A stretch of DNA of 64,000 nucleotides, taken from NCBI RefSeq assembly GCF_003990975.1, contig NZ_RZJR01000006.1, positions 1-64,000 on the forward strand, in the 5' to 3' direction. The notes below the pieces were generated by a model, which saw only the letters and a program-made list of their open reading frames with translations, ran no database searches and was not told the origin of the DNA. Numbering within the stretch: the first letter of the stretch is position 1; every line of letters begins with the position of its first letter. Shown here in pieces: positions 1 through 64,000 of the stretch. This stretch comes from Cohnella sp. AR92 (lineage in GTDB: Bacteria > Bacillota > Bacilli > Paenibacillales > Paenibacillaceae). Both the position numbers and the translations under genes were made by a program.

Positions 1-168
1 CTGCGATTTTTCTCCGGCATTAGCAAACTTTTTTCTCCATGCACGAATGCTGCTTACGGGAATGTCCAGCTCTTTAGAAACTTCAGCTGGTGTTTTACCG
101 TTCTCTTGCATGTGTTTAATCGTTTGACGCTTAAACTCATCATCAAAATGCTGACGGATATCGCCCAT
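1..168 (-). CDS. IS3-family transposase OrfA, N-terminal 56 residues
   Basis: The first 56 codons of a protein starting MGDIRQHFDDEFKRQ are read leftward and run off the window. The sequence has the HTH_Tnp_1 pattern of IS3/IS150 OrfA proteins: a DEFKRQT start helix, then a helix-turn-helix ending in VSSIRAWRKKF. OrfA supplies DNA binding and is normally fused to the OrfB integrase domain by programmed -1 frameshifting. The start is the ATG at 166-168, behind GAGGTG. Codon use is AT-richer than in neighbouring genes, as expected for a mobile element. Whether the element is intact cannot be seen. Confidence 0.8.
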   Translation of the reverse strand, partial: MGDIRQHFDDEFKRQTIKHMQENGKTPAEVSKELDIPVSSIRAWRKKFANAGEKSQ

Positions 169-241
169 GACACACCTCGACCTTTTTAGTGATTTTATTG
201 TAGCAGGTCGCTGTTACAGCGTGTCTACTTTCTAGACTACA
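1..241 (-). mobile_element. End of an IS3-family insertion sequence (partial)
   Basis: The left edge holds the 5' part of an IS3-type transposase orfA on the minus strand, followed by about 70 bp of AT-richer non-coding DNA. The likely outer end is near 241, where the minus strand begins TGTAG, fitting the 5'-TG...CA-3' ends of IS3 elements. A short inverted repeat (GTCTA, 5-nt loop, TAGAC) lies at 222-236. Base composition is visibly lower in GC than the flanking chromosome. The other end and any target duplication lie outside the window, so the boundary is inferred. Confidence 0.65.
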
Positions 242-245
242 TCCA

Positions 246-405
246 ATCGAGTGCGCCGATAGTCGAAAAAGTCGACTAACGTCCCGCCGGTAGCTTGATC
301 GAGAGCGCCGATAGTCGAGAAAATCGACTAACGTCCCGCCGGAAGCTCGATCGGGAGCGCCGATAGTCGAGAAAATCGACTAACGTCCCGCTGGAAGCAC
401 GATTC
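246..405. repeat. Three tandem 52-bp units, each with a perfect hairpin
   Basis: The unit GCGCCGATAGTCGA starts at 253, 305 and 357, giving an exact 52-bp period. Each copy contains a perfect 7-bp stem (TAGTCGA / TCGACTA) around a 5-nt loop, at 260-278, 312-330 and 364-382. The loop is AAAAG in copy 1 and GAAAA in copies 2 and 3. A second, weaker pairing (TCCCG with CGGGA) occurs in copy 2. The array lies between the IS end and the lexA terminator and does not look coding. It resembles intergenic palindromic repeats; its function is unknown. Confidence 0.85.
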
Positions 406-576
406 GCAAAACACCTGTACGAACAGCCGGGGCACAGCCCGAACTTTCTCATTTTCGCCATATCCGCCTCTTCCGCTTCGCCAATCGCCCTTTTCAACGT
501 TAGATTAATTTTTATTGGCAAACAGCGAGTCGAGAAGTTGCCGTACGACACGGTCTCGGCCTCGCGGGCACGCATC

Positions 577-618
577 AAAAAAAAGGACCGAACAGATCGA
601 AATCCGTTCGGTCCTTTT
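577..618 (-). terminator. Rho-independent terminator of lexA
   Basis: A perfect 13-bp stem (AAAAGGACCGAAC at 581-593 with its complement at 606-618) and a 12-nt loop are followed on the minus strand by a run of eight T. It begins just past the lexA stop codon. Confidence 0.9.
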
Positions 619-624
619 GCCATA

Positions 625-1248
625 TTATCCGATGCTGCGGATCAAGCCGATGACCTTGCCGAGAATGCTCACCTTGGTGAGGCGCAGCGGTTCCATCGTG
701 CTGTTCTCCGGCTGGAGACGGATGTGGTCGCGTTCCTTGTAGAAGGTCTTGACGGTCGCTTCGTCTTCTTCCGTCATCGCCACTACGATATCGCCGTTGT
801 TGGCGGCTTGCTGCTGCCGGACGATGACGAAGTCGCCGTTGTGGATGCCGGCTTCGATCATGCTGTCTCCCTGAACGGAGAGCATGAACACGTTCTGATC
901 GCCGACCATGCTAGTCGGAAGAGGATAGTACTCCTCGATATTCTCCGTGGCGGTAATCGGCACGCCCGCCGTTACTTTGCCCACGAGAGGAACCCGGCGA
1001 ACCGAGTAGTTGAACTGCACGAAGTTCTCGTCTTCTTCATCGAGGATCTCGATGGCGCGAGGCTTGGTCGGGTCTCGGCGGATGAGGCCTTTCTTCTCCA
1101 GGCGATCCAGGTGACCGTGCACGGTCGAGCTGGAGGCTAGTCCAACGGCTTCTCCGATCTCTCTTACGGAAGGGGGATAGCCCTTCTCGCGAACTTCGCT
1201 CTTAATGAATTCCAGAATCGCAGTCTGGCGATTGGACATCTTCGACAC
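625..1248 (-). CDS. lexA: LexA repressor (SOS regulator, self-cleaving protease)
   Basis: LexA represses the SOS regulon and cleaves itself when activated by RecA filaments. The 207-residue product matches Bacillus LexA almost throughout its N-terminal wing-helix ([19 protein letters not shown], then [16 protein letters not shown]). The C-terminal S24 peptidase domain has the Ala-Gly cleavage site (VTAGVP), the catalytic serine in QGDSM and a catalytic lysine in the ATVKTF segment. I chose the GTG at 1246-1248 because GGGAGGT lies about 8 nt upstream and the protein then begins VSKMSNRQ, like the Bacillus protein. A longer open frame runs upstream but has no ribosome site. It is divergent from yneA, and LexA boxes overlap its own promoter, so it is autoregulated. 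Confidence 0.97.
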
Positions 1249-1285
1249 GCCGCAGACCTCCCATAGGATAAGTACATGATGACAA

Positions 1286-1314
1286 ATTATAACACAGAAC
1301 CGGAGTTCGCACAA
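1286..1314 (-). promoter_or_regulatory. lexA promoter (sigma-A type)
   Basis: On the minus strand a -35 TTGTGC (1309-1314) and a -10 TATAAT (1286-1291) are separated by exactly 17 bp. A LexA box occupies 1296-1309 in the spacer, and another (1312-1325) overlaps the -35 element. Confidence 0.75.
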
Positions 1315-1400
1315 ACATTCGTTCTCGGGGAACAAATGTTCTAAATTATGGTTGATTCAAACGTATGTTCGTGTTATGATCATACCAGAACAAACGTTTG
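1296..1400. promoter_or_regulatory. Cluster of five LexA (SOS) boxes
   Basis: Five 14-bp sites fit, or nearly fit, the Gram-positive consensus CGAAC-N4-GTTCG: 1296-1309 (AGAAC..GTTCG), 1312-1325 (CAAAC..GTTCT), 1329-1342 (GGAAC..GTTCT), 1358-1371 (CAAAC..GTTCG) and 1387-1400 (AGAAC..GTTTG). The first two lie in the lexA promoter, the fourth in the spacer of the yneA promoter and the fifth just downstream of it. This fits coordinate repression of lexA and yneA by LexA. Confidence 0.85.
1352..1380 (+). promoter_or_regulatory. yneA promoter (sigma-A type, SOS controlled)
   Basis: TTGATT (1352-1357) and TATGAT (1375-1380) are 17 bp apart. A LexA box at 1358-1371 fills the spacer, so bound LexA would block RNA polymerase. 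Confidence 0.75.
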
Positions 1401-1414
1401 GGGAGTGGGAGCTC

Positions 1415-1873
1415 ATGGTACATGTATGGGAATTAGGTTCTGGAACTCAACCGCAACGCAAGGCGAACATGCCGAAGAGGGTGTCGTCCGATCGTTTACA
1501 TAGAAGCCATTCGATCACGCCAAGATCCGGGGCAGAATACGTAACGAGATCCGAAGGCGGATCGAGATCGGCGGCGGGATGGAAGCTGGCAAGAACGTTA
1601 TTCTTCGTAGCGGCGTTCCTGCTGCTGTTTACGGGGTTTTCCTTTATGAGATCGTTCGCGGATGAGTCGACGCCCGCTGTGCCGGCTGCGGAAGAGGCCG
1701 TCGTTATCGCGGATAGCGGCGATACGCTGTGGTCGATTGCTGCCGAGGTGAAGAGAAGCGGAATGGACACCCGGCAAGCCGTGCATCGGATCATGGAGCG
1801 CAACAGCCTGACGTCCTCCAGCCTCGACGTCGGCACGAGTCTCATCGTTCCGGTCGAGGTCACGAACAGCTGA
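1415..1873 (+). CDS. yneA: YneA-type SOS cell-division suppressor with LysM domain
   Basis: YneA proteins delay septation during the SOS response. The 152-residue product has a basic cytoplasmic N-terminus, one membrane segment (FFVAAFLLLFTGFSFM, about residues 65-80) and a C-terminal LysM domain (VVIADSGDTLWSIAAEV to SLIVPV). That is the YneA architecture, although the N-terminal extension is longer than in the roughly 105-residue Bacillus protein. The ATG at 1415 follows GGGAGTGGGAG. Position opposite lexA and the LexA boxes in its promoter support the assignment. The recombinase-like yneB that follows yneA in Bacillus subtilis is absent; ynzC comes next. Confidence 0.88.
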   Translation: MVHVWELGSGTQPQRKANMPKRVSSDRLHRSHSITPRSGAEYVTRSEGGSRSAAGWKLARTLFFVAAFLLLFTGFSFMRSFADESTPAVPAAEEAVVIADSGDTLWSIAAEVKRSGMDTRQAVHRIMERNSLTSSSLDVGTSLIVPVEVTNS

Positions 1874-1897
1874 CTTCACGGACGGAGCTTTTCTCGG

Positions 1898-1940
1898 AAC
1901 TGACTTCCTTCTTTCTATAGAAGGGAGTCAGTTTTGTTTT
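1898..1940 (+). terminator. Terminator of yneA
   Basis: A long stem (AACTGACTTCCTTCT at 1898-1912, complement at 1919-1933, one mismatch or wobble) is followed by TTGTTTT. Confidence 0.88.
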
Positions 1941-2087
1941 CCTTTGAATCCAAATGAAAGGTCGGACGTATAAAGCAATGGCATCTACAAGCATAGGCGA
2001 ATGCGGTTGGAAGGCTTCTTGACAACGCCCAGAGGTTAATGTCAAAGTAGGAAGAGGATTTGGACCGGAAGGGGTGTGAATACAGCA

Positions 2088-2279
2088 ATGGATAAACTGA
2101 TAGAGAGAATCAATGAGCTCGCCCATAAACATAAAACCGTAGGGCTCTCCGATCAAGAGCTTGCCGAACGCGCTGACCTTCGGAAGAAATACCTCGATCG
2201 GTTCCGCAAGGCATTCCGTCAACAGCTTGACAATATCGAGATCGTCGATGAACCGCCGAGCCAAGGGCTCACGCACTAA
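2088..2279 (+). CDS. ynzC: DUF896 family protein (YnzC-like)
   Basis: This small basic protein (63 residues) has the DUF896 pattern: an N-terminal helical hairpin with RINELAHKHK, LSDQELAERADLRKKYLDRFR and a C-terminal QLDNIEIVD. Bacillus YnzC is a two-helix protein of unknown biochemical role encoded in the yneA-yneB-ynzC SOS operon. Here it follows yneA at about 215 bp, beyond a terminator. The ATG at 2088 gives the usual family start; a GTG at 2076 in the same frame is possible, but GGAAGGGG then lies too close to it. Function is unknown. Confidence 0.8.
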   Translation: MDKLIERINELAHKHKTVGLSDQELAERADLRKKYLDRFRKAFRQQLDNIEIVDEPPSQGLTH

Positions 2280-2315
2280 CTTGACAATTGAATGGATTAG
2301 AGGAGGCCCCCATAC

Positions 2316-2834
2316 ATGTCGCGTTCCTGGGAGCGTAAGGTAGAGCGCAATTCGAAAAATATCAATGCACGCCGCAAGAAAGACGGCAAGGACCGGATCT
2401 CAGCCCCCGCCCAGCAAGTGGATCGGTTCAAAGGACGCAGCTATGTCGTGCCGATCCTGCTTGTCTTGCTGATGGCGTTCTTCATCATCGTTTCCCAACC
2501 GTGGTCTTCCGACTTCCAACAGAGCCAAGGATTGTTCTGGGGTACGGTAGGCTGTTACTTCCTTCTGGCGATCTTCTATTATCTGCGCCGTCCGTTCCTG
2601 TCGATCTACAAGGATTCGCTGGAGACTCGCCGTTTCTCCGGATACAAGCGTCTGAAGCCTACGGAGATCCGCAAGATTACCGTGCAGCCCGGCTATGTGA
2701 CCATCGAGACGGTTAAGGGCACGAATTGGGTATTCTCGAAGCTCATGAATCTTTATCCGATTCAAGCGATGGGCGAGCGGCTTCACGCGTTCGCGACCGC
2801 AAACCACATCGAGTGGGAAAAGAAAGACAAATAA
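2316..2834 (+). CDS. Uncharacterised membrane protein, two TM segments
   Basis: The 172-residue protein starts at ATG 2316 behind a perfect AGGAGG. It has a basic soluble N-terminus (about 40 residues, rich in Arg and Lys), two membrane segments (YVVPILLVLLMAFFIIV and GLFWGTVGCYFLLAIFYYL) and a C-terminal cytoplasmic part with beta-rich character (IYKDSLETRRFSGYKRLKP, then ITVQPGYVTIETVKG) reminiscent of small PH-like domains. I do not recognise a named family. It is about 30 bp upstream of the HAD gene and probably shares a transcript with it. Confidence 0.75.
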   Translation: MSRSWERKVERNSKNINARRKKDGKDRISAPAQQVDRFKGRSYVVPILLVLLMAFFIIVSQPWSSDFQQSQGLFWGTVGCYFLLAIFYYLRRPFLSIYKDSLETRRFSGYKRLKPTEIRKITVQPGYVTIETVKGTNWVFSKLMNLYPIQAMGERLHAFATANHIEWEKKDK

Positions 2835-2864
2835 AGAAACGCGCATAGAGAAGGGGAACACGGA

Positions 2865-3656
2865 ATGACGATCAAGGCGGTACTTTTTGACCTGGACGAT
2901 ACTTTGCTGTGGGACGACCGCAGCGTAAAGGAAGCTTTCCGCGACACTTGCAGGCTGGCTGCGGAAGCGGCCGGCGTGAATGAAGAGGCTCTGGAAGAAG
3001 CCGTACGCAAGGAAGCAAGAGCGCTCTATGAGAACTACGAGACCTTCGCCTTCACCCAGATGATCGGAATCAACCCGTTCGAAGGGCTGTGGGGCAACTT
3101 CACCAAGGGCGAGCATCCGATGTTCCGGAAGATGGAAGCGATCGTGCCGGAATATCGCCGCAATGCCTGGACTAGAGGTCTGGCGGCCCTTGGCGTGGAC
3201 GATCCCGAGCTTGGCCATAAGCTGGCCGAATGGTTCCCGGCCCAGAGAAGAAAGCTGCCTTACGTCTACAACGAGACGTTCTCCGTATTGGACGAGCTCA
3301 GCGGCTCGTATCGGCTGCTGCTCTTGACGAACGGTTCTCCGGATCTGCAGCAAGAGAAGCTGAACGGGGTTCCGACCTTGATTCCTTACTTCGATGAGAT
3401 TGTCATCTCCGGCGATTTCGGCGAAGGCAAACCGTCGCCTCGCCTTTTCGCTCACGCGCTCGATCGCCTCGGCATCGCGGCCGAGGAAGCCGTCATGGTT
3501 GGCGACAAGCTGACGACGGACATCAAGGGGGCGAACGGCGCCGGCATCATATCTGTCTGGATCAACCGGCATGGCGCGGTTCGGTCGGACGAGATCGTGC
3601 CTCGATATGAGATCTCCGATCTGCAGGAACTCATTCCTCTCCTTAAATCGCTATAA
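2865..3656 (+). CDS. HAD-superfamily hydrolase (YfnB/YjjG-type phosphatase)
   Basis: This is a 263-residue class I HAD phosphatase with all four motifs: DLDDT (residues 9-13, nucleophile Asp), LLLTNGS (motif II), the lysine in GKPSPRLF (motif III) and VGDKLTTDIKGA (motif IV). A helical cap domain lies between motifs I and II, as in YjjG-type nucleotidases and phosphoglycolate phosphatases. The substrate cannot be read from sequence. ATG 2865 has AAGGGG 8 nt upstream. The gene is convergent with mtnD across a shared hairpin. A role as methionine-salvage phosphatase is possible from proximity to mtnD but is only inference. Confidence 0.88.
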   Translation: MTIKAVLFDLDDTLLWDDRSVKEAFRDTCRLAAEAAGVNEEALEEAVRKEARALYENYETFAFTQMIGINPFEGLWGNFTKGEHPMFRKMEAIVPEYRRNAWTRGLAALGVDDPELGHKLAEWFPAQRRKLPYVYNETFSVLDELSGSYRLLLLTNGSPDLQQEKLNGVPTLIPYFDEIVISGDFGEGKPSPRLFAHALDRLGIAAEEAVMVGDKLTTDIKGANGAGIISVWINRHGAVRSDEIVPRYEISDLQELIPLLKSL

Positions 3657-3660
3657 GCAT

Positions 3661-3712
3661 CGAGAAAACCCCGGTTCAGGAACGACGTTCCTGCCGGGGT
3701 TTTCTCGATGTC
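3661..3712. terminator. Bidirectional terminator between the HAD gene and mtnD
   Basis: A long near-perfect stem (CGAGAAAACCCCGG at 3661-3674 with its complement at 3694-3707) is topped by a second self-complementary arm, CAGGAACG/CGTTCCTG. It lies between two convergent genes and has T- and A-rich edges on both strands. Confidence 0.9.
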
Positions 3713-3715
3713 CTT

Positions 3716-4255
3716 TTACTTGGCGAACGAAGGATCGGCGAACGGATGAGCGATCCAGCCTTCGGTCTCGATGAACAAGCGTACGGCTACGACCTTGCGG
3801 AGATCCGTCAGCGTGAAGAAGTGCGGGTTGCCTTCCGGAACGGAGATGACATCGCCAGGGGAGAGAATGACGTCGAAATAGCCGACATCGTCATTGCCCT
3901 TGATGATGAAGATGCCTTCGCCGGCGGCGATCGCGCGGACTTCGTCTTCCGTGTGCGTATGGATATTCTCGAACTTCTTCAGCAGCTCTTCGATATTCGG
4001 AGTGGCGTCGGAGAGAGCGATGACGTCCCACGTCTTGTATCCGCGACGTCCGGCGAGATCCGTGATCTCGGCGTTGTAGATGTCGAGGAGCTCTTGCTTC
4101 TCCGCGTCGGTAGGAGTGAAGTTGTTCGCCAGATGTGCAGGAAGCTTGCTCGTATCCCAATGTTCGTACAGAACTTCGAATTGTTCGAGGAACGAACGGA
4201 CGTTCTCTTCTCCGGAAATCAGCTCACCGGTGTTGCGCACGCGAATTTGAGCCAT
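3716..4255 (-). CDS. mtnD: Acireductone dioxygenase (methionine salvage)
   Basis: ARD is a cupin metalloenzyme that oxidises the acireductone of the methionine salvage pathway, giving 2-keto-4-methylthiobutyrate and formate with Fe, or an off-pathway product with Ni. The 179-residue protein shows the metal site HTHTEDE (His99, His101, Glu105) and a fourth ligand His145 in GNPHFF, within a cupin barrel, and has the usual family length. ATG 4255 follows AAGGAA. It is divergent from metH, so two methionine-related genes sit back to back, but no other mtn gene is in the window. Confidence 0.95.
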   Translation of the reverse strand: MAQIRVRNTGELISGEENVRSFLEQFEVLYEHWDTSKLPAHLANNFTPTDAEKQELLDIYNAEITDLAGRRGYKTWDVIALSDATPNIEELLKKFENIHTHTEDEVRAIAAGEGIFIIKGNDDVGYFDVILSPGDVISVPEGNPHFFTLTDLRKVVAVRLFIETEGWIAHPFADPSFAK

Positions 4256-4293
4256 GGATTATTCCTTCTTTCCCAATATGGATTAATGAGATT

Positions 4294-4322
4294 ATTATAG
4301 CCCAATTAACGCCTGATGTCGA
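4294..4322 (-). promoter_or_regulatory. mtnD promoter (sigma-A type)
   Basis: On the minus strand TCGACA (4317-4322, five of six bases of the consensus) and TATAAT (4294-4299) are separated by 17 bp. Confidence 0.7.
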
Positions 4323-4343
4323 CGGTCCTTCAGGTATACCTTT

Positions 4344-4372
4344 TCGGAAATGATCGATTCTGGTAGTATAAA
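4344..4372 (+). promoter_or_regulatory. Possible metH promoter
   Basis: TATAAA at 4367-4372 has a weak -35 (TCGGAA, 4344-4349) at 17 bp spacing. The 156-bp intergenic region holds no recognisable SAM, cobalamin or T-box leader. Confidence 0.4.
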
Positions 4373-4411
4373 GGTTAACGATTTCGCAGACGAAGGATGA
4401 GGGCTTCTAAA

Positions 4412-7400
4412 ATGACTTTAACGCAAACGAAACCGTCTTTGCAAGGGGAGCTCGAGAAGCGCATTCTGTTCCTGGATGGCGCGATGGGCACGATGATTCA
4501 ACAAGCCAATCTGACAGCAGAGGATTTCGGCGGGGAAGAGCTCGAAGGCTGCAACGAGATGCTGGTGCTTACTCGCCCGGACGTGATACAAGGCATTCAT
4601 TCCGCTTATTTGGAAGCGGGTTCCGATATCATAGAGACCAATACCTTCGGCGCGACGGCGGTCGTTCTGGCGGAATACGACATTCCCGAGAAAGCCCGCG
4701 AGATCAATCTGGCGGCAGCCAAGCTGGCGAGAGAAGCCTGCGACAAGTACTCGACGCCGGATAAACCTCGTTACGTGGCCGGAGCGATCGGGCCGACGAC
4801 CAAGACGCTGTCGGTAACGGGCGGCATCACCTTCGAGCAGCTGATCCTGGATTACGAGGAGCAAGCTCTTGCCCTGATCGAAGGCGGCGTCGACGCGATT
4901 CTGGTCGAGACTTGCCAGGATACGCTGAACGTCAAGGCGGCGGGAATCGGCGTTCGCCGGGCGTTCGACACCCTTGGCGTCGAGCTTCCGGTCATGATCA
5001 GCGGCACCATCGAACCGATGGGAACGACGCTGGCCGGCCAGAACATCGAGTCCTTCTACATCTCGCTCGAGCATCTGAAGCCGATCTCGGTGGGGCTGAA
5101 TTGCGCGACGGGCCCCGAATTCATGCGGGACCATATTCGTACCTTGTCCGGCATCGCGAACGTTGCGGTCAGCTGTTATCCGAATGCCGGCCTTCCGGAC
5201 GAGAATGGGCATTACCATGAATCGCCGGAGTCGCTAGCCAAGAAGCTGAAGGCGTTCGCGGAGCAGGGCTGGATCAACATCGCCGGCGGCTGCTGCGGGA
5301 CGACTCCGGCGCATATCAAGGCGATGGCCGATGCCATGAAGGAAGTTGCCCCTCGCAAGAGAGAAGGCGAACACCCGCCGGCCGTTACCGGCATCGATAC
5401 CGTCTACATCGAGAACGACGGCCGTCCTTATATGGTCGGCGAGAGGACGAACGTTCTCGGTTCCCGCAAGTTCAAGCGGTTGATTGCCGAAGGCAAATAC
5501 GAGGAAGCGTCGGAGATTGCGCGTGCTCAAGTGAAGACGGGCGCGCATGTCATCGACGTCTGCGTACAGGACCCCGACCGGGACGAGACGGAAGACATGA
5601 AGCAGTTCCTGGAATTCGTCACGAAGAAGGTAAAAGCGCCTCTGATGATCGACACGACCGATCCCGCGGTTATCGAATTGGCCCTTAAGTATATCCAAGG
5701 CAAGTCGATCATCAACTCCATTAACTTGGAGGATGGCGAAGAGAAGTTCGAGAAGGTTGTTCCGATCCTTCATCGCTACGGCGGCGCGGTCGTCGTCGGT
5801 ACGATCGACGAGCGCGGGCAAGCCATCACCCGCGAGGATAAGCTGGAGGTTGCCATCCGCTCGCACGATCTCCTCGTCAATAAGTACGGCCTTAAGTCGG
5901 AAGACCTTATTTTCGACGCGCTTGTGTTCCCGGTCGGTACAGGAGACGAGCAATACATCGGTTCCGCGAAGGAAACGATCGAAGGCATCCGCCTCATCAA
6001 GCAGGCGCTGCCGAAGTGCCAGCAGATTCTGGGCGTCAGCAACATCTCCTTCGGCTTGCCTCCAGCCGGCCGCGAGGTGCTGAACTCCGTCTTCCTGTAT
6101 GAGTGTACGAAGGCCGGGCTCGATTATGCCATCGTGAACACGGAGAAGCTGGAACGCTACGCTTCCATTCCCGAACACGAGAAGAAGCTGGCGGAGGAGC
6201 TGCTCTACAACACGAATGACGAGACGCTGGCCGCCTTCGTCGCCGCTTTCCGCGACAAGAAGGTGGAGAAGAAGGTCAAGGCGGAGAACCTGACCCTCGA
6301 GCAGCGCTTGGCGAATTACGTGGTGGAAGGAAGCAAGGACGGCCTCATTCCGGATTTGGACGAGGCGCTGACCAAGTATGCTCCGCTCGACATTATCAAC
6401 GGCCCGCTCATGGACGGCATGAGCGAAGTCGGACGCTTGTTCAACAACAACGAGCTTATCGTCGCGGAAGTCCTTCAGAGCGCGGAAGTGATGAAGGCGT
6501 CCGTCGCCCATCTGGAGCCGCACATGGAGAAAGCCGATTCCGCCGTCAAAGGCAAGATCATGCTCGCCACGGTCAAGGGCGACGTGCATGACATCGGGAA
6601 GAACCTGGTCGAGATCATTCTCTCGAACAACGGCTACAAGATCGTCAACCTCGGGATCAAGGTCCCGCCGGATCAATTGATCGAGGCATACCGCGAAGAG
6701 AAGCCGGATGCGATCGGGCTCTCGGGACTGCTCGTGAAGTCGGCGCAGCAGATGGTGCTCACCGCGCAGGACTTGAAGAGCGCGGGCATCGACGCGCCGA
6801 TTCTCGTCGGCGGTGCCGCCCTTACGCGCAAATTCACGAAGACGCGGATCGCTCCGGAATACGACGGCGTCGTACTGTACGCGAAGGACGCGATGGATGG
6901 TCTCGATATCGCGAACAAGCTGAGCAATCCGGAACAGCGGGCGATTATCGAGCAGGAGCATAAGGCCGCGCTGGCTACGCTGACCTTGGAAGGGGAGCAG
7001 AAGAAGGAGCTCCCGACATTGACGAGAGCCCGCCGCTCCAACATCTCGCAGGATGCGCCGGTATTCCTTCCGCCGGATTACGACCGGCATGTGCTTCGCG
7101 ACTATCCGCTGGCGCACGTCATGCCGTACGTGAACATGCAGATGCTGCTCGGACACCATCTCGGCGTCAAGGGCAAGGTCGAAGAACTGCTTGCCGCAGG
7201 GGACGAGAAGACCGTTCATCTCAAGGAGACGGTAGAAGCTATCATGACGGAAGCGCAGCATACGGGCTGGCTGAAGCCCCAAGCGATGTACCGCTTCTTC
7301 CCGGCGCAATCGGACGGCAACGATATCTTGATCTACGACCCGCAGGACACGGGCAAAGTGCTTAAGCGCTTCTCGTTCCCGCGCCAGTCGGTTGAACCGT

Positions 7401-7864
7401 TCCTCTGTCTGGCGGACTTCCTGAAGTCCGTGGAGAGCGGCATCATGGATACGGTCGGCTTCCTTGTCGTAACGGCCGGTCAAGGCGCAAGAGAGCAAGC
7501 CGACAAGTGGAAGGAGAGCGGGGACTATCTGCGCTCCCACGCGCTTCTCTCGACCGCGCTCGAGGTTGCGGAAGGCATGTCGGAACGGGTTCATCAGATC
7601 ATGCGCGACAACTGGGGCTTCCCGGATCCGGCGGAGATGACGATGAAGCAGCGCTTCGGCGCCCGCTACCAGGGCATTCGCGTATCGTTCGGCTATCCCG
7701 CATGTCCGGACCTGGAGGACCAAGGGCCTCTGTTCGAACTGATGAAGCCGGAGGATATCGGGGTTCAGTTGACGGAAGGCTTCATGATGGAGCCGGAAGC
7801 CTCCGTATCCGCAATGGTGTTCGCCCATCCGGAAGCGCAATATTTTAACGTGGATAAAAGTTAA
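4412..7864 (+). CDS. metH: Cobalamin-dependent methionine synthase
   Basis: MetH transfers the methyl group of 5-methyltetrahydrofolate to homocysteine through methylcobalamin. The 1150-residue protein has all four modules in order: a homocysteine-binding Zn barrel (about 15-325; ligands in NCATG and GGCCGTT), a pterin-binding barrel (about 350-620), the helical cap plus B12 domain (about 640-890; DVHDIG with the cobalt-ligand His near 726, followed by SGLLVKS) and the SAM-dependent reactivation domain (about 910-1150, ending with RFGARYQGIRVSFGYP). The ATG at 4412 is preferred to one at 4397 because GAGGG lies 8 nt before it. No B12 riboswitch is visible upstream. Confidence 0.97.
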   Translation: MTLTQTKPSLQGELEKRILFLDGAMGTMIQQANLTAEDFGGEELEGCNEMLVLTRPDVIQGIHSAYLEAGSDIIETNTFGATAVVLAEYDIPEKAREINLAAAKLAREACDKYSTPDKPRYVAGAIGPTTKTLSVTGGITFEQLILDYEEQALALIEGGVDAILVETCQDTLNVKAAGIGVRRAFDTLGVELPVMISGTIEPMGTTLAGQNIESFYISLEHLKPISVGLNCATGPEFMRDHIRTLSGIANVAVSCYPNAGLPDENGHYHESPESLAKKLKAFAEQGWINIAGGCCGTTPAHIKAMADAMKEVAPRKREGEHPPAVTGIDTVYIENDGRPYMVGERTNVLGSRKFKRLIAEGKYEEASEIARAQVKTGAHVIDVCVQDPDRDETEDMKQFLEFVTKKVKAPLMIDTTDPAVIELALKYIQGKSIINSINLEDGEEKFEKVVPILHRYGGAVVVGTIDERGQAITREDKLEVAIRSHDLLVNKYGLKSEDLIFDALVFPVGTGDEQYIGSAKETIEGIRLIKQALPKCQQILGVSNISFGLPPAGREVLNSVFLYECTKAGLDYAIVNTEKLERYASIPEHEKKLAEELLYNTNDETLAAFVAAFRDKKVEKKVKAENLTLEQRLANYVVEGSKDGLIPDLDEALTKYAPLDIINGPLMDGMSEVGRLFNNNELIVAEVLQSAEVMKASVAHLEPHMEKADSAVKGKIMLATVKGDVHDIGKNLVEIILSNNGYKIVNLGIKVPPDQLIEAYREEKPDAIGLSGLLVKSAQQMVLTAQDLKSAGIDAPILVGGAALTRKFTKTRIAPEYDGVVLYAKDAMDGLDIANKLSNPEQRAIIEQEHKAALATLTLEGEQKKELPTLTRARRSNISQDAPVFLPPDYDRHVLRDYPLAHVMPYVNMQMLLGHHLGVKGKVEELLAAGDEKTVHLKETVEAIMTEAQHTGWLKPQAMYRFFPAQSDGNDILIYDPQDTGKVLKRFSFPRQSVEPFLCLADFLKSVESGIMDTVGFLVVTAGQGAREQADKWKESGDYLRSHALLSTALEVAEGMSERVHQIMRDNWGFPDPAEMTMKQRFGARYQGIRVSFGYPACPDLEDQGPLFELMKPEDIGVQLTEGFMMEPEASVSAMVFAHPEAQYFNVDKS

Positions 7865-8002
7865 TCTCATAAACCGTTCCGAAAATCGATGGATGGAACG
7901 AGCGAATCGAGCATAGAAGTAAGTCGTGCCGGTATCGCGCGCCAGCCTGTCATTTCCGGATCGCTTCGCCTTCCGCTTCATCGGAGGGCGAGGGCGGGAA
8001 AA

Positions 8003-8036
8003 GGAGAAAGCGGGCCAGCTAGGCCCGCTTTCTCTT
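8003..8036. terminator. Terminator between metH and tlp
   Basis: The stem GGAGAAAGCGGGCC/GGCCCGCTTTCTC with a 5-nt loop (AGCTA) has T-rich sequence on its plus-strand side and A-rich sequence before it, so it may serve both convergent genes. Confidence 0.85.
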
Positions 8037-8066
8037 CCTGTCTATAACCTTGCGAACGATCCGAGA

Positions 8067-8297
8067 TCAGGATTCGTCTTGGGCAAATTCCGTCTCGTCG
8101 GCAATCTCTTCTTCAAATCCTTGAACCGCTTGGCGCCGGCGGGCGTTTTTCCTCTCCAGCTGAGAAGTTTCTTCCCCGGAGATCTCGTCTGCGTGCTCGT
8201 CCAGGTAGTCTTCCGTTTCTTGAATGTTGCCTACCGTATTCGATTTGGCATTCTGGATTCTCTGCGCGTTGTTCGAACGGTCGTCCGGTTTGCTCAT
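8067..8297 (-). CDS. tlp: Small acid-soluble spore protein Tlp
   Basis: Tlp is a minor thioredoxin-like SASP made in the forespore. The 76-residue acidic, Gln/Asn-rich protein begins MSKPDDRSNNAQRIQ and contains the family pattern NTVGNIQETEDYL and a charged helix LERKNARRRQAVQGFEEEI. The ATG at 8297 follows a perfect AGGAGGG. I could not identify a clear sigma-G promoter. Its presence indicates a spore-forming host. It is convergent with metH. Confidence 0.9.
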   Translation of the reverse strand: MSKPDDRSNNAQRIQNAKSNTVGNIQETEDYLDEHADEISGEETSQLERKNARRRQAVQGFEEEIADETEFAQDES

Positions 8298-8457
8298 TCG
8301 TAACCCTCCTGATTATCGTTGTCGTTTCCATGGAGAACGCTTCTGCCGCGTTCCGCCTCATAGGGTGGCAGTTCCAGTCGGTTTCTATCCCTCGCGTAAA
8401 GCTCTTTTCTCCGATCGTTTGACTTGCCGTATGGTATAGAAAGGGGAGGATCCGTGT

Positions 8458-9438
8458 TTGGATACGGGATCGCACTTGCTGTTTGGCTTGTCGCTCGCGG
8501 GGTTGGCCCACCTAAGCCCCGCCGTTCAAGGGGACCCGGCGTTGTCCGGGGCAATCGTCTGCGCGACGATGATCGGCTCGCACGCGCCGGACTTCGATAT
8601 GGTCTACCGGCTTCGCGGCATGGATGAATACCTCAAGCATCACCGAGGCTGGAGCCATTCGCTTCCCGCGCTCGCCATATGGCCGATGGCGGTGGGGCTC
8701 TTGACGGCTTGGGGCTGGGGGCAATGGACTCATCTGGCGCCGATCCTGCTATGGTCGTTTATCTCGGTCGTCATCCACGTCCTGCTCGATTGGACGAACG
8801 CCTACGGGGTCCGATGCCTGCTCCCGTTCCGAGGCGAGTGGATGCACCTCGATTCGCTGTGCTTGACGGATCCTTTCCTGCTAGTCGTTCATCTTGGCGC
8901 GACGTCCGTTTGGTTAACGGGCATTCTCTGGAACTCCGATCCCGGAATCCTCTTCGCGCTTGCCTGGGGCACGACCGCGTTGTATGCGATATGGCGAGTG
9001 ATTCATCATGACCGGATCGTCTTTAGGGTGAAGCGCCGATTCCCGGAATGGCAAGCCGTTCATGTCCTTCCGGACCTGAGGTGGTTCCGCTGGCATTATA
9101 TCGTTCAGACCGGAACCGATTTTCACATGGGCGTCATCAAGGGCCGCCGAATCGAACCGTCGGAAGATTTGCCCGCCGGGATCGATCATTCCCACGATTG
9201 CGTCAAAGCTTCCATGGCGGTTAAGGTCGTGCAAGCGCTGCTCAGCTTCGCCAAACGAGCGTACGTGAAGTGGCAGCGGCAGCCCGAAGGGGGCTATCTG
9301 GTGACTTGGACGGATCTCCGCTTCTGGAGGGAGCGGGATTGGCCGTTACGCGCGGAGGTTCGCATGGATGAGCAGCTGAACGTCATCGAACAGAAGCTGG
9401 GCTGGCATAAGAAAGCGTGGGAACCGCCTTACGTATGA
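8458..9438 (+). CDS. YfhP-type membrane-bound metal-dependent hydrolase
   Basis: The 326-residue protein begins MDTGSHLLFGLSLAGL, the start of the YfhP/DUF457 family (membrane-associated metal-dependent hydrolases). Metal-binding candidates are the His in GSHAPDFDMVY, HHRGWSHSLP and HVLLDWTNAYG. Several membrane segments follow (LPALAIWPMAVGLLTAWGW, ILLWSFISVVIHVLL, FLLVVHLGATSVWLTGIL, ILFALAWGTTALYAIW), with a soluble C-terminal domain from about residue 185. TTG at 8458 is the start, with GGGGAGG 10 nt upstream. In Bacillus YfhP is linked to control of the yfhQ/mutY region; whether that role is shared here is unknown. Confidence 0.85.
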   Translation: MDTGSHLLFGLSLAGLAHLSPAVQGDPALSGAIVCATMIGSHAPDFDMVYRLRGMDEYLKHHRGWSHSLPALAIWPMAVGLLTAWGWGQWTHLAPILLWSFISVVIHVLLDWTNAYGVRCLLPFRGEWMHLDSLCLTDPFLLVVHLGATSVWLTGILWNSDPGILFALAWGTTALYAIWRVIHHDRIVFRVKRRFPEWQAVHVLPDLRWFRWHYIVQTGTDFHMGVIKGRRIEPSEDLPAGIDHSHDCVKASMAVKVVQALLSFAKRAYVKWQRQPEGGYLVTWTDLRFWRERDWPLRAEVRMDEQLNVIEQKLGWHKKAWEPPYV

Positions 9439-9450
9439 TCGAACGGAACG

Positions 9451-9498
9451 AGCCGCGAATTCTCCTCCGGCGGGGGGAGAGACGCGGCTTTACCTTTT
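9451..9498 (+). terminator. Probable terminator after the yfhP-like gene
   Basis: AGCCGCG (9451-9457) pairs with CGCGGCT (9483-9489), with inner CTCC/GGAG pairing, and is followed by TTACCTTTT. The stem is imperfect. Confidence 0.55.
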
Positions 9499-9589
9499 CC
9501 CGGGAAAGCGCAGGGATCGACAGTTCTGTCGAGCGGATCGGAAAAAGCTCGGCGGCAGACGAAATCCATCCGCTCGGCGCTTCTCGGGC

Positions 9590-9618
9590 TAGTCAATCGA
9601 ACAGATATTCGCTAAACT
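9590..9618 (+). promoter_or_regulatory. Putative mrfA promoter with a LexA-like box
   Basis: TAAACT (9613-9618) is a plausible -10 element, and TAGTCA (9590-9595) a weak -35 at 17 bp. Between them, 9598-9611 reads CGAACAGATATTCG, matching the LexA consensus CGAAC-N4-GTTCG at nine of ten fixed bases. The arrangement copies that of the yneA promoter. Control by LexA is inferred. Confidence 0.5.
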
Positions 9619-9647
9619 GAGAGATATGTTAAGAGGAGACATGGCCC

Positions 9648-11897
9648 ATGATCACGAAGAAAACGTTGCCTGAGATGATCGCGGAGCTCAGGACCAATGA
9701 GAATATAGCCTATTGGCACGAGATGGAACCGCAGGAGGCGCGAACTCGGCCTTTTCCCGAAGACGTCGATCCGCGAATCCGTTCCGCGCTCCAGAGACGC
9801 GGCATCGCGGAGCTTTACACCCACCAGGAGTCCGCTTACCGAATGGCCGCGCGCGGCGAGAATATCGTCGCGGTAACGCCGACCGCCTCCGGCAAGACGC
9901 TTTGCTACAATCTGCCCGTCCTGCAGGCGATCGCCAAGGACGACACGAGCAGGGCGCTTTACTTGTTCCCGACCAAGGCGCTGGCGCAGGACCAGATGAG
10001 CGAGCTGAACGAGATCATTCAGGAGATGGGGATCGACATCAAGAGCTATACCTACGACGGCGACACGTCGCCGGCGATCCGCCAGCTCGTCCGCAAAGCC
10101 GGGCATATCGTCATCACCAATCCCGACATGCTGCATTCCGCCATCCTGCCTCATCATACGAAGTGGGTCAGCCTATTCGAGAATTTGAAGTATATCGTCA
10201 TCGACGAGCTGCATACCTATCGCGGCGTATTCGGCAGCCATGTCGCCAACGTCATTCGCCGGCTCAAGCGGATTTGCCGCTTCTACGGCAGCAACCCCGT
10301 CTTTATCTGCACGTCCGCGACGATCGCGAATCCGAAGGAGCTGGCGGAACAGCTGACCGGCAGCCCGATGCGTCTCGTCGACGATAACGGCGCGCCGCGC
10401 GGGCGGAAGCACTTCGTCTTCTATAACCCGCCGATCGTCAACGTTCCGTTGAACATCCGCAAGAGCTCGACGGTCGAAGTCAACCAGTTGGCCAAGCAGT
10501 TCCTCAAGAACAAGATCCAGACGATCGTTTTTGCCCGAAGCCGGGTTCGGGTCGAGATTATTCTCAGCCATATTCAAGAGCTGGTGAAGAACGAGCTTGG
10601 TCCGAAGTCCATTCGCGGCTATCGCGGAGGCTATCTGCCCAAGCAGCGCAGAGAGATCGAGAAGGGGCTGAGGGACGGCGATATTCTTGGCGTCGTCAGC
10701 ACGAACGCGCTGGAGCTCGGCGTAGACATCGGCCAATTGCAGGTGTGCGTGATGACCGGATATCCGGGAAGCATCGCCAGCACGTGGCAGCAAGCGGGCC
10801 GGGCCGGCCGGAGGCATGGAGAAGCTCTGATCGTCATGGTGGCGAGCTCCACGCCGATCGATCAATATATCGTCCAGAACCCCGATTATTTCTTCGAACG
10901 GTCGCCGGAGCAGGCGCGAATCAACCCGGAGAACCTGATCATTCTGGTCGACCACTTAAGATGCGCCTCCTACGAACTTCCTTTCAAGGTTGATGAAGAG
11001 TTCGGTCCGCTCGACGTGACGGACATTCTGGAATACCTGCAGGAAGAGAGAGTGCTGCATCGCAACGGAGATACGTTCTATTGGGCCGCCCAGTCGTTCC
11101 CGGCCAGCGAGATCAGTCTCCGTTCGGCTTCGCAGGAGAACGTCGTCATCGTCGACCAATCGAACGTCGCCGCCGTCAAGATCATCGGGGAGATGGACCG
11201 GTTCAGCGCGATGACGCTCTTGCACGACGAAGCGATCTACTTGCATCAGGGCGTGCAGTACCAGGTCGAGAAGCTGGATTGGGAGAACAAGAAAGCGTAC
11301 GTGCGCGAGGTCGACGTCGAATATTACACCGACGCGAACCTGGCGGTGAACCTGAAGGTGCTCGAGATCGACCGGACCCGGGATCGCGGCCATGCGGCCG
11401 TTCACTTCGGCGAGGTCTCGGTCAACATGATTCCGACGATCTTCAAGAAGATCAAGATGACCACGTTCGAGAACATCGGCTCGGGGCCGATTCATCTGCC
11501 GGAAGAGGAGCTGCATACGAGCGCCGCCTGGCTGGAGCTGAAGGAGGTCGATCCGGAACTCGGAACGAAGGCGTTGGAACAACTCCTTCTCGGGATCGCG
11601 AACGTCCTGCAGCACATCGTTCCCGTCATGGTCATGTGCGACCGCAGCGACGTGCATGTGACCCCGCAGATCAAAGCGGCCCATACCGGACTGCCGACCG
11701 TCTTTATACACGACCATTATCCGGGCGGAATCGGCTTGGCGGAGGACGTGTACAAGCGGTTCGACGAAGTGAAGGAAGCGGCGGCGAACCTGATTCGCCG
11801 ATGCCCTTGCAAGGACGGTTGTCCGTCTTGCATCGGCAACGAATTCGAGAGCTTGGATGCGAAGAGCAAAAGCATCCAGCTCCTGTCGTCCATGTGA
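9648..11897 (+). CDS. mrfA: DEAD/DEAH-box helicase MrfA (YprA)
   Basis: MrfA works with the exonuclease MrfB in a UvrABC-independent excision pathway for mitomycin C damage in Bacillus. The 749-residue SF2 helicase has Walker A TPTASGKT (about 77-84), motif II DELH (186-189), motif III TSATIANP and motif VI QQAGRAGRR, followed by the YprA C-terminal region with a four-cysteine cluster CPCKDGCPSC (Cys719, 721, 725, 728). ATG 9648 follows AGAGGAGAC. mrfB begins 32 bp downstream with its own Shine-Dalgarno, so the two form an operon. Confidence 0.93.
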   Translation: MITKKTLPEMIAELRTNENIAYWHEMEPQEARTRPFPEDVDPRIRSALQRRGIAELYTHQESAYRMAARGENIVAVTPTASGKTLCYNLPVLQAIAKDDTSRALYLFPTKALAQDQMSELNEIIQEMGIDIKSYTYDGDTSPAIRQLVRKAGHIVITNPDMLHSAILPHHTKWVSLFENLKYIVIDELHTYRGVFGSHVANVIRRLKRICRFYGSNPVFICTSATIANPKELAEQLTGSPMRLVDDNGAPRGRKHFVFYNPPIVNVPLNIRKSSTVEVNQLAKQFLKNKIQTIVFARSRVRVEIILSHIQELVKNELGPKSIRGYRGGYLPKQRREIEKGLRDGDILGVVSTNALELGVDIGQLQVCVMTGYPGSIASTWQQAGRAGRRHGEALIVMVASSTPIDQYIVQNPDYFFERSPEQARINPENLIILVDHLRCASYELPFKVDEEFGPLDVTDILEYLQEERVLHRNGDTFYWAAQSFPASEISLRSASQENVVIVDQSNVAAVKIIGEMDRFSAMTLLHDEAIYLHQGVQYQVEKLDWENKKAYVREVDVEYYTDANLAVNLKVLEIDRTRDRGHAAVHFGEVSVNMIPTIFKKIKMTTFENIGSGPIHLPEEELHTSAAWLELKEVDPELGTKALEQLLLGIANVLQHIVPVMVMCDRSDVHVTPQIKAAHTGLPTVFIHDHYPGGIGLAEDVYKRFDEVKEAAANLIRRCPCKDGCPSCIGNEFESLDAKSKSIQLLSSM

Positions 11898-11929
11898 AAG
11901 AAGCGGGATAACGGAGGGAGGAGAAGCGA

Positions 11930-13483
11930 GTGAGCAGCATTCGGGATAAGCTGAACCGGCTGAAGGGGACGAGCGGAAGGACGGAAACTTCGGCGCCTCC
12001 AAGCAATGGGGAGGCGGGAGGGAGCGGGCAGCCTTCGGCGGGCCAGGCTAAGGATCCGGCAGCGGAAGAACGGGAGGCTCAGGAATCGACCCGTCCAAGC
12101 TCGGGGCTGCCAGCGCCATCGGCTCCATCCGAACCGCCCGCTGCAATCGGTCGATCCACTCGATCCATTCGGGTGGACAATTCCCTGCATCCCGCATTCT
12201 TGAAGCTGGGGATATCCGAACAACGGAATGCATACGGGGAATTCCTCCTGCGCCGGATCGAATACCCGCTGGACCATCGGCACGGCCATTATGCGCTAGG
12301 GGAGCTGCTTCACTACGCGCCTTACTTGGAGCCGATAGCGAGAAGGCAGAATAAGGCGAGGCTCGGAGCCGGCGCCGCGGAGAAGGCCGCAGCGCTGAGC
12401 AAGAAGAAGCCGAGCGCCAAGGATTTGTACAGGCTGCCTCGACCGGAGACGGCCGAAGAAAGCGAGAATCCTAGCGCAACGGGAGCCCGCAGGCTGCTGT
12501 TCCTGGATACGGAAACCACGGGTCTTGGCGTCGGCGCCGGCAACGTGCCGTTCATGATCGGGTTCGCCTGCTACGAGGAAGAGCGAGGCTCCCTCTTCGT
12601 CGAACAGACCCTGATCCGGCACCCCGGCGAAGAGAAAGCCATGCTTCATTATCTGCTCGGCCGAATGGGCGGGAGAACCCACCTCGTTACGTTTAACGGG
12701 CGTACGTTCGACTGGCCCGTCCTGGTCAACCGGTTCATCCTGAACGGCTGGAGGCCGAGCGGGGCCGAGCCGTTCCATCTCGACTTCCTTCATCCGTCGC
12801 GGGCGCTGTGGCGGAATACGCTGGAGTCCTGCCGGCTCAGCCGAATCGAAGGCGATCGCCTCGGCATCCGGAGGCATGAGGACGTGCCGGGATCGCTGGC
12901 TCCGGAGCTGTATATGCGTTACCTGAACGACGGAGACGCTTCGCATCTGGAAGGCGTCTACCTTCACAACGAGCTTGACGTGCTGACGCTCGTGACGCTG
13001 TCGACGCACTTCGGGGCTCTGCTGGCTTCCGATCCCGAAGATGAGACGGCTCTTCCCGAAGCGGCGGAGGAGCTTTATCGCACGGCGGCATGGCTTGAGC
13101 TTCATGGGGAGCAAGGGAAGGCCGAGCGGCTGTTCGCCGAGCTGATCGGCCGATCCGACGCTTCGGCGGAGCGATGGCTGCTGCCGGCGGCCGACCGGTT
13201 CAAGAAGCAAGGCCGATACGAGCAGGCGGTCGAGCTCTGGGTGCGGGCGGCTCGCAAAGCCGAAACGGCCGCGTTCCCCGCCGTCGCCGCTCACGTCGAG
13301 CTGGCGATGCATTACGAGCACCGATGCCGCGATTATCGGCTTGCTCTCGAATACGCCGAGCGGGCGCTGGAGCTTATCCAGCGGCTTCCCGGCTCCGGCA
13401 GAGAGAGCCCGAAGCGCCGGGAAGAGCGGGAAGCGCTCTTGCATCGTCTGGAGCGGCTGCGGCGCAAGTCGCGAACGTTATAG
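11930..13483 (+). CDS. mrfB: Exonuclease MrfB (YprB), RNase H-like fold plus TPR-like tail
   Basis: YprB/MrfB is a DEDDh-type exonuclease partnering MrfA. The 517-residue protein has a low-complexity Pro/Ser/Ala linker (about 15-75), an RNase_H_2 domain with DTETTG (Asp193, Glu195), a second motif around TFNGRTFDWPVL and a third in HNELDVLTLV, then helical TPR-like repeats (YRTAAWLELHGEQGKAERLF, ALEYAERALELIQRL). GTG 11930 is preceded by GGAGGGAGGAG. The linker is longer and more Pro/Ser-rich than I recall for the Bacillus protein. Confidence 0.9.
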   Translation: MSSIRDKLNRLKGTSGRTETSAPPSNGEAGGSGQPSAGQAKDPAAEEREAQESTRPSSGLPAPSAPSEPPAAIGRSTRSIRVDNSLHPAFLKLGISEQRNAYGEFLLRRIEYPLDHRHGHYALGELLHYAPYLEPIARRQNKARLGAGAAEKAAALSKKKPSAKDLYRLPRPETAEESENPSATGARRLLFLDTETTGLGVGAGNVPFMIGFACYEEERGSLFVEQTLIRHPGEEKAMLHYLLGRMGGRTHLVTFNGRTFDWPVLVNRFILNGWRPSGAEPFHLDFLHPSRALWRNTLESCRLSRIEGDRLGIRRHEDVPGSLAPELYMRYLNDGDASHLEGVYLHNELDVLTLVTLSTHFGALLASDPEDETALPEAAEELYRTAAWLELHGEQGKAERLFAELIGRSDASAERWLLPAADRFKKQGRYEQAVELWVRAARKAETAAFPAVAAHVELAMHYEHRCRDYRLALEYAERALELIQRLPGSGRESPKRREEREALLHRLERLRRKSRTL

Positions 13484-13591
13484 GAATTAATGCCCTTAAA
13501 TGCTTGCCTTCCCCTTGGGATTTCGGTATTGTGGGAGACAGCGGCGCAACAAATGGCCTTAAATCGGCAACGCAGAAGGCGAGTGGAGCAC

Positions 13592-14440
13592 ATGTCCAAA
13601 CAAACGATTCCCCATCCGCCTCGGATGACGAAGCCAAGAGCATTGATGTTCGATCTGGACGGAACGCTATATCGGGGAGACGATCCGATTCCGGGAGCCG
13701 ATAGGCTGATCTCCGAACTGGAGGCGCTTGGCGTCCCCTGCTGGTATCTGACGAACAATTCCACGCGTACTCCGGCACAAGTGGCGGAGCATCTGCATAG
13801 AATGGGCATTCACGCGGAGGAAGCGAGAGTCGTTACCTCGGCGGCGGCGGCGGCCCATTACGCGAAGGAGCGCTTCGCGGGACGTTCGGTCTACGTGATC
13901 GGCGAACATGGCCTTCGCCACGCATTGACGGAATCGGGTTTTCGTCTGGCGGCAGAAGGAGAGGCGGATGTCGGTCTTGTCGTGCAAGGAATCGACCGTT
14001 CTTTAACCTTCGATAAGCTGACGGCAGCCGTACGATATCTTCTTGGCGGAGCCAAGTATATCCTGACGAATCCCGATCTTCAGCTACCGGTGGCGGACGG
14101 AATTCTGCCCGGAGCGGGAAGCATCTCCGCGATGCTGCAAGCGGCTACCTCGAAGAAGCCGATCCTCATCGGCAAGCCTTCGACGATTCTGACGCACTAT
14201 GCGTTGGAGAAGGCGGGCGTCGCCGCGGAGGAAGCGTGGGTTATCGGAGACAATCCCCTGACGGACATCGCGGCGGGCGAAGCGGCGGGCTGCAAGTCGC
14301 TGCTGGTGCTCACCGGCGTGTGCACGGAGGACGATTGGCGGGAGCGATGCGAGGCGGCCGGCGCGATGCCTGCAGCCGTTCTGCCCGGACCCCATGAATT
14401 ATTGGACTATATTCGTTCCATCATACAGACACCGAATTGA
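13592..14440 (+). CDS. HAD-IIA family phosphatase (YutF/NagD-like)
   Basis: The 282-residue protein has the HAD-IIA order: nucleophile motif FDLDGTLYRGD, motif II YLTNNSTRTP, a large C2-type cap with TNPDLQLP, then GKPS (motif III Lys) and VIGDNPLTDIAAG (motif IV). This is the YutF/NagD family of sugar-phosphate or nucleotide phosphatases; the substrate is not deducible. I use ATG 13592 (SKQTIPH), with only a weak GGAG before it; ATG 13625, nearer the catalytic motif, is an alternative. It sits 18 bp before the Fpg-like gene and may be cotranscribed with the repair genes. Confidence 0.87.
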   Translation: MSKQTIPHPPRMTKPRALMFDLDGTLYRGDDPIPGADRLISELEALGVPCWYLTNNSTRTPAQVAEHLHRMGIHAEEARVVTSAAAAAHYAKERFAGRSVYVIGEHGLRHALTESGFRLAAEGEADVGLVVQGIDRSLTFDKLTAAVRYLLGGAKYILTNPDLQLPVADGILPGAGSISAMLQAATSKKPILIGKPSTILTHYALEKAGVAAEEAWVIGDNPLTDIAAGEAAGCKSLLVLTGVCTEDDWRERCEAAGAMPAAVLPGPHELLDYIRSIIQTPN

Positions 14441-14458
14441 CGAAGGGATGACAACGAC

Positions 14459-15277
14459 ATGTCGGATTGGCCAGAGATCGAAACTTACCGGCGATTGCTC
14501 TCGCCGCTCGTCTGCGGCTTGACGATCGTGGATACAACCGTCCATCGGATCAAGTCGATCAACGAAACGGCGGAAGAGTTCCATGACGGGCTCGCCGGAC
14601 ATAAGATCCTCTTCGTGGAACGCAGGGGCAAGCACCTCATCTTCCATCTGGATGACGGCAACCGCCTGCTCGTCCAGCTGATGGCAGGCGATTGGATCTA
14701 TTACGGAGCCGAGGGAGAGACGAAGGATGACGATTACGCCATCATTCTCACGCTTGAAGACGGCAACCGGATCTTCTTTGGCGGCTTGCGCTACGGTTAC
14801 GTGCATCGCCTTACCGCGAAGAAGCTGATCGAGCTGATTCGCCCGCTCGGACCGGATCCGTTCGATCCGCGGCTGACCGCGGACAGCTTCGCGAAGCTGC
14901 TGGGCGGCAAGCGCGGCAAGCTGAAGACGGCGCTTACCGATCCGAAGTTCCTCTCCGGCATCGGCAGCGGCTATGCGGATGAGATCCTGTTCGAAGCGGA
15001 ACTGCATCCGGGCCTCCTTAATGCCAGTCTGAGCGAAGAGCAGAAGCGCAAGCTTTACGATTCGATGCGCAAGGTGCTGGAAGAAGCTGCCGAGAACGGC
15101 GGCACGGCGGAGCATCCTTTCTCGGCCGACAGCCCGGTCGTAGGCGGCTTCCGCGGCCGGTTCAAAGTATTCGAACGGGAAGGAGCCGACTGCCCTCGTT
15201 GCGGCGGCACGATCGCTCTGGAGACGGTAAGCTCGCGGAAGCAATATTACTGTCCGAATTGCCAGAAGGAAGCCTGA
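14459..15277 (+). CDS. Fpg/MutM-family protein lacking the catalytic N-terminal proline
   Basis: Fpg enzymes excise oxidised purines using Pro2 and Glu3 at a mature N-terminus reading PELPEVET. This 272-residue homologue starts MSDWPEIET, so Pro2 is Ser and Glu3 is Asp, while the rest of the fold is kept: the beta-sandwich Lys in RRGKHLIF, the helix-two-turn-helix GIGSGYADEILFEAELHP and a complete zinc finger (CPRCGG to CPNC, with Arg before YYCPNC). ATG 14459 has AAGGGATG 9 nt upstream and no in-frame alternative restores the proline. It may be a DNA-binding paralogue, or use different chemistry. nfo follows 3 bp downstream. Confidence 0.85.
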   Translation: MSDWPEIETYRRLLSPLVCGLTIVDTTVHRIKSINETAEEFHDGLAGHKILFVERRGKHLIFHLDDGNRLLVQLMAGDWIYYGAEGETKDDDYAIILTLEDGNRIFFGGLRYGYVHRLTAKKLIELIRPLGPDPFDPRLTADSFAKLLGGKRGKLKTALTDPKFLSGIGSGYADEILFEAELHPGLLNASLSEEQKRKLYDSMRKVLEEAAENGGTAEHPFSADSPVVGGFRGRFKVFEREGADCPRCGGTIALETVSSRKQYYCPNCQKEA

Positions 15278-15280
15278 TCG

Positions 15281-16117
15281 ATGAGGATCGGATGCCATTT
15301 GAGCACGAGAAGAGGGTACAAGGAGACGGCTAGGACCGCGGTTAAGCTTGGTGGGAACGCGTTTCAATATTTTCCCAAGAATCCCCGAAGCCTTCAGCTC
15401 AAATCGTTCGATCGCGCGGAAGCGCAGCGCTGCGCCGTTTGGTGCCGCGAGAACGGAGTCGTATCGGTAGCGCACGGGCCCTATCCGGTGAATCCGGCCG
15501 CCGAAGGCGAGACGGCGGAGCAGATGGCGGCCTGCACGCTGAACGACCTCGATATCGCGGAAGCCTGCGGTTCTTTGGGCGTTGTCGTCCATTACGGCGT
15601 TTCTCGCGCTTCCGACCCGTTACAGGGCTACCGAAATGTTATACAATATATGAATAGCGTGCTATCCCGTTGGCAAGGCAAAGCCCTGATCCTGCTGGAG
15701 AATCAAGCGGGGGACCACGGGCCGATGGGGACGACTCTGGAAGAGCTCGTTACGGTGCGATCGTTATGCGACAGGCCCGAGGGGATCGCCTTCTGCCTCG
15801 ATACGTGCCATTGGTTCGCGAGCGGGCAATGGGATGGAACGAATTGGGAACGCTTGCGCGATCGAGGGCATGAGCTGGGCTTCTGGAATTCGCTGGCGGC
15901 CGTTCACCTGAACGATTCGCGCTATCCTTCCGGAAGCCGCCGCGACCGCCATGCCCGGGTCGGAGAAGGACACATCGGCGAAGCGCGATTCCGCGAGCTT
16001 CTGGCTTCGGATGAGCTGAACGGAATTCCCCTGCTCCTGGAGACGCCCGCAGGGCCGGACGGCACGCACGCGGCCGAGATGGAGCGGGTCAAGCAGTTAA
16101 GCCATTCGGAGGTGTAG
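15281..16117 (+). CDS. nfo: Endonuclease IV-type AP endonuclease (TIM barrel)
   Basis: Endonuclease IV cleaves abasic sites 5' to the lesion, using three metal ions in a TIM barrel. The 278-residue protein begins MRIGCHLSTRRGYKETA and shows the metal-ligand motifs of the AP2Ec family: AHGPYPVNPA, VVHYGVS, LLENQAG, FCLDTCHWFASG, VHLNDSRY, DRHARVGEGHIG and LLLETP. ATG 15281 is 3 bp past the stop of the Fpg-like gene, so the two are very likely cotranscribed and act in base excision repair. Confidence 0.93.
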   Translation: MRIGCHLSTRRGYKETARTAVKLGGNAFQYFPKNPRSLQLKSFDRAEAQRCAVWCRENGVVSVAHGPYPVNPAAEGETAEQMAACTLNDLDIAEACGSLGVVVHYGVSRASDPLQGYRNVIQYMNSVLSRWQGKALILLENQAGDHGPMGTTLEELVTVRSLCDRPEGIAFCLDTCHWFASGQWDGTNWERLRDRGHELGFWNSLAAVHLNDSRYPSGSRRDRHARVGEGHIGEARFRELLASDELNGIPLLLETPAGPDGTHAAEMERVKQLSHSEV

Positions 16118-16122
16118 AGCGA

Positions 16123-16473
16123 ATGATCAACGTATTTCTGGATGATATGCGCCGTTGTCCGGCCGGATTCGTGCTCGCCAGGAACGCGGAGGAATGCTTG
16201 CTTCTCATGAGCACGGAAGACGTGAACATCCTGTCGCTCGACTTCGAGCTCGGGATCGGCGAACCGAACGGGCTGTTTGTCGTTCATGGAATCATCGCGG
16301 GTGCGTTCTATCCTCGCGAAGTGTTCGTCCATTCTTCCAGCATGATGGGCAGGGCCCAGATGACCAAAGCGCTGCGGGAAGCGAATCCGTCCGGGGTGCT
16401 GATTCATGACGGTCCGATGTCGATCGATCGTCTGAACGAAGTGGCGGCCGCCGCCCAAGCCGAAGGAGTCTAG
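16123..16473 (+). CDS. cREC: cyclic-phosphate processing receiver-domain protein
   Basis: The 116-residue protein is a stand-alone degenerate receiver domain of the cREC family: LDDMRRCPAGF at the N-terminus, LSLDFELGIG in the middle and VHSSSMMGRAQM near the end. The family has been predicted, not shown, to process cyclic phosphate ends. ATG 16123 follows GGAGGTG, 5 bp after nfo. Position within a repair-gene run suggests a nucleic-acid end-processing role, which is inference. Confidence 0.75.
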   Translation: MINVFLDDMRRCPAGFVLARNAEECLLLMSTEDVNILSLDFELGIGEPNGLFVVHGIIAGAFYPREVFVHSSSMMGRAQMTKALREANPSGVLIHDGPMSIDRLNEVAAAAQAEGV

Positions 16474-16475
16474 CC

Positions 16476-16793
16476 ATGAGAGAATGGGAAGACGGCAGCT
16501 GGAAGCGGGAGCTTGCGGAGCTTCCGGAGGGGAGCTTGCTCTACGTCCATACCCCTCTTTGCGGCACCTGCGCTCTCGCCCGCCGAATGCTCGGAGTCAT
16601 CGAAGCGATGATGCCCGAGCTTGACATTCAAGCTGCCAATCTGAACGTAATGCCGGGACTGGCGGAGCAGCTCAAGATCGAAAGCGTTCCCTGTTTGTCC
16701 ATCCTGGACAAGTCCGGCGAGTGGAGGAACGTCTACCGGTTCGGCTCCGTCGTCGAGCTGTCGGACACGATACGCAAGTCTCAAGAAGGATAG
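16476..16793 (+). CDS. Thioredoxin-family protein (YtpP-like)
   Basis: The 105-residue protein has a thioredoxin fold with active site CGTC in TPLCGTCALARRM and the cis-proline segment IESVPCLSI. It has no signal peptide, so it is cytoplasmic. The dipeptide between the cysteines (GT instead of GP) and overall length fit the YtpP group of thioredoxin-like proteins. ATG 16476 has AAGGAG 7 nt upstream and lies 2 bp after the cREC gene, so it belongs to the same operon. Confidence 0.88.
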   Translation: MREWEDGSWKRELAELPEGSLLYVHTPLCGTCALARRMLGVIEAMMPELDIQAANLNVMPGLAEQLKIESVPCLSILDKSGEWRNVYRFGSVVELSDTIRKSQEG

Positions 16794-16909
16794 CAGGTCG
16801 GAACGGGCAGGAAGCAAGCAAGGATAGGATAGCAGAGCTTCGCCCCTTCGCTTGATGACGGGACGAGAAATCCCGACCGACCGGAGGCCGACAGAGGGGA
16901 GAGAAGCGC

Positions 16910-17686
16910 ATGAGCGTCATTCATCTGAATCACTTGACATTAAAGCGCGGTGCCAGAGAGATTCTCCGCGGCGTCGATCTGAACGTGCAGGAAGGCGAGC
17001 ATTGGGTTCTGCTGGGCCGGAACGGCTGCGGCAAGACGACGATGCTGGAGATGATTAACGGGTATCTGTTCCCGACGACGGGGACGGTCGATGTGCTGGG
17101 GTATCGCTACGGCACCGTCGATCTGCGCGAAGTCCGCAAGGAGATCGGTTACATAGGGGCTTCCCTGATCGAGAAATTCACGCTGAGGGATCCCGTCTGG
17201 GAGATCGTGGTCGGCGGCTTGAACGCTTATCTGAGGATCTACGAGGAAGTGCCGCAGGAGGCGCGCGACAAGGCGTTCCATGAGCTGGAGAGAATCGGCT
17301 TCGCCCACATGGCTCATCAGCCGTTCGGCACGCTGTCCCAAGGGGAACGGAAGAAGGTGCTGCTCGCCCGGACGATGATGGCCGATCCGAAGCTGCTCAT
17401 TCTCGATGAGCCGTGCGCGGGGCTGGATCTGTTCGAACGGGAGAAGTTCTTGGCGGCGCTTGAGGATTTGACCTCGAGGAAAATGTCCATGCTGTACGTA
17501 ACGCACCATATCGAGGAGATCGTTCCTTTGTTTACGCATGTGGCGCTTATGGCGGATGGACAGATCGTCGCCGCCGGCGCGAAGAAGGAAGTATTGACGC
17601 CGGAGCGGCTGCGCTCGGCGTACGATGTGAACATCCAGGTCCAATGGCATCAGGAGCGGCCTTGGATCCGGGTCGAGAAGGGATAA
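16910..17686 (+). CDS. Stand-alone ABC transporter ATPase (YlmA-like)
   Basis: A 258-residue ABC ATPase with Walker A GRNGCGKTT (about 37-45), signature LSQGERKK, Walker B LLILDEPCAGLD and the switch His in TLYVTHH-type sequence (YVTHHIEEI). No permease gene is adjacent. The sequence style resembles Bacillus YlmA. It is 7 bp upstream of the methyltransferase gene. The substrate and membrane partner are unknown; a regulatory rather than transport role cannot be excluded. Confidence 0.88.
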   Translation: MSVIHLNHLTLKRGAREILRGVDLNVQEGEHWVLLGRNGCGKTTMLEMINGYLFPTTGTVDVLGYRYGTVDLREVRKEIGYIGASLIEKFTLRDPVWEIVVGGLNAYLRIYEEVPQEARDKAFHELERIGFAHMAHQPFGTLSQGERKKVLLARTMMADPKLLILDEPCAGLDLFEREKFLAALEDLTSRKMSMLYVTHHIEEIVPLFTHVALMADGQIVAAGAKKEVLTPERLRSAYDVNIQVQWHQERPWIRVEKG

Positions 17687-17693
17687 TAGAAGA

Positions 17694-18719
17694 ATGGCTG
17701 ATTTTATCGCAACGGCGAACCCGGGGTTCGCCCCGTTCGCCATGGAGGAGCTGAGACGCAGCTTCTCCGGGATCCAACAATCGGGACTTGCTCCGGGTGA
17801 GACGTTCAAGGTGTCGTCCGGTCCGCTGCCGGGAAGCGAGTGGATCGAACTCCTGAAGAAGAAGGAGCCGATCTTCCTGCGGCATGTATTCCCGGTCGAT
17901 CAGGAGACCGAGCTCACCGGTTCTCCGGAGGAGACGGCAGCCGCGCTCGTTCGTTTCGCTTCTGCCCATGCGGACAAGCTAAAGGGAACGACGGTCGCGG
18001 TTCAGGTTCGCAAGTCCCAGGACAGCCCGTTCCCGTTCTCGAGCGCGGAGGGCAGGGACGCGGTGGCGCCGACGCTGCGCGAGCTCGGCGCCGAAGTGGC
18101 GGCCCGGGACACGAAGTGGATCCTGTCGGTTTACGCCGCCAAGAAATCCTTGTTCATGGGACTGTCCCGTCCCGAAGACAATCTGTCGGACTGGCCGGGC
18201 GGAGCCGTGCGGTTTCGTCGCGAGGAGGGACTCATCTCCCGCGCGGCGTTTAAGCTGCTGGAAGCGGAGAAAGCGTTCAATCTGCCGCTGAAGAGCTTCG
18301 TGAACGCGCTGGATCTAGGAGCTGCCCCGGGGGGCTGGACATCGGTGCTGCTCGACAGGGGAGTGAAGGTCACGGCCGTCGATCCGGCCGAGATGGACGA
18401 ATCGCTTCTGCTGAATCCGCACCTTCGGCATATTCGCAAGAACGCCGCCGAGGTGAGCTTCGCGCCGGGCTCCTTCGACTTGCTCGTCTGCGACATGAGC
18501 TGGGACCCGCATCACACGTGCCGGATCGTCTCGGAGCTGGCTCCGGCGCTATCGGCCGGAGCGTCCGGGATCATAACGCTGAAGCTCATGTACCGCAAGC
18601 CGATGCACACGATCCAGGACCTGCTGCAGGAATACAAGAAGCACTTCGAGATCCGCAAGGTGAAGCAGTTGTTTCATAACCGCGAAGAGGTTACAATATG
18701 GGTAAAGCGTCGGCCGTAA
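17694..18719 (+). CDS. FtsJ/RlmM-like SAM-dependent RNA methyltransferase
   Basis: The 341-residue protein pairs an N-terminal THUMP-like region (about 1-160, ending VYAAKKSLFMGLS) with a C-terminal FtsJ-type Rossmann methyltransferase: SRAAFKLLEAE (catalytic Lys), DLGAAPGGWTSVL (SAM site), VTAVDPAEMD, LLVCDMSWDP (catalytic Asp) and ITLKLMYRKP (catalytic Lys). RlmM methylates C2498 of 23S rRNA in Escherichia coli; the target here is unknown. A strong terminator follows. Confidence 0.87.
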   Translation: MADFIATANPGFAPFAMEELRRSFSGIQQSGLAPGETFKVSSGPLPGSEWIELLKKKEPIFLRHVFPVDQETELTGSPEETAAALVRFASAHADKLKGTTVAVQVRKSQDSPFPFSSAEGRDAVAPTLRELGAEVAARDTKWILSVYAAKKSLFMGLSRPEDNLSDWPGGAVRFRREEGLISRAAFKLLEAEKAFNLPLKSFVNALDLGAAPGGWTSVLLDRGVKVTAVDPAEMDESLLLNPHLRHIRKNAAEVSFAPGSFDLLVCDMSWDPHHTCRIVSELAPALSAGASGIITLKLMYRKPMHTIQDLLQEYKKHFEIRKVKQLFHNREEVTIWVKRRP

Positions 18720-18739
18720 CGCCGACTTCGGGAAAGCAT

Positions 18740-18793
18740 CCCGCGATGGAAGTGGAGCTCAATACGGCTCCGCTTCCGACGCGGGATTTTTTT
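18740..18793 (+). terminator. Terminator after the FtsJ-type methyltransferase gene
   Basis: CCCGCG (18740-18745) and CGCGGG (18780-18785) close a long stem with inner pairs GGAAG/CTTCC and GGAGC/GCTCC, followed by seven T. It separates the upstream operon from the kinase gene and argues against a kinase start at 18698. Confidence 0.9.
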
Positions 18794-18868
18794 GTTGCAG
18801 ACATAAACCGGGAGCAGGCTACGAATGGTATGAATGAGTTCTGCTCTTCGCGGAGAGGATGGGCGCCA

Positions 18869-20518
18869 ATGGGACCGAAGCAATCGATTGACGGACTCCC
18901 GAAGACGGGAGAGCTGTTCGCGGGAAGGTATCGCATGCGGGCGAAGATCGGACAGGGCGGGATGGGCAGCGTGCTGCTCGCGGAGGATGAGCGCCTTGGC
19001 GGCAAGCTAAGAGCTCTTAAGTTCACCTCGAACCCGAGAGAGGAAGAGGAGCGCGGAGACGAAGGTTTTATTGCCGAAGCCACCCTTCTCAGCCAGCTGC
19101 AGCATCCGAACCTTCCTCAGATCGTCGATTATTACGGGCCTGCCGGTACAACTCCGCCCTGCATCGTAATGGACTATATCGCGGGAGAATCGCTGGCTTC
19201 GCGCTGGCTTCATCATGGCATGCGCTTGCCCTATCGCGAGATTCTGAACGCGATGCTCCAGCTATGCGATGCGCTTCGCTACCTTCATGCCCAGAGGCCG
19301 CCGGTCGTGTTCCGGGACTTGAAGCCGGCCAATGTCATGATCGATCATCAAGGTCGGGCGATCCTCGTCGACTTCGGCATTGCAAGAAGATATCGTCCGG
19401 AAGCGTCGGCGGATACGATGAGGCTGGGAACGCCGGGCTTCGCCGCGCCGGAACAGCTTCTGGGCGAGCAATCCGACGAACGAACCGACCTGTACGGGCT
19501 CGGCGCCCTTGTATACTATTTGCTGTCCGGAGGAGAGCTGGCTTCCCACGGCTACCGCGCGGAAGCCTGTTACCCTGACGTCCCCCGGCGGTTTCGGGAT
19601 TTGCTCGGAAGGCTGCTCGCCGCGAAGCCTTCCGATCGGCCCGGCAGCGCCCAAGCCCTTTATGATGAGCTCGAGCGGCATTCGTCAGCCCCGGACTCGG
19701 AAGCGGCCATGAACCGACGGGCGGCGAGAGGACGAGAATCGAGCGGACGTGCCGTTGGTCCGGGTACTCGAATCATTGCCGTCCTGTCCGCTTATCCCGG
19801 TGCCGGTGCGACCTATTTCTCCTTGCTTCTCTCGTGGAGATTGGCGGCGCTGGGAGCCCCGCATTCTCTCGTGGAATGCCCGGGCGGCGAGCCCGAATTG
19901 TTCTCCTGGCTCGACGGCGAGCGGCGAATGCCAAGCCGTTCCGTCTTCTGCGATCCTTCCGGGATGCTCCCCATTGCGCCAGCCTGGAAGAGAGGGACGG
20001 CCCGCTACTATCCGCTTCATCCGGAGGATGGCTCGCGAAGACAGCCCGAAGGAGCCTTCGAAGGCTGGCTTCGCTCGCTCGAAGGACGCCTTGTCGTCTT
20101 GGACGTCTCCAGCCGATGGGAGCATCCCGCCGTAGAAGACTGGGTTGCCCGGCATGCGGACCGGCTTCTGTTCGTGGCGGATTCCCTTCCGCTGAAGTGG
20201 AGCGCTCGGCGTCAGAAAGCTTTGCTTCGGATAAGGCAGCTCGCCGGCAGCCGCGGGGCGGACACCGCCTGGATCGCGAATCGCGACATCCGTTTCCGCT
20301 ATCGGGAGGAGTGGCTCCGGATGCTACCGGAAGCTCCTCTGCTCGCGATCCCCGATGCTCCCTACTCGGATGTCTCTCCGATGCTCTGGAACGGAGAATT
20401 TCCCGCTGCGGACGCCCGCATCGCGGCATTGATCGACAGCTTCGCCAATCATCTCTGGGAGGATCGACCTATGCCGGAATGGCGATTCGCGCCTCCCTCC
20501 AAAGGTTGGCATCGATAG
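18869..20518 (+). CDS. Ser/Thr protein kinase fused to a MinD/CpaE-like domain
   Basis: Residues 15-280 form a Hanks-type kinase: GQGGMG loop (28-33), Lys51 in LRALKF, catalytic loop FRDLKPAN (Asp150), DFG (168-170) and an APEQ-type motif (FAAPEQLLGE). Residues about 300-530 look like a MinD/ParA/CpaE fold: IIAVLSAYPGAGATYFS replaces the P-loop and keeps GAGAT but lacks the signature lysines; LVVLDVSSRWEH and LLFVADSL occupy later strands. There are no membrane or PASTA segments. I chose ATG 18869 (behind GAGAGGATGGG) because a terminator lies between 18740 and 18793. The total is 549 residues. Role unknown. Confidence 0.82.
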   Translation: MGPKQSIDGLPKTGELFAGRYRMRAKIGQGGMGSVLLAEDERLGGKLRALKFTSNPREEEERGDEGFIAEATLLSQLQHPNLPQIVDYYGPAGTTPPCIVMDYIAGESLASRWLHHGMRLPYREILNAMLQLCDALRYLHAQRPPVVFRDLKPANVMIDHQGRAILVDFGIARRYRPEASADTMRLGTPGFAAPEQLLGEQSDERTDLYGLGALVYYLLSGGELASHGYRAEACYPDVPRRFRDLLGRLLAAKPSDRPGSAQALYDELERHSSAPDSEAAMNRRAARGRESSGRAVGPGTRIIAVLSAYPGAGATYFSLLLSWRLAALGAPHSLVECPGGEPELFSWLDGERRMPSRSVFCDPSGMLPIAPAWKRGTARYYPLHPEDGSRRQPEGAFEGWLRSLEGRLVVLDVSSRWEHPAVEDWVARHADRLLFVADSLPLKWSARRQKALLRIRQLAGSRGADTAWIANRDIRFRYREEWLRMLPEAPLLAIPDAPYSDVSPMLWNGEFPAADARIAALIDSFANHLWEDRPMPEWRFAPPSKGWHR

Positions 20519-20730
20519 AACTGGACAAGCATGTTAAAATGTAGATTAGAGTTCCTTTCCTTTCTAGGAACGGATGCTCATTTCTCGCACGCGACGCGGG
20601 GAATAGTGGGTCTAACCGATCAAACGGAATCCATCAGCTTCGAATCGCATGCAAGCAAGAACGCGAAGAGCCATATCGGAGTGTAGAACGCTTCGAATTC
20701 CGGAAGCAATCGAATACGATGAGGTGTATC

Positions 20731-21426
20731 ATGAGCGAGAATATATTGATTATCGAAGACGAAGACGGCATTGCCCGCATTCTTCAGCTTGAGCTGGAGC
20801 ACGAAGGCTATTCGGTGGAGCGGGCCAAGGACGGCCGGTCCGGCCTGGAGATGGCGATGGCGGGAGGCTGGGATCTCATGCTCCTGGACGTCATGCTCCC
20901 GGGACTTAACGGAATCGAGGTTCTCCGGCGCGTCCGGCAGAACGATACGGTCACGCCGATCATCCTGTTGACCGCGCGCGATACGGTTCCGGACAAGGTT
21001 AGCGGCTTCGAGCACGGAGCGAACGACTATGTCACGAAGCCTTTCGCCATGGAAGAGCTGCTGGCGCGGGTGAGAAACCTGCTGCGGATCTTCAAGGCTT
21101 CCCGCGAAGGAGAGACCGAAGACGTGCTGCGCATCGGCGATCTGACCATCGAGCTGATGACGCGCAAGGTGTTCCGCAAGGATCACTCGATCGATCTGAC
21201 GCCGCGGGAATTCGAGCTGCTGCTCTACCTGGCGCGGCATAAGAACGAAGAGAAGACCCGGGAGGAGATCCTCTCGGACGTGTGGGGCTACGAATACATC
21301 GGCGACACGAACGTGGTGGACGTCTATATCCGATACCTCCGGCAGAAAATGGACAAAGGCTACCGGCATAAGCTTCTGCATACCGTCAGAGGCGTCGGTT
21401 ACATGGTGAAGGAGCCCGATGCATGA
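20731..21426 (+). CDS. OmpR-family response regulator (ArlR/YkoG-like)
   Basis: The 231-residue protein has a receiver domain with acidic pocket IIEDEDG, phospho-acceptor Asp53 (LLDVMLPG), Thr in LLTARD and Lys in VTKPFA, then a winged-helix DNA-binding domain (LTPREFELLLYLARHKNE to RGVGYMVKEP). ATG 20731 sits 5 nt after GATGAGGTG; an ATG at 20719 overlaps that site. It overlaps the kinase gene by 4 bp (ATGA), so they are translationally coupled. Confidence 0.93.
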   Translation: MSENILIIEDEDGIARILQLELEHEGYSVERAKDGRSGLEMAMAGGWDLMLLDVMLPGLNGIEVLRRVRQNDTVTPIILLTARDTVPDKVSGFEHGANDYVTKPFAMEELLARVRNLLRIFKASREGETEDVLRIGDLTIELMTRKVFRKDHSIDLTPREFELLLYLARHKNEEKTREEILSDVWGYEYIGDTNVVDVYIRYLRQKMDKGYRHKLLHTVRGVGYMVKEPDA

Positions 21427-22784
21427 CGCTTCGCTCTCGGTTTACGCTATTTACCGTATTCTGGTTAATCTTTATTCTTATCCTCTATAACATCTTCGTC
21501 TACTTCTTCGTGATTCGGGTAACGACGCGCGGAGAGATGCAGATCATGGCGAACAAGACCGACCTGATCGTGGAGACGCTTCGCAAGAACCAGATGGAGG
21601 GGATCGAGGATCCCAAGCTGCTCAGCGACATGTACAACGCCAACGAGATGATGAGAATCGTCAACAAGGACATGGAAGTCGTCAACATCGTCGGCATCGA
21701 CAAAGAACTCAAATCCATTACTCCGGTCATCAGCAACGTGGTGCGCAACGAGACGGTTCGAATCAGCGGACAACGGGTTCTTATCTATTCGGAGCCCCTC
21801 TACTATCACGATCAGCTGTACGGGGTCGTGGAAGGCATTCGTCGGCTGACGGTGCTGGACAGCTACCTTCAGATTCTGGTCGGCGCCCTTAGCGTGACTA
21901 GCGTCGGAGCCGTCGTGTTCGCGATATTCGGCACCTATTGGTTCACGTCCCGGCTGACGGGCCCGATCGGCCAGATGGTGCAGACGATGAAGGAGATCGA
22001 CCGCAGCGGGAAGCTCCATCAGGTGAAGCTGGGGCGGGAAGAATCGATCGAGCTGCAGCAGCTCATCCGGGCGTTTAACCAGATGATCGACCGCCTGGAT
22101 CGGACAATCGAGAGGCAGAAGCAATTCGTTGCCGACGCATCCCATGAGCTGAAGACGCCGCTCACGGTCATCGGAAGCTATGCCGATATGCTTAAGCGTT
22201 GGGGCAAGGACAACAACGAGATCCGCGACGAGGCGATCGAGGCGATCGCGAACGAGACGGAGCGGCTGAAGAAGCTGACGCATTCGATGCTGACGCTGGC
22301 CGAAGCCGAGCAGGACGATTGGCTCCATATGGACCGGTTCAACGTAGTCGTTGTACTGAGAGAGCTTGCGAATATTCTCAGCACGACGTTCCAGCGGGAG
22401 ATCCGGGTGCATTCCTCGACCGCGAGCATCATGATGGTAGGAGATAAGGACAAGATTCGCCAGCTGGCTCAGATCCTCATCGACAACGCGCTGAAGTACA
22501 GCAAGGAGCCCGTCGATGTCCGAGTGAGGCCGGAGCGCAATCATGTCAAAGTGGAAGTAACCGATTACGGGATGGGCATTGCCGAGAGCGAGATCCCGTT
22601 CCTGTTCGAAAGATTCTATCGAGTGGACGAAGCGAGGCATCGGACGACCGGCGGCAGCGGGCTTGGCCTATCCATCGCCAAGAAGATCGTCGACGTGCAC
22701 GGCGGGCATGTGGAAGTGTTCAGCAAGATCGGCGTCGGCACGACGATCGTCATCCAATTCCCTCGCAACCTTCATCATAATTGA
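21423..22784 (+). CDS. Sensor histidine kinase (ArlS/YkoH-like)
   Basis: This 453-residue protein has two membrane segments (FTLFTVFWLIFILILYNIFVYFF and LVGALSVTSVGAVVFAIFGTYWF) around an extracytoplasmic sensor of about 125 residues, then a HAMP linker (RLTGPIGQMVQTMKEI), H-box ASHELKTPL (His241), N-box ILIDNALKYS, and G-boxes DYGMGIA and GGSGLGLSIAKKI. Architecture fits ArlS-type kinases. It pairs with the regulator encoded upstream. The signal is unknown. Confidence 0.93.
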   Translation: MTLRSRFTLFTVFWLIFILILYNIFVYFFVIRVTTRGEMQIMANKTDLIVETLRKNQMEGIEDPKLLSDMYNANEMMRIVNKDMEVVNIVGIDKELKSITPVISNVVRNETVRISGQRVLIYSEPLYYHDQLYGVVEGIRRLTVLDSYLQILVGALSVTSVGAVVFAIFGTYWFTSRLTGPIGQMVQTMKEIDRSGKLHQVKLGREESIELQQLIRAFNQMIDRLDRTIERQKQFVADASHELKTPLTVIGSYADMLKRWGKDNNEIRDEAIEAIANETERLKKLTHSMLTLAEAEQDDWLHMDRFNVVVVLRELANILSTTFQREIRVHSSTASIMMVGDKDKIRQLAQILIDNALKYSKEPVDVRVRPERNHVKVEVTDYGMGIAESEIPFLFERFYRVDEARHRTTGGSGLGLSIAKKIVDVHGGHVEVFSKIGVGTTIVIQFPRNLHHN

Positions 22785-22789
22785 AGCGA

Positions 22790-22825
22790 AGAGCCGGCTT
22801 TCCGTTCGACGGGAGGCCGGTTCTT
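22790..22825 (+). terminator. Possible terminator after the two-component genes
   Basis: GAGCCGGC (22791-22798) pairs with GCCGGTTC (22816-22823), with inner TCCGT/ACGGG-type pairing. The T-tract after it is poor, so confidence is moderate. Confidence 0.5.
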
Positions 22826-22901
22826 GTCGAATATAAAGACAATGGCGCTTGCTCCTGGGCTTCAACTCCTTATAATAAGGGAAAGAAAGGATGGATGACG
22901 G

Positions 22902-23759
22902 ATGAAAATGAGAGTGTCCGCCGTGCAGTTCGAGCTTCGGGATGTCGACAGCTTCGAACAGCTCGCCGAGCAAGTCACCCACTACGTTAGGAATGCTTCC
23001 GAATACGGAGCCAAGTTCGTGCTTTTTCCGGAGTTCATAACGACTCCTCTTCTTGCGATCGGGGATAAGACGGGGAAGGGACAACCGATCACGACCCTCC
23101 CGCAGCATACGGATCGCTATATCGAGCTCTTCTCAGGGCTGGCGGTCGAATACGGCATGTATCTGATCGGCGGAACCCATGTGACGCAATCGGGCGATCG
23201 TCTTCGCAACACGGCTTTTCTTTTTACGCCTCAAGGGCAGCGCCTAACGCAGGACAAGATTCATATCACGCCTTCCGAGAGGGAGGAATGGAACGTAACC
23301 GGCGGAGATGGCGTCGAGGTATTCGACACGGAATACGGCCGAATCGCCGTGCTTACCTGCTACGATATCGAGTTCCCGGAGATCGTCCGCATGGTTAGGG
23401 CGAAGGGGGCGGACGTCATCTTCTGCCCGTCCTGCACCGACGACCGGCATGGCTTCTACCGCGTGCGCTACTGCTGCCATGCGCGCGCCGTCGAGAACCA
23501 GGTGTACATCGTGACGACGGGAACGGTCGGCTCGCTTCGCAAGGTCGATTTTATGAGGGCCAATTACGGCCAAGCCGCCGTTATTACCCCGAACGATATC
23601 CCGTTCCCTCCTCGCGGCATTCTCTGCGAAGGCGAGATCAACGAAGACATGCTGATTACGGCCGATCTGGATCTGTCGCTGCTGGACGATGTGCGCAAGG
23701 CCGGCTCGGTCACGACTTGGCGCGACCGCCGCACCGACCTGTATCCGGATTGGGCCTGA
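22902..23759 (+). CDS. Nitrilase-superfamily carbon-nitrogen hydrolase
   Basis: The 285-residue enzyme has the nitrilase triad: Glu44 in LFPEF, Lys119 in TQDKIH and Cys153 in LTCYDIEFPE. It hydrolyses a C-N bond, but the substrate is unknown. The next gene, 21 bp downstream, is a GNAT; in many bacteria I recall these two domains fused in one protein (GNAT plus carbon-nitrogen hydrolase), so they probably act together. ATG 22902 follows AAGGATGG. Confidence 0.9.
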   Translation: MKMRVSAVQFELRDVDSFEQLAEQVTHYVRNASEYGAKFVLFPEFITTPLLAIGDKTGKGQPITTLPQHTDRYIELFSGLAVEYGMYLIGGTHVTQSGDRLRNTAFLFTPQGQRLTQDKIHITPSEREEWNVTGGDGVEVFDTEYGRIAVLTCYDIEFPEIVRMVRAKGADVIFCPSCTDDRHGFYRVRYCCHARAVENQVYIVTTGTVGSLRKVDFMRANYGQAAVITPNDIPFPPRGILCEGEINEDMLITADLDLSLLDDVRKAGSVTTWRDRRTDLYPDWA

Positions 23760-23780
23760 TCGCCGAAGGGAGAGCTCGGC

Positions 23781-24470
23781 ATGTTCAAGCAATGGATGGC
23801 GTACGACGGACAGCGCTTCGTTCCGGCCGTGATCCGCAACTATAACGAAAGCGACTTCGCCGGGCTGATCGACGTGCAGGCGCTGAGCTTTCCGCCTCCG
23901 TTCCCGTCGGAGCTATGGTGGAACGAGGAGCAGCTAAGCGAGCATGTGTCGCGATTCCCGGAAGGGGCGCTGTGCGTGGAGATGGAAGGACGGATCGTCG
24001 GTTCGATGACCGCGCTTCGCCGCACGTTCCGGGAAGGCGATCGCCACGATTGGGCTTCCGTTACGGATAACGGCTACATTCGCAACCATGAACCGGACGG
24101 AGACACGCTCTACGTGGTCGATATCTGCGTCGCCCCTGCCTATCGCCGGTTCGGCCTCGGCAAGTGGCTGATGCAAGCCATGTACGAGACGGTCGTCCAT
24201 CTCGGCTGCGACCGGCTGCTAGGAGGCGGGCGGATGCCCGGCTATCAGAAGGCGGCGGCGGGCATGACTCCGGAAGAATACGTGAATCAGGTGAAGACGG
24301 GCGAGCGTACCGACCCGGTGCTGACCTTCCTGCTTCGCTGCGGAAGGATGCCCGTCGGCGTCGTGCGCGATTACTTGGAAGACGAGCAGTCCGGCAACAA
24401 TGCCGCGCTGATGGAATGGCGTAACCCTTTTGAGTCCCGTACATACCGAATAGAGAGAAGGAGCGAATAA
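23781..24470 (+). CDS. GNAT-family acetyltransferase, partner of the nitrilase
   Basis: The 229-residue protein has a GNAT fold with the acetyl-CoA motif VAPAYRRFGLGKWLMQAM (motif A, Arg/Gln-x-x-Gly-x-Gly type) and preceding strand TLYVVDICV. The C-terminal GGGRMPGYQKAAAGMTPEEYV matches what I remember from GNAT/nitrilase fusion proteins. ATG 23781 follows AGGGAG. The gene stops 2 bp before a second acetyltransferase-like gene. Confidence 0.85.
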   Translation: MFKQWMAYDGQRFVPAVIRNYNESDFAGLIDVQALSFPPPFPSELWWNEEQLSEHVSRFPEGALCVEMEGRIVGSMTALRRTFREGDRHDWASVTDNGYIRNHEPDGDTLYVVDICVAPAYRRFGLGKWLMQAMYETVVHLGCDRLLGGGRMPGYQKAAAGMTPEEYVNQVKTGERTDPVLTFLLRCGRMPVGVVRDYLEDEQSGNNAALMEWRNPFESRTYRIERRSE

Positions 24471-24472
24471 CG

Positions 24473-25156
24473 ATGACCCTGCAATATCACAAAATCGCCT
24501 CGATCGAGGACCCTTACTTCGCGAAGATGCATCATCTGATGGGAGAGGTTTTCCCGCCGGAAGAGGTGCTTGCTTACGAGCTCTGGAGAGAACCGCTGCT
24601 CGATCCGACCATTCAAGTGTTCGTCGCCATTCAGGAAGGCGAAGTCGTCGGCGCGACCGAATACCGTTACCGGCCCGAGCTTCAAGTGGCTATGACGGAC
24701 TTCACGATCATCGGAAGAGCGGGTCTCGGGATCGGCCGCTTCCTCCTGGTGGAGCGGGAGAAGCACCTAAAGCAGTTGGAGCGGGAATCGGGAACGGCCT
24801 CTCTCGGAATGTTCGCGGAGATCTACAATCCGGAGGCGGACGCGACGGCTTCCTTGTCCTTCGGTTCGGTTCAGCCGATGCATCCGTCCGTTCGGCGGGA
24901 AGTGCTGTCGCATGTCGGCTACAAGAAGCTGGACATTCCTTACGTTCATCCGAGCTGGGATCACGAAGGCAAAGCCGTGCAAGGGCTCGACTTCTGCTTC
25001 CGTCCGGCGGACGACAGCCTTGAGTCGCTGCCGGCGTCGCTGCCGGCGAGATTCCTGCGCTGGTACTATTCGGCGCTTCCGAATAAGCCGCGGGAGTGGG
25101 AAGAGATGATGGAGAGCCTCGAGAAGAAGGATAAGGTGGCCTTGCTGCCTTTGTAA
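24473..25156 (+). CDS. GNAT-like protein of unknown substrate
   Basis: The 227-residue protein has GNAT-like features: an N-terminal IEDPYFAKMHHLMGEVFPPEE, a strand VFVAIQEGEVVGATEYRY and an alpha/beta segment with GLGIGRFLLVEREKHLKQL in place of motif A. The C-terminal half contains HPSVRREVLSHVGYKKLDIPYVHPSW. It is 2 bp downstream of the GNAT gene with AAGGAG before ATG 24473, so it belongs to the nitrilase operon. Function is unassigned. Confidence 0.7.
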   Translation: MTLQYHKIASIEDPYFAKMHHLMGEVFPPEEVLAYELWREPLLDPTIQVFVAIQEGEVVGATEYRYRPELQVAMTDFTIIGRAGLGIGRFLLVEREKHLKQLERESGTASLGMFAEIYNPEADATASLSFGSVQPMHPSVRREVLSHVGYKKLDIPYVHPSWDHEGKAVQGLDFCFRPADDSLESLPASLPARFLRWYYSALPNKPREWEEMMESLEKKDKVALLPL

Positions 25157-25183
25157 AAGCTTAGCAGGATGGGAATGACACGG

Positions 25184-25957
25184 ATGAAAATTACTTTTCT
25201 AGGGAATGGAGATTCGCTCGGCACTCCGCGGGTCTATTGCGAATGCGGGGTCTGCGAGGAGGCTCGCGCCGGCGGCCGGAATGTTCGGCTCCGTCCGTCG
25301 GTGTGGCTGGAGTGCGAAGGGGAGGAGCCTATGCTCCTCGACTGCGGACCGGATTGGCGCCTGCAGATGGAGAAGCTCTCCGTGAAGAACGTCAGTCAAG
25401 GGCTGCTGACCCATGCTCACTTCGACCACATCGGCGGTCTGGTGGAATGGGCGGACGCCTGCCGCTGGCTGGATGCGACCGCGACGGTCCATACGCCTAA
25501 GGAAGTGATCAAGGAAGTGCTGGACCGCTTCCCGTGGATCGGTTCCCGGCTGAAGCTGACGGAGAACGACGGCGGCATTCGCTACGGGGGATGGACGATC
25601 GTTCCCTGGAGAGTCAATCACGGGAAGAACGGTTATTCCTACGCTTATCGGTTCGACCATTCCGCAAGCGGCAGAAGCTGGGTCTACTGCTCGGATTCGT
25701 TCGATATGAGCGTCGAGGAGAAAGCTCCTCTGATGGGAGTCGATCTCCTCGTACTGGGTACCAGCTATTACCGCGAGCCTTACGAACGGGAAACGCGATC
25801 TTTATACGATGTGGTCGAGGGGCTGGAGCTCGTCCGCGAAGCGGGGGTCGGGCAAGCCGTGTTCACGCACCTGTCTCACGATATCGACATGCGCATGGAT
25901 TACGGATTGCCTGCTAATGTCAGACTGGCGACCGAAGGGCTCGTCCTGACGATATAA
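25184..25957 (+). CDS. MBL-fold metallo-hydrolase (PhnP-like)
   Basis: The 257-residue protein has the metallo-beta-lactamase motif THAHFDH (residues 76-82; His77, His79, Asp81, His82), a following VNHGKNGYSYAYRF and SDSFDMS, and TSYYREP and FTHLSHD near the end. An N-terminal cysteine pair (CECGVC) recalls the zinc knuckle of PhnP-type phosphodiesterases. The start could be ATG 25169, 25175 or 25184; I use 25184 because MKITFLGNGD is the usual family start, with GGATGGGA about 9 nt upstream. Confidence 0.85.
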   Translation: MKITFLGNGDSLGTPRVYCECGVCEEARAGGRNVRLRPSVWLECEGEEPMLLDCGPDWRLQMEKLSVKNVSQGLLTHAHFDHIGGLVEWADACRWLDATATVHTPKEVIKEVLDRFPWIGSRLKLTENDGGIRYGGWTIVPWRVNHGKNGYSYAYRFDHSASGRSWVYCSDSFDMSVEEKAPLMGVDLLVLGTSYYREPYERETRSLYDVVEGLELVREAGVGQAVFTHLSHDIDMRMDYGLPANVRLATEGLVLTI

Positions 25958-25977
25958 GGAGGTTGCTGGCGGAGGAA

Positions 25978-26646
25978 TCAATCGCGGCATCGGATCACGA
26001 GCAAACGGCCTTCGCGGAGATGGATCGTTCCGCTTGGCTCGGCCAGCAGATTGCTGACTCCCAGCGACATCCCCGTCCGCAGAGTCGCTTCGTTCAGCGG
26101 ATACTGGAAGCCATCGAGCGTAATTCCGCTGGCTACCGGCGTCATTGGCAGAAGCGAGACGACGGGATAGCGGTCGGAGATCTCGATATCGCGGCTGCCC
26201 GGACCCGACAGGAGGCTGATCTCGTTGTTCTCGTCGCAGAGCGAGGCGTCGCAGCCTTCGGCGTCGGCGATGGCGAGAAGCTGGACGTTCGCCAGGCTGT
26301 GGTCGAAGCGGGTGCCGAGGCCGCCTACGATCTTGATCTTCTTGAAGCCCCGCTTGATGGCTTCCCTTATCGCCAGCTCCGTATCCGTCCAATCTTTATC
26401 GATCGGATCGTAGGCTTGACATTCTTCCGAAGCGTCTTGGACTTGCTTGAACTGCCGAGCGTCGATCGAATCGAAATCGCCAAGCGCCAGATGAGGGCGG
26501 AAGCCGTGCTGGACCAGGTAGAACGCTCCCCGATCGGCGCCGATCAAGTAGTCGCTATCTTGAATCAGCGAGATCGACCAATCGCCCAATTGTCCCCCTG
26601 TGAATATAAGGGCGCGCTGAGTCGCCGATGTTGCCGATGTTGCCAT
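25978..26646 (-). CDS. thiN: Thiamine pyrophosphokinase
   Basis: ThiN transfers pyrophosphate from ATP to thiamine to give thiamine diphosphate. The 222-residue product has the TPK pattern: YLIGADRGAFYLVQHG, GDFDSI (metal and pyrophosphate site), KDWTDTELAI and GGLGTRFDHSLANVQLL, then a C-terminal beta domain with LREGRLLVI. It starts at ATG 26646 behind AGGAGG (11 nt spacing). It is convergent with the MBL gene with only about 20 bp between stops and no obvious terminator. Confidence 0.92.
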   Translation of the reverse strand: MATSATSATQRALIFTGGQLGDWSISLIQDSDYLIGADRGAFYLVQHGFRPHLALGDFDSIDARQFKQVQDASEECQAYDPIDKDWTDTELAIREAIKRGFKKIKIVGGLGTRFDHSLANVQLLAIADAEGCDASLCDENNEISLLSGPGSRDIEISDRYPVVSLLPMTPVASGITLDGFQYPLNEATLRTGMSLGVSNLLAEPSGTIHLREGRLLVIRCRD

Positions 26647-26803
26647 AACCAGATAAGCCTCCTATAGTAGAAATGCTTTGGACTTGCTTGCAAGCAGCAG
26701 CCCTTGGCAGCAATTGCGGAATTTCCCTTAAGTATAACGCAGACAAGGCGCAAGCGCCTAATCATTAACGAGATTAACGGTCTTGGAAGAGAGGAAGAGA
26801 GAG

Positions 26804-27271
26804 ATGTCGTATTCGGTGCTGTTCGTATGTCTGGGCAATATATGCCGTTCTCCCATGGCGGAAGCGGTATTCCGCGACAAAGCGGGGAAGGCGGGTCTTC
26901 GGGACCTGACGATCGATTCGGCCGGAACGGGAGACTGGCACATCGGGAAGCCTCCCCACGCGGGAACGAGAGGAGTGCTCGATACGAATCGAATCTCCTA
27001 TGAAGGGATGCGGGCCAGGCAGCTGAAGCGGGAGGATGGCGAGAAATTCGATCTTATCGTTGCGATGGACACGAACAACGAGAGGGACATTCGGTCCGTC
27101 ATCGGATCCGATTCCCGGGCGAAAGTCATCCGATTCCTCTCGCTCGTTCCCGAGAAGGGGTTGGACGACGTGCCCGATCCGTATTACACGGGCAACTTCG
27201 ACGAAGTGTTCGAGATGGTCGGAGAGGGCTGCGATCGTCTGATCGATAGAATCGTCGATCGTAAACAATAA
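26804..27271 (+). CDS. Low-molecular-weight protein tyrosine phosphatase
   Basis: The 155-residue enzyme has the CX5R active-site loop CLGNICRS (Cys9, Arg15) near the N-terminus and the general-acid DPYY motif in DVPDPYYTG, giving a complete catalytic set for LMW-PTP (YfkJ/YwlE type). I start at ATG 26804 (MSYSVLF) because GAGAGGAAGAGAG precedes it; an upstream in-frame ATG at 26783 has no ribosome site. Targets are unknown; YwlE in Bacillus removes arginine phosphate. Confidence 0.92.
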   Translation: MSYSVLFVCLGNICRSPMAEAVFRDKAGKAGLRDLTIDSAGTGDWHIGKPPHAGTRGVLDTNRISYEGMRARQLKREDGEKFDLIVAMDTNNERDIRSVIGSDSRAKVIRFLSLVPEKGLDDVPDPYYTGNFDEVFEMVGEGCDRLIDRIVDRKQ

Positions 27272-27327
27272 GAGCCGTCCCGGAGGTCGTATCGACCAAA
27301 GCAGAGACAGCTCCTTAAACGAGAACA

Positions 27328-27351
27328 GCAGCCGGCATGCTTGCCGGCTGC
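27328..27351. terminator. Hairpin between convergent phosphatase and esterase genes
   Basis: A perfect 9-bp stem GCAGCCGGC / GCCGGCTGC has a 6-nt loop and is followed by CGTTCGTTT on the plus strand and CTGTTCTCGTTT on the minus strand. It probably terminates both convergent genes. Confidence 0.75.
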
Positions 27352-27358
27352 CGTTCGT

Positions 27359-28105
27359 TTACATATGAGCTTCCGGCCCAAGGAACGCGCCGAGCGCCTC
27401 CGGAAGCTCGGATTGCCAGAAGCCCCACTTGTGCTCGCCGTCCTTTTCCCGATAATCCACGTATGCTCCTCTTGCGACGAGCGCTCTTCTCGCGGTTCGA
27501 TTCAGTTCAACGAAGTTGTACGTTCCGTGATCCGTCTCGAACGAGTTCTCTTGAAGTCCGACCGTCATCCATAAGGCAAGCGAGGACAAATCGCCGGAGG
27601 CCTGGATCTCGCGCAGGATCTCATCGTAATAAGCGCCGGACAGGGACAGGATTCGGGCGAAGAGCCCCGGGTAATGAAGCGCCAGGGAGAGGCTCGCGGC
27701 GCCGCCGAGCGAATCGCCCGCCAGCAGTCTCTCCTCCGGGGTACGGCGGACGGAGAAGTTGGCTTCCACATAAGGGAGCAGCTCCTCCGCGAAAAACCGC
27801 AGATAAGCGTCGTGGCGACCGCCTCCGGTTCGATACTCCGACGTGCGGTGCGATTTGTTCACGTCGACGCCGACAATAATATAAGGATCCCAATCCTCCT
27901 CGAGAATCAAGCGGTGGGAGATGGTCGCGATTCTTCCGAAGTTGAAGAAGTCCTCGCCGTCCTGGCAGTAAATGACCGGATAGCTGAGCATTTCCTGATA
28001 GCCTGGCGGAAGATAAACGCGGATCGACCGCATTCCTTCCTCCAGAATTCGACTCGGAACCTCGTGTCGCACGATCGTTCTTCTGGTAAGCGATGGTTCA
28101 CTCAT
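27359..28105 (-). CDS. Esterase D/Fes-type alpha/beta hydrolase
   Basis: The 248-residue protein is an alpha/beta hydrolase of the putative esterase family (YbbA/Fes-like): VYLPPGYQEMLSYPVIYCQDGEDFF, nucleophile elbow GDSLGGA, then an Asp/His region near GEHKWGFW. It has no signal peptide from ATG 28105 (MSEPSLTRR), which follows GGAAG. Such enzymes hydrolyse siderophore esters or S-formyl compounds; no siderophore genes are nearby, so the substrate is unknown. Confidence 0.85.
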   Translation of the reverse strand: MSEPSLTRRTIVRHEVPSRILEEGMRSIRVYLPPGYQEMLSYPVIYCQDGEDFFNFGRIATISHRLILEEDWDPYIIVGVDVNKSHRTSEYRTGGGRHDAYLRFFAEELLPYVEANFSVRRTPEERLLAGDSLGGAASLSLALHYPGLFARILSLSGAYYDEILREIQASGDLSSLALWMTVGLQENSFETDHGTYNFVELNRTARRALVARGAYVDYREKDGEHKWGFWQSELPEALGAFLGPEAHM

Positions 28106-29588
<1,483 letters not shown>

Positions 29589-29629
29589 TACGTAACAGCC
29601 GATAAACCATAGATGGGAGAGTTAGCAGC

Positions 29630-30607
29630 ATGGCACAAATGAACATGATTGAAGCCATTAAAGACGCGATGCGAGTCGAGCTGAAGCGCGACCCGAACGT
29701 GCTGATCTTCGGCGAAGACGTCGGCCACGTCGGCGGTGTCTTCCGCGCTACGGAAGGACTTCAAGCCGAGTTCGGCGAGAACCGGGTATTCGACACCCCG
29801 CTTGCCGAATCCGCTATCGGAGGTCTTGCCGTCGGTCTGGGAACGCAGGGCTTCCGTCCGATCGCAGAAATCCAATTCGTCGGCTTCATCTTCGAAGCGC
29901 TCGACCAAATGTTCGTTCAAGCGGCTCGCATGCGTTACCGTTCCGGCGGCCGTTACAACGCTCCGATCGTCTTCCGCACTCCGTTCGGCGGCGGCGTCAA
30001 AGCAGCCGAGCTTCATACCGATTCCCTGGAAGGTCTCGCGATCCAGACTCCGGGCATCAAGGTCATCGTTCCTTCCAACCCTTACGATGCGAAGGGCCTG
30101 CTGATCTCCGCGATCCGCGACAACGACCCTGTATTCTTCATGGAGCATTTGAACTTATACCGTGCATTCCGCGATGAAGTTCCAGAGGGTGAGTACACCG
30201 TTCCGATCGGCAAAGCGAACGTCGTTCGCGAAGGCGCGGATGTGACGATCATCGCTTACGGCCTCATGGTCCACACCGCCAAGAAGGCGGCGGACGAACT
30301 CGCGAAGGAAGGCATCAACGCGGAGATCATCGACCTGCGCACCCTGATGCCGCTCGATATCGACACGATCGTCGAGTCCATCAAGAAGACCAATCGCGCT
30401 ATCGTCGTTCAGGAAGCGCAGAAGACTTCCGGCGCGGCTGCCGAAATCATCGCTCAGATCAACGAGAAGGCGATCCTTCATCTCGAGGCTCCTGTGCTTC
30501 GTTGCGCCGGTCCGGATACGATTTATCCGTTCGCACAGATCGAAGACGCTTGGCTGCCGACTCCGGCACGCATCGTGAAGACGGCCAAGCAAGTGCTTGA
30601 GTTTTAA
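29630..30607 (+). CDS. pdhB: Pyruvate dehydrogenase E1 component, beta subunit
   Basis: The 325-residue beta subunit has the transketolase pyrimidine-binding domain ([28 protein letters not shown]) and the C-terminal transketolase domain ([44 protein letters not shown]). It forms the active E1 with PdhA. ATG 29630 lies 42 bp after pdhA, behind GGGAG. Confidence 0.96.
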
Positions 30608-30635
30608 TTAGAGGCATAAGACAGGAGGATTCGAC

Positions 30636-31967
30636 GTGGCTCGATTCGAATATCGTTTCCCCGAGCTCGGAGAAGGACTGCATGAAGGCGAAATCGTCAA
30701 GATGCACATTGCTCCGGGCCAGTCGGTAACAGACGAAGACATTATCATGGAAGTGCAGAACGATAAGGCAATCGTAGAAGTTCCTTGTCCGGTAAACGGC
30801 AAAGTGCTCGAAGTGTTCGGCAAGGACGGTCTCGTCATGCACGTCGGCGACGTGGTTGCCATCATCGAAGCGGAAGGAGAGCTTCCGGAATCGATCCACG
30901 CTTCCGACGCTCAATCTTCGGGCGGCAACGCCGCAACGGGCGGAGCCGACACGCAAGGCCAGCCGGCACAAGCGCCCGCGGCGGCCGCTCCGGCAGCGCC
31001 TGCGGCACCGGCTGCGGAAGCCGCGCCTGCCAACGCCGTCGTTCTGGCTACTCCTAGCATCCGCAAGCTCGCTCGCGAGAAGGGCGTTGCGATCGCAAGC
31101 GTGAACGGAACCGGCAAGAACGGCCGCATCACCCGCGACGACGTGCTTGCGTTCGCTCAAGGCGGAGCTCCTGCGGCCGCTCCGGCTCAAGAAGCGGCTC
31201 CAGCCGCGGCGTCCGCCGGACAAGCCGCTGCCGCTCCGGCAGCCAAGACGGTTCAAGTAGGAACCGGCGTAGAAGAAAGAGTGCCGTTCAAGGGCATCCG
31301 CAAGGCGATCGCGAACGCGATGGTCAAATCCGCTTACACGGCTCCTCACGTGACGCTGATGGACGAAGTAGACGTGACCGCGCTGGTGGCTCTGCGTACT
31401 CGCTCCAAGGCGTTCGCCGAGAAGAAGGGCGTCAAGCTGACGTACCTGCCGTTCATCGTCAAGGCGCTCGTCGCCGCTTGCCGCGAATTCCCGGTCATGA
31501 ACGCCATGATCGACGAAGCGGCTAACGAGATCGTCTATAAGAAGTATTACAACATCGGCATCGCGACCGATACGGACAACGGGCTTATCGTTCCGGTCGT
31601 TCATGACGCGGATCGCAAGAACATCTGGTCCATCGCGAACGAGATTCGCGATCTGGCAAGCCGCGGTCGCGACGGCAAGCTGACCCCGAACGAGATGAAG
31701 GGCAGCACGATCTCGATCACGAACATCGGCTCCGCCGGCGGCATGTTCTTCACGCCGATCATCAACTTCCCGGAAGTGGCGATCCTCGGTACGGGACGCA
31801 TCTCCGAGAAGCCGGTCATCAAGAACGGCGAGATCGTCGCCGCTCCGGTCATGGCTCTGTCGCTCAGCTTCGATCACCGTATCGTCGACGGCGCAACCGC
31901 CCAGAATTTCATGAACTACATCAAACAGCTGCTCGCTGATCCCGAGCTGCTCGTAATGGAGGTATAA
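30636..31967 (+). CDS. pdhC: Dihydrolipoamide acetyltransferase, E2 of the PDH complex
   Basis: The 443-residue E2 has one lipoyl domain (about 1-80, lipoyl Lys in [10 protein letters not shown]), an Ala/Pro/Gln-rich linker, a peripheral-subunit-binding domain ([25 protein letters not shown]), a second Ala/Pro linker and a catalytic domain (about 210-443) ending in the active-site motif FDHRIVDGA. The long alanine-proline linkers are typical. It starts with GTG 30636 behind AGGAGG. Confidence 0.96.
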
Positions 31968-31970
31968 GAC

Positions 31971-33392
31971 ATGGTCGTAGGAGACGCTTCTCTTGATATC
32001 GATTTGCTCATCATTGGTGCGGGCCCTGGCGGATATGTCGCTGCTATCCGTGCCGCTCAACTCGGTCAGAAGGTCATCATCGCCGACAAAGGCAACTTCG
32101 GCGGCGTGTGCTTGAACGTCGGCTGTATCCCTTCCAAGGCGCTGATCAACGCAGCTCACCACTTCGAAGAGATGATTCACGGCGACAAGTACGGCCTCAA
32201 AGCCGACAACGTCAGCGTGGACTTCGGCAAGGTTCAAGAATACAAGGGTTCGGTCGTTAACAAAATGACGAGCGGCGTCGAGATGCTTCTGAAGGCGAAC
32301 AAGGTCGAGATGTTCCGCGGCGAAGTCATGTTCATCAACGAGAACGAAGCTCGCCTGTTCAACGATCAGGAATCTCCGCGCTACCGCTTCAAGAACTGCA
32401 TCATCGCGACGGGCTCCCGTCCGATCGAGCTGAAGGCGTTCCCGTTCGGCGGACGCATCCTGTCCTCGACCGAAGCGCTCTCGCTGCCTGAAGTTCCGAA
32501 GAGCATGATCGTCATCGGCGGCGGCTACATCGGCGCCGAGCTCGGCCAGATGTACTCGAAGTTCGGCACGCAGATCACGATCCTCGAAGGCGCGGACACG
32601 ATCATCCCTGGCTTCGACAAGGACATGAGCCAACTCGTCGTCAAGAAGATGAAGAAGAACAACGTCGAGATCGTGAACGGCGCGCTTGCGAAGAGCGCCG
32701 AGCAGACCGACAAGGACATCACGGTGACTTACGAAGTGAAGGGCGAGACGAAGACCGTTACCGCCGATTACCTTCTCGTTACCGTCGGCCGTCGCCCGAA
32801 CACGGACGGAGAGCTTGGCCTCGACCTCATCGGCGTCAAGGTCGGCGAGCGCGGCCTGATCGAAGTCGACGACCAATGCCGCACGAACATCAAGCACATC
32901 TTCGCGATCGGCGATATCGTTCCGGGCGCCGCTCTTGCGCACAAGGCTTCCTATGAAGCCAAGGTTGCCGCGGAAGCGATCGCGGGACTGCCATCCAAGG
33001 TTGACTACAAGTGTATCCCGGCCGTCGCGTTCACCGATCCGGAGTGCGCGAGCGTAGGCTACACCGAGAAAGAAGCCAAGGAGAAGGGCCTCAACGTCAA
33101 GTCCAGCAAGTTCCCGTTCGGCGGCAACGGCCGCGCGGTAACGCTTGACGGCGCAGACGGCTTCATGAAGATCATCTCCGACGCGGAGACGGGCCTTGTC
33201 TACGGCGCGCAAATCGCCGGCGTCGAAGCATCCAACATCATTGCCGAGCTCGGTCTGGCGATCGAGATGGGCGCCACGGTCGAAGACATCGCTCTGACGA
33301 TCCATGCTCACCCGACGCTGGGCGAGATCACGATGGATACGGCGGAACTGGCGATGGGCCATCCGATCCACACGCTTGCTCCGAAGAAGTAA
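31971..33392 (+). CDS. pdhD: Dihydrolipoamide dehydrogenase, E3 of the PDH complex
   Basis: The 473-residue flavoprotein reoxidises the lipoyl groups and passes electrons to NAD. It shows the FAD motif [13 protein letters not shown], the redox disulfide [13 protein letters not shown], the NAD site [15 protein letters not shown] and the C-terminal interface motif HAHPTLGE. It begins 3 bp after pdhC with GGAGG upstream and ends at a strong terminator. Confidence 0.96.
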
Positions 33393-33404
33393 ACACCCTT
33401 GCTA

Positions 33405-33452
33405 AAAAGCCCGATCCAAGCAGCAGAGAATGCTGCTTGGATCGGGCTTTAT
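33405..33452. terminator. Terminator of the pdh operon, shared with the opposing sgrR-like gene
   Basis: A 19-bp perfect stem (AAGCCCGATCCAAGCAGCA with its complement at 33432-33450) and a 5-nt loop are flanked by five A on one side and TTTATTC on the other. Confidence 0.93.
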
Positions 33453-33463
33453 TCATATGCGCC

Positions 33464-35275
33464 TTAAGTGAGATTCTCCAGCCAGATGTCCTTGAAGTCG
33501 ATCCATCCGAGCGAATTCAGGCTTGCGCCGCGGACGGACGGGTGAAGGTAACGATTGACGCTCTGGTGATAGAGGAACATAATGGCTGCTTCGTCTCGCA
33601 GCCGATCTTCGATCTGGCGGAGCGCCAGACGGCGATCTCGGATCGTCTCGGCCTTCAACGAATCATCGATTCGCGACCGGATCTGAGCGAGCCGTTCCGG
33701 GTCCAAGTAGCTGCTGACGATGCAATTCCCATGCTCGTAAAGCTCGATCTCGCAGACTTCGTCCTCGACGAAGATGATCCGGTTGATGGCAAAATCGGCA
33801 TCCCCAAGGGAATCGCCGCCGTCTATCGACTCTTTGAAGCTGGAAACGATGATCTCCGTCGGGATTCCCCATTCGGCCAGCCTGTTGACGATCCATTGCG
33901 CATCCTTGCTGAAACGGTCGCGCGTGCGCAAGCGCAGGACGGAGCCGTCGTAACGGCTTTCGCGCAGCGCCGCCCGAATCCGTTCCGGATCCAGCGAGCC
34001 GACGGGAGAAGCCATGCTGACCTCGGGCCGGAAGCTGGTCGCGGCCAGCATGCGTTCGCTTCCGAGTTCCTTGACGAGGTCGTCCGAATTCAGGATCATG
34101 CGGACGGCGCGCCGGAACGCTTCGGACTGCTGAGGGCCTTGCCGGTTCAAGTTCCAGATGACCAAGACGCAGCCTTCGCACAATTGCGCCAGCCGTTGGC
34201 CCTCCTCTTCGGTCGACAACGCCTCGATGACATCCTGTTCCTTGTCTTTGCTCTGCATCACTTCAGGCAGCTCGTTCAAAGCATCCTGGCAATTCTCCGG
34301 CACCGTTACGATTCGTACTCCATCCAGATAAGGACGGCCGGCGTAATAGCCGGCATGGGCGCCCAGCGTAATCCCGTTCGGAGTGTAAGAGAGAAGACGG
34401 AACGGACCGCTGCCGACCGGCAGCATCCAGAAGGCTTCTTCCGACTGTCCCCCTAGATCCTTCGGCAGAATCGAGATCGCCGACGTGCAGAGGAATCGGT
34501 CGAAGATTCGATTAGGCGCCGTCAATTTAAACCGAACGACCCAAGGGCCGACCGCCTCGACTTCCTTCAAGCCGCGAAGAACCCAGCTGTTCGGCTTGCC
34601 GGAGCGAAGCCTATCGCATGTATAGACGACGTCTGCCGACGTCAATTCGCGGCCATTGTGGAACAGCACTCCCTTACGAAGGTAGAACACCCATTCCATG
34701 GCATCCGGGCTTGACTTCCAGTCATGGGCGATTCCTCCCACGATCTTCTTCTGGCTCTCGTCGAACTGGACAAGCCTTCCGAAGATTTGGCGGATCACAT
34801 GGGAGTCGAAGCCGTAATTCACTTCGGCGGGATCGAGCGTCAATACCGATTGGAACACGGGGAAGCGAAGGATGTCGCGGGGGATCATGCCGTCGCGTTC
34901 AATCTTCTCGTACCCGAAGTGTCCGTTCAGCCAGTCCAGGAACTTCTCCTTGGCGCCCGTACCTTCCGAGAAACGGTCCACCAATTCGAACGAGTGCTTG
35001 TAATCCCCGCGTTCGACAAGGCTCCGGCTCGTGTCGAGCAAGAACGTTTCCTTATCCGATAGGAAAGCGATGCGGGAGCGATTGCCTCTTCCGACTCCGG
35101 GAGACCATCGGATGAGCCGTTCTTCCTCGAGCTTCCTCAGCACCAGCTTCGCGTTGCGGGGCGTGCAGTATAAGAGCTCGGACAGTTCGTCGACCGTCGC
35201 TTCGTAGAACTCCTCGACTTTCCCTTCGCCGTTGTAGCGGTCGTACAACGTTAAGTATCTCTCGGCCGTCAACAT
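33464..35275 (-). CDS. SgrR-like protein: winged helix plus peptide-binding-protein domain
   Basis: The 603-residue protein has an N-terminal winged-helix segment (VDELSELLYCTPRNAKLVLRKLEEERLIRWSPGVGRGNRS, the SgrR_N pattern) followed by an SBP_bac_5 oligopeptide-binding domain (PVFQSVLTLDPAEVNYGFDSHVIRQIFGRLV, RKGVLFHNGRELTSADVVYT, VGSGPFRLLSYTPNG). There is no signal peptide, so the binding domain is cytoplasmic, fitting a ligand-sensing regulator like SgrR. ATG 35275 follows GGAGGG. Ligand and targets are unknown, and no transporter lies next to it. Confidence 0.85.
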   Translation of the reverse strand: MLTAERYLTLYDRYNGEGKVEEFYEATVDELSELLYCTPRNAKLVLRKLEEERLIRWSPGVGRGNRSRIAFLSDKETFLLDTSRSLVERGDYKHSFELVDRFSEGTGAKEKFLDWLNGHFGYEKIERDGMIPRDILRFPVFQSVLTLDPAEVNYGFDSHVIRQIFGRLVQFDESQKKIVGGIAHDWKSSPDAMEWVFYLRKGVLFHNGRELTSADVVYTCDRLRSGKPNSWVLRGLKEVEAVGPWVVRFKLTAPNRIFDRFLCTSAISILPKDLGGQSEEAFWMLPVGSGPFRLLSYTPNGITLGAHAGYYAGRPYLDGVRIVTVPENCQDALNELPEVMQSKDKEQDVIEALSTEEEGQRLAQLCEGCVLVIWNLNRQGPQQSEAFRRAVRMILNSDDLVKELGSERMLAATSFRPEVSMASPVGSLDPERIRAALRESRYDGSVLRLRTRDRFSKDAQWIVNRLAEWGIPTEIIVSSFKESIDGGDSLGDADFAINRIIFVEDEVCEIELYEHGNCIVSSYLDPERLAQIRSRIDDSLKAETIRDRRLALRQIEDRLRDEAAIMFLYHQSVNRYLHPSVRGASLNSLGWIDFKDIWLENLT

Positions 35276-35404
35276 GGCAGATCAGCCCTCCAATCGCTTC
35301 GTTCCTTAAAAGGTGAAATCTAATAATAAGATTCTACGCTTTTTATCATCTTTTGAGAAGTCCATAATTGGTATCAATAGGATACGAAGTGGGGGAGTAC
35401 AAAC

Positions 35405-35590
35405 ATGCTGGACCAAGAATACATGCTTGAGAAAATGCGGGAGAGCGGCAATCGGGAGCTTATGAGGATCGAGAAGAGGTACCAGGCTGGACAAGAAGGG
35501 CGGGATAGCCGGTCTAGCTCGCGAAAGATCAGGCGTCCGCGAATGCTGGCCATCCTCCTGTCAATAATCGGACGGAACGCCACCCGATAA
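35405..35590 (+). CDS. Small basic ORF of unknown function
   Basis: A 61-residue ORF starts at ATG 35405, 8 nt after GGGGGAG. The product is strongly basic (MLEKMRESGNRELMRIEKRY, a Ser/Arg stretch, then SRKIRRPRMLAILLSIIGRNATR) with a hydrophobic patch near the C-terminus, too short for a clear membrane segment. I recognise no family. The good ribosome site supports translation, but this could be a chance ORF. Confidence 0.4.
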   Translation: MLDQEYMLEKMRESGNRELMRIEKRYQAGQEGRDSRSSSRKIRRPRMLAILLSIIGRNATR

Positions 35591-35667
35591 TCCGTTGCAG
35601 CTCTGCTGGCTTCCTGCCGAATTTTATTTTCTTGCCGCGCGGGCTCGTTTCGGGCTTCTGGCAAGAC

Positions 35668-35673
35668 TATAAT
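35668..35673 (+). promoter_or_regulatory. -10 element upstream of the thioesterase gene
   Basis: A perfect TATAAT lies 46 bp before the start codon; the -35 position (35645-35650, TCGTTT) is poor. Confidence 0.4.
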
Positions 35674-35719
35674 AAGGAATAGACAGGCAGCGACAGCTGG
35701 CAGAGAGGGGTAGCGCAAC

Positions 35720-36211
35720 ATGAATGCCAATGGCAAACCGACGAGCGTCTCTCGTTCGATAAAGACGATGCTCGTTTTTCCGGGGGATACGAATTATCAC
35801 GGGACGATGTTCGGCGGGAACTTAATGAAGTACATAGACGAGATCTGCGTGATCGCCGCGATGAGGCACTGCGGACGCCGGGTGGTCACCGCTTCGACGG
35901 ACAGCCTCGACTTCAAATCTCCGGTGCGGATGGGGGAGGCGGTCGAGCTGGAAGCGTTCGTGTCTTGGACCGGAAGGACGTCGATGGAGATCTACTGCAT
36001 CGTTCGGGCCGAGAACCTGGAGACGGGGGATCGGCGCACGACCGTTACCTGCTTCAACACTTTCGTGGCGGTCGACGAGAACGGCAAGCCCGCGCCGGTA
36101 CCGGCGGTCCTTCCGGAGACGGATATCGAGAGAAAGCTTCACGCGAGCGCGCCGGAACGGGCGGAGATGCGCAAGAAACGGCGGGAAGAAACTTATTATA
36201 TCGACGATTAG
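35720..36211 (+). CDS. Hotdog-fold acyl-CoA thioesterase (YkhA-like)
   Basis: The 163-residue protein has the hotdog thioesterase pattern of the YkhA/YciA family: PGDTNYHGTMFGGNLMKYIDEICVIAA near the N-terminus (catalytic Asp/Asn region), STDSLDFKSPVRMGE and TCFNTFVAVDENGKP. It hydrolyses acyl-CoA thioesters in the cytoplasm; chain-length preference is unknown. ATG 35720 has AGAGGGG upstream. Confidence 0.92.
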   Translation: MNANGKPTSVSRSIKTMLVFPGDTNYHGTMFGGNLMKYIDEICVIAAMRHCGRRVVTASTDSLDFKSPVRMGEAVELEAFVSWTGRTSMEIYCIVRAENLETGDRRTTVTCFNTFVAVDENGKPAPVPAVLPETDIERKLHASAPERAEMRKKRREETYYIDD

Positions 36212-36221
36212 AACTCGACAA

Positions 36222-36256
36222 CGGAGCACGGGCGAATCCCCGCGCTCTGTTTTCCA
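36222..36256 (+). terminator. Terminator after the thioesterase gene
   Basis: GAGC-ACGGG pairs with CCCGC-GCTC around a CGAATC loop and is followed by TGTTTTCC. Confidence 0.7.
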
Positions 36257-36279
36257 TTAAAGCGTTAATTCAATTATGA

Positions 36280-36308
36280 TCGACAGAAACCTCACAATAA
36301 GCTAAAAT
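36280..36308 (+). promoter_or_regulatory. thyA promoter (sigma-A type)
   Basis: TCGACA (36280-36285) and TAAAAT (36303-36308) have a 17-bp spacer, about 35 bp before the thyA start. Confidence 0.65.
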
Positions 36309-36342
36309 GATCAGTAAATAACGACAAAAGGTGTGTAAGGAA

Positions 36343-37137
36343 TTGCGTAATTATTTGGATCTGCTGCAAGACGTGCTCGATAACGGCGTCAAGAAAGAAG
36401 ACCGTACGGGAACGGGAACTCTTAGCGTATTCGGCAGACAGCTTCGCTTCGACCTGTCGAAGGGATTCCCACTCGTGACGACCAAACGCCTGCATCTCAA
36501 GTCGATCGTCCACGAACTGCTCTGGTTCTTGAGCGGAGACACGAATATTCGTTATTTGAAGGAGAACGGCGTCTCGATCTGGGACGAATGGGCCGACGAG
36601 AACGGCGACCTGGGACCGGTTTACGGCTCTCAATGGCGCGCTTGGGAGACTCCGGACGGCCGCGTCATCGATCAGATTACCGAGGTTGTCGCCGCTATCA
36701 AACGGAATCCCGATTCCCGCAGGCATATCGTAAGCGCTTGGAATGTCGCCGAGATCGACAAGATGAAGCTGCCGCCCTGCCACTTCGTGTTCCAATTCTA
36801 CGTTGCGAACGGCAAGCTCAGCTGCATGCTGACGATGCGTTCCATCGATACGTTCCTGGGATTGCCCTTCAACATCGCTTCCTATGCGCTCTTGACCCAT
36901 ATGATCGCCCAGCAGTGCGATCTGGACGTCGGCGAATTCATCTGGTCCGGGGGAGACACGCATATCTACAGCAATCACCTGGAGCAAGTCAAGCTTCAAT
37001 TGACGCGCGAACCGCTGCCGCTTCCCAAGCTCGTGATTAAGAGAAAGCCGGAATCGATCTTCGATTACCGCTACGAAGACTTCGAGTTCGCCGATTATCA
37101 GTACCATCCGGGTATCAAAGCGCCGGTAGCCATCTGA
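36343..37137 (+). CDS. thyA: Thymidylate synthase ThyA
   Basis: ThyA methylates dUMP to dTMP using methylene-tetrahydrofolate. The 264-residue product has the same length as Escherichia coli ThyA, with the catalytic cysteine at residue 146 (PPCHFVFQF), plus DRTGTGT, the dUMP-binding [10 protein letters not shown] and [12 protein letters not shown] chose the TTG at 36343, 9 nt after AAGGTG, because the protein then begins [15 protein letters not shown], aligning with the E. coli start; a GTG at 36331 adds four residues and sits on the ribosome site. folA follows 122 bp downstream, and its product regenerates the folate cofactor. Confidence 0.96.
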
Positions 37138-37163
37138 TTTTGCGCGGCTGCGGCTCTCAACTC

Positions 37164-37198
37164 CGAACGATTATTCGGAAATGTAACCGAATGTTCGG
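37164..37198. promoter_or_regulatory. Two inverted repeats upstream of folA
   Basis: CGAACGATTATTCG (37164-37177) resembles a LexA box with one mismatch, and CCGAATGTTCGG (37187-37198) is a perfect 12-bp palindrome. They could be one operator region; which regulator binds is unknown. Confidence 0.35.
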
Positions 37199-37259
37199 TA
37201 GTCACCGCCGTCGGCCTTATGGTATGATAGGATTACTCCGTTAGGGAAAAGGTGTTTAA

Positions 37260-37751
37260 ATGACGATTACGCTGATCGCGGCGGTTGCGCGGAACGGGGT
37301 TATCGGAGCGGACAACAAGCTGATCTGGAGACTTCCCGCCGATATGAAGTTCTTTAAGAGCCAGACGATCGGCAAGCCTGTTCTCATGGGAAGGAAGACC
37401 TTCGAATCGCTTGGCAAGCCCCTTGTCGACCGCACGAATATCATTCTGTCCAGGACGCTGGAGACGGCTCCCGATTCATGCGTGCTCGTTCGCACCGCGG
37501 ATGAGGCTATCGAGAGGGTCGGATCCGAAGAGGAGCTCATGGTGATCGGAGGAGCGGAGATTTACCGCTTGCTGATCGGCAGGGCAGACAGGCTTGTGCT
37601 GACCGAGATCCGCCAGGATTTCGAGGGGGATGCGCACTTCCCCGAATTCGATCGTTCGGATTGGGAATTGGTCTCCCGAACGGAAGGCGTCCAAGACGAG
37701 CGGAATACGCTCCCTTACGCATTCTGCGTCTATGAACGGCGCTCCGTGTAG
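37260..37751 (+). CDS. folA: Dihydrofolate reductase
   Basis: DHFR reduces dihydrofolate to tetrahydrofolate with NADPH. The 163-residue protein has the family motifs: LIAAVARNGVIGADNKLIWRLPADMKFF (substrate-binding Asp in LPADM), VLMGRKTFESLGKPL, NIILSRT and LMVIGGAEIYRLL. It follows thyA and is in the same orientation, as in many Firmicutes. ATG 37260 is preceded by AAAAGGTG. Confidence 0.95.
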   Translation: MTITLIAAVARNGVIGADNKLIWRLPADMKFFKSQTIGKPVLMGRKTFESLGKPLVDRTNIILSRTLETAPDSCVLVRTADEAIERVGSEEELMVIGGAEIYRLLIGRADRLVLTEIRQDFEGDAHFPEFDRSDWELVSRTEGVQDERNTLPYAFCVYERRSV

Positions 37752-37852
37752 ACAAATCGTACAAATTATTCAGAGAAAAATCCATTCTAGCTATAAAGGC
37801 CCGTCTGGTAGGATGAGTTAAATTAACGGCTCATGGATGCAAACTTAGACTC

Positions 37853-37881
37853 TTGCAACTTTTGAACTAGACGGCTATATT
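37853..37881 (+). promoter_or_regulatory. gltD promoter (sigma-A type)
   Basis: TTGCAA (37853-37858) and TATATT (37876-37881) are separated by 17 bp, about 55 bp before gltD. Confidence 0.65.
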
Positions 37882-37936
37882 AAAGGGTACTATTAGCGCT
37901 GCGTGTGCGAAACACCGATAGATGGAGGAAATGAAG

Positions 37937-39427
37937 ATGTCTACGCCTACGGGATTTATGGAATATCAACGCGAGCTTCCAAGCGATCGCGATCCTCTGG
38001 AACGCATCAAGGACTGGAATGAATTCCACCGGATGTTCTCCGAAGAACAATTGCGTACTCAAGGTGCCCGCTGCATGGATTGCGGCACTCCTTATTGCCA
38101 TACCGGAATGGAACTGGCCGGCAATGCTTCCGGCTGCCCGATCAACAACCTGATTCCGGAATGGAACAACCTCGTCTATCGCGGTCTCTGGAGAGAAGCG
38201 TACGAACGCCTGTCCAAGACGAATAACTTCCCCGAGTTCACGGGCCGCGTATGTCCGGCTCCTTGCGAAGGCTCCTGCACGGTCGGCCTTATCGGAGATC
38301 CGGTAACGATCAAGACGATCGAGCAAGCGATTATCGACCGCGCCTTCGAAGAGGGTTGGGTCGTTCCCCAACCGCCTAAGGCTCGCACGGGCAAGAAGGT
38401 TGCCGTCGTAGGCTCCGGACCTGCGGGACTCGCAACGGCGGCTCAATTGAACAAGGCTGGACATACCGTAACGGTATTCGAACGTTCGGACCGCCTCGGC
38501 GGCCTGCTCATGTACGGCATTCCGACGATGAAGCTGGAGAAGGACGTCGTTCAACGCCGCGTCGATCTTCTTGCGGCTGAAGGCATCAACTTCGTGACGA
38601 ACACCGAGATCGGCAAGGACATCACTTCCGAGCAGCTGGTCGCGGAATACGACGCGGTCGTTCTGTGCGGCGGAGCCACGAAGGCTCGCGGCGTCGGCAA
38701 TGTCGAAGGCGCGAACCTGAAGGGCATCTACCCGGCGATGGACTTCCTGACGACGAGCATCAAGAGCTACTTGGACAGCGGATTGGCAGACGGCCAGTAC
38801 ATCGACGCCAAAGACAAGCACGTTATCGTGATCGGCGGCGGAGATACCGGCACGGACTGCGTGGCGACGAGCCTTCGTCTCGGCTGCGCCAGCGTATCCC
38901 AGTTCGGCACGCACGCCAAGTCGCCTGAAGTCCGCGACGAAGTGAATAATCCGTGGCCGGAATTCCCGAACGTCTATACCCTTGATTATGCTCACGAAGA
39001 AGCGAAAGCCCTGTACGGCGAAGACCCTCGCGCCTTCTCCGTGTTGACGAAGAAGTTCGTCGGCGACGAGAACGGCAACGTGAAGGAGCTGCACACGGTT
39101 CAAATTCGCCGATACGTCGACGAGCAAGGCCGCAAGATCTACGAAGAGATTCCAGGCACCGAGAAGGTATGGCCGGCTGATCTTGTTCTCGTGGCGGTCG
39201 GCTTCGAAGGACCGGAGAGCACGATCATCGATCAGCTGGGTCTGGCGACGGATCGCCGTTCGAACGTGAAGGCGGCTTACGGCAAGTACAAGACCAGCGT
39301 AGACAAGGTATTCGCCGCAGGCGACATGCGCCGCGGTCAAAGCTTGATCGTATGGGCGATCAACGAAGGCCGCGAAGCGGCTCGCGAAGTCGACAAGTAC
39401 TTGATGGGATCGTCGATGCTTCCTTAA
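37937..39427 (+). CDS. gltD: Glutamate synthase small subunit (beta), lone copy
   Basis: GltD passes electrons from NADPH through FAD and iron-sulfur clusters to the large subunit GltB, which makes glutamate from glutamine and 2-oxoglutarate. The 496-residue protein has the N-terminal cluster cysteines [20 protein letters not shown] and [12 protein letters not shown] motif [19 protein letters not shown], an NADPH-site GGGDTGTDC and a C-terminal [17 protein letters not shown]. The ATG at 37937 lies 9 nt after GGAGG; an ATG at 37922 overlaps this site. No gltB gene is adjacent. Confidence 0.94.
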
Positions 39428-39467
39428 GGCGGCAGCGGTTCGACATGAACGTTACCATTCGATAGTT

Positions 39468-39525
39468 AGAGGGTTGTCCTCGGGTTCAGGGATCTTCAGG
39501 ATCTCCTGCCGGGGGCAGCCTTTTT
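39468..39525 (+). terminator. Probable terminator after gltD
   Basis: An imperfect stem joins AGGGTTGTCC with GGGCAGCCT, with inner CAGG/CCTG pairing, followed by five T. Confidence 0.55.
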
Positions 39526-39561
39526 GCATGAATACCCTCATAAGTTGGAGGCAAGCCATCG

Positions 39562-39873
39562 ATGATTAAGTACGGAGACGACCGGATCACAGAGCTCAAG
39601 TTCGCTCAATTCCACCCGCGGATCGAACGCAGAAACGAGCAATGGGTCGATGTGGAGCTCAAGTTCGAGACCAAGCCGAATACGGACGAAGTGCCGGACG
39701 ACCTGATCGAATTGACGGCGCTCGTCATATGCACTCGGGCAGGCGCACCGATTCAGATCGAAGCCCAGGATGAAGGCTGCGACTGCGAATATCAATTCAC
39801 CTTCTTCGAGAAGGAGCAGATCGAAGCATTCATTCTTAGCGAACCTATGCAGGAGGCCATTCGTCAAGCTTAA
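39562..39873 (+). CDS. Uncharacterised 103-residue acidic protein
   Basis: ATG 39562 is preceded by GGAGG at about 10 nt. The product (IKYGDDRITELKFAQFHPR, then EVPDDLIELTALVICTR, DEGCDCEYQFTFFEKEQIEAF) is acidic, without membrane segments, and contains a CDC motif. I recognise no family; codon use and ribosome site support a real gene. Confidence 0.65.
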   Translation: MIKYGDDRITELKFAQFHPRIERRNEQWVDVELKFETKPNTDEVPDDLIELTALVICTRAGAPIQIEAQDEGCDCEYQFTFFEKEQIEAFILSEPMQEAIRQA

Positions 39874-40008
39874 CATCCCGTGAAGAATACATGATTGGGT
39901 GCGGTTGGCGAATCTAGTTCTTCCCCCAAATCTTTCCTCTATGATAAACTAAGCGAAGGGAAGTAGACTACCGATCGATAGTCGCTTAGGGGAGGGGAAC
40001 GGAAGCGG

Positions 40009-41124
40009 ATGAATAGCGCGGTGCTGCTGTCGCCTTCGGATGTCGTCGTCATCCGCCGATATGTCCAGACGAAGTACGCCCCTCTGCCGAGCGCCCGGCA
40101 GGCGGAGATCGTCGCGGATGCTATCCGCGGCACGATCGAGCGAAGGCTTCCGGATTTAAAGCCGGAGATCAAAGCCCATGTCACCAAGGAACTCATCCGA
40201 CGATGCCTGGTGAGCGAAGGTAGAGACGTGATTCCGGAGGACGTTCTCGAGGTATGCTCGGAGATTCGCATCGAGGAGCCGAAGGACCTGGATCGTCTGT
40301 ACGACTGGCTGGAGGCCCGCGAGTCCGGCAGATGGACTCGCGAGCAGATCGCATCTCTAGTGAATAGAGGGAGCCGGAAGCTTGCCTCTCTAGGGGAAGA
40401 GCATGCCTTGACGGCTGTCGCGGAGCCGCTGCAGCCCGAATGGGGATCGCTTGCTCCGGCGGCTCCATCGGATAAGTCGGCGTCTTTGTCGGTACCGTGG
40501 TGGCATTGGCGCCGCAGCACGTTATGGGGAGCGTTGTCTGCCGCTCTAATAGCCGGCGTCATTCTCTGGACGATTCCGGAGATTTACGGAAGCAATGGCG
40601 ATACGGCTATCGAAGCAGCTCCTCCGCAATCGGCCGTTGCAGAAGCGGCGCGAGCGGATGCCTCCGGAATGCCGGTCGAGCTCCGCTATATGGACTTTGA
40701 GAGGGAACCGGTGCTTGCCTACTTGCACGGACGGGACTCTTTGCTCGCGCAAGAGCCGTATTTCACGGCCATTATCGAAAGCGCGAGAGAGTTCGATGTG
40801 AACCCCTTGCTGCTGTTGGCCATAACGGGTCAGGAGCAGGGCTTCGTGCCAAGAACCCACAAGCAGGCGAAGGAGATCGCGAACAATCCGTTTAACGTGT
40901 TCCATAGCTGGCAGGAATACAATACCGATATTCGCGACTCCTCGCGCATAGCCGCCAAGACGATCGCCAAGCGAGGCGGCTCGACCCCCGAAGGGGAGGA
41001 TGCGATCGAATGGATCAATCGCAAGTATGCGGAGGATATGGCTTGGTCGACGGGGGTTCGCCAGCTGTTCGCCAAGCTGACGGAGCTTTCCCAAGCTCGA
41101 TCCGATCAAGAAGCCGTTCAATAG
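40009..41124 (+). CDS. Membrane-anchored peptidoglycan hydrolase-like protein (glucosaminidase-type)
   Basis: The 371-residue protein has a helical N-terminal cytoplasmic domain (about 1-160), one membrane segment (TLWGALSAALIAGVILWTIPEI, about 170-190) and an extracytoplasmic domain whose core, PLLLLAITGQEQGFVPRTHKQAKEIANNPFNVFHSWQEY, resembles the catalytic region of LytF/FlgJ-type glucosaminidases (catalytic Glu in TGQEQGF, then NNPFNV). ATG 40009 follows a GGGGAGGGG. Confidence in the enzymatic role is moderate. Confidence 0.6.
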   Translation: MNSAVLLSPSDVVVIRRYVQTKYAPLPSARQAEIVADAIRGTIERRLPDLKPEIKAHVTKELIRRCLVSEGRDVIPEDVLEVCSEIRIEEPKDLDRLYDWLEARESGRWTREQIASLVNRGSRKLASLGEEHALTAVAEPLQPEWGSLAPAAPSDKSASLSVPWWHWRRSTLWGALSAALIAGVILWTIPEIYGSNGDTAIEAAPPQSAVAEAARADASGMPVELRYMDFEREPVLAYLHGRDSLLAQEPYFTAIIESAREFDVNPLLLLAITGQEQGFVPRTHKQAKEIANNPFNVFHSWQEYNTDIRDSSRIAAKTIAKRGGSTPEGEDAIEWINRKYAEDMAWSTGVRQLFAKLTELSQARSDQEAVQ

Positions 41125-41138
41125 ATAGAGCAAGAATA

Positions 41139-41192
41139 ACAGCCTGCGTTCCGTCCCTTGATGGGGACGTGCTCGCAGGCTGTATTTTTTGA
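41139..41192 (+). terminator. Terminator after the glucosaminidase-like gene
   Basis: ACAGCCTGCG (41139-41148) pairs with CGCAGGCTGT (41174-41183), with inner CGTCCC/GGGACG pairing and a following run of six T. Confidence 0.93.
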
Positions 41193-41267
41193 TTTCTCCT
41201 TGCGTTGTATCCGAAGAAGAGAAGCATATACTCCTAGGGTGAACGACGAGGGAGGTAGGGATAGAGA

Positions 41268-42440
41268 ATGGTTCGGCTAAGCCCGGAATACGCGGTTCGG
41301 GTCGCCTCTCAGCTTCTTCCGATCGGAGCGGAGCTGGCTTATCTGGAATATCCGGCTCGTCATCCGGCGGTATTGGCTGCGGATCTGGATGGCGACCGGA
41401 ATCCGGAGATCACTTGCGTCTATCGAACGGCGGAAGGCATGCAGGCGCTTATCGCGAAACACTCCATCGAAGGCTGGTATACCGCCTGTCGGATGAAGGG
41501 GCCCGGTTACGGCGTTGCCCGGATGGCAGCGGCGCCTATCGCCGGAATCTATCCTCCGACCTTGGCGGTCGGGTGGCAGATCGGAGAGAGATGGGCGCAG
41601 CTCGATTTATGGCAGTATGAACAGGGCGGTTATCGGCATCTGACCCCATCCGATATCTTATACAGCAAGCTTGCGATCGTGGAGTCCTCGCCGGGGCGTA
41701 ACCGCGACGGGCTCTGTCGCTTGGCTCTCTGGGTCCAGGATACCGAAGAAGCGTATCGGGTGGATCTCTATCGCTGGCAGGCAGGGGGCCTAGTCCGCGA
41801 TCCGGAGGCGTATCCCGCCTACTTCGCGAACGCGGTCGTTCCCTACTACACGAAGCTCGTCAGCGAACGGCCCGGTTCGACTCTTTATCGGCGATTCCTG
41901 GAAGAGGCTCGCGGCCAAGCGGGGGGGACGGCTCCGAGAAGGGAGACGGCCGTCGATCTTACGGTATTGGCGCCGGAGCGCGCGCGCGATGTTGCCCTCG
42001 AAGCTGCGATTGCGGCCGCGTACGGAATGACTGCGGAGGATCAAGGAAGCTATGCTTATAACCGGCTGGATCTTAACGGCGATGGAAGCCCGGAGACGAT
42101 CGTGTTCTTGTCCGGCTCGACATTCTGCGGGTCCGGCGGATGCAGCGCGGCGATCTTCCGAACGGAGGACGGGAACTATCGCCTGCTCTCCAAGCTTACT
42201 CTGGTCCACACGCCGATAATCGTGGGCAACACGATGACGAACGGCTATCGGGACCTCATCGTAATCATATCCGGAGGAGGAATACAGGAGCCCGTCTACA
42301 AAATCCTTAAATTTAACGGCATAAACTACCCTTCGAATCCTACAATTGAGCCTGAGCTACCCGCTGGCGCAAGATTGGAAGGGAAGGCGATCCTGGGGGA
42401 CGACAGCAGCCTATTCTCCGGGATTCCGCTGAAGCCTTAA
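41268..42440 (+). CDS. Uncharacterised protein with FG-GAP/VCBS-like calcium-loop repeats
   Basis: The 390-residue protein has two Asp-rich loops typical of VCBS/FG-GAP beta-propeller blades: AADLDGDRNPEIT (about residues 43-55) and NRLDLNGDGSPETIVF (about residues 262-277). A cysteine pair lies in TFCGSGGCSAAIF. There is no signal peptide or membrane segment in the form starting at ATG 41268 (behind GGGAGG), so export is not evident. Function is unknown. Confidence 0.6.
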   Translation: MVRLSPEYAVRVASQLLPIGAELAYLEYPARHPAVLAADLDGDRNPEITCVYRTAEGMQALIAKHSIEGWYTACRMKGPGYGVARMAAAPIAGIYPPTLAVGWQIGERWAQLDLWQYEQGGYRHLTPSDILYSKLAIVESSPGRNRDGLCRLALWVQDTEEAYRVDLYRWQAGGLVRDPEAYPAYFANAVVPYYTKLVSERPGSTLYRRFLEEARGQAGGTAPRRETAVDLTVLAPERARDVALEAAIAAAYGMTAEDQGSYAYNRLDLNGDGSPETIVFLSGSTFCGSGGCSAAIFRTEDGNYRLLSKLTLVHTPIIVGNTMTNGYRDLIVIISGGGIQEPVYKILKFNGINYPSNPTIEPELPAGARLEGKAILGDDSSLFSGIPLKP

Positions 42441-42534
42441 AGATTCTGTTTGCATTTTCCGCAGATGAATGAGAAAATTTTCTTGCAACGATCATACCCG
42501 AGCCTTTGCAAGGATGGAATCTGGAGGACCCGCA

Positions 42535-43095
42535 ATGAGAAGAAGCACTATCGCCGTCGATATGGACGATACGATCTGCCATCTTGTTAAACGCGCCATT
42601 TATCACAATAATAGAGAATTTCCGACTCATCCGCTGCGATACGAGGACATGATGGATTGGAACACCGACCATCTCCGGCATCCCGACAGCACGCAGGAAG
42701 TGTTCTTCGGCAGGCCGGGGCTGTTCGAGGAATTGGAGCTGTACGACGAGCATGTGGTCGAAGAGATGGAGAAGCTCCATCGCGACTACGACGTCCTTAT
42801 CGTTACGGCTGGACAGCCAGGGACGATAGGGGAGAAGTGGAACTGGCTGCAGAAGCACATGCCGTTCATCCCGCTCGAGAACTTCTTCGTCAGCAAGCGC
42901 AAGAGCCTGATTCAATTCGATTTGCTGATCGATGACGGCCCTCACAACCTGCTGCCGGCGATCGAAGCGGGGCGGAAGGTACTCTGCATTCCGCACCCTT
43001 GGAATGTTAGATTCCGCCAGCAATACGATTTTCCTCTGATGGATTCGTGGAAGAACGCGAAGGAACGCGTCGATCAGCTGTTGGAGAGGAATTAA
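42535..43095 (+). CDS. 5'(3')-deoxyribonucleotidase (HAD family, NT5C type)
   Basis: The 186-residue protein has the HAD motifs of 5'(3')-deoxyribonucleotidases: VDMDDTICHL (nucleophile and acid), VTAGQPGTIGEKW (motif II region), KRKSLIQFDLLIDDGPHNL (motif III and IV). These enzymes dephosphorylate deoxynucleoside monophosphates, limiting dNTP pools. The ATG 42535 lies behind GGAGG; an upstream open frame from 42469 has no ribosome site. A downstream hairpin separates it from the MCP gene. Confidence 0.88.
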   Translation: MRRSTIAVDMDDTICHLVKRAIYHNNREFPTHPLRYEDMMDWNTDHLRHPDSTQEVFFGRPGLFEELELYDEHVVEEMEKLHRDYDVLIVTAGQPGTIGEKWNWLQKHMPFIPLENFFVSKRKSLIQFDLLIDDGPHNLLPAIEAGRKVLCIPHPWNVRFRQQYDFPLMDSWKNAKERVDQLLERN

Positions 43096-43110
43096 ACGAT
43101 AGGAATAATC

Positions 43111-43150
43111 GAAAGGCCCCGCCGGTCTTAACGACTTGGCAGGGCCTTTC
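43111..43150. terminator. Bidirectional terminator between nucleotidase and MCP genes
   Basis: GAAAGGCCC and GGGCCTTTC form a stem with an inner GCC/GGC pair; the hairpin lies between convergent genes. Confidence 0.8.
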
Positions 43151-43156
43151 GGCTTC

Positions 43157-44638
43157 TTATCGGGTACGATCGATCAGCTGTTTAAGCTCCGATACGAGCT
43201 TGTCCAGGCTGCCGTAGCTGTCGACGACGCCTTCGATCTTGTTGTTCTGATCCTCCAGGCTGGCGCACACTTCCTCAAGGGAGGACATGTTGCGTTCGGC
43301 GGCGGAAGCGATCAGATTCGAATCGCTGGCGATGCCCGAGTATTTCTCTCGGACGCTCTCGGCCGACCGATAAGCAAGTTCCGCCTGCGCTTTGACCCGA
43401 TCCGTGTTGCCGGAGATGTTCCCGATGATCTGGTTGACCTGAAGGCAGGCCGCATGGCTGGCCTCGACGGCGATCTCGCCTCTGGACACTTCGTCGCTCA
43501 CCGCTTCGATCTGCGTGCGCACCGCGTCTAGAATGGACGCGATCTCGGCGGTCGCCGAGCGAGAATGGTCGGCCAGCTTGCGAACCTCCTGAGACACGAT
43601 CGCGAAGCCCTTGCCGTGCTCGCCCGCGCGGGCGGCTTCGATCGCGGCGTTGAGGGAGAGGAGGTTCGTCTGGTCGGCGATCTCGCCGATGGTGCCGATA
43701 ATCGAACTGACGCGATCGTTCTGTTCGCTGAGCGCGTTCATGAGCTGAACGGTCTCGCGGATGATCAGGCGAACCCGGCCGACTTCCTCGGAGAGCGCGG
43801 CAATCCGGCTCTCTCCGGCATGGGTCAGCTCCGCCGTCTCGGCGGAATAGCTCCGAAGCCGCTGCGTTCCATCCGCCAGATCCGTGATGAACCCGTCTAC
43901 CTGATGCACCGAGCCCGAGACCGAGATGACGGCATGGCTCTGCTGCTCGATATCCTGGGACATCTCTTGGAAGGCGGCTGTCACTTCGCGGGAGATGTGG
44001 CCCGTCTTGTTCACTTCGTGCTTCTGGCTGGTACTGAATTCGCTCAGCACCTTAATGGACGACTCAAGCTTCTCGACGAGCCTGTCGGACAATTCCTTGG
44101 CTGCCGCCGTCTGTTTATGCTCTTCCGTCACTTGCCGCTGCAGCTTCTCCCCGAAGCGGGCGGAAGTCGCCAACGCGGCGGTAAGGAAGATCAGGTACAG
44201 GTAGAGATAAAGCAGGGAATCGTTCGGGAACAAAGTATCGCCCAGCTTCGGATCCAGGAATACGTACGTCGTCGTCGCCATGCCGAGAAGACCCGCGAGC
44301 AGAATGGGCTTGTAGTTCGAGTAGAGAGTCATGAGCGCCACGTTGACGTAGACCAGAAAATAAGTGCTGACGATCGGATTCGGGTCCGAGACGATCAAGA
44401 GAAGGGTGATCACGGACAGGATGACCGAAACGAGATACATCACGTACTGGCTCATTATGCGTTTGTAGGTCATGACTGTCGCGCTGGAGCAAGTGATACC
44501 CCCGAATACGATCAGGATGACCAGCATTCGGAGCGGAAGATCCGCCGAGAGATCGGCAACGATGCCGAGGAGGAGCATTCCCCATAGGATTTTGACATAA
44601 AGCCGATTTCGTCTGTCCAGAACCGTCAGTTCGTTCAT
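43157..44638 (-). CDS. Methyl-accepting chemotaxis protein with an integral-membrane sensor
   Basis: The 493-residue protein has about six membrane segments in residues 15-165 ([98 protein letters not shown]) and no periplasmic sensor or HAMP domain. A long coiled-coil signalling domain follows, with the hairpin tip [41 protein letters not shown]. It therefore senses something through the membrane part itself. Not near a flagellar cluster here. Confidence 0.9.
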
Positions 44639-44662
44639 TATGTACCGCCTTCACCGATTAAA

Positions 44663-45244
44663 TTATCTAGTTAGAACATTCTCCGCCAGAACGGGCAGTT
44701 CGACGCCCTCCAGCACATCCAGGTCCAGCCAATCGTACTTGGCCGGGTATTCGAGGATGGACTTCACGTCGAAAATTACCGGAATGACGGTGTCGCCTTT
44801 GTAGTAAAGCGATCTTCCCACCTTGTCGGTAGGTACCCGATACGTGATTCGCAAGGCTCGATAGAAGACGGGTTCCATCAGAGACAGCAGATAATGATAG
44901 CCGTTCGCTTTGCAGAATCCGACCAGAAGCGTAAGCATCTCGGTCAGATAAGGTCCCCGGTGTTCCTTAAGGAAAGCGATCTTGTCGACCTCGATCGCCT
45001 TGGAAGGATCAACCGCCACCCAGGGGTGCAGGGAGAAGGGGGCGATGGAATCCAGCCGGCTATCTTCCGGGCGGTAAGGCTTGAATTCCGCCGTACCGGC
45101 AGCCTCTCCCAACGGAGTAACGGACAGATACCTGCCGAGATATTCCGTCGAGAACTCGAACTCGAAATTTTTCTCGCGCCAAACCGTCATCCAGATGTAG
45201 TTAAACAGCGCAGCCTCCATTTCGTTTTGTACTTTCTTGATCAT
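44663..45244 (-). CDS. LuxI/FeeM-like acyltransferase-fold protein
   Basis: The 193-residue protein resembles the GNAT-like autoinducer-synthase and N-acyl amino acid synthase group: YLSVTPLGEAAGTAEFKPYRPEDS, AIEVDKIAFLKEHRG and YHYLLSLMEPVFYRALRITYRVPTDKVGRSLYYKGDTVIPVIF match the spacing of LuxI/FeeM strands (GTARL.p, E..KIAV, then the substrate strand). Similarity is seen by eye only and is weak in the N-terminal basic motif. I start at ATG 45244 behind GGAGGG. A 24-codon ORF overlaps its start, and the MCP gene lies 24 bp downstream in the same orientation. Confidence 0.5.
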   Translation of the reverse strand: MIKKVQNEMEAALFNYIWMTVWREKNFEFEFSTEYLGRYLSVTPLGEAAGTAEFKPYRPEDSRLDSIAPFSLHPWVAVDPSKAIEVDKIAFLKEHRGPYLTEMLTLLVGFCKANGYHYLLSLMEPVFYRALRITYRVPTDKVGRSLYYKGDTVIPVIFDVKSILEYPAKYDWLDLDVLEGVELPVLAENVLTR

Positions 45245-45315
45245 ACGGCATCCCTCCAAGTCCTTCTTTTCTCTAACGGACAGTCTGCTTCTGACCGGAA
45301 TTTTTCGTTTATCAA
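45241..45315 (-). CDS. 24-codon ORF overlapping the start of the acyltransferase-like gene
   Basis: On the minus strand AAAGGAGGTGA is followed by a TTG at 45313-45315 and a 24-codon ORF (first residues MINEKFRSEADCP) whose TGA overlaps the next gene's ATG in the sequence ATGA. The exceptional ribosome site and the overlap argue for translation, either of a small peptide or as a translational-coupling leader. Too short to assign. No known leader or signal-peptide motif seen. Confidence 0.6.
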   Translation of the reverse strand: MINEKFRSEADCPLEKRRTWRDAV

Positions 45316-45450
45316 TTCACCTCCTTTAGGACTATATAAGTATACTATCGGAAATCTATGGAAACTTATTAGAAAATACTTTCATAATATAATAACACAT
45401 GGGAATTGTCGACATTAAAACCATGAATTCGTTTCTTCTTCAGGGCTCCT

Positions 45451-45534
45451 ATTGAACGAATCAATAGATCGAATCGTCCGATAGACAAAATCTATCGATC
45501 GGCGATTGACTAGTTCCGCAGGGGAATGTAAGAT
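45451..45534 (+). promoter_or_regulatory. LLM oxidoreductase promoter with inverted repeats
   Basis: TTGACT (45506-45511) and TAAGAT (45529-45534) are 17 bp apart. Just upstream are a perfect 7-bp inverted repeat CGATAGA/TCTATCG (45479-45497) and a 5-bp one, ATTGA/TCAAT (45451-45465), suggesting an operator. The rest of the 295-bp region between the mini-ORF and the LLM gene is AT-rich with no clear feature. Confidence 0.6.
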
Positions 45535-45610
45535 TGTTCCTATCCATACATATCCGACCGGGAAGGTTGTATATGAAAATCAACGATTCCTGCGGGAGGC
45601 ACCTCCATTC

Positions 45611-46645
45611 ATGAAGATCGCGCTGTTCAGTCTGCTGATGAATATCCCGAACGCGGTGACGGGAGAGACTTTAACCGATTGGCAGAAGCTGCAGAACGTC
45701 ATAAAACAAGCGGAGTTAGCCGAGAAGCTCGGCTTCGACGCCTACGGGATCGGGGAGAGACACGGCCAACCCTTCCTGTCTTCGTCCCCTCCGGTGGTGC
45801 TCACCGCTATCGCGGCCCGAACGACGCGAATCCGGCTTCTCACGACGGTAACGGTCCTTAGCGTTCTCGATCCGGTGCGGGTCGCCGAAGATTACGCTAC
45901 GCTCGATCAATTGTCCGGCGGCCGGTTAGAGCTCATGATCGGCAAAGGGAACGATCCCCGCCATTATCCCCTGTTCGGCATTCCGGAAGAGGAGCAGTGG
46001 GATTCGCTTGCCGAGCGTTACTACTTGCTTAAGAGGCTTTGGGAGGAAGAGAACGTGAGCTGGGAGGGGAGATATCGTCCTGCGCTGCATCAGGTGACGA
46101 CCCAGCCGCGGCCGTTCCAGAAGAAGATCCCGATCTGGCACGGCAGCGCGTCCAGTACGCTGTCGACGGAACTGGCGGCCAAGAACGGAGACCCGATTTT
46201 CTCCTCGAACGCCTTCCATCCGATGGCGAAGTACAAAGCGCTTATCGATCATTATCGCGAGCGCTGGGCTTATTACGGCCGCGATCCCGAGGACGCGATT
46301 GTCGGCTCGGGGGCGGGAAGCCTCTTCCTGGCGGACACGAAGGAAGAAGCGATCGAGCGGTATCGCCCTTATTATCAAGCGTTCAGCTTGACGGAAGCGG
46401 CGCAGCACAATCGCTCTCCCTTCACCAGCTTGGAAGACACGGTCGAGAAAGGCCCCGCTTTGGTCGGCAGCGCGGACAGCGTGATCGAGAAGATCTTGAA
46501 GTATCATGAGGCCTTCGGGCATCAGGTTCTCGCGATCAGCGTCGACGGGTTGACCGAAGCGGAGCAGAGGGAGCAGGTGGAACGATTCGCCTCGGACGTA
46601 TTGCCGGTGCTCAAACGCGAAATCCCCGGCAAGGTGTGGGGATAA
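45611..46645 (+). CDS. LLM-class flavin-dependent oxidoreductase
   Basis: The 344-residue protein begins MKIALFSLLMNIPNAVTGE and shows luciferase-like monooxygenase motifs: GFDAYGIGERHGQPFLSSSP, LLTTVTVLSVLDPVRVAEDYATLDQLSGGRLELMIGKG, then PQPRPFQKKIPIWHGSAS. It uses FMN supplied by a reductase; the substrate is unknown. ATG 45611 lies 12 nt after GGGAGG, with CCTCC between them, so the ribosome site can pair locally. Confidence 0.9.
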   Translation: MKIALFSLLMNIPNAVTGETLTDWQKLQNVIKQAELAEKLGFDAYGIGERHGQPFLSSSPPVVLTAIAARTTRIRLLTTVTVLSVLDPVRVAEDYATLDQLSGGRLELMIGKGNDPRHYPLFGIPEEEQWDSLAERYYLLKRLWEEENVSWEGRYRPALHQVTTQPRPFQKKIPIWHGSASSTLSTELAAKNGDPIFSSNAFHPMAKYKALIDHYRERWAYYGRDPEDAIVGSGAGSLFLADTKEEAIERYRPYYQAFSLTEAAQHNRSPFTSLEDTVEKGPALVGSADSVIEKILKYHEAFGHQVLAISVDGLTEAEQREQVERFASDVLPVLKREIPGKVWG

Positions 46646-46697
46646 CGGTTATCCTAGTAGGCCAGTCCTTGCTTTCTATTAGGTAGATGCATTGACT

Positions 46698-46747
46698 AAA
46701 AGCAGAGAGACGAAGCGGAATGGATCCGCTCGCTTCTCTGCTTTTGC
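46698..46747 (+). terminator. Terminator after the LLM gene
   Basis: AAAAGCAGAGA (46698-46708) pairs with TCTCTGCTTTT (46735-46745), with an inner GAAGCGG/CCGCTCG arm. Confidence 0.9.
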
Positions 46748-46827
46748 GTTTGCAGAATCAGGAATCTTATGGTTACATTATATGGTAGATCGATAAAAAG
46801 AGAGCGCAGGCCAAAGGAGAGGGCAAA

Positions 46828-47784
46828 ATGTCGGACCGGGACGAGATCGCCGAGCAGCGGCGCAAGAACCTGAAGCTAATCCACTTTAACCACGACGATC
46901 AATCGCTTGTCGAGTCCGAGAAGCCTAAGGAGACGTTCGCGGACGTAGGCGGCCTGGAGGATGTCAAGAAGAAGATTCGGATGAACTTCATTCTTCCTCT
47001 TGAGCAGCCCGAGGTGTTCGCGGCGTACGGGAAGCACGCGGGCGGCAGCCTTCTGCTGTTCGGGCCTCCCGGATGCGGCAAGACGTTCCTGGCAAGAGCC
47101 GTTGCGGGGGAGATCGATGCGAATTTCCTCCATATCGAGCTTCAGGCGATTCTCTCGATGTATTCGGGACAGAGCGAGCACAACCTGCATGATATTTTCG
47201 AGAAAGCGCGACAGAGCAAGCCCTGCGTCATTTTCATCGACGAGTTGGATGCCATGGGGGGAAGCCGACATCAGATGAGGCAGCATCACGATCGCATGCT
47301 GGTGAACCAACTGCTGCTCGAGCTGGACGGCCTGCAAGCCGAGAACGACAAGGTATTCGTGATCGGAGCGACCAACACGCCATGGTATCTGGATTCCGCC
47401 CTCCGGCGTCCGGGCCGGTTCAACCATCTCGTATTCGTTCCGCCTCCGGAAGAAGCCGAGCGCGAGACCATTCTCGGCCTTAAGCTGGCCGGAAAGCCTG
47501 CCAACGGCCTTAACCTATCCAAGATCGCGGCCGATACCCGGCTGTTCTCCGGGGCGGATCTGGATCAGGTCGTCAAGGACGCCGTCGAGTCGGCGATGGA
47601 ACGTACCTTCGAGACGGGGATCATTCAACCGATTACGATGGACGACTTGAAGAAAGCGGTCAAATCCCGAAAGCCGACGACGCTGGAGTGGTTCTCCACG
47701 GCCAGAAATTACGCGACCTTCAGCGACGTTAACCAAGACTATCAGATCGTGCTCGACTACGCGAAGAAGCACAGCCTTAAATAA
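46828..47784 (+). CDS. AAA-family ATPase, partner of the TPR membrane protein
   Basis: The 318-residue protein has one classical AAA module: Walker A GPPGCGKT (79-86), pore-loop region LSMYSGQSEHNLHDIF, Walker B VIFIDELDAMGG, sensor 1 IGATNTPW, arginine-finger region RRPGRF and a C-terminal helical lid. Its organisation resembles Vps4/ClpX-like and CDC48-like ATPases but with no N-terminal substrate domain. The next gene, 28 bp downstream, encodes a TPR protein with a membrane anchor; such AAA-TPR pairs suggest the ATPase is recruited to the membrane by the partner. Function is unknown. Confidence 0.85.
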   Translation: MSDRDEIAEQRRKNLKLIHFNHDDQSLVESEKPKETFADVGGLEDVKKKIRMNFILPLEQPEVFAAYGKHAGGSLLLFGPPGCGKTFLARAVAGEIDANFLHIELQAILSMYSGQSEHNLHDIFEKARQSKPCVIFIDELDAMGGSRHQMRQHHDRMLVNQLLLELDGLQAENDKVFVIGATNTPWYLDSALRRPGRFNHLVFVPPPEEAERETILGLKLAGKPANGLNLSKIAADTRLFSGADLDQVVKDAVESAMERTFETGIIQPITMDDLKKAVKSRKPTTLEWFSTARNYATFSDVNQDYQIVLDYAKKHSLK

Positions 47785-47812
47785 TAGAAGCCGGAACGGG
47801 GGAGAACAGCGG

Positions 47813-48688
47813 GTGGAGAATGCCCAGCAAGAGGCCTATTCGTACCGGAACGTCGACCAGCTGATCGAGTGGCATCGATATAAGGAAGCCCTGAAGGAAG
47901 CGGAGCAGATCCTGTCGCGCAGCCCGGAAGACCCGGATGCCATGGCCTTGATCGCCAAGGTCTATCTGATGCTGTCGGAATATCCGAAGGCGTTGTACTG
48001 GTCCGCAGAAGCCCTGAAGCGCGAACCGGAGCATGAACAAGCCTGGTACGTGCGCGTTCTCGTCTACTATGAGACGAGAAACGCCAAGGAATTCTACGCT
48101 GCGGCGGACGAAGCGATCCGGATCAGCCCTTACGAGGGAATGTATTACTTTCTGAAAGGAAGCCTGCTTGCCAACAAAGCCAAGCTTAAGGAAGCTCGGA
48201 ATCTTGTTCATGAAGCCTTGGCGCTCGAACCGGAGACGCCGCTCTATCTTGCGTTTCTGTCTTATATCGAAGCGTTGGACGGCCGAATGGCGGAATCCGC
48301 CCGTCTGGATAAGCAAGCGGCACAGATCGGCGCGGAATCGGCGACCGTTCTTCTCTATCTCGGGCTGGCGGCGCGATGCCGCGCCGATTACAAGCTGGAA
48401 GAAACGTACCTTCGATCGGCCGTTCGCCTGAAGCCGAACAGCAAGCAATATCAAGACGAATATCTGGAATGCATGCAGCACAGCTATCGGATCTTCCGCG
48501 TTATGCTCTGGCCGTTCAAATTCTTGCGCCGATTGAAGCCATGGCAGATCGCGGTTTGCTGGTTTTTCGCATTTCTCCTTTTTAAACCGTTGCTCGTCTT
48601 ATTTATCCTTGCGTATCTCGCCGTGCATTGGGGAACCAAAGGCTTCGTGCATGTCAAGGTATTCGGATGGCGGAGAAGGCCGGGCTGA
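47813..48688 (+). CDS. TPR-repeat protein with C-terminal membrane anchor
   Basis: The 291-residue protein has about five TPR-like repeats (YKEALKEAEQILSRSPEDPDAMALIAKVYLML, YPKALYWSAEALKREPEHEQAWYVRVLVYYE and others), then a basic linker and a C-terminal hydrophobic stretch (WQIAVCWFFAFLLFKPLLVLFILAYLAVHW, about 245-275) able to span the membrane once or twice. It starts with GTG 47813 behind GGGGGAG. It is transcribed together with the AAA ATPase, and a strong hairpin follows. Confidence 0.85.
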   Translation: MENAQQEAYSYRNVDQLIEWHRYKEALKEAEQILSRSPEDPDAMALIAKVYLMLSEYPKALYWSAEALKREPEHEQAWYVRVLVYYETRNAKEFYAAADEAIRISPYEGMYYFLKGSLLANKAKLKEARNLVHEALALEPETPLYLAFLSYIEALDGRMAESARLDKQAAQIGAESATVLLYLGLAARCRADYKLEETYLRSAVRLKPNSKQYQDEYLECMQHSYRIFRVMLWPFKFLRRLKPWQIAVCWFFAFLLFKPLLVLFILAYLAVHWGTKGFVHVKVFGWRRRPG

Positions 48689-48709
48689 CCGTAACAGATT
48701 CCAACACGT

Positions 48710-48750
48710 AAAGACGTCGTTAGGGAACGAATCCCTGCGACGTCTTTTTA
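48710..48750 (+). terminator. Terminator of the AAA-TPR operon
   Basis: AAAGACGTCG (48710-48719) pairs with CGACGTCTTT, with inner AGGGA/TCCCT pairing and a T5 tail. Confidence 0.92.
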
Positions 48751-48809
48751 GCATGCACAGGAGCATTATTGACGGCGGCTTTGTTTTCCGTTACCATTGA
48801 ACGTAATTA

Positions 48810-48842
48810 TTAATTTAGTAAATTAGTAAATTAGTAAATCTT
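48810..48842. repeat. Short AT-rich direct repeats (about 9 bp, three copies)
   Basis: The motif TTAGTAAA recurs three times with a 9-bp period upstream of the next gene. It may be a simple sequence repeat or a regulator binding array; nothing more can be said. Confidence 0.55.
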
Positions 48843-48882
48843 AAAAGTAGTATCCATCCAATAATGGAAATGAGGAAGCCCT

Positions 48883-49362
48883 ATGAAAATTCCGACTTCA
48901 TTAAAGCATAAGCCGGTTATCGTGGCAGAGGATTACGGTCAGATCGACGGACGCTCCGCGGGGGACACCGATACTCAAGGCTTGAGTCTAGGTCTTGCCC
49001 AATGGAACGATCGCGGCAAGGTCGACATCTCCGCCAAAGTATGGAGGTACACGGGCGAGAAGTGGTCCCGCCAGTCGGAGGAGCTGCCGCTGCATCGCGT
49101 GCTGGATTTATCGATCCTGATCTGCCGCGCTCTGGAGCACTTCCGCGAGTCCTATCGTTATGAGGGCTTGTACGATCCGGAGAATCCGGTCATCGATCGG
49201 ATCGGCCTCCAGGGTGAAGCGATGACGGTATCGGTCTGCACCGACAACGAGAAGATCCGCGAGGATATCAAGCTGTTTAACCAAGCTCTCAGCGATGACG
49301 GCGAATTGATCGGGGAACGGCTGAGCACGCTCTCGCGGCTTCTGAAGGAAATGGGCTATTAA
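48883..49362 (+). CDS. DUF6530-like conserved protein
   Basis: The 159-residue protein begins MKIPTSLKHKPVIVAEDY and contains GLSLGLAQWNDRGKVDISAKVWRYTGEKWSRQSEELPLHRVLDLSILIC, a pattern I associate with DUF6530 proteins of Bacillales. No membrane segment or catalytic motif is evident. ATG 48883 follows GAGGAAG. Function is unknown. Confidence 0.7.
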   Translation: MKIPTSLKHKPVIVAEDYGQIDGRSAGDTDTQGLSLGLAQWNDRGKVDISAKVWRYTGEKWSRQSEELPLHRVLDLSILICRALEHFRESYRYEGLYDPENPVIDRIGLQGEAMTVSVCTDNEKIREDIKLFNQALSDDGELIGERLSTLSRLLKEMGY

Positions 49363-49394
49363 GGGAAGGAATATCGCATGAAGGAGGCATCGAC

Positions 49395-49763
49395 GTGGAT
49401 AAAAGCAAACGCAAGGAGCTTCAAGAGGAATATAAGCAAATAAAGACCTTTATGGGGGTCGTTCGGATCACGAATCGGACGAATGGCAAGATGTATGTCG
49501 ATTCTTATCCGAACCTGAAGAACAAATGGCTGACGATCCAGATGCAGCTCGATATGGGCCGATTCGCGAACGCCGAGCTGCAACGGGATTGGACGGCGCT
49601 CGGGAAGGACGCATTCGATTACGAAGTCTTGGAAGAGAAGGACACGACGGATATTCTGGACGTTCGCTGGGAAACGAAGCAATTGGAGAAGAAGTGGTTG
49701 GAGAGGCTCCAGCCGTACGGAGAGAAAGGATACAATAAACCGAAGCCAACGACAAATGAATAG
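49395..49763 (+). CDS. Degenerate GIY-YIG-like protein
   Basis: The 122-residue protein resembles the small GIY-YIG nuclease group of Bacillales, but the signature motif reads GVV...YVD in place of GIY...YIG. The rest (KNKWLTIQMQLDMGRFANAELQRDW, DAFDYEVLEEKDTTDI, QLEKKWLERLQPYGEKGYNKP) retains the small-protein architecture with the C-terminal YN(K/R)P. Loss of the Tyr residues suggests it may not be an active nuclease. GTG 49395 follows AAGGAGG. Confidence 0.7.
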   Translation: MDKSKRKELQEEYKQIKTFMGVVRITNRTNGKMYVDSYPNLKNKWLTIQMQLDMGRFANAELQRDWTALGKDAFDYEVLEEKDTTDILDVRWETKQLEKKWLERLQPYGEKGYNKPKPTTNE

Positions 49764-49773
49764 CGTTCTCGCA

Positions 49774-49806
49774 AAGCCCTTGCCGACGTCGTGCAAGGGC
49801 TTTTTT
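49774..49806 (+). terminator. Terminator after the GIY-YIG-like gene
   Basis: AAGCCCTTGC (49774-49783) pairs with GCAAGGGCTT, with a 9-nt loop and a T6 tail. Confidence 0.93.
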
Positions 49807-49861
49807 ACGGTTCATATTCCGTTCATATCCGGTCCTTATTCTTATCGTGGAGGTGTTAAAT

Positions 49862-51046
49862 ATGACAAATCAACATCCAAACCAGAATTCAAAGCCGAAC
49901 GCAAACCGCCGCATTGCCATCATTGGAGGAGGACCCGGAGGGCTGACGCTTGCCCTTATTCTCCAGCGCCACGGGATCGAATCGGTTATTTACGAGAGGG
50001 AGCCGGTCGAATCCAACCGCGATCATGGAGGTTCCCTCGATATTCACGAGGATTCCGGGCAATTGGCATTGAAGGAGGCCGGGCTGCTGGAAGCCTTCCA
50101 AGCCATCGCCCGTTATGAAGGCGAAGACTTCTTGCTCGTCGATAAGAACGGAACGACCTATCGCAAGGAAGTGGCCGAGGGAGACAAGAAGGGTGACCGG
50201 CCGGAGATCGACAGGGGAAGCCTATGCGAGCTTCTGCTAAGCGACTTGGATCCGAGCCGCATTCGGTACGGCTTTAAGTTAATTGAGGCGATTTCCCTTG
50301 AAGACGGCAGGCATGAGCTGCGATTCGAGAACGGACATATCGATACGGTCGACCTGGTTGTAGGAGCCGACGGAGCATTCTCCCGAATTCGGTCGCTTCT
50401 GACGGAATCCGCGATCGAATATTCGGGTTTAAGCATGGTAGAGCTCAACGTCGAAGATGCCGCCAAGATTTACCCCGATCTTTACGCCTATAACGGGCGC
50501 GGGAAGATGTTCGCCTTATCCGATAACAAAGCGATTCTAGCTCAGTTGAACGGAGACGGACGAATCAAGGTATATCTGAGCTTCCGAGCCGATCGTGATT
50601 GGCTGGACACGAACGGAATTCCGCTCGATCAGCCAGCGGAAGCCAAGCGAATGCTGCTGAACTATTTTGACGATTGGGATGATAAGCTGAAGAATTACAT
50701 TCGCTATGCAGGAGATCGGATCATTCCGAGAAGAATCTACATGCTTCCTGTAGGGCTTACCTGGACGTCCCGCCAGGGCATCACTCTCATCGGAGATGCC
50801 GCGCATCTGATGTCTCCATTCGCGGGAGAAGGAGTAAACCTTGCGATGCTGGACGCTTCGGAACTTGCGTTATCCCTTGTCCGCAATGAGGATCTCTGTG
50901 AGGCCGTACGCGAATACGAGAAGAAGATGTACGGCTACTCGTCGCAATCGGCCAAGGACTCCGACGAGAATCTTAAGTTAATCTTCGGCGATAATGCCGC
51001 CGAGAAGCTGAATGAACTGTTTGATCGGCTGCAGCAGCATGCCTAA
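49862..51046 (+). CDS. TetX-like FAD-dependent monooxygenase
   Basis: The 394-residue flavoprotein has the PHBH fold of TetX-type monooxygenases: GxGxxG motif IIGGGPGGLTLALILQRHGI, GGSLDIHEDSGQLALKEAGLLEAF, DLVVGADGAFSRIRSLL, TLIGDAAHLMSPFAGEGVNLAMLDA. Several of these blocks line up with TetX (GGTLDLH..GSGQEAM, IGDAAHLMPPFAGQGVN). TetX hydroxylates tetracyclines; homologues of different substrate range are common, so tetracycline activity is only a possibility. ATG 49862 lies 6 nt after GGAGGTG. Confidence 0.85.
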   Translation: MTNQHPNQNSKPNANRRIAIIGGGPGGLTLALILQRHGIESVIYEREPVESNRDHGGSLDIHEDSGQLALKEAGLLEAFQAIARYEGEDFLLVDKNGTTYRKEVAEGDKKGDRPEIDRGSLCELLLSDLDPSRIRYGFKLIEAISLEDGRHELRFENGHIDTVDLVVGADGAFSRIRSLLTESAIEYSGLSMVELNVEDAAKIYPDLYAYNGRGKMFALSDNKAILAQLNGDGRIKVYLSFRADRDWLDTNGIPLDQPAEAKRMLLNYFDDWDDKLKNYIRYAGDRIIPRRIYMLPVGLTWTSRQGITLIGDAAHLMSPFAGEGVNLAMLDASELALSLVRNEDLCEAVREYEKKMYGYSSQSAKDSDENLKLIFGDNAAEKLNELFDRLQQHA

Positions 51047-51058
51047 CCATAAACAGGA

Positions 51059-51093
51059 AGAACGGCTTCGGGGATCTCCCCCCGAAGCCGTTC
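51059..51093. terminator. Terminator between the TetX-like gene and the SDR gene
   Basis: AACGGCTTCGGGG (51061-51073) pairs with its complement at 51080-51092 in a hairpin shared by two convergent genes. Confidence 0.85.
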
Positions 51094-51110
51094 CGTTTGG
51101 CAGCGCGCGA

Positions 51111-51866
51111 TTATTGGAATATCTCGCCGCCGGCGCAATTGACGATCGTGCCGTTCAGCATGTCCGCTCCGGTCGTCGCCGCAAAGATGACCACCTCGGC
51201 GATATCCTCCGGAGTCGCCGGAATGTTCGGGCCGGTAGAGGCTGCCAACTTCGCGAAGCGTTCTTCCGACATCGTCGTAACCGCATTCGCCGCGATATTC
51301 GTGATCATGGTGTTCGGCGCAACGCCTACCGCCCGGATATTCAGGTCCTGGTAGTCTTGTCCGATCGATTTGGTCAGCGCGGCCAAGCCGTGCTTCGTCG
51401 CCGAATAAAGGCCGTTGAAGGCCGTCGGCTTGAAGCTGTTCGAGGATACGGTGTTGACGATGCGCCCGCCGCCGTTCTTCAGCATAACCGGAATGACGTA
51501 TTTAAGCCCGAGGAACGCTCCCTTAAGATTAACGCCGGTTACCCGATCGTATTCGCTAAGCTCATATTCGTGAAGCAAACGTAGCGGAACCATGATTCCC
51601 GCGTTGTTGACGAAGTAATCGATCCGGCCGAACGCTTCGACCGTTTGCTCCACATAGTTCTTCACGTCTTCCTCGCGAGAGACGTCCGCTTTGATGAAGA
51701 CCGCTTGGGCACCACGCTCCAACACGAGGGATAACGTCTCTTGGCCGGCTTGCTCGTTGAAGTCGACAAGAGACAGGCTGTACCCTCGCTCCGCGAGCTT
51801 TAGGGCGACCGAACGGCCCAGGCCGGTAGCCGAGCCGGTAATCAAGAACACTTTGGATTCGCTCAT
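51111..51866 (-). CDS. Short-chain dehydrogenase/reductase
   Basis: The 251-residue SDR has the cofactor motif ITGSATGLGRS (TGxxxGxG), NNAG, a Ser in SSNSF and the active-site YSATK, completing the catalytic set. NAD(P) preference and substrate are unknown. I start at ATG 51866 (MSESKVF) behind GGAGAGGTG; a longer frame from 51896 has no ribosome site. It is divergent from a TetR regulator, which probably controls it. Confidence 0.9.
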   Translation of the reverse strand: MSESKVFLITGSATGLGRSVALKLAERGYSLSLVDFNEQAGQETLSLVLERGAQAVFIKADVSREEDVKNYVEQTVEAFGRIDYFVNNAGIMVPLRLLHEYELSEYDRVTGVNLKGAFLGLKYVIPVMLKNGGGRIVNTVSSNSFKPTAFNGLYSATKHGLAALTKSIGQDYQDLNIRAVGVAPNTMITNIAANAVTTMSEERFAKLAASTGPNIPATPEDIAEVVIFAATTGADMLNGTIVNCAGGEIFQ

Positions 51867-51968
51867 TCTGAACACCTCTCCGGATAGGATGATCATTCAC
51901 AGATGCTTTTTTTACACCGCATCGTTCAGATGGTACCATAAGAGCAAGAAACGCGATGAACAGAGGCT

Positions 51969-52017
51969 TTTAGAGGTGTAGTAAATACGACACATGCATG
52001 GACAAGTGTCAACTAAA
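51969..52017. promoter_or_regulatory. Operator candidate between SDR and tetR genes
   Basis: GACAC (51989-51993) and GTGTC (52006-52010) form a 22-bp inverted repeat, flanked at wider distance by TTTTAG and CTAAAA. It sits between the divergent SDR and TetR-family starts, the expected location of a TetR operator. Confidence 0.5.
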
Positions 52018-52034
52018 AATGAAGGAGAGTCCTT

Positions 52035-52622
52035 ATGGCCGGTCCCCGTGATTATCCCGATATCCGCGTCGTTCGCACGAGAACGCAGCTGAGGGAGGCG
52101 CTGATCGATCTTCTGCAGGACGCCGGCTTCGAGTCCGTGAACGTGGCGGATATTGCCCGCCGGGCAGGCGTTAACCGAGTGACGTTCTACAACCATTATT
52201 CCTCCAAGGAAGAGCTGCTCGCCGAGGTTCTCGATACGCAGCTGGACGAGTATGTCTCGTTGATCGACAAGTTCGATCCGAAGACGCAGACCGAAGGATT
52301 CCATTCTAGCCATGAACAATTCATCCGGCTTAATTACGAACACTTCGACCAATACGCCAAGGTCTATAAAATCCTCCTGTCGGAGGAATTTCCCGCCTAC
52401 ACGAAGAAATTCATAGAGATCATGCAGCAGAGCATCCGCCATGTCCTGTCTCATATGAAGAGGAAGCCCGGGCTCGAGGAGGAAGATTACGCCTTCTTCA
52501 GCGAGTGGATCATCGGAGGGACGATGCAGACGGTCCGCAATTGGATCCGCAACGGACAGTTTCCTTCCGCGGAAGTGATTGCAAGGCGAACGGTACAGAC
52601 CACCAAGTTAATGCTGTTATGA
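52035..52622 (+). CDS. TetR-family transcriptional regulator
   Basis: The 195-residue regulator has an N-terminal TetR helix-turn-helix (LREALIDLLQDAGFESVNVADIARRAGVNRVTFYNHYSSKEELL) and a C-terminal ligand-binding helical domain (TetR_C_33 style). It is divergent from the SDR gene and likely represses it. It overlaps the phosphotransferase gene by 4 bp (ATGA), so the two are translationally coupled. Confidence 0.92.
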   Translation: MAGPRDYPDIRVVRTRTQLREALIDLLQDAGFESVNVADIARRAGVNRVTFYNHYSSKEELLAEVLDTQLDEYVSLIDKFDPKTQTEGFHSSHEQFIRLNYEHFDQYAKVYKILLSEEFPAYTKKFIEIMQQSIRHVLSHMKRKPGLEEEDYAFFSEWIIGGTMQTVRNWIRNGQFPSAEVIARRTVQTTKLMLL

Positions 52623-53467
52623 GAATACAGATGGAGACGAGAGGGGCAGCCGAAGTGGTTATTGGTCGTCAGGTGGGGATCGGCAATACGGCGAGCGTGT
52701 ACGAATGGGGAAGCAATGAGGTCGTCAAGCTGTTCCATCCAACCGAATTCGCGCGTTCGGATGCGGAGAAGGAAGCGAGAAACGCGGAACTCGTCAGCGA
52801 GCTGAATCTCAAGGCTCCGCGCTACTCGGGACGAATCGAGTACGAGGGCAGGCATGGTTTGATCTACGAGAAGATCGAGGGACCGACCATGCTGGTCAGG
52901 ATCGAGCCGAACCAAGAAAGCGTAAGTTACCATGCGAGACTAATGGCGCAGCTTCAGCACGAGTTTCATCAAGTGCGAGTCGGACGAGAATCCAATCTGA
53001 AGAAGGAACTGCTGGGCAGGTTGAATTGGACTCCCGAATTGAGCGATGCCGAGAAAAGCCGGATCCGGGACATTGCGGCCGGCTTGCCGGACGGAGACGC
53101 GTTCTGCCATTACGATCTGCACCCCGGCAATATCATCCTGTCGCCGAACGGCCCTGTCTTGATCGATTGGATGAACGTCCTGATCGGCGATCCGGCCGCG
53201 GACGTGGCGAGAAGCGCCATGATCATCCGGTCGTCCGACCTGCCGCCGGATGCCCCGGAATGGCTGCAGAACAGCTGGCTGGCCGACCGCAGTCACCGTT
53301 TGTTTTTCTACGAGCAGTATTGGAACGAATACCAAGCGTTATCCGGCATGAATCAACAGAACGTAGAGGACTGGTTGGCGCCGACCTGGGCGGCACGAAT
53401 CCTCGAAGTCGATCGGAGCTCAAAGAACGATTTATTAACCCTCATCAGAGAGAGGATAACGGCGTGA
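52619..53467 (+). CDS. Aminoglycoside phosphotransferase-like kinase
   Basis: The 282-residue protein has the APH-fold pattern: IGRQVGIGNTASVYEWGSNEVVKLF (nucleotide-binding loop), FCHYDLHPGNIILSPNGPVLIDWMN (catalytic HxDxxxxN loop and DxD-type motif) and GDPAADVARSAMI. Such enzymes phosphorylate aminoglycosides, macrolides, choline or other small molecules; the substrate is unknown. ATG 52619 overlaps the TetR stop codon, and a GTG for the TPR-like fragment overlaps its own stop. Confidence 0.85.
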   Translation: MRIQMETRGAAEVVIGRQVGIGNTASVYEWGSNEVVKLFHPTEFARSDAEKEARNAELVSELNLKAPRYSGRIEYEGRHGLIYEKIEGPTMLVRIEPNQESVSYHARLMAQLQHEFHQVRVGRESNLKKELLGRLNWTPELSDAEKSRIRDIAAGLPDGDAFCHYDLHPGNIILSPNGPVLIDWMNVLIGDPAADVARSAMIIRSSDLPPDAPEWLQNSWLADRSHRLFFYEQYWNEYQALSGMNQQNVEDWLAPTWAARILEVDRSSKNDLLTLIRERITA

Positions 53468-53637
53468 CAACGATAGAGCAAGCGATTCACCTTAGACAAT
53501 CCGGGCAATTGGACCAAGCTCGCGAGCTTCTGCTTGAACTCATCGAGATGAAGCCGCTCAATCCGGAAGCGCGGTATCAATGCGCATGGGTGCATGATGT
53601 CATGGAGCGGGACAAGCTCGACAAAGTCTGGAATTAA
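53464..53637 (+). pseudogene. Truncated tetratricopeptide protein (57 codons)
   Basis: GTG 53464 (GTGA overlap, AGAGAGGATAAC upstream) begins MTTIEQAIHLRQSGQLDQARELLLELIEMKPLNPEA..., the start of a TPR_5-type protein of about 150 residues. After CAWVHDVM the frame diverges (ERDKLDKVWN) and stops, and no continuation was found in other frames before the next gene. It looks like a gene remnant, though a short functional peptide is possible. Confidence 0.6.
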
Positions 53638-53650
53638 TGGACTCCCAGGG

Positions 53651-53680
53651 TTGAAAATCGGGTTGCGGGCATGCTATGAT
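53651..53680 (+). promoter_or_regulatory. Promoter of the ABC-F gene
   Basis: TTGAAA (53651-53656) and TATGAT (53675-53680) are separated by 18 bp, about 35 bp upstream of the leader ORF. Confidence 0.7.
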
Positions 53681-53715
53681 GCAAGTAATTCAAGGACGGG
53701 AGTGACTGCGATAAT

Positions 53716-53832
53716 GTGATTCTTCTTGCTAAGGCTCAAACAAGATACGCGAGTTTATCGCCTATTTTATTTGCCTATGCAAGAAAGTTACGTTATCCGT
53801 TCACTCAGACGAATATCCCGAGCGAACCCTGA
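53716..53832 (+). CDS. Leader peptide of the ABC-F attenuator (38 codons)
   Basis: GTG 53716 opens a 38-codon frame (MILLAKAQTRYASLSPILF...) ending in TGA at 53832, preceded by GGGAG at about 13 nt. Codons 22-26 (53779-53791) contain the 5' arm of an antiterminator pairing. This fits a leader whose translation controls folding of the mRNA. An ATG at 53714 is immediately followed by TGA and would be start-stop. The start is inferred. Confidence 0.65.
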   Translation: MILLAKAQTRYASLSPILFAYARKLRYPFTQTNIPSEP

Positions 53833-53905
53833 TTCAAGAGGGCTCGTCCCGTTGTATTTATTTGAGTCGCGAGAAAGTAACTTTCTTGCGGCTCTTTTAT
53901 TTTGT
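53779..53905 (+). promoter_or_regulatory. Transcription attenuator with alternative hairpins
   Basis: GCAAGAAAGTTAC (53779-53791) is a perfect 13-nt complement of GTAACTTTCTTGC (53877-53889). The latter is also the 3' arm of a terminator: GAGTCGCGAGAAAG (53864-53877) pairs with CTTTCTTGCGGCTC (53881-53894), followed by TTTTATTTTG. A third hairpin (CGAGC/GCTCG, 53819-53846) lies between. Formation of the 13-bp pairing destroys the terminator. Ribosome stalling on the leader should favour it. Confidence 0.85.
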
Positions 53906-53922
53906 ACGCGGGAGGATAATTT

Positions 53923-55404
53923 ATGTCATTAATTAATGTGCGAAACCTAACCTTTGCCTATGAAGGCAGCTACGATAACGTCTTCGAGAACGTCAGCTTT
54001 CAGATCGATACCGACTGGAAGCTCGGTTTTACGGGAAGGAACGGAAGAGGAAAAACCACATTCCTGAACTTGCTGCTCGGCAAGTTCGACTATTCCGGCC
54101 ACATCAGCTCCAACGTCGATTTCGATTATTTTCCATACCCGGTCAAGAACAAGGAAGACAATACGCTGGATATCATCGGCGAGATCTATCCCGATTATGT
54201 CCATTGGGAGCTCATGCGCGAGCTTAACCTGCTTGAAGTGGAGGAGGATGCGCTCTATCGGCCGTTCGAGTCGTTATCGAACGGAGAGCAGACGAAGGTG
54301 CTACTGGCCGCTTTGTTCTTGAAGGAGAACAACTTCCTGCTCATCGACGAGCCGACCAACCACCTGGATCGGAAAGCGAGAGAGCTGGTCGGCGAATACT
54401 TGAATTCGAAGAAGGGCTTCATTCTAGTCTCTCACGACAGGGCGTTCCTCGATCGCTGCATCGACCATGTGCTCTCGATCAACAAGACGAATATCGAGAT
54501 TCAGCAAGGCACCTTCTCGAGCTGGATGGAGAACAAGCAGCGTCAGGACAACTACGAGCTGGCGGAGAACGACAAGCTTCGCAAGGATATCAAGAGGCTA
54601 AACGAAGCGGCTGCTCGCACGAGCCATTGGTCGGACGAAGTGGAGAAGACGAAGAACGGTACCCGCAACTCCGGGCTTCGGGTGGACAGGGGCTTCGTCA
54701 GCCACAAAGCGGCGAAAATGATGAAGCGATCCAAATCGCTCGAGAATCGGCAGCAGGCGGCGGCGGAAGAGAAGTCCAAGCTTCTGAAGAACATCGATAC
54801 GACGGAGAGCTTGAAGATCGCACAATTGACCTATCACAAGCAGAAGCTTGTCGAGGTTGAGCGCGTATCCATCTTCTATGGGGACAAAAAGGTGTGCGAG
54901 GATGTCAGCTTCTCGATCGAGCAAGGAGACCGGATTGCGCTAAGCGGCAGGAACGGAGCGGGCAAGTCCAGCCTTCTCAAGCTGATTCTAGGGGAGGAGA
55001 TCCGCCATACGGGAACCCTGAGAGTAGGGAGCCAGCTCCGAATCTCCTATGTGTCTCAAGATACTTCCCATCTGAGGGGAAGCCTGACGGATTACGCGAG
55101 GGAGCACGAGATCGACGAGAGCCTGTTCAAAGCGATCTTGCGGAAGCTGGACTTCTCCAGGGTCCAATTCGAGAAGGATATGTCGGACTTCAGCGGCGGC
55201 CAGAAAAAGAAGGTGCTGATCGCAAGGAGCTTGAGCGAGAAAGCTCATCTGTATATCTGGGATGAGCCGCTCAACTTCATCGACGTCATCTCCCGCATGC
55301 AGATCGAAGAGCTGCTTCTTGAACATGAGCCGACGATCCTGTTCGTGGAGCACGACCTGGAATTCCATCAGAGCGTCGCCACGAAGTTCGTCGAGCTCTC
55401 CTGA
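53923..55404 (+). CDS. Lsa/Vga-type ABC-F ribosomal protection protein
   Basis: ABC-F proteins bind the ribosome and dislodge antibiotics (lincosamides, streptogramin A, pleuromutilins in this group). The 493-residue product has two ABC modules: Walker A GRNGRGKTT, signature LSNGEQTKV and Walker B LLIDEPTNHLD in the first; GRNGAGKSS, FSGGQKKKV and YIWDEPLNFID in the second, joined by a long charged interdomain linker (LAENDKLRKDIKRLNEAAARTSH..). The opening MSLINVRNLTFAYEGSYDNVFENV matches the Lsa group. ATG 53923 follows GGGAGG. The drug profile cannot be read from sequence. Confidence 0.9.
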   Translation: MSLINVRNLTFAYEGSYDNVFENVSFQIDTDWKLGFTGRNGRGKTTFLNLLLGKFDYSGHISSNVDFDYFPYPVKNKEDNTLDIIGEIYPDYVHWELMRELNLLEVEEDALYRPFESLSNGEQTKVLLAALFLKENNFLLIDEPTNHLDRKARELVGEYLNSKKGFILVSHDRAFLDRCIDHVLSINKTNIEIQQGTFSSWMENKQRQDNYELAENDKLRKDIKRLNEAAARTSHWSDEVEKTKNGTRNSGLRVDRGFVSHKAAKMMKRSKSLENRQQAAAEEKSKLLKNIDTTESLKIAQLTYHKQKLVEVERVSIFYGDKKVCEDVSFSIEQGDRIALSGRNGAGKSSLLKLILGEEIRHTGTLRVGSQLRISYVSQDTSHLRGSLTDYAREHEIDESLFKAILRKLDFSRVQFEKDMSDFSGGQKKKVLIARSLSEKAHLYIWDEPLNFIDVISRMQIEELLLEHEPTILFVEHDLEFHQSVATKFVELS

Positions 55405-55409
55405 GGCGA

Positions 55410-55430
55410 AGAGGACGTCGAACGTCCTCT
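55410..55430. terminator. Hairpin after the ABC-F gene
   Basis: AGAGGACG and CGTCCTCT form a perfect 8-bp stem with a TCGAA loop, with a poor T-tract. It lies between two convergent stops and may serve both genes. Confidence 0.6.
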
Positions 55431-57103
55431 TACACCTCGATCAGGATCGGAAGGATCATGGGGCGTTTCTTCGATTGGGCGAAGAGGAACTTCGCCAATT
55501 CATCCTTAAGGGCGCGCTTCATGGCGCCCCATTGCCTGATCTTGGCTTCCCTCAGTTCGGATAACGTGGCCCGCGTCCGTTCTTGGACCTGCTTGATCAG
55601 ATCGTCATTGTCCTTCATGTAGACGTAGCCGCGGGAGATGACGTCAGGTCCGGACAGGATCGAGCCGTCCCGCTTGCTTAACGTAAGGACGACGATCAAG
55701 ATGCCGTCCTCGGACAGCTGCTTGCGGTCCCGGAGCACGACGGTTCCGATGTCTCCGACGCCCAGACCGTCCACGAAGGCATCTCCGGCCGGAATCTTGT
55801 CGCCGAGCGCGACCGATCCTTTCGAGAAGGCAACCGCATCCCCGTTGCCTACGATTAGGATGTTATCGGGCTCGATTCCGACGGCTTCCGCGAGCAGGCG
55901 ATGCTGATAAAGCATTCGGTATTCGCCGTGGATCGGGACGAAGAAGCGGGGCTTCATCAGGGTGAGCATCAGCTTGAGCTCCTCCTGGCTGCCGTGCCCG
56001 GAGACGTGCATCCCCGTCGAAGACCCGGATCCATAGATGACTCGGGCCCCCAGTTGGAACAGGCTGTCGACGATGCGCGTCACGTTCCGCTCGTTGCCGG
56101 GAATGGCGCCAGCCGCGATAATGACGGTGTCTTCCGGGTCGACGCTCATCTGCCGGTAGCTTCCGTTCGCCAGCCTGGCCAAGGCGGCCATCGGCTCTCC
56201 TTGGCTTCCCGTACAGAGGACGGTTACCTGCTCGGAAGGCAAGCGGGACGCTTCATCCGCTTCGATGAGCATGCCGTCCGGGATCTCGAGATAACCGAGC
56301 TCCTGGGCAACATTGACCACGTTGACCATGCTTCGCCCGAGCAGAGCAAGCTTGCGTCCCGAAACGATAGAGGCCCGAATGACCTGTTGCAAGCGATTGA
56401 CGTTAGAGGCGAACGTCGACACGAACACCTTGCGCGGGGCATGCGCAACCGCTTCTTCGATGTGCGCGCCGACCAGGCGTTCCGACGGCGTAAACCCGGG
56501 GCGTTCGGCGTTCGTGCTCTCGGACAGCAGGAGCAGGACTCCCTGGGAGCCGATCGACGCCATGCGATGCAGGTCGGGATACTGCCGGTTCTCCGGCGAT
56601 AAGTCGAACTTGAAGTCTCCCGTATGAACGATTGTCCCGAGAGGGGTATCGAAGACGACGCCTAGGCAGTCGGGGATGCTGTGGTTGGTGCGGAAGAAGG
56701 AGGTCCGGATCGGACCGAACTCGACGACCGATTCGGCATCGATCACGTTCAAGGACGCGTCCCGCAGCAGCCTATGTTCCTTAAGCTTGGTCTCGATAAG
56801 GCCTAGCGTCAGGGCGGTCGCGTAGACGGGAACGTTCAACTCTTTGAGGAAATACGGGATGCCGCCGATATGGTCCTCGTGGCCGTGAGTGACGATCAGA
56901 GCTTTGACATTGTCCGCGTGTTCAAGCAGGTAAGCGATATCGGGAACGATCAGGTCGATGCCTGGCAAGCTCTCATCCGGGAACTTCGAGCCGCAATCGA
57001 TGACAAGGATCTCCTCGCCATATTGGATGGCGTACATGTTCTTGCCGATTTCGTTCACTCCGCCGAGCGCGAAGACCATTCCTTGGTCCGGTGTCCGAGT
57101 CAT
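55430..57103 (-). CDS. rnj: Ribonuclease J
   Basis: RNase J is a dual endo/5'-3' exoribonuclease central to RNA decay and rRNA maturation in Gram-positive bacteria. The 557-residue protein has the beta-lactamase motif VTHGHEDHIGG (His73, His75, Asp77, His78), HTGDFKFD, beta-CASP features (ESTNAERPGFTPSE, GTGSQGEPMA-type CTGSQGEPMAAL) and a C-terminal domain (GLGVGDIGTVVLRDRKQLSEDGILIV). ATG 57103 follows GGAGG. I cannot say whether it is the J1 or J2 paralogue. Confidence 0.95.
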   Translation of the reverse strand: MTRTPDQGMVFALGGVNEIGKNMYAIQYGEEILVIDCGSKFPDESLPGIDLIVPDIAYLLEHADNVKALIVTHGHEDHIGGIPYFLKELNVPVYATALTLGLIETKLKEHRLLRDASLNVIDAESVVEFGPIRTSFFRTNHSIPDCLGVVFDTPLGTIVHTGDFKFDLSPENRQYPDLHRMASIGSQGVLLLLSESTNAERPGFTPSERLVGAHIEEAVAHAPRKVFVSTFASNVNRLQQVIRASIVSGRKLALLGRSMVNVVNVAQELGYLEIPDGMLIEADEASRLPSEQVTVLCTGSQGEPMAALARLANGSYRQMSVDPEDTVIIAAGAIPGNERNVTRIVDSLFQLGARVIYGSGSSTGMHVSGHGSQEELKLMLTLMKPRFFVPIHGEYRMLYQHRLLAEAVGIEPDNILIVGNGDAVAFSKGSVALGDKIPAGDAFVDGLGVGDIGTVVLRDRKQLSEDGILIVVLTLSKRDGSILSGPDVISRGYVYMKDNDDLIKQVQERTRATLSELREAKIRQWGAMKRALKDELAKFLFAQSKKRPMILPILIEV

Positions 57104-57170
57104 GGCGATTCCTCCGTTGGTAAGGTCATGACAACTAGTATGAAATCGGACATCCGAGCTTATTCAACCA

Positions 57171-57214
57171 AGCCAAAGAGCCTCCCGCGGCTGGGAGGCT
57201 CTTCGGCTTCTTTA
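57171..57214 (-). terminator. Terminator-like hairpin after hxlR
   Basis: AAGAGCCTCCC and GGGAGGCTCTT form an 11-bp stem around a 6-nt loop, with outer AGCC/GGCT pairing. The T-tract on the minus strand is weak. Confidence 0.6.
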
Positions 57215-57228
57215 TTGGCTTAAAAGCT

Positions 57229-57585
57229 TTATTTAGAGGCTCGTTTGGCTTCCCAATCCTCTCCATATAGCTCCTTTAAGTGCTTGACGTGAGAGATTCC
57301 CCATTCGTTCAACGCTTCAAGGGCGCCGGACATCCCTTTGCCATAGTCCGAGACCCAGTATTCCACCTTGGGCGGAACCTGAAGATAAATCTTCCGATGG
57401 ACGATATCATGGTATTCGAGTTCCCTAAGCTGCTGGGTCAGCATCTTTTTGGAGATGTCCGGAATGGCCTTCTGAAGCTCGCTGAACCTCATCGTTCCAT
57501 TCGACAAGAGTTGCGAAAGAATAATCGGCTTCCACTTGCCGACGAGGATCTCGAGCACCGATTCGAAATTGCAATTCTCGGACAT
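57229..57585 (-). CDS. HxlR-family transcriptional regulator
   Basis: The 118-residue protein has the HxlR winged-helix pattern: an N-terminal cysteine (CNFESVLEILVGKWKPIILSQLL), the recognition helix region FSELQKAIPDISKKMLTQQLRELE and a wing with PPKVEYWVSDYGK. Several HxlR proteins (YodB, HypR) sense reactive electrophiles or oxidants through this conserved cysteine. It is divergent from the doxX gene and probably regulates it. Its start at ATG 57585 is 12 nt after AAAGGAGG, with a small GGCG/CGCC hairpin between. Confidence 0.9.
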   Translation of the reverse strand: MSENCNFESVLEILVGKWKPIILSQLLSNGTMRFSELQKAIPDISKKMLTQQLRELEYHDIVHRKIYLQVPPKVEYWVSDYGKGMSGALEALNEWGISHVKHLKELYGEDWEAKRASK

Positions 57586-57734
57586 GTGGCGGAGTCGCCT
57601 CCTTTGCTATTGTACTTCTAGGTTACTTTTTGGAGACTATGTTTATTTGGAGTTACTACTTCCCAAGTTCATTTCTAGCCCTTATTATACACCTATGCAC
57701 GAAAAGTAAGCAACTTAAGGAGAGGGTTTGGGCT
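57586..57734. promoter_or_regulatory. hxlR-doxX divergent control region
   Basis: The 149-bp region holds repeated (A)GTAAC/GTTACT half-sites (around 57621, 57652 and 57705) that could be HxlR operators. Promoter elements are not strong; TACAAT on the minus strand is a candidate -10 for hxlR. Confidence 0.4.
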
Positions 57735-58088
57735 ATGAATATTGCATTGTGGATTGCGCAAGGGTTATTGGCGTTCATGTTTATTATGGCAGGCTTCATG
57801 AAGACGTTTAATCCAGCGAAGACGAAAGAGAGCATGCCTTGGGCGAAAGATTCTTCCACGGGATTCGTCGTCTTCGTCGGTTTGGCGGAGCTGCTCGGAG
57901 GTATCGGACTCATCCTGCCGGAAGCGATTGATGTTGCAACGGTACTGACTCCTATCGCGGCGGTCGGACTCGGCGTCATCATGATTTTGGCGGCCGGACA
58001 TCACGCTAAGCGCAAAGAAAACCAAGCGATCGGGATGAACATCCTGCTGCTCGCCATCGCCGTCTTCGTGGCGATCGGCCGGTTCTAA
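57735..58088 (+). CDS. DoxX-family membrane protein
   Basis: The 117-residue protein has four membrane segments (IALWIAQGLLAFMFIMAGFMK, GFVVFVGLAELLGGIGLILP, ATVLTPIAAVGLGVIMILAAG, AIGMNILLLAIAVFVAIG) in the DoxX pattern, including GLAELLGGIGLILP. DoxX proteins are linked to quinone or thiol redox stress. ATG 57735 follows AAGGAGAGGG. Being opposite hxlR, it is likely induced by the same electrophile signal. Confidence 0.88.
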   Translation: MNIALWIAQGLLAFMFIMAGFMKTFNPAKTKESMPWAKDSSTGFVVFVGLAELLGGIGLILPEAIDVATVLTPIAAVGLGVIMILAAGHHAKRKENQAIGMNILLLAIAVFVAIGRF

Positions 58089-58175
58089 GGGAAGCTTCTT
58101 CCTAGTTTGCGATGGGTGATAATTACAATTCGATTACAATTCGGATATTTTGCTGATTGCCTTGTCGTTGTTTGT

Positions 58176-58181
58176 TATAGT
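58176..58181 (+). promoter_or_regulatory. Promoter of the riboswitch transcript
   Basis: TATAGT (58176-58181) is a plausible -10 with a weak -35 (CTGATT, 58153-58158) at 17 bp. Transcription would start near 58188. Confidence 0.45.
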
Positions 58182-58204
58182 TTAAGGGAGTTATCCCATA
58201 CAGG

Positions 58205-58332
58205 GTAACGATCTTGTAGCTTAGTTTCCGGTGAAACCGGAAAGCGGGGGAACCAATCTTCTGGGGCGAATCGGTCTGCAAGGACCGTAGGGGACCATCT
58301 AACCCGAGTCCGTCAGCTAACCTCGTCAGCTT
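58205..58332 (+). ncRNA. c-di-AMP (ydaO/yuaA-type) riboswitch aptamer
   Basis: The ydaO consensus blocks occur in order: AGCGGGGGAACCAA (58242-58255), GGGGCGAATC (58263-58272), a variable stem with GTAGGGG (58287-58293), CCCGAGTCCGTCAGCTAACC (58303-58322) and CGTCAGC (58324-58330). I rely on memory of the family: ydaO aptamers carry GGGGGA(A)CC, GGGG(C/U)GAAUC, GUAGGG and GUCAGCUAACCUCGU in this order. c-di-AMP binding normally turns expression off. It is located immediately upstream of the KamA-family gene. Confidence 0.88.
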
Positions 58333-58337
58333 TGGAT

Positions 58338-58406
58338 GGGTCAATTATACGCGCAGCGGAGGAGATCCTCGGCTTGTCTTTTGACCCGTGCAGCGGGTCT
58401 TTTTTG
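58338..58406 (+). terminator. Riboswitch expression platform: terminator and antiterminator
   Basis: GACCCG (58383-58388) pairs with CGGGTC (58394-58399) around TGCAG and is followed by seven T. GGGTCAA (58338-58344) can instead pair with TTGACCC (58381-58387), which removes the 5' arm of the terminator. The layout fits c-di-AMP-controlled premature termination. The sequence between shows a further hairpin (GGAGGA/TCCTC) near 58363-58370. Confidence 0.8.
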
Positions 58407-58491
58407 CGTTCTGGCGCCTTCCGGCTCCTACCTGCAAGATCCGACGCGAGAAAGCCCGACAAGTTCAAAAAACAGCTAAAGGAGCGTGTCT

Positions 58492-59691
58492 ATGCCTCAG
58501 CCGAAGTATTTGATGAACATTGACAGGATCGAACGGATTCCCGAGTCGGAGAGAGAGCAGCTCAAGCGAATTACCGAGAAATTCGTGTTCCGCGTAAACG
58601 ATTACTACTTGGACTTGATCGACTGGAACGATCCTCACGATCCGATCCGCAAGCTCGTTATTCCGAATGCGGAGGAATTAGGGGAATACGGGCGCTGGGA
58701 CGCATCCGACGAGGATACGAACTACGTCGTTCCCGGGTGCCAGCACAAGTACGGAACGACGGCGCTCTTGATCGTCTCCGAGGTATGCGGGGCGTATTGC
58801 CGCTACTGCTTCCGCAAGCGATTGTTCCGGAATGATGTGAAGGAAGCGGTCTCGGACATCGAGCCCGGGCTGCGATATATCGCTCAGCGCAAGGAGATCA
58901 ACAACGTTCTCCTTACGGGCGGGGACAGCTTAATACTCGGAACGCCTAGGATTAGGATGATCCTAGAGCGCCTCAGGGAGATCGATCACGTGAAGATCAT
59001 CCGGATGGGTTCCAAGATCCCGGTGTTCAATCCGATGAGGATCTATGAGGACGAGGAGCTTCTCGATGCGATTCGCACCTATTCGTCCCCCGAGAAGCGA
59101 ATCTATGTCATGGCGCATATCAACCATCCCCGCGAGATCACGAAGGAAGCGGTCAAGGGGTTCGAAGCCCTGCATAACGCCGGCGCTATCGTCGTCAACC
59201 AAACCCCGGTTCTGCGCGGCATCAACGATGACCCGGCCGTGCTGGGAGAATTACTCGACAAGCTCTCGTGGGCGGGAGTGACGCCGTATTATTTCTTCGT
59301 GAACCGTCCCGTTGCGGGAAACAAGGCTTTCGTGCTGCCGTTGCGAGAAGTGTATGAGATCGTGGAGAAAGCGAAGGCGCTCACTTCGGGGCTAGGCAAG
59401 AGGGTTCGTCTCTCGATGAGCCATACTTCCGGCAAAATCGAGATCTTGGCAATCGACGGCGGTAAAGCCTACTTGAAATATCATCAATCGAGAGACAACC
59501 GGTACGGGATGTTCATGACGCTCGACTGCCCGGATGACGCCGCTTGGTTCGACGACCTGCCTGGCAGCGAGAAGTTCTGGACGAAGCCCGAGAAGAAGAC
59601 GAACGCCGTGGCGTCCGTGAACGCGATGCCGGACATGCCGACCTCCAAGAAATTATCGACGGGCAGGCAAGCCGCTTCTCAGAAGGAATAG
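58492..59691 (+). CDS. KamA-family radical SAM aminomutase, substrate uncertain
   Basis: Radical SAM/PLP aminomutases move an amino group between C2 and C3. The 399-residue protein has the cluster motif CGAYCRYCFRKR (Cys99, 103, 106), LTGGDSL, and a PLP-lysine candidate (Lys315) in SGKI. In lysine 2,3-aminomutase the substrate is held by two aspartates (YQCD and VDAPGGGGKI); by eye the matching sites here read YYFFVNR (Arg272) and RLSMSHTSGKI (Ser308). The start at ATG 58492 follows AAAGGAG. It lies behind a c-di-AMP riboswitch. Other possibilities: a lysine or beta-glutamate-type mutase. Confidence 0.85.
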   Translation: MPQPKYLMNIDRIERIPESEREQLKRITEKFVFRVNDYYLDLIDWNDPHDPIRKLVIPNAEELGEYGRWDASDEDTNYVVPGCQHKYGTTALLIVSEVCGAYCRYCFRKRLFRNDVKEAVSDIEPGLRYIAQRKEINNVLLTGGDSLILGTPRIRMILERLREIDHVKIIRMGSKIPVFNPMRIYEDEELLDAIRTYSSPEKRIYVMAHINHPREITKEAVKGFEALHNAGAIVVNQTPVLRGINDDPAVLGELLDKLSWAGVTPYYFFVNRPVAGNKAFVLPLREVYEIVEKAKALTSGLGKRVRLSMSHTSGKIEILAIDGGKAYLKYHQSRDNRYGMFMTLDCPDDAAWFDDLPGSEKFWTKPEKKTNAVASVNAMPDMPTSKKLSTGRQAASQKE

Positions 59692-59729
59692 GCGAACAAG
59701 AGTTTACAAAGGAGTAGGTAACAATAGAT

Positions 59730-59815
59730 AAGCCCCGCCAAGCCGTCATGCGTTCTAAAGGAACCGATTGGATTCCTGATTAGAAGAGGCGACGGCGAGG
59801 AGGGGCTTCGTTTTT
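59730..59815. terminator. Terminator between the KamA and namA genes
   Basis: AAGCCCC (59730-59736) and GCCGTC (59742-59747) pair with GGGGCTT and GACGGC at 59791-59808, followed by CGTTTTTC. It is long and lies between convergent genes. Confidence 0.75.
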
Positions 59816-59835
59816 CTTTATCGACAAGGCATTCG

Positions 59836-60864
59836 TTAACGAACATAGATCCCGCGAGCGTATTGGACGGGCGGTTCGACCTTGCGCGTTACGGCGCGAA
59901 TGGCATGCAGCGCCCAATAAGGATCGTCCAGCATGCCGCGTCCGACGGCAACAAGGTCGGCGTCCCCGTTCGCCAGGACGGCTTCGGCGACCAGCGGATC
60001 CTCCAGGATGCCGACCGCGATGACGGGAACGTCGAGGGCCTGCTTGAAGGCTCGGGCGAACGGAACCTGGTAGCCGGCATGGCTGCCCGGCTTGCGGACG
60101 CCGTGAGGCGCTTCACCGCCGCTGGAGATATGGAACAGATCGACGCCGGCCGCTTGGTAGTTCTTCGCGATCCCGATCGAATGGTTCAGATCGTAGCCGC
60201 CGTCCATGTATTCTACCGCGGAGATTCGCAGGATCAGAGGCATGTCATCCGGCATTGCGCTGCGCGCTGCTTGGATGACTTCGACGCCGAAACGGGACAG
60301 CTCTCGGCCGTATTCGTCCGCGCGATTGTTGATGCCGGGGGAGTGGAATTGATGAATCAAGTAGCCGTGCGCGCCGTGAAGCTCGATCGCGTCATAGCCC
60401 GCTTCGACGGCCCGCCGGACGGCTGCCTTGAATTTGCCGACCATCTCGCGAACCTCTGCGGTCGAGAGTGCGCGGGGCGGGTTCTTGATTCCTTGCACCG
60501 GAATATCCGAGGCGCCGACCGGTTGTTCGGCATCCTCCGCTTTGCGGCCGGCATGGGCGATTTGCACCGCGATCTTGGCGCCGTGCCGGTGAACCTCATC
60601 GACGATCCTCCTGTGAGCGGGAATTTGGTCGTCCGACCAGAGCCCGAGGTCTCTCGAGGTGATCCGGCCGTCCGGCTCGACGTCCGTCATCTCGACGATG
60701 ATAAGGCCGGTTCCGCCGACGGCTCTGGATGCGTAATGGACAAAGTGCCAATCGTTCGGAATGCCATCTAAAGCGTCGACGGAATATTGGCACATCGGAG
60801 GCATCACGATACGGTTTTTTAACGACAAGCCTTTAATCGTATATGGTTGATCCAAGTAGGACAT
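59836..60864 (-). CDS. namA: Old Yellow Enzyme family NADPH dehydrogenase NamA
   Basis: NamA/YqjM is an FMN-dependent ene-reductase acting on electrophilic alkenes and nitro compounds. The 342-residue protein has NRIVMPPMCQYSVD, the FMN site, catalytic His pair in ELHGAHGYLIHQFHSP and NNRADEYG, and a C-terminal VGRGMLDDPYWALHA. I start at ATG 60864 (MSYLDQPYTI), which follows GAAGGAG; a longer frame from 60927 lacks a ribosome site. It is divergent from an AraC regulator. OYE genes are often induced by electrophiles. Confidence 0.93.
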   Translation of the reverse strand: MSYLDQPYTIKGLSLKNRIVMPPMCQYSVDALDGIPNDWHFVHYASRAVGGTGLIIVEMTDVEPDGRITSRDLGLWSDDQIPAHRRIVDEVHRHGAKIAVQIAHAGRKAEDAEQPVGASDIPVQGIKNPPRALSTAEVREMVGKFKAAVRRAVEAGYDAIELHGAHGYLIHQFHSPGINNRADEYGRELSRFGVEVIQAARSAMPDDMPLILRISAVEYMDGGYDLNHSIGIAKNYQAAGVDLFHISSGGEAPHGVRKPGSHAGYQVPFARAFKQALDVPVIAVGILEDPLVAEAVLANGDADLVAVGRGMLDDPYWALHAIRAVTRKVEPPVQYARGIYVR

Positions 60865-60908
60865 TATTAGCAGCTCCTTCAATGGCATAGTACTTGCATG
60901 TAAGGATA

Positions 60909-60937
60909 ATAGTAAAAGTTCCGGCAACGCGATTCAA
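60909..60937 (-). promoter_or_regulatory. namA promoter (sigma-A type)
   Basis: On the minus strand TTGAAT (60932-60937) and TACTAT (60909-60914) have a 17-bp spacer. Confidence 0.65.
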
Positions 60938-60938
60938 T

Positions 60939-60953
60939 AAAACATCTTGTTTT
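60939..60953. promoter_or_regulatory. Perfect inverted repeat upstream of the namA promoter
   Basis: AAAACA-TCT-TGTTTT (60939-60953) lies directly beside the -35 element, in the divergent namA-araC region. It could be an operator for a repressor or the AraC regulator. Confidence 0.45.
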
Positions 60954-61043
60954 GATAGGAATAGAAGTAGTTACATATCTTGCTTTTTACATGGAAATAC
61001 GAAACAATGAAAAGGCGGATATTGCAAGCGAGAAGGTGAAGGG

Positions 61044-61859
61044 ATGCAAGCGACGGAAAGGGGAATCGTCCCGCAGTTAGTCTACATAGGCAAGGTTAGC
61101 GACAATCCGAATTGGAAGTTCCCGAGCCATCGGCACGAGAACGTCAGCGAGCTGATCTTCGTCGCCAGAGGGAGGGGAGTCATCAAGATCGACCGGCAGC
61201 TTCATGCCGTCGAAGCCGGCGATCTGCTTGTCTACAATCAAGGAGTGATCCACGAGGAATGCTCCTCGCCCGCTTGCCCTCTCGGCGTGTATTACTGCGG
61301 AGTTAAGGTTCCTTACGACGAGAAGTACGGCACCGACTTGATCTCGAGAGATGTCCTTCCGCAGATCCCGACTCATGAGGATTCGGAGAAACTCCAATCT
61401 TTGTTTGCCGCTCTTCATCAAGAATTCGTTCAAAGGAAGGATGGCTTCGAGATCGTCTGTTCCGGCCTTCTAACGGCGATAATCGCGCTGGTTCGCCGAA
61501 TGTCCGAAGACCGGCCGCCGGCGTGCAAGAAGGATCCCGACACGTTGGCCGCGCGCATGAAGGAATACCTGGATCGGAATTATTTGAAGCATTTAGCGCT
61601 GAACGACATCGCGGAAGCCTTTCATATGAACGCCTATTATCTTGCGCATGTGTTCAAGGACAAATACGACGATTCGCCGATCAACTACATGCTTCGCAGG
61701 AGAATGGAGGAGGCGACGCGACTGCTCATGCATACCGACATGAAGGTCGTGGAGATCGCCGGCTTCCTGGGGTATGAGAACGCGAATTATTTCACCAATC
61801 TATTCCGCAAGACGATGGGGGAATCTCCGACCCAGTTCAAGAAGAAGGGGAAAAGGTAA
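61044..61859 (+). CDS. AraC-family transcriptional regulator
   Basis: The 271-residue protein has an N-terminal cupin-like sensor (PSHRHENVSELIFVARGRGVIKIDRQLHAVEAGDLLVYNQGVIHEE) and two C-terminal AraC helix-turn-helices (ALNDIAEAFHMNAYYLAHVFKDKYDDSPINYMLRRRMEEA, then VVEIAGFLGYENANYFTNLFRKTMGESPTQFKKK). It probably regulates the divergent namA gene, the downstream aldolase gene, or itself. Its ligand is unknown. ATG 61044 follows AAGGTGAAGGG. Confidence 0.92.
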   Translation: MQATERGIVPQLVYIGKVSDNPNWKFPSHRHENVSELIFVARGRGVIKIDRQLHAVEAGDLLVYNQGVIHEECSSPACPLGVYYCGVKVPYDEKYGTDLISRDVLPQIPTHEDSEKLQSLFAALHQEFVQRKDGFEIVCSGLLTAIIALVRRMSEDRPPACKKDPDTLAARMKEYLDRNYLKHLALNDIAEAFHMNAYYLAHVFKDKYDDSPINYMLRRRMEEATRLLMHTDMKVVEIAGFLGYENANYFTNLFRKTMGESPTQFKKKGKR

Positions 61860-61895
61860 CGGGTAAAAGATGACGAGAAGCGGAGGTTTGCATAA

Positions 61896-62105
61896 GTGGG
61901 CAGCATGATGTGGCTTATCGTGGCCGTCGTCGTCGTCCTTCTGGCCGGTTTGGTCGTGACGGTGATGATCGGGCAATCCCAGAGCAACCGGGAAGAAGAT
62001 TCCAGCTATTCGAAGAACAACGGAAGAAACTGGGCGAATTTGTCCTGGATCTACTTGATCGGAATGATCGTTGTCCTGGTCATCGTGTTCTGGCTGCTGA
62101 AGTAA
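61896..62105 (+). CDS. Small membrane protein with two TM segments
   Basis: The 69-residue protein has two hydrophobic segments (WLIVAVVVVLLAGLVVTVMIG and WIYLIGMIVVLVIVFWLLK) linked by a Ser/Asn-rich polar loop. GTG 61896 follows GGAGG at about 10 nt. I recognise no family. It is 36 bp after the araC gene and 86 bp before the aldolase gene. Confidence 0.7.
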   Translation: MGSMMWLIVAVVVVLLAGLVVTVMIGQSQSNREEDSSYSKNNGRNWANLSWIYLIGMIVVLVIVFWLLK

Positions 62106-62191
62106 GCGGGGAAGGATATAATGTCGATCATAGAAAGCTGCCGATAAATTTCATAGGATATAGATAAATTCGAATCGGGAGCTGACACACA

Positions 62192-63484
62192 ATGACGACG
62201 CAAGAGAGCCGCCCCGCCCGGCAGCTTCTTCAATTCATGGAGCGAATCTACCGGTACGGAATGACCACGACGTCCGGCGGGAACTTATCCATTCGCGAGG
62301 AGAATGGGGATATCTGGATTACGCCGTCCGGCGTGGACAAAGGCGCCCTGACCGTCCAAGACATGGTGTGCGTGAGAGCGGACGGAACGGTGGAAGGCTC
62401 GCACCGTCCCTCGAGCGAGTTTCCCTTCCACCGGCTAATCTACGAGACGCGTCCCGACTTGAAGGCGATCGTACATGCGCATCCGCCCGCGCTCGTCTCC
62501 TTCAGCATCGTAAGGAGAATTCCGGATACGAGACTGCTGCCGAATGAACGCCGCATCTGCGGACGGATCGGAATGGCGCCGTACGCGCTGCCGGGCAGCG
62601 AGCAATTAGGGCGCAATATCGCCAAAGTGTTCGGCGAAGGCATCAATTCGGTCATGCTGGAGAACCACGGCGTCGTCGTCGGGGGGCGCGACTTGTTCGA
62701 AGCGTTCCAGGCGTTCGAGACGCTTGATTATTGTGCGCGCTTGGAGATCGAAGCGGCAAGGATCGGGAAGCCGACTCTGCTCACCGACGACGATTACGCC
62801 ATCGTTCGGGAGAAGAGCGCAGCGTCGCTCCCCGTCTATAGAAGCGAAGGCATCGACGAAGAAGAGATGGAAGTTCGAAGGACGATGTGCGGTTACGTCC
62901 GAAGAGCTTATGATCAAGGGTTGTTCACGAGCACTCAAGGGACGTTCTCGCAGCGGCTTAACGAAACGGATTTTCTCATTACGCCTTACGGATGCGACCG
63001 CAAATACCTGGAGCCGGAAGATCTTGTTTGCATCCGCGGCGGCGCGAGCGAGGAAGGGAAGATTCCCAGCCAATCCGTACGCTTCCACCAAGCGGTCTAC
63101 GGGCAGCAGAAGCACGTCGATTCGGTTATTCTCGCGCACCCGCCCTGTATCATGGCGTTCGCCGTCACCGATCTGCCGTTCGATTCCCGAACGATTCCGG
63201 AGAGCTATATCCTGCTCAGAGGCACGCCGAAGCTAAGCTTTGAATCGCTATACAACGAGCCCGAAGAGACGGCCGCGTTGTTTGTCCCGAGCACGCCGAT
63301 CGCGATCGTGAAGAACAATTGCGTCGTCGTCGCGGGACAAGGCTTGCTGAATACATTCGATCGGCTGGAGGTCGCCGAATACAGCGCGAAGTCGATCCTG
63401 TCCGCCCGCGCGCTCGGCGAAGTGGTCCATATCGAAGACGCGGAGATCCGGGATTTGAAGGCTGCTTTTAAGCTGGCGGATTAG
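62192..63484 (+). CDS. Tandem class II aldolase/adducin-domain protein
   Basis: The 430-residue protein is a tandem duplication. Residues 1-205 form a class II aldolase/epimerase domain with the Zn site Glu76 (PSSEF), His95 and His97 (HAHPP) and His159 (ENHG), as in fuculose-phosphate aldolase. Residues 220-425 repeat the fold, but the matching motifs read QSVRF, LAHPPC and VKNNC, so the Glu and two His ligands are missing. The first half is probably active and the second structural or regulatory. Substrate is unknown. ATG 62192 follows GGGAGCTG. Confidence 0.88.
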   Translation: MTTQESRPARQLLQFMERIYRYGMTTTSGGNLSIREENGDIWITPSGVDKGALTVQDMVCVRADGTVEGSHRPSSEFPFHRLIYETRPDLKAIVHAHPPALVSFSIVRRIPDTRLLPNERRICGRIGMAPYALPGSEQLGRNIAKVFGEGINSVMLENHGVVVGGRDLFEAFQAFETLDYCARLEIEAARIGKPTLLTDDDYAIVREKSAASLPVYRSEGIDEEEMEVRRTMCGYVRRAYDQGLFTSTQGTFSQRLNETDFLITPYGCDRKYLEPEDLVCIRGGASEEGKIPSQSVRFHQAVYGQQKHVDSVILAHPPCIMAFAVTDLPFDSRTIPESYILLRGTPKLSFESLYNEPEETAALFVPSTPIAIVKNNCVVVAGQGLLNTFDRLEVAEYSAKSILSARALGEVVHIEDAEIRDLKAAFKLAD

Positions 63485-63504
63485 CCAATTATCGAATAAT
63501 AGAG

Positions 63505-63541
63505 AAGACCGACCGGAACCCTCGTTCCAGTCGGTCTTTTT
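63505..63541. terminator. Terminator between the aldolase and dehydrogenase genes
   Basis: AAGACCGAC and GTCGGTCTT pair across GGAAC/GTTCC with a CCTC loop, followed by T5. It lies between convergent genes. Confidence 0.9.
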
Positions 63542-63571
63542 CGCGATGCGGACGCTACTCTTCTTAACTCT

Positions 63572-64000
63572 TTACAGGCTCATATCGACGAGTATCTTGA
63601 TTTGGGTGCGGTCTTTAAGAAGCACCTCGAAGCCTTGATCGACGATATCGTTCAGGGCGATCTTGCCCGTAATGACTTCATTGCCGTTGATCACGCCGTT
63701 CGCCAGCAGCCGGATCACTTCCGGGAACAGGTTCGTGTAAGCATACGAGCCGGTAATGCGGCCTTCCGTCGTGACGATCGCGTTCGGGCTGAACGTTGCG
63801 GGCTTCTCCCAGATGCTGACGACCTTGAACTCGCCTCCCGGACGAATGGAGCTGGCGCCGGCCTCGAAGGTCGCTTGCACGCCCGCCGCGTCGAAGGCGA
63901 CATCCGCTCCGCCGCCCGTAATCTCGCGGATGGCTTGAACCGCGTTCGTCTCGATCGGGTTCAGCGTATGGGTGGCTCCGAGCTCCGCGGCTTTGCGCCG
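63572..64000 (-). CDS. Zinc-type alcohol/polyol dehydrogenase (C-terminal part)
   Basis: The frame enters from the right edge and encodes the last 142 residues of a medium-chain dehydrogenase. Visible features are RKAAELGATHTLNP and the Rossmann strand GGGADVAFDAAGVQATFEAGASSIRPGG, then NAIVTTEGRITGSYAY and the final VLLKDRTQIKILVDMSL. The pattern fits the 2,3-butanediol dehydrogenase or sorbitol dehydrogenase branch. The catalytic zinc domain lies outside the window. Confidence 0.85.
   Translation of the reverse strand, partial: RRKAAELGATHTLNPIETNAVQAIREITGGGADVAFDAAGVQATFEAGASSIRPGGEFKVVSIWEKPATFSPNAIVTTEGRITGSYAYTNLFPEVIRLLANGVINGNEVITGKIALNDIVDQGFEVLLKDRTQIKILVDMSL

Follow-up and report, generated by a model that had tools for sequence, protein, structure and literature searches.

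In the 64,000-nucleotide stretch of DNA from Cohnella sp. AR92 that we analyzed (hereafter the window), a c-di-AMP riboswitch with a terminator and an antiterminator lies immediately upstream of a gene encoding a KamA-family radical SAM aminomutase, with the following features:

58208 to 58346, + strand: c-di-AMP (ydaO/yuaA) riboswitch aptamer, RF00379 (covariance model, 86.4 bits)
58333 to 58344, + strand: left arm of the antiterminator, directly 3' of the closing helix of the aptamer (inverted repeat; paired in the ligand-free minimum-energy fold)
58381 to 58392, + strand: right arm of the antiterminator, which shares bases with the 5' arm of the terminator (the two inverted repeats have GACCCG in common)
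58383 to 58405, + strand: intrinsic terminator, a GACCCG/CGGGTC stem and then TTTTTT (scan for terminator-like hairpins)
58478 to 58484, + strand: Shine-Dalgarno sequence aaaggag (read from the sequence)
58492 to 59691, + strand: KamA-family radical SAM/PLP aminomutase of an unnamed subfamily, 399 aa (TIGR00238, 216.6 bits; residue columns; AlphaFold model)
59794 to 59812, + strand: possible transcription terminator 3' of the KamA gene, on weak evidence (scan for terminator-like hairpins)

The better start of this gene is the ATG at 58492, located behind the Shine-Dalgarno sequence, rather than the GTG six bases earlier. The first-pass annotation of this region, made by eye, had placed a ydaO-type aptamer and a terminator/antiterminator before a KamA-family radical SAM aminomutase, and our searches confirm each of these elements. 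The aptamer matches RF00379 over the full length of the model (positions 1 to 134 of 134), with a score well over the gathering score of 38 (E = 9.2e-19, cmscan), and nothing else in the whole window reaches the gathering score of an Rfam model. The antiterminator is an inverted repeat of 12 nt with 83% complementarity, and it is contained in the ligand-free minimum-energy fold of the leader, which has an energy of -69.7 kcal/mol versus -68.3 kcal/mol with the terminator forced, i.e., a gap of 1.4 kcal/mol. The fold of the whole leader has a z-score of -0.60, with 51 of 200 shuffles folding equally well, a comparison that is little informative for a fold calculated without ligand or pseudoknot. 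Three terminator-like sites were present in the scanned region versus 1.9 in shuffles, the terminator at 58383 to 58405 being weak when taken alone.

Terminator-like hairpins are located within 200 nt 3' of the aptamer in 71 of 79 riboswitch-bearing orthologue loci (drawn from two overlapping sets) versus 4.9 in shuffles, in 23 of 31 leaders of the cluster-less paralogues described below (1.6 in shuffles), and in 20 of 22 leaders of glutamate 2,3-aminomutase (Eam) genes (0.6 in shuffles). Antiterminator complementarity is slightly above that of shuffled sequence in the orthologue leaders (median run of 7 versus 5.9) and in the cluster-less leaders (7 versus 5.4), and is no higher than shuffled in the Eam leaders (5 versus 5.3). 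With complementarity at or barely above the shuffled level, the case for an OFF switch comes mainly from precedent and from the conservation of the terminators. The anatomy of the leader is the architecture of an OFF switch, and judging from the riboswitch class and the tested case in Dehalobacter, c-di-AMP very probably lowers read-through here. Compared with the ydaO/yuaA class as a whole, the full aptamer and OFF-type platform show nothing unusual in the RNA itself.

The protein encoded downstream passes the cut-off of the KamA family model TIGR00238 (199.2 bits), and it falls below the cut-off of every more specific model examined: Eam (TIGR04368, 217.6 versus 650 bits, with the match beginning only at model position 73), AblA_like_2 (214.6 versus 396.25), lysine 2,3-aminomutase (TIGR03820, 205.6 versus 525.4), arginine 2,3-aminomutase (TIGR04468, 191.9 versus 600), and EpmB (TIGR03821, 184.4 versus 369.3). 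Membership of the Eam, lysine, arginine, or EpmB equivalogs is thus ruled out. A phmmer search of the PDB returned only the lysine 2,3-aminomutase 2a5h (E = 1.4e-53), which was also the top Foldseek match of the AlphaFold model (mean pLDDT 88.5; E = 1.4e-27, TM 0.72/0.70, 31% identity). The cluster motif CX3CX2C (C99/C103/C106), R108, and the PLP lysine K315 are all present, and its identity to the eight Eam rows in its alignment is 30-33%.

For the substrate pocket, we compared alignment columns across 17 lysine-enzyme loci, 30 Eam loci, and 120 orthologue loci, the last made up of two overlapping sets of 29 and 80 and a further 11 from other families of Bacilli. Selection of the Eam and lysine loci relied on NCBIfam scores over the equivalog cut-offs, with the exception of L161 and L162, which were assigned to the lysine enzymes by sequence and tree. 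C99, C103, C106, R108, and K315 are invariant in all aligned loci, i.e., in 120 of 120 orthologues, in the Eam and lysine enzymes, and in EpmB. At column 272, all 120 orthologue loci have Arg, all 30 Eam loci have Lys, and all 17 lysine-enzyme loci have Asp. Column 308 is Asn in every one of the 30 Eam loci and Asp in every one of the 17 lysine-enzyme loci, and among the 120 orthologue loci it is Ser in 107, Ala in 6, Val in 5, and Cys in 2, so that Ser308 is not invariant. E. coli EpmB has D at column 272 and E at column 308. An additional basic position is found at column 306, where the orthologues have R (118) or K (2 of 120), versus V in 17 of 17 lysine enzymes and I (28) or L (2) in the 30 Eam loci.

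The aspartates with which these columns are compared are presumably D293 and D330 of lysine 2,3-aminomutase, with the side-chain-holding roles that we take them to have; the column comparison itself is independent of these numbers. The first-pass annotation had proposed that both aspartates are changed to Arg272 and Ser308 here, and that basic or neutral residues replace them in glutamate 2,3-aminomutase. The alignment agrees on both points: Arg272 and Ser308 sit on the Asp columns of the lysine 2,3-aminomutase loci, neither residue being Asp, and the Eam loci carry Lys and Asn there. Because, in one alignment, the loop preceding Lys315 has one residue fewer than that of the lysine enzymes, the match of Ser308 depends on gap placement; Arg272 is unaffected. 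These residues suggest that the enzyme takes an acidic substrate, which we consider somewhat more likely than not. The basic residue at 272 may nevertheless be convergent with that of Eam or serve another anion, since the identity to Eam is low and the clade is separate.

This separation was seen in both of the trees that we built, a quick one of 74 rows and a careful one of 70 rows with the cluster columns removed. In each, one clade holds the window protein together with its orthologues and the cluster-less paralogues, apart from the Eam and lysine enzymes, and the branch parting them has 100/100 support in the 70-row tree, the bootstrap of which had not fully settled. The nearest row to the window protein is that of Cohnella thailandensis. 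Both trees rule out a placement with the lysine enzymes, and the protein groups neither with these nor with EpmB.

We then surveyed the leaders of aminomutase loci using a covariance model, R1, built from the ten c-di-AMP aptamers of this genome, that of the window included. A riboswitch leader precedes 57 of the 80 loci in the larger orthologue set (in one of the 57, L064, the contig end truncates the aptamer) and 22 of the 29 loci in the overlapping smaller set, with the aptamers on the strand of the gene and ending 94-466 nt 5' of the aligned start of the protein. All 57 positive loci are from Paenibacillaceae. No riboswitch was found by this search at the remaining 23 of 80 loci, which comprise all 15 Bacillaceae loci and 8 of 65 Paenibacillaceae loci, at 7 of the 29, or at any of the 11 orthologues from other Bacilli families, and the 12 of these 23 negatives re-scanned with Rfam gave no c-di-AMP match. 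The 23 orthologues lacking a riboswitch count against the explanation that we consider best.

The same leader is frequent upstream of Eam genes. In a sample consisting of the 30 best-scoring loci, from the 135 of 398 genomes of the phylum with an Eam over the cut-off, 22 are preceded by a c-di-AMP riboswitch. Rfam re-scans of three of these 22 gave a match every time, and the eight negatives stay negative. The 22 positive loci span 9 family codes, with 12 from a single code, i.e., the association is lineage-structured. By comparison, only 1 of 36 lysine-enzyme loci has a riboswitch: none was found at 15 Bacilli loci or at the two loci of the window's own family (L161 and L162), and one was found among 19 further loci (L236). 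These 19 were taken one per genome, out of at least 30 over-cut-off matches listed, from 40 genomes (those of the 30 Eam loci, and ten others in which KamA gave several matches), and 9 of the 19 lie in Eam genomes. The difference between Eam (22/30) and the lysine enzymes is significant against all 36 loci (Fisher p = 6e-10), against the 19 (p = 4e-6), and when counted per family code (9 of 17 versus 1 of 25 positive, p = 4e-4). In the nine genomes containing both enzymes, the riboswitch precedes Eam in five and the lysine enzyme in one (Eam only in 4, lysine enzyme only in 0, both in 1, neither in 4), which has the same direction and is not significant alone (p = 0.13). This preference for a riboswitch at Eam loci, absent in the lysine enzymes, is the best support for an acidic substrate.

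c-di-AMP is known mainly for its control of K+ transport, osmolyte transport, and wall hydrolases. The 6.02 Mb genome of Cohnella sp. AR92 contains just ten c-di-AMP riboswitches, and a given gene would therefore seldom have one within a few hundred bases by chance. Apart from the riboswitch in the window and a second one before another KamA-like gene, the genes downstream of the other eight were judged by eye, and they include a KimA-like K+ importer, Ktr-like and Kdp-like K+ transport genes (the latter behind a 140-aa frame), four wall-acting proteins, and a pair consisting of a HAD phosphatase, which matches the hexitol phosphatase HxpB below cut-off only, and then a mannitol-1-phosphate 5-dehydrogenase, which passes NF002652 (437.2 versus 356). 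Together, the genes behind these other riboswitches look like an osmotic regulon. A KamA family search of the genome gave three matches, with the window gene alone over the cut-off and the others, on contigs C32 and C18, at 87.6 bits (below the cut-off) and 19.7 bits; profile searches found no Eam or lysine enzyme over its cut-off. The seven scanned neighbors of the window gene include no partner for a pathway, and we looked for a conserved operon partner of this gene in Paenibacillaceae and found none.

A separate c-di-AMP riboswitch (L122:5538-5687), with a platform of the same kind, precedes the KamA-like gene on contig C32 (L122:5850-6893, 348 aa). The product of this gene has no cysteine stretch and has Leu at the column of the PLP lysine, and its AlphaFold model is confident only over approximately residues 50-300 (pLDDT 76.8 overall), with 2a5h as the best PDB match at 20% identity. 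Our search of 394 genomes of the family, 145 of which gave any KamA match, yielded 30 further cluster-less loci (L131-L160), these being partial or weaker non-lysine-enzyme matches among the matches listed. Four loci were left out as apparently broken or contig-edge catalytic copies: G012:C17, G245, L163 (without a riboswitch), and L164 (with one). Every one of the 31 cluster-less loci examined has a riboswitch just upstream (20 of 20, 10 of 10 for L151-L160, and the copy in this genome), and not one contains CX3CX2C. Three are short (L138-L140, with open frames of 214-218 aa) and one, L160, is split over two frames. In the 27 rows for which residue columns were compared (L136 and L138-L140 being left out), Cys is missing from the C99 and C103 columns in all 27 and from the C106 column in 26, and the residues retained are D145 (27), R171 (27), R306 (26), R272 (20), and the PLP lysine (9). 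In the 70-row tree, the cluster-less rows, with L136 left out, form one clade of long branches with 80/66 support, and one possible reading of this is a single loss of the cluster cysteines.

Within close groups covering 27 of the 31 loci, dN/dS (Nei-Gojobori) is 0.04-0.32 with one short pair saturated, and it is 0.19-0.21 in the group of this genome's copy; three unsaturated pairs of catalytic genes gave 0.06-0.08. The 27 tested loci are under purifying selection, and for most of the cluster-less copies we reject the view that they are decayed pseudogenes, although a few, such as the split and the short ones, may be decaying or truncated. A catalytic full-length orthologue is listed in only 13 of the 31 genomes with a cluster-less form, and in 18 it is not among the matches listed, and on this ground we reject the cluster-less protein as an obligatory partner of the catalytic one. 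About half of the loci (14-16 of 31, by gene cluster) have common synteny: a glyA-like gene precedes the cluster-less gene, which is followed on its own strand by pspA, DUF350, DUF4178, and DUF4247 genes (domains assigned by Pfam in this genome's own copy). A C-terminal I/V-x-D is present in 16 of 21 aligned cluster-less rows versus 0 of 7 catalytic rows. To our knowledge, a protein with the radical SAM fold minus its cluster, yet under selection and under one regulator, appears to be rare, and the literature on radical SAM pseudoenzymes contained no title on cluster-less KamA proteins among the 10 of 75 matches listed. We tentatively propose, at slightly less than even odds, a c-di-AMP-driven KamA family that has split into a catalytic, acidic-substrate form and a cluster-less pseudoenzyme for osmotic or membrane stress, perhaps a substrate-binding sensor or scaffold; as part of this reading, the cluster-less form would be incapable of radical SAM chemistry.

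For the gene in the window, our best explanation is a c-di-AMP OFF switch on a radical SAM, PLP-dependent 2,3-aminomutase that most likely makes beta-glutamate as an osmolyte, to which we give a rough probability of 0.47, this figure covering glutamate as the substrate and the osmolyte role jointly. When c-di-AMP is high, i.e., without osmotic distress, the ligand-bound aptamer would block the antiterminator, and transcription would stop at the terminator; as c-di-AMP falls, the antiterminator would form and the aminomutase would be made. The [4Fe-4S] cluster held by Cys99, Cys103, and Cys106 would, with SAM, start a radical on the substrate bound to PLP at Lys315, and Arg272, with Ser308, would take the side-chain carboxylate, as Lys and Asn probably do in Eam. 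The most likely reaction would turn L-glutamate into beta-glutamate, which is a compatible solute and metabolically inert. We infer this direction of switching in the RNA, as well as the substrate, the product, and the osmolyte role. The first-pass annotation had likewise suggested c-di-AMP-repressed synthesis of an osmolyte, and the regulatory half of that idea is supported by the aptamer, the OFF-type platform, and the leaders at 57 of 80 orthologue loci. Its suggestion of an Eam-like pocket for an acidic substrate fared less evenly: Arg272 is invariant, and against it stand the 30-33% identity to Eam and a position outside the Eam clade. According to PMC1224877, methanogens keep beta-glutamate as a static pool of compatible solute; the same paper states that early NMR work excluded a glutamate aminomutase as the source of methanogen beta-glutamate, which counts against our best explanation.

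That separate clade and low identity, together with the extra basic position 306 that has no Eam counterpart, also suit an enzyme under the same switch making a different beta-amino acid, with aspartate, glutamine, arginine, or a modified substrate in the pocket and Arg272 binding a group other than that of glutamate. We regard this as somewhat unlikely, in that a basic residue in the side-chain column, like the common c-di-AMP control, suggests Eam-like chemistry. Alternatively, the beta-amino acid could be an intermediate handed to a transaminase rather than an osmolyte. In 9 of 15 Bacillaceae loci the orthologue adjoins a divergent HemL-like class III aminotransferase gene, with gaps of 223-379 nt between open frames (two of these proteins were scanned, and both fall below the HemL cut-offs), and several Bacillaceae loci also have a MurR/RpiR-like regulator and a fused TRAP permease in their vicinity. 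Such an aminotransferase neighbor suits catabolism as well as osmolyte synthesis. However, none is present among the seven scanned neighbors of the window gene, the riboswitch-bearing loci have no close homologue of it (L050 has a distant one, at 102.8 bits and 1.8 kb away), and a c-di-AMP switch suits osmotic control, making a metabolic rather than an osmolyte role unlikely in our view.

Membership of the KamA family would also allow a lysine 2,3-aminomutase whose pocket has been rebuilt and that makes beta-lysine or N-epsilon-acetyl-beta-lysine, and a c-di-AMP riboswitch has been described before ablA of Dehalobacter in PMC9337991, as we observe at one of the lysine-enzyme loci (L236). We consider this very unlikely, given that Asp is missing from both columns in 120 of 120 orthologue loci, that the score is less than half of the TIGR03820 cut-off, and that no acetyltransferase is encoded among the seven scanned neighbors. 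An EpmB-type enzyme for beta-lysylation of EF-P, to which only the family membership points, is barely credible when set against the score below the TIGR03821 cut-off and the Asp that E. coli EpmB retains at column 272. The cluster-less paralogues raise a further possibility, that the selected role of the subfamily is at least partly non-catalytic: all 31 of them have a riboswitch, and the tested groups have low pairwise dN/dS. We consider this highly improbable, since the catalytic residues that we checked are kept in its product and in 120 of 120 orthologue loci.

Compared with known systems, the window protein has in common with Eam the KamA family, the catalytic residues, a basic residue at column 272 (K in Eam, R here), and the c-di-AMP riboswitch (22 of the 30 Eam loci examined), and differs from it in having Ser308 in place of Asn, in its separate clade, and in its score for TIGR04368. 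With lysine 2,3-aminomutase (KamA/AblA, TIGR03820; 2a5h) it shares the fold, CX3CX2C, R108, and K315, but the two Asp of that enzyme are Arg272 and Ser308 here, and its loci rarely have a riboswitch. The closest regulatory precedent is the tandem Na+/c-di-AMP riboswitch before ablA of Dehalobacter sp. CF, which was assayed by in vitro transcription according to PMC9337991; as here, a c-di-AMP OFF switch acting by transcription termination precedes an aminomutase gene, but there the gene encodes a lysine enzyme and the leader also contains an aptamer that senses Na+, whereas here a single aptamer precedes a gene of an unnamed subfamily. The discussion in the same source also names Na+ riboswitches before eam. 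Control of a lysine aminomutase gene by c-di-AMP is therefore already published, and in the open-access literature (subscription papers and supplementary gene lists lying outside it) that source was the only one found to link a c-di-AMP riboswitch to an aminomutase, or c-di-AMP to beta-glutamate. The link between Eam and c-di-AMP riboswitches may already be known. What is new here is a known riboswitch class on an unnamed aminomutase subfamily.

If our best explanation is true, c-di-AMP would have direct control, across a large group of soil Firmicutes, over the making of a beta-amino acid osmolyte, and a substrate-unassigned aminomutase clade would be defined that carries a simple, testable prediction, i.e., Arg272 and an acidic substrate. 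The association of the riboswitch with Eam makes the beta-glutamate idea testable where the enzyme class is already named.

The Cohnella sp. AR92 genome contains, besides the KamA-family gene of the window, a second KamA-like gene preceded by its own c-di-AMP riboswitch, and a further riboswitch of this class at a separate locus. The features concerned are:

L122:5538-6896 (contig C32:464537-465895), second KamA-like gene with its own c-di-AMP riboswitch
L122:7062-9512, same strand as the KamA-like gene of this locus, pspA-DUF350-DUF4178-DUF4247 row
L129:2131-4456 (contig C35), c-di-AMP riboswitch, then HAD phosphatase and mannitol-1-phosphate 5-dehydrogenase genes

The protein encoded on C32 has neither the CX3CX2C motif nor the PLP lysine, and its gene belongs to the cluster-less group of KamA-like paralogues, in which all 31 loci examined among the matches listed carry a c-di-AMP riboswitch. 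An I/V-x-D sequence (e.g., EIPD, QIGD) forms the C-terminal end of 16 of the 21 cluster-less proteins aligned, and of none of the 7 catalytic forms in the same alignment. At 14-15 of the 31 cluster-less loci, pspA, DUF350, DUF4178 and DUF4247 genes lie downstream of the cluster-less gene in the same orientation, so read-through might bring this row under that gene's riboswitch as well.

In the wider phylum, 22 of the 30 best-scoring loci for glutamate 2,3-aminomutase (L165-L194) have a c-di-AMP riboswitch; by family code, 9 of 17 are positive. Riboswitch-less Bacillaceae orthologues of the window gene adjoin a divergent gene for a HemL-like class III aminotransferase in 9 of 15 loci (L104, L105, L065, L073, L076, L082, L116, L117 and L119), several with an RpiR-like regulator and a fused TRAP permease close by. 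KamA-like domains also lie within open frames at two loci from other Bacilli, L224 (603 aa) and L225 (626 aa).

The riboswitch ahead of the HAD phosphatase and mannitol-1-phosphate 5-dehydrogenase genes on C35 suggests that mannitol synthesis is an osmolyte route controlled by c-di-AMP in this genome.
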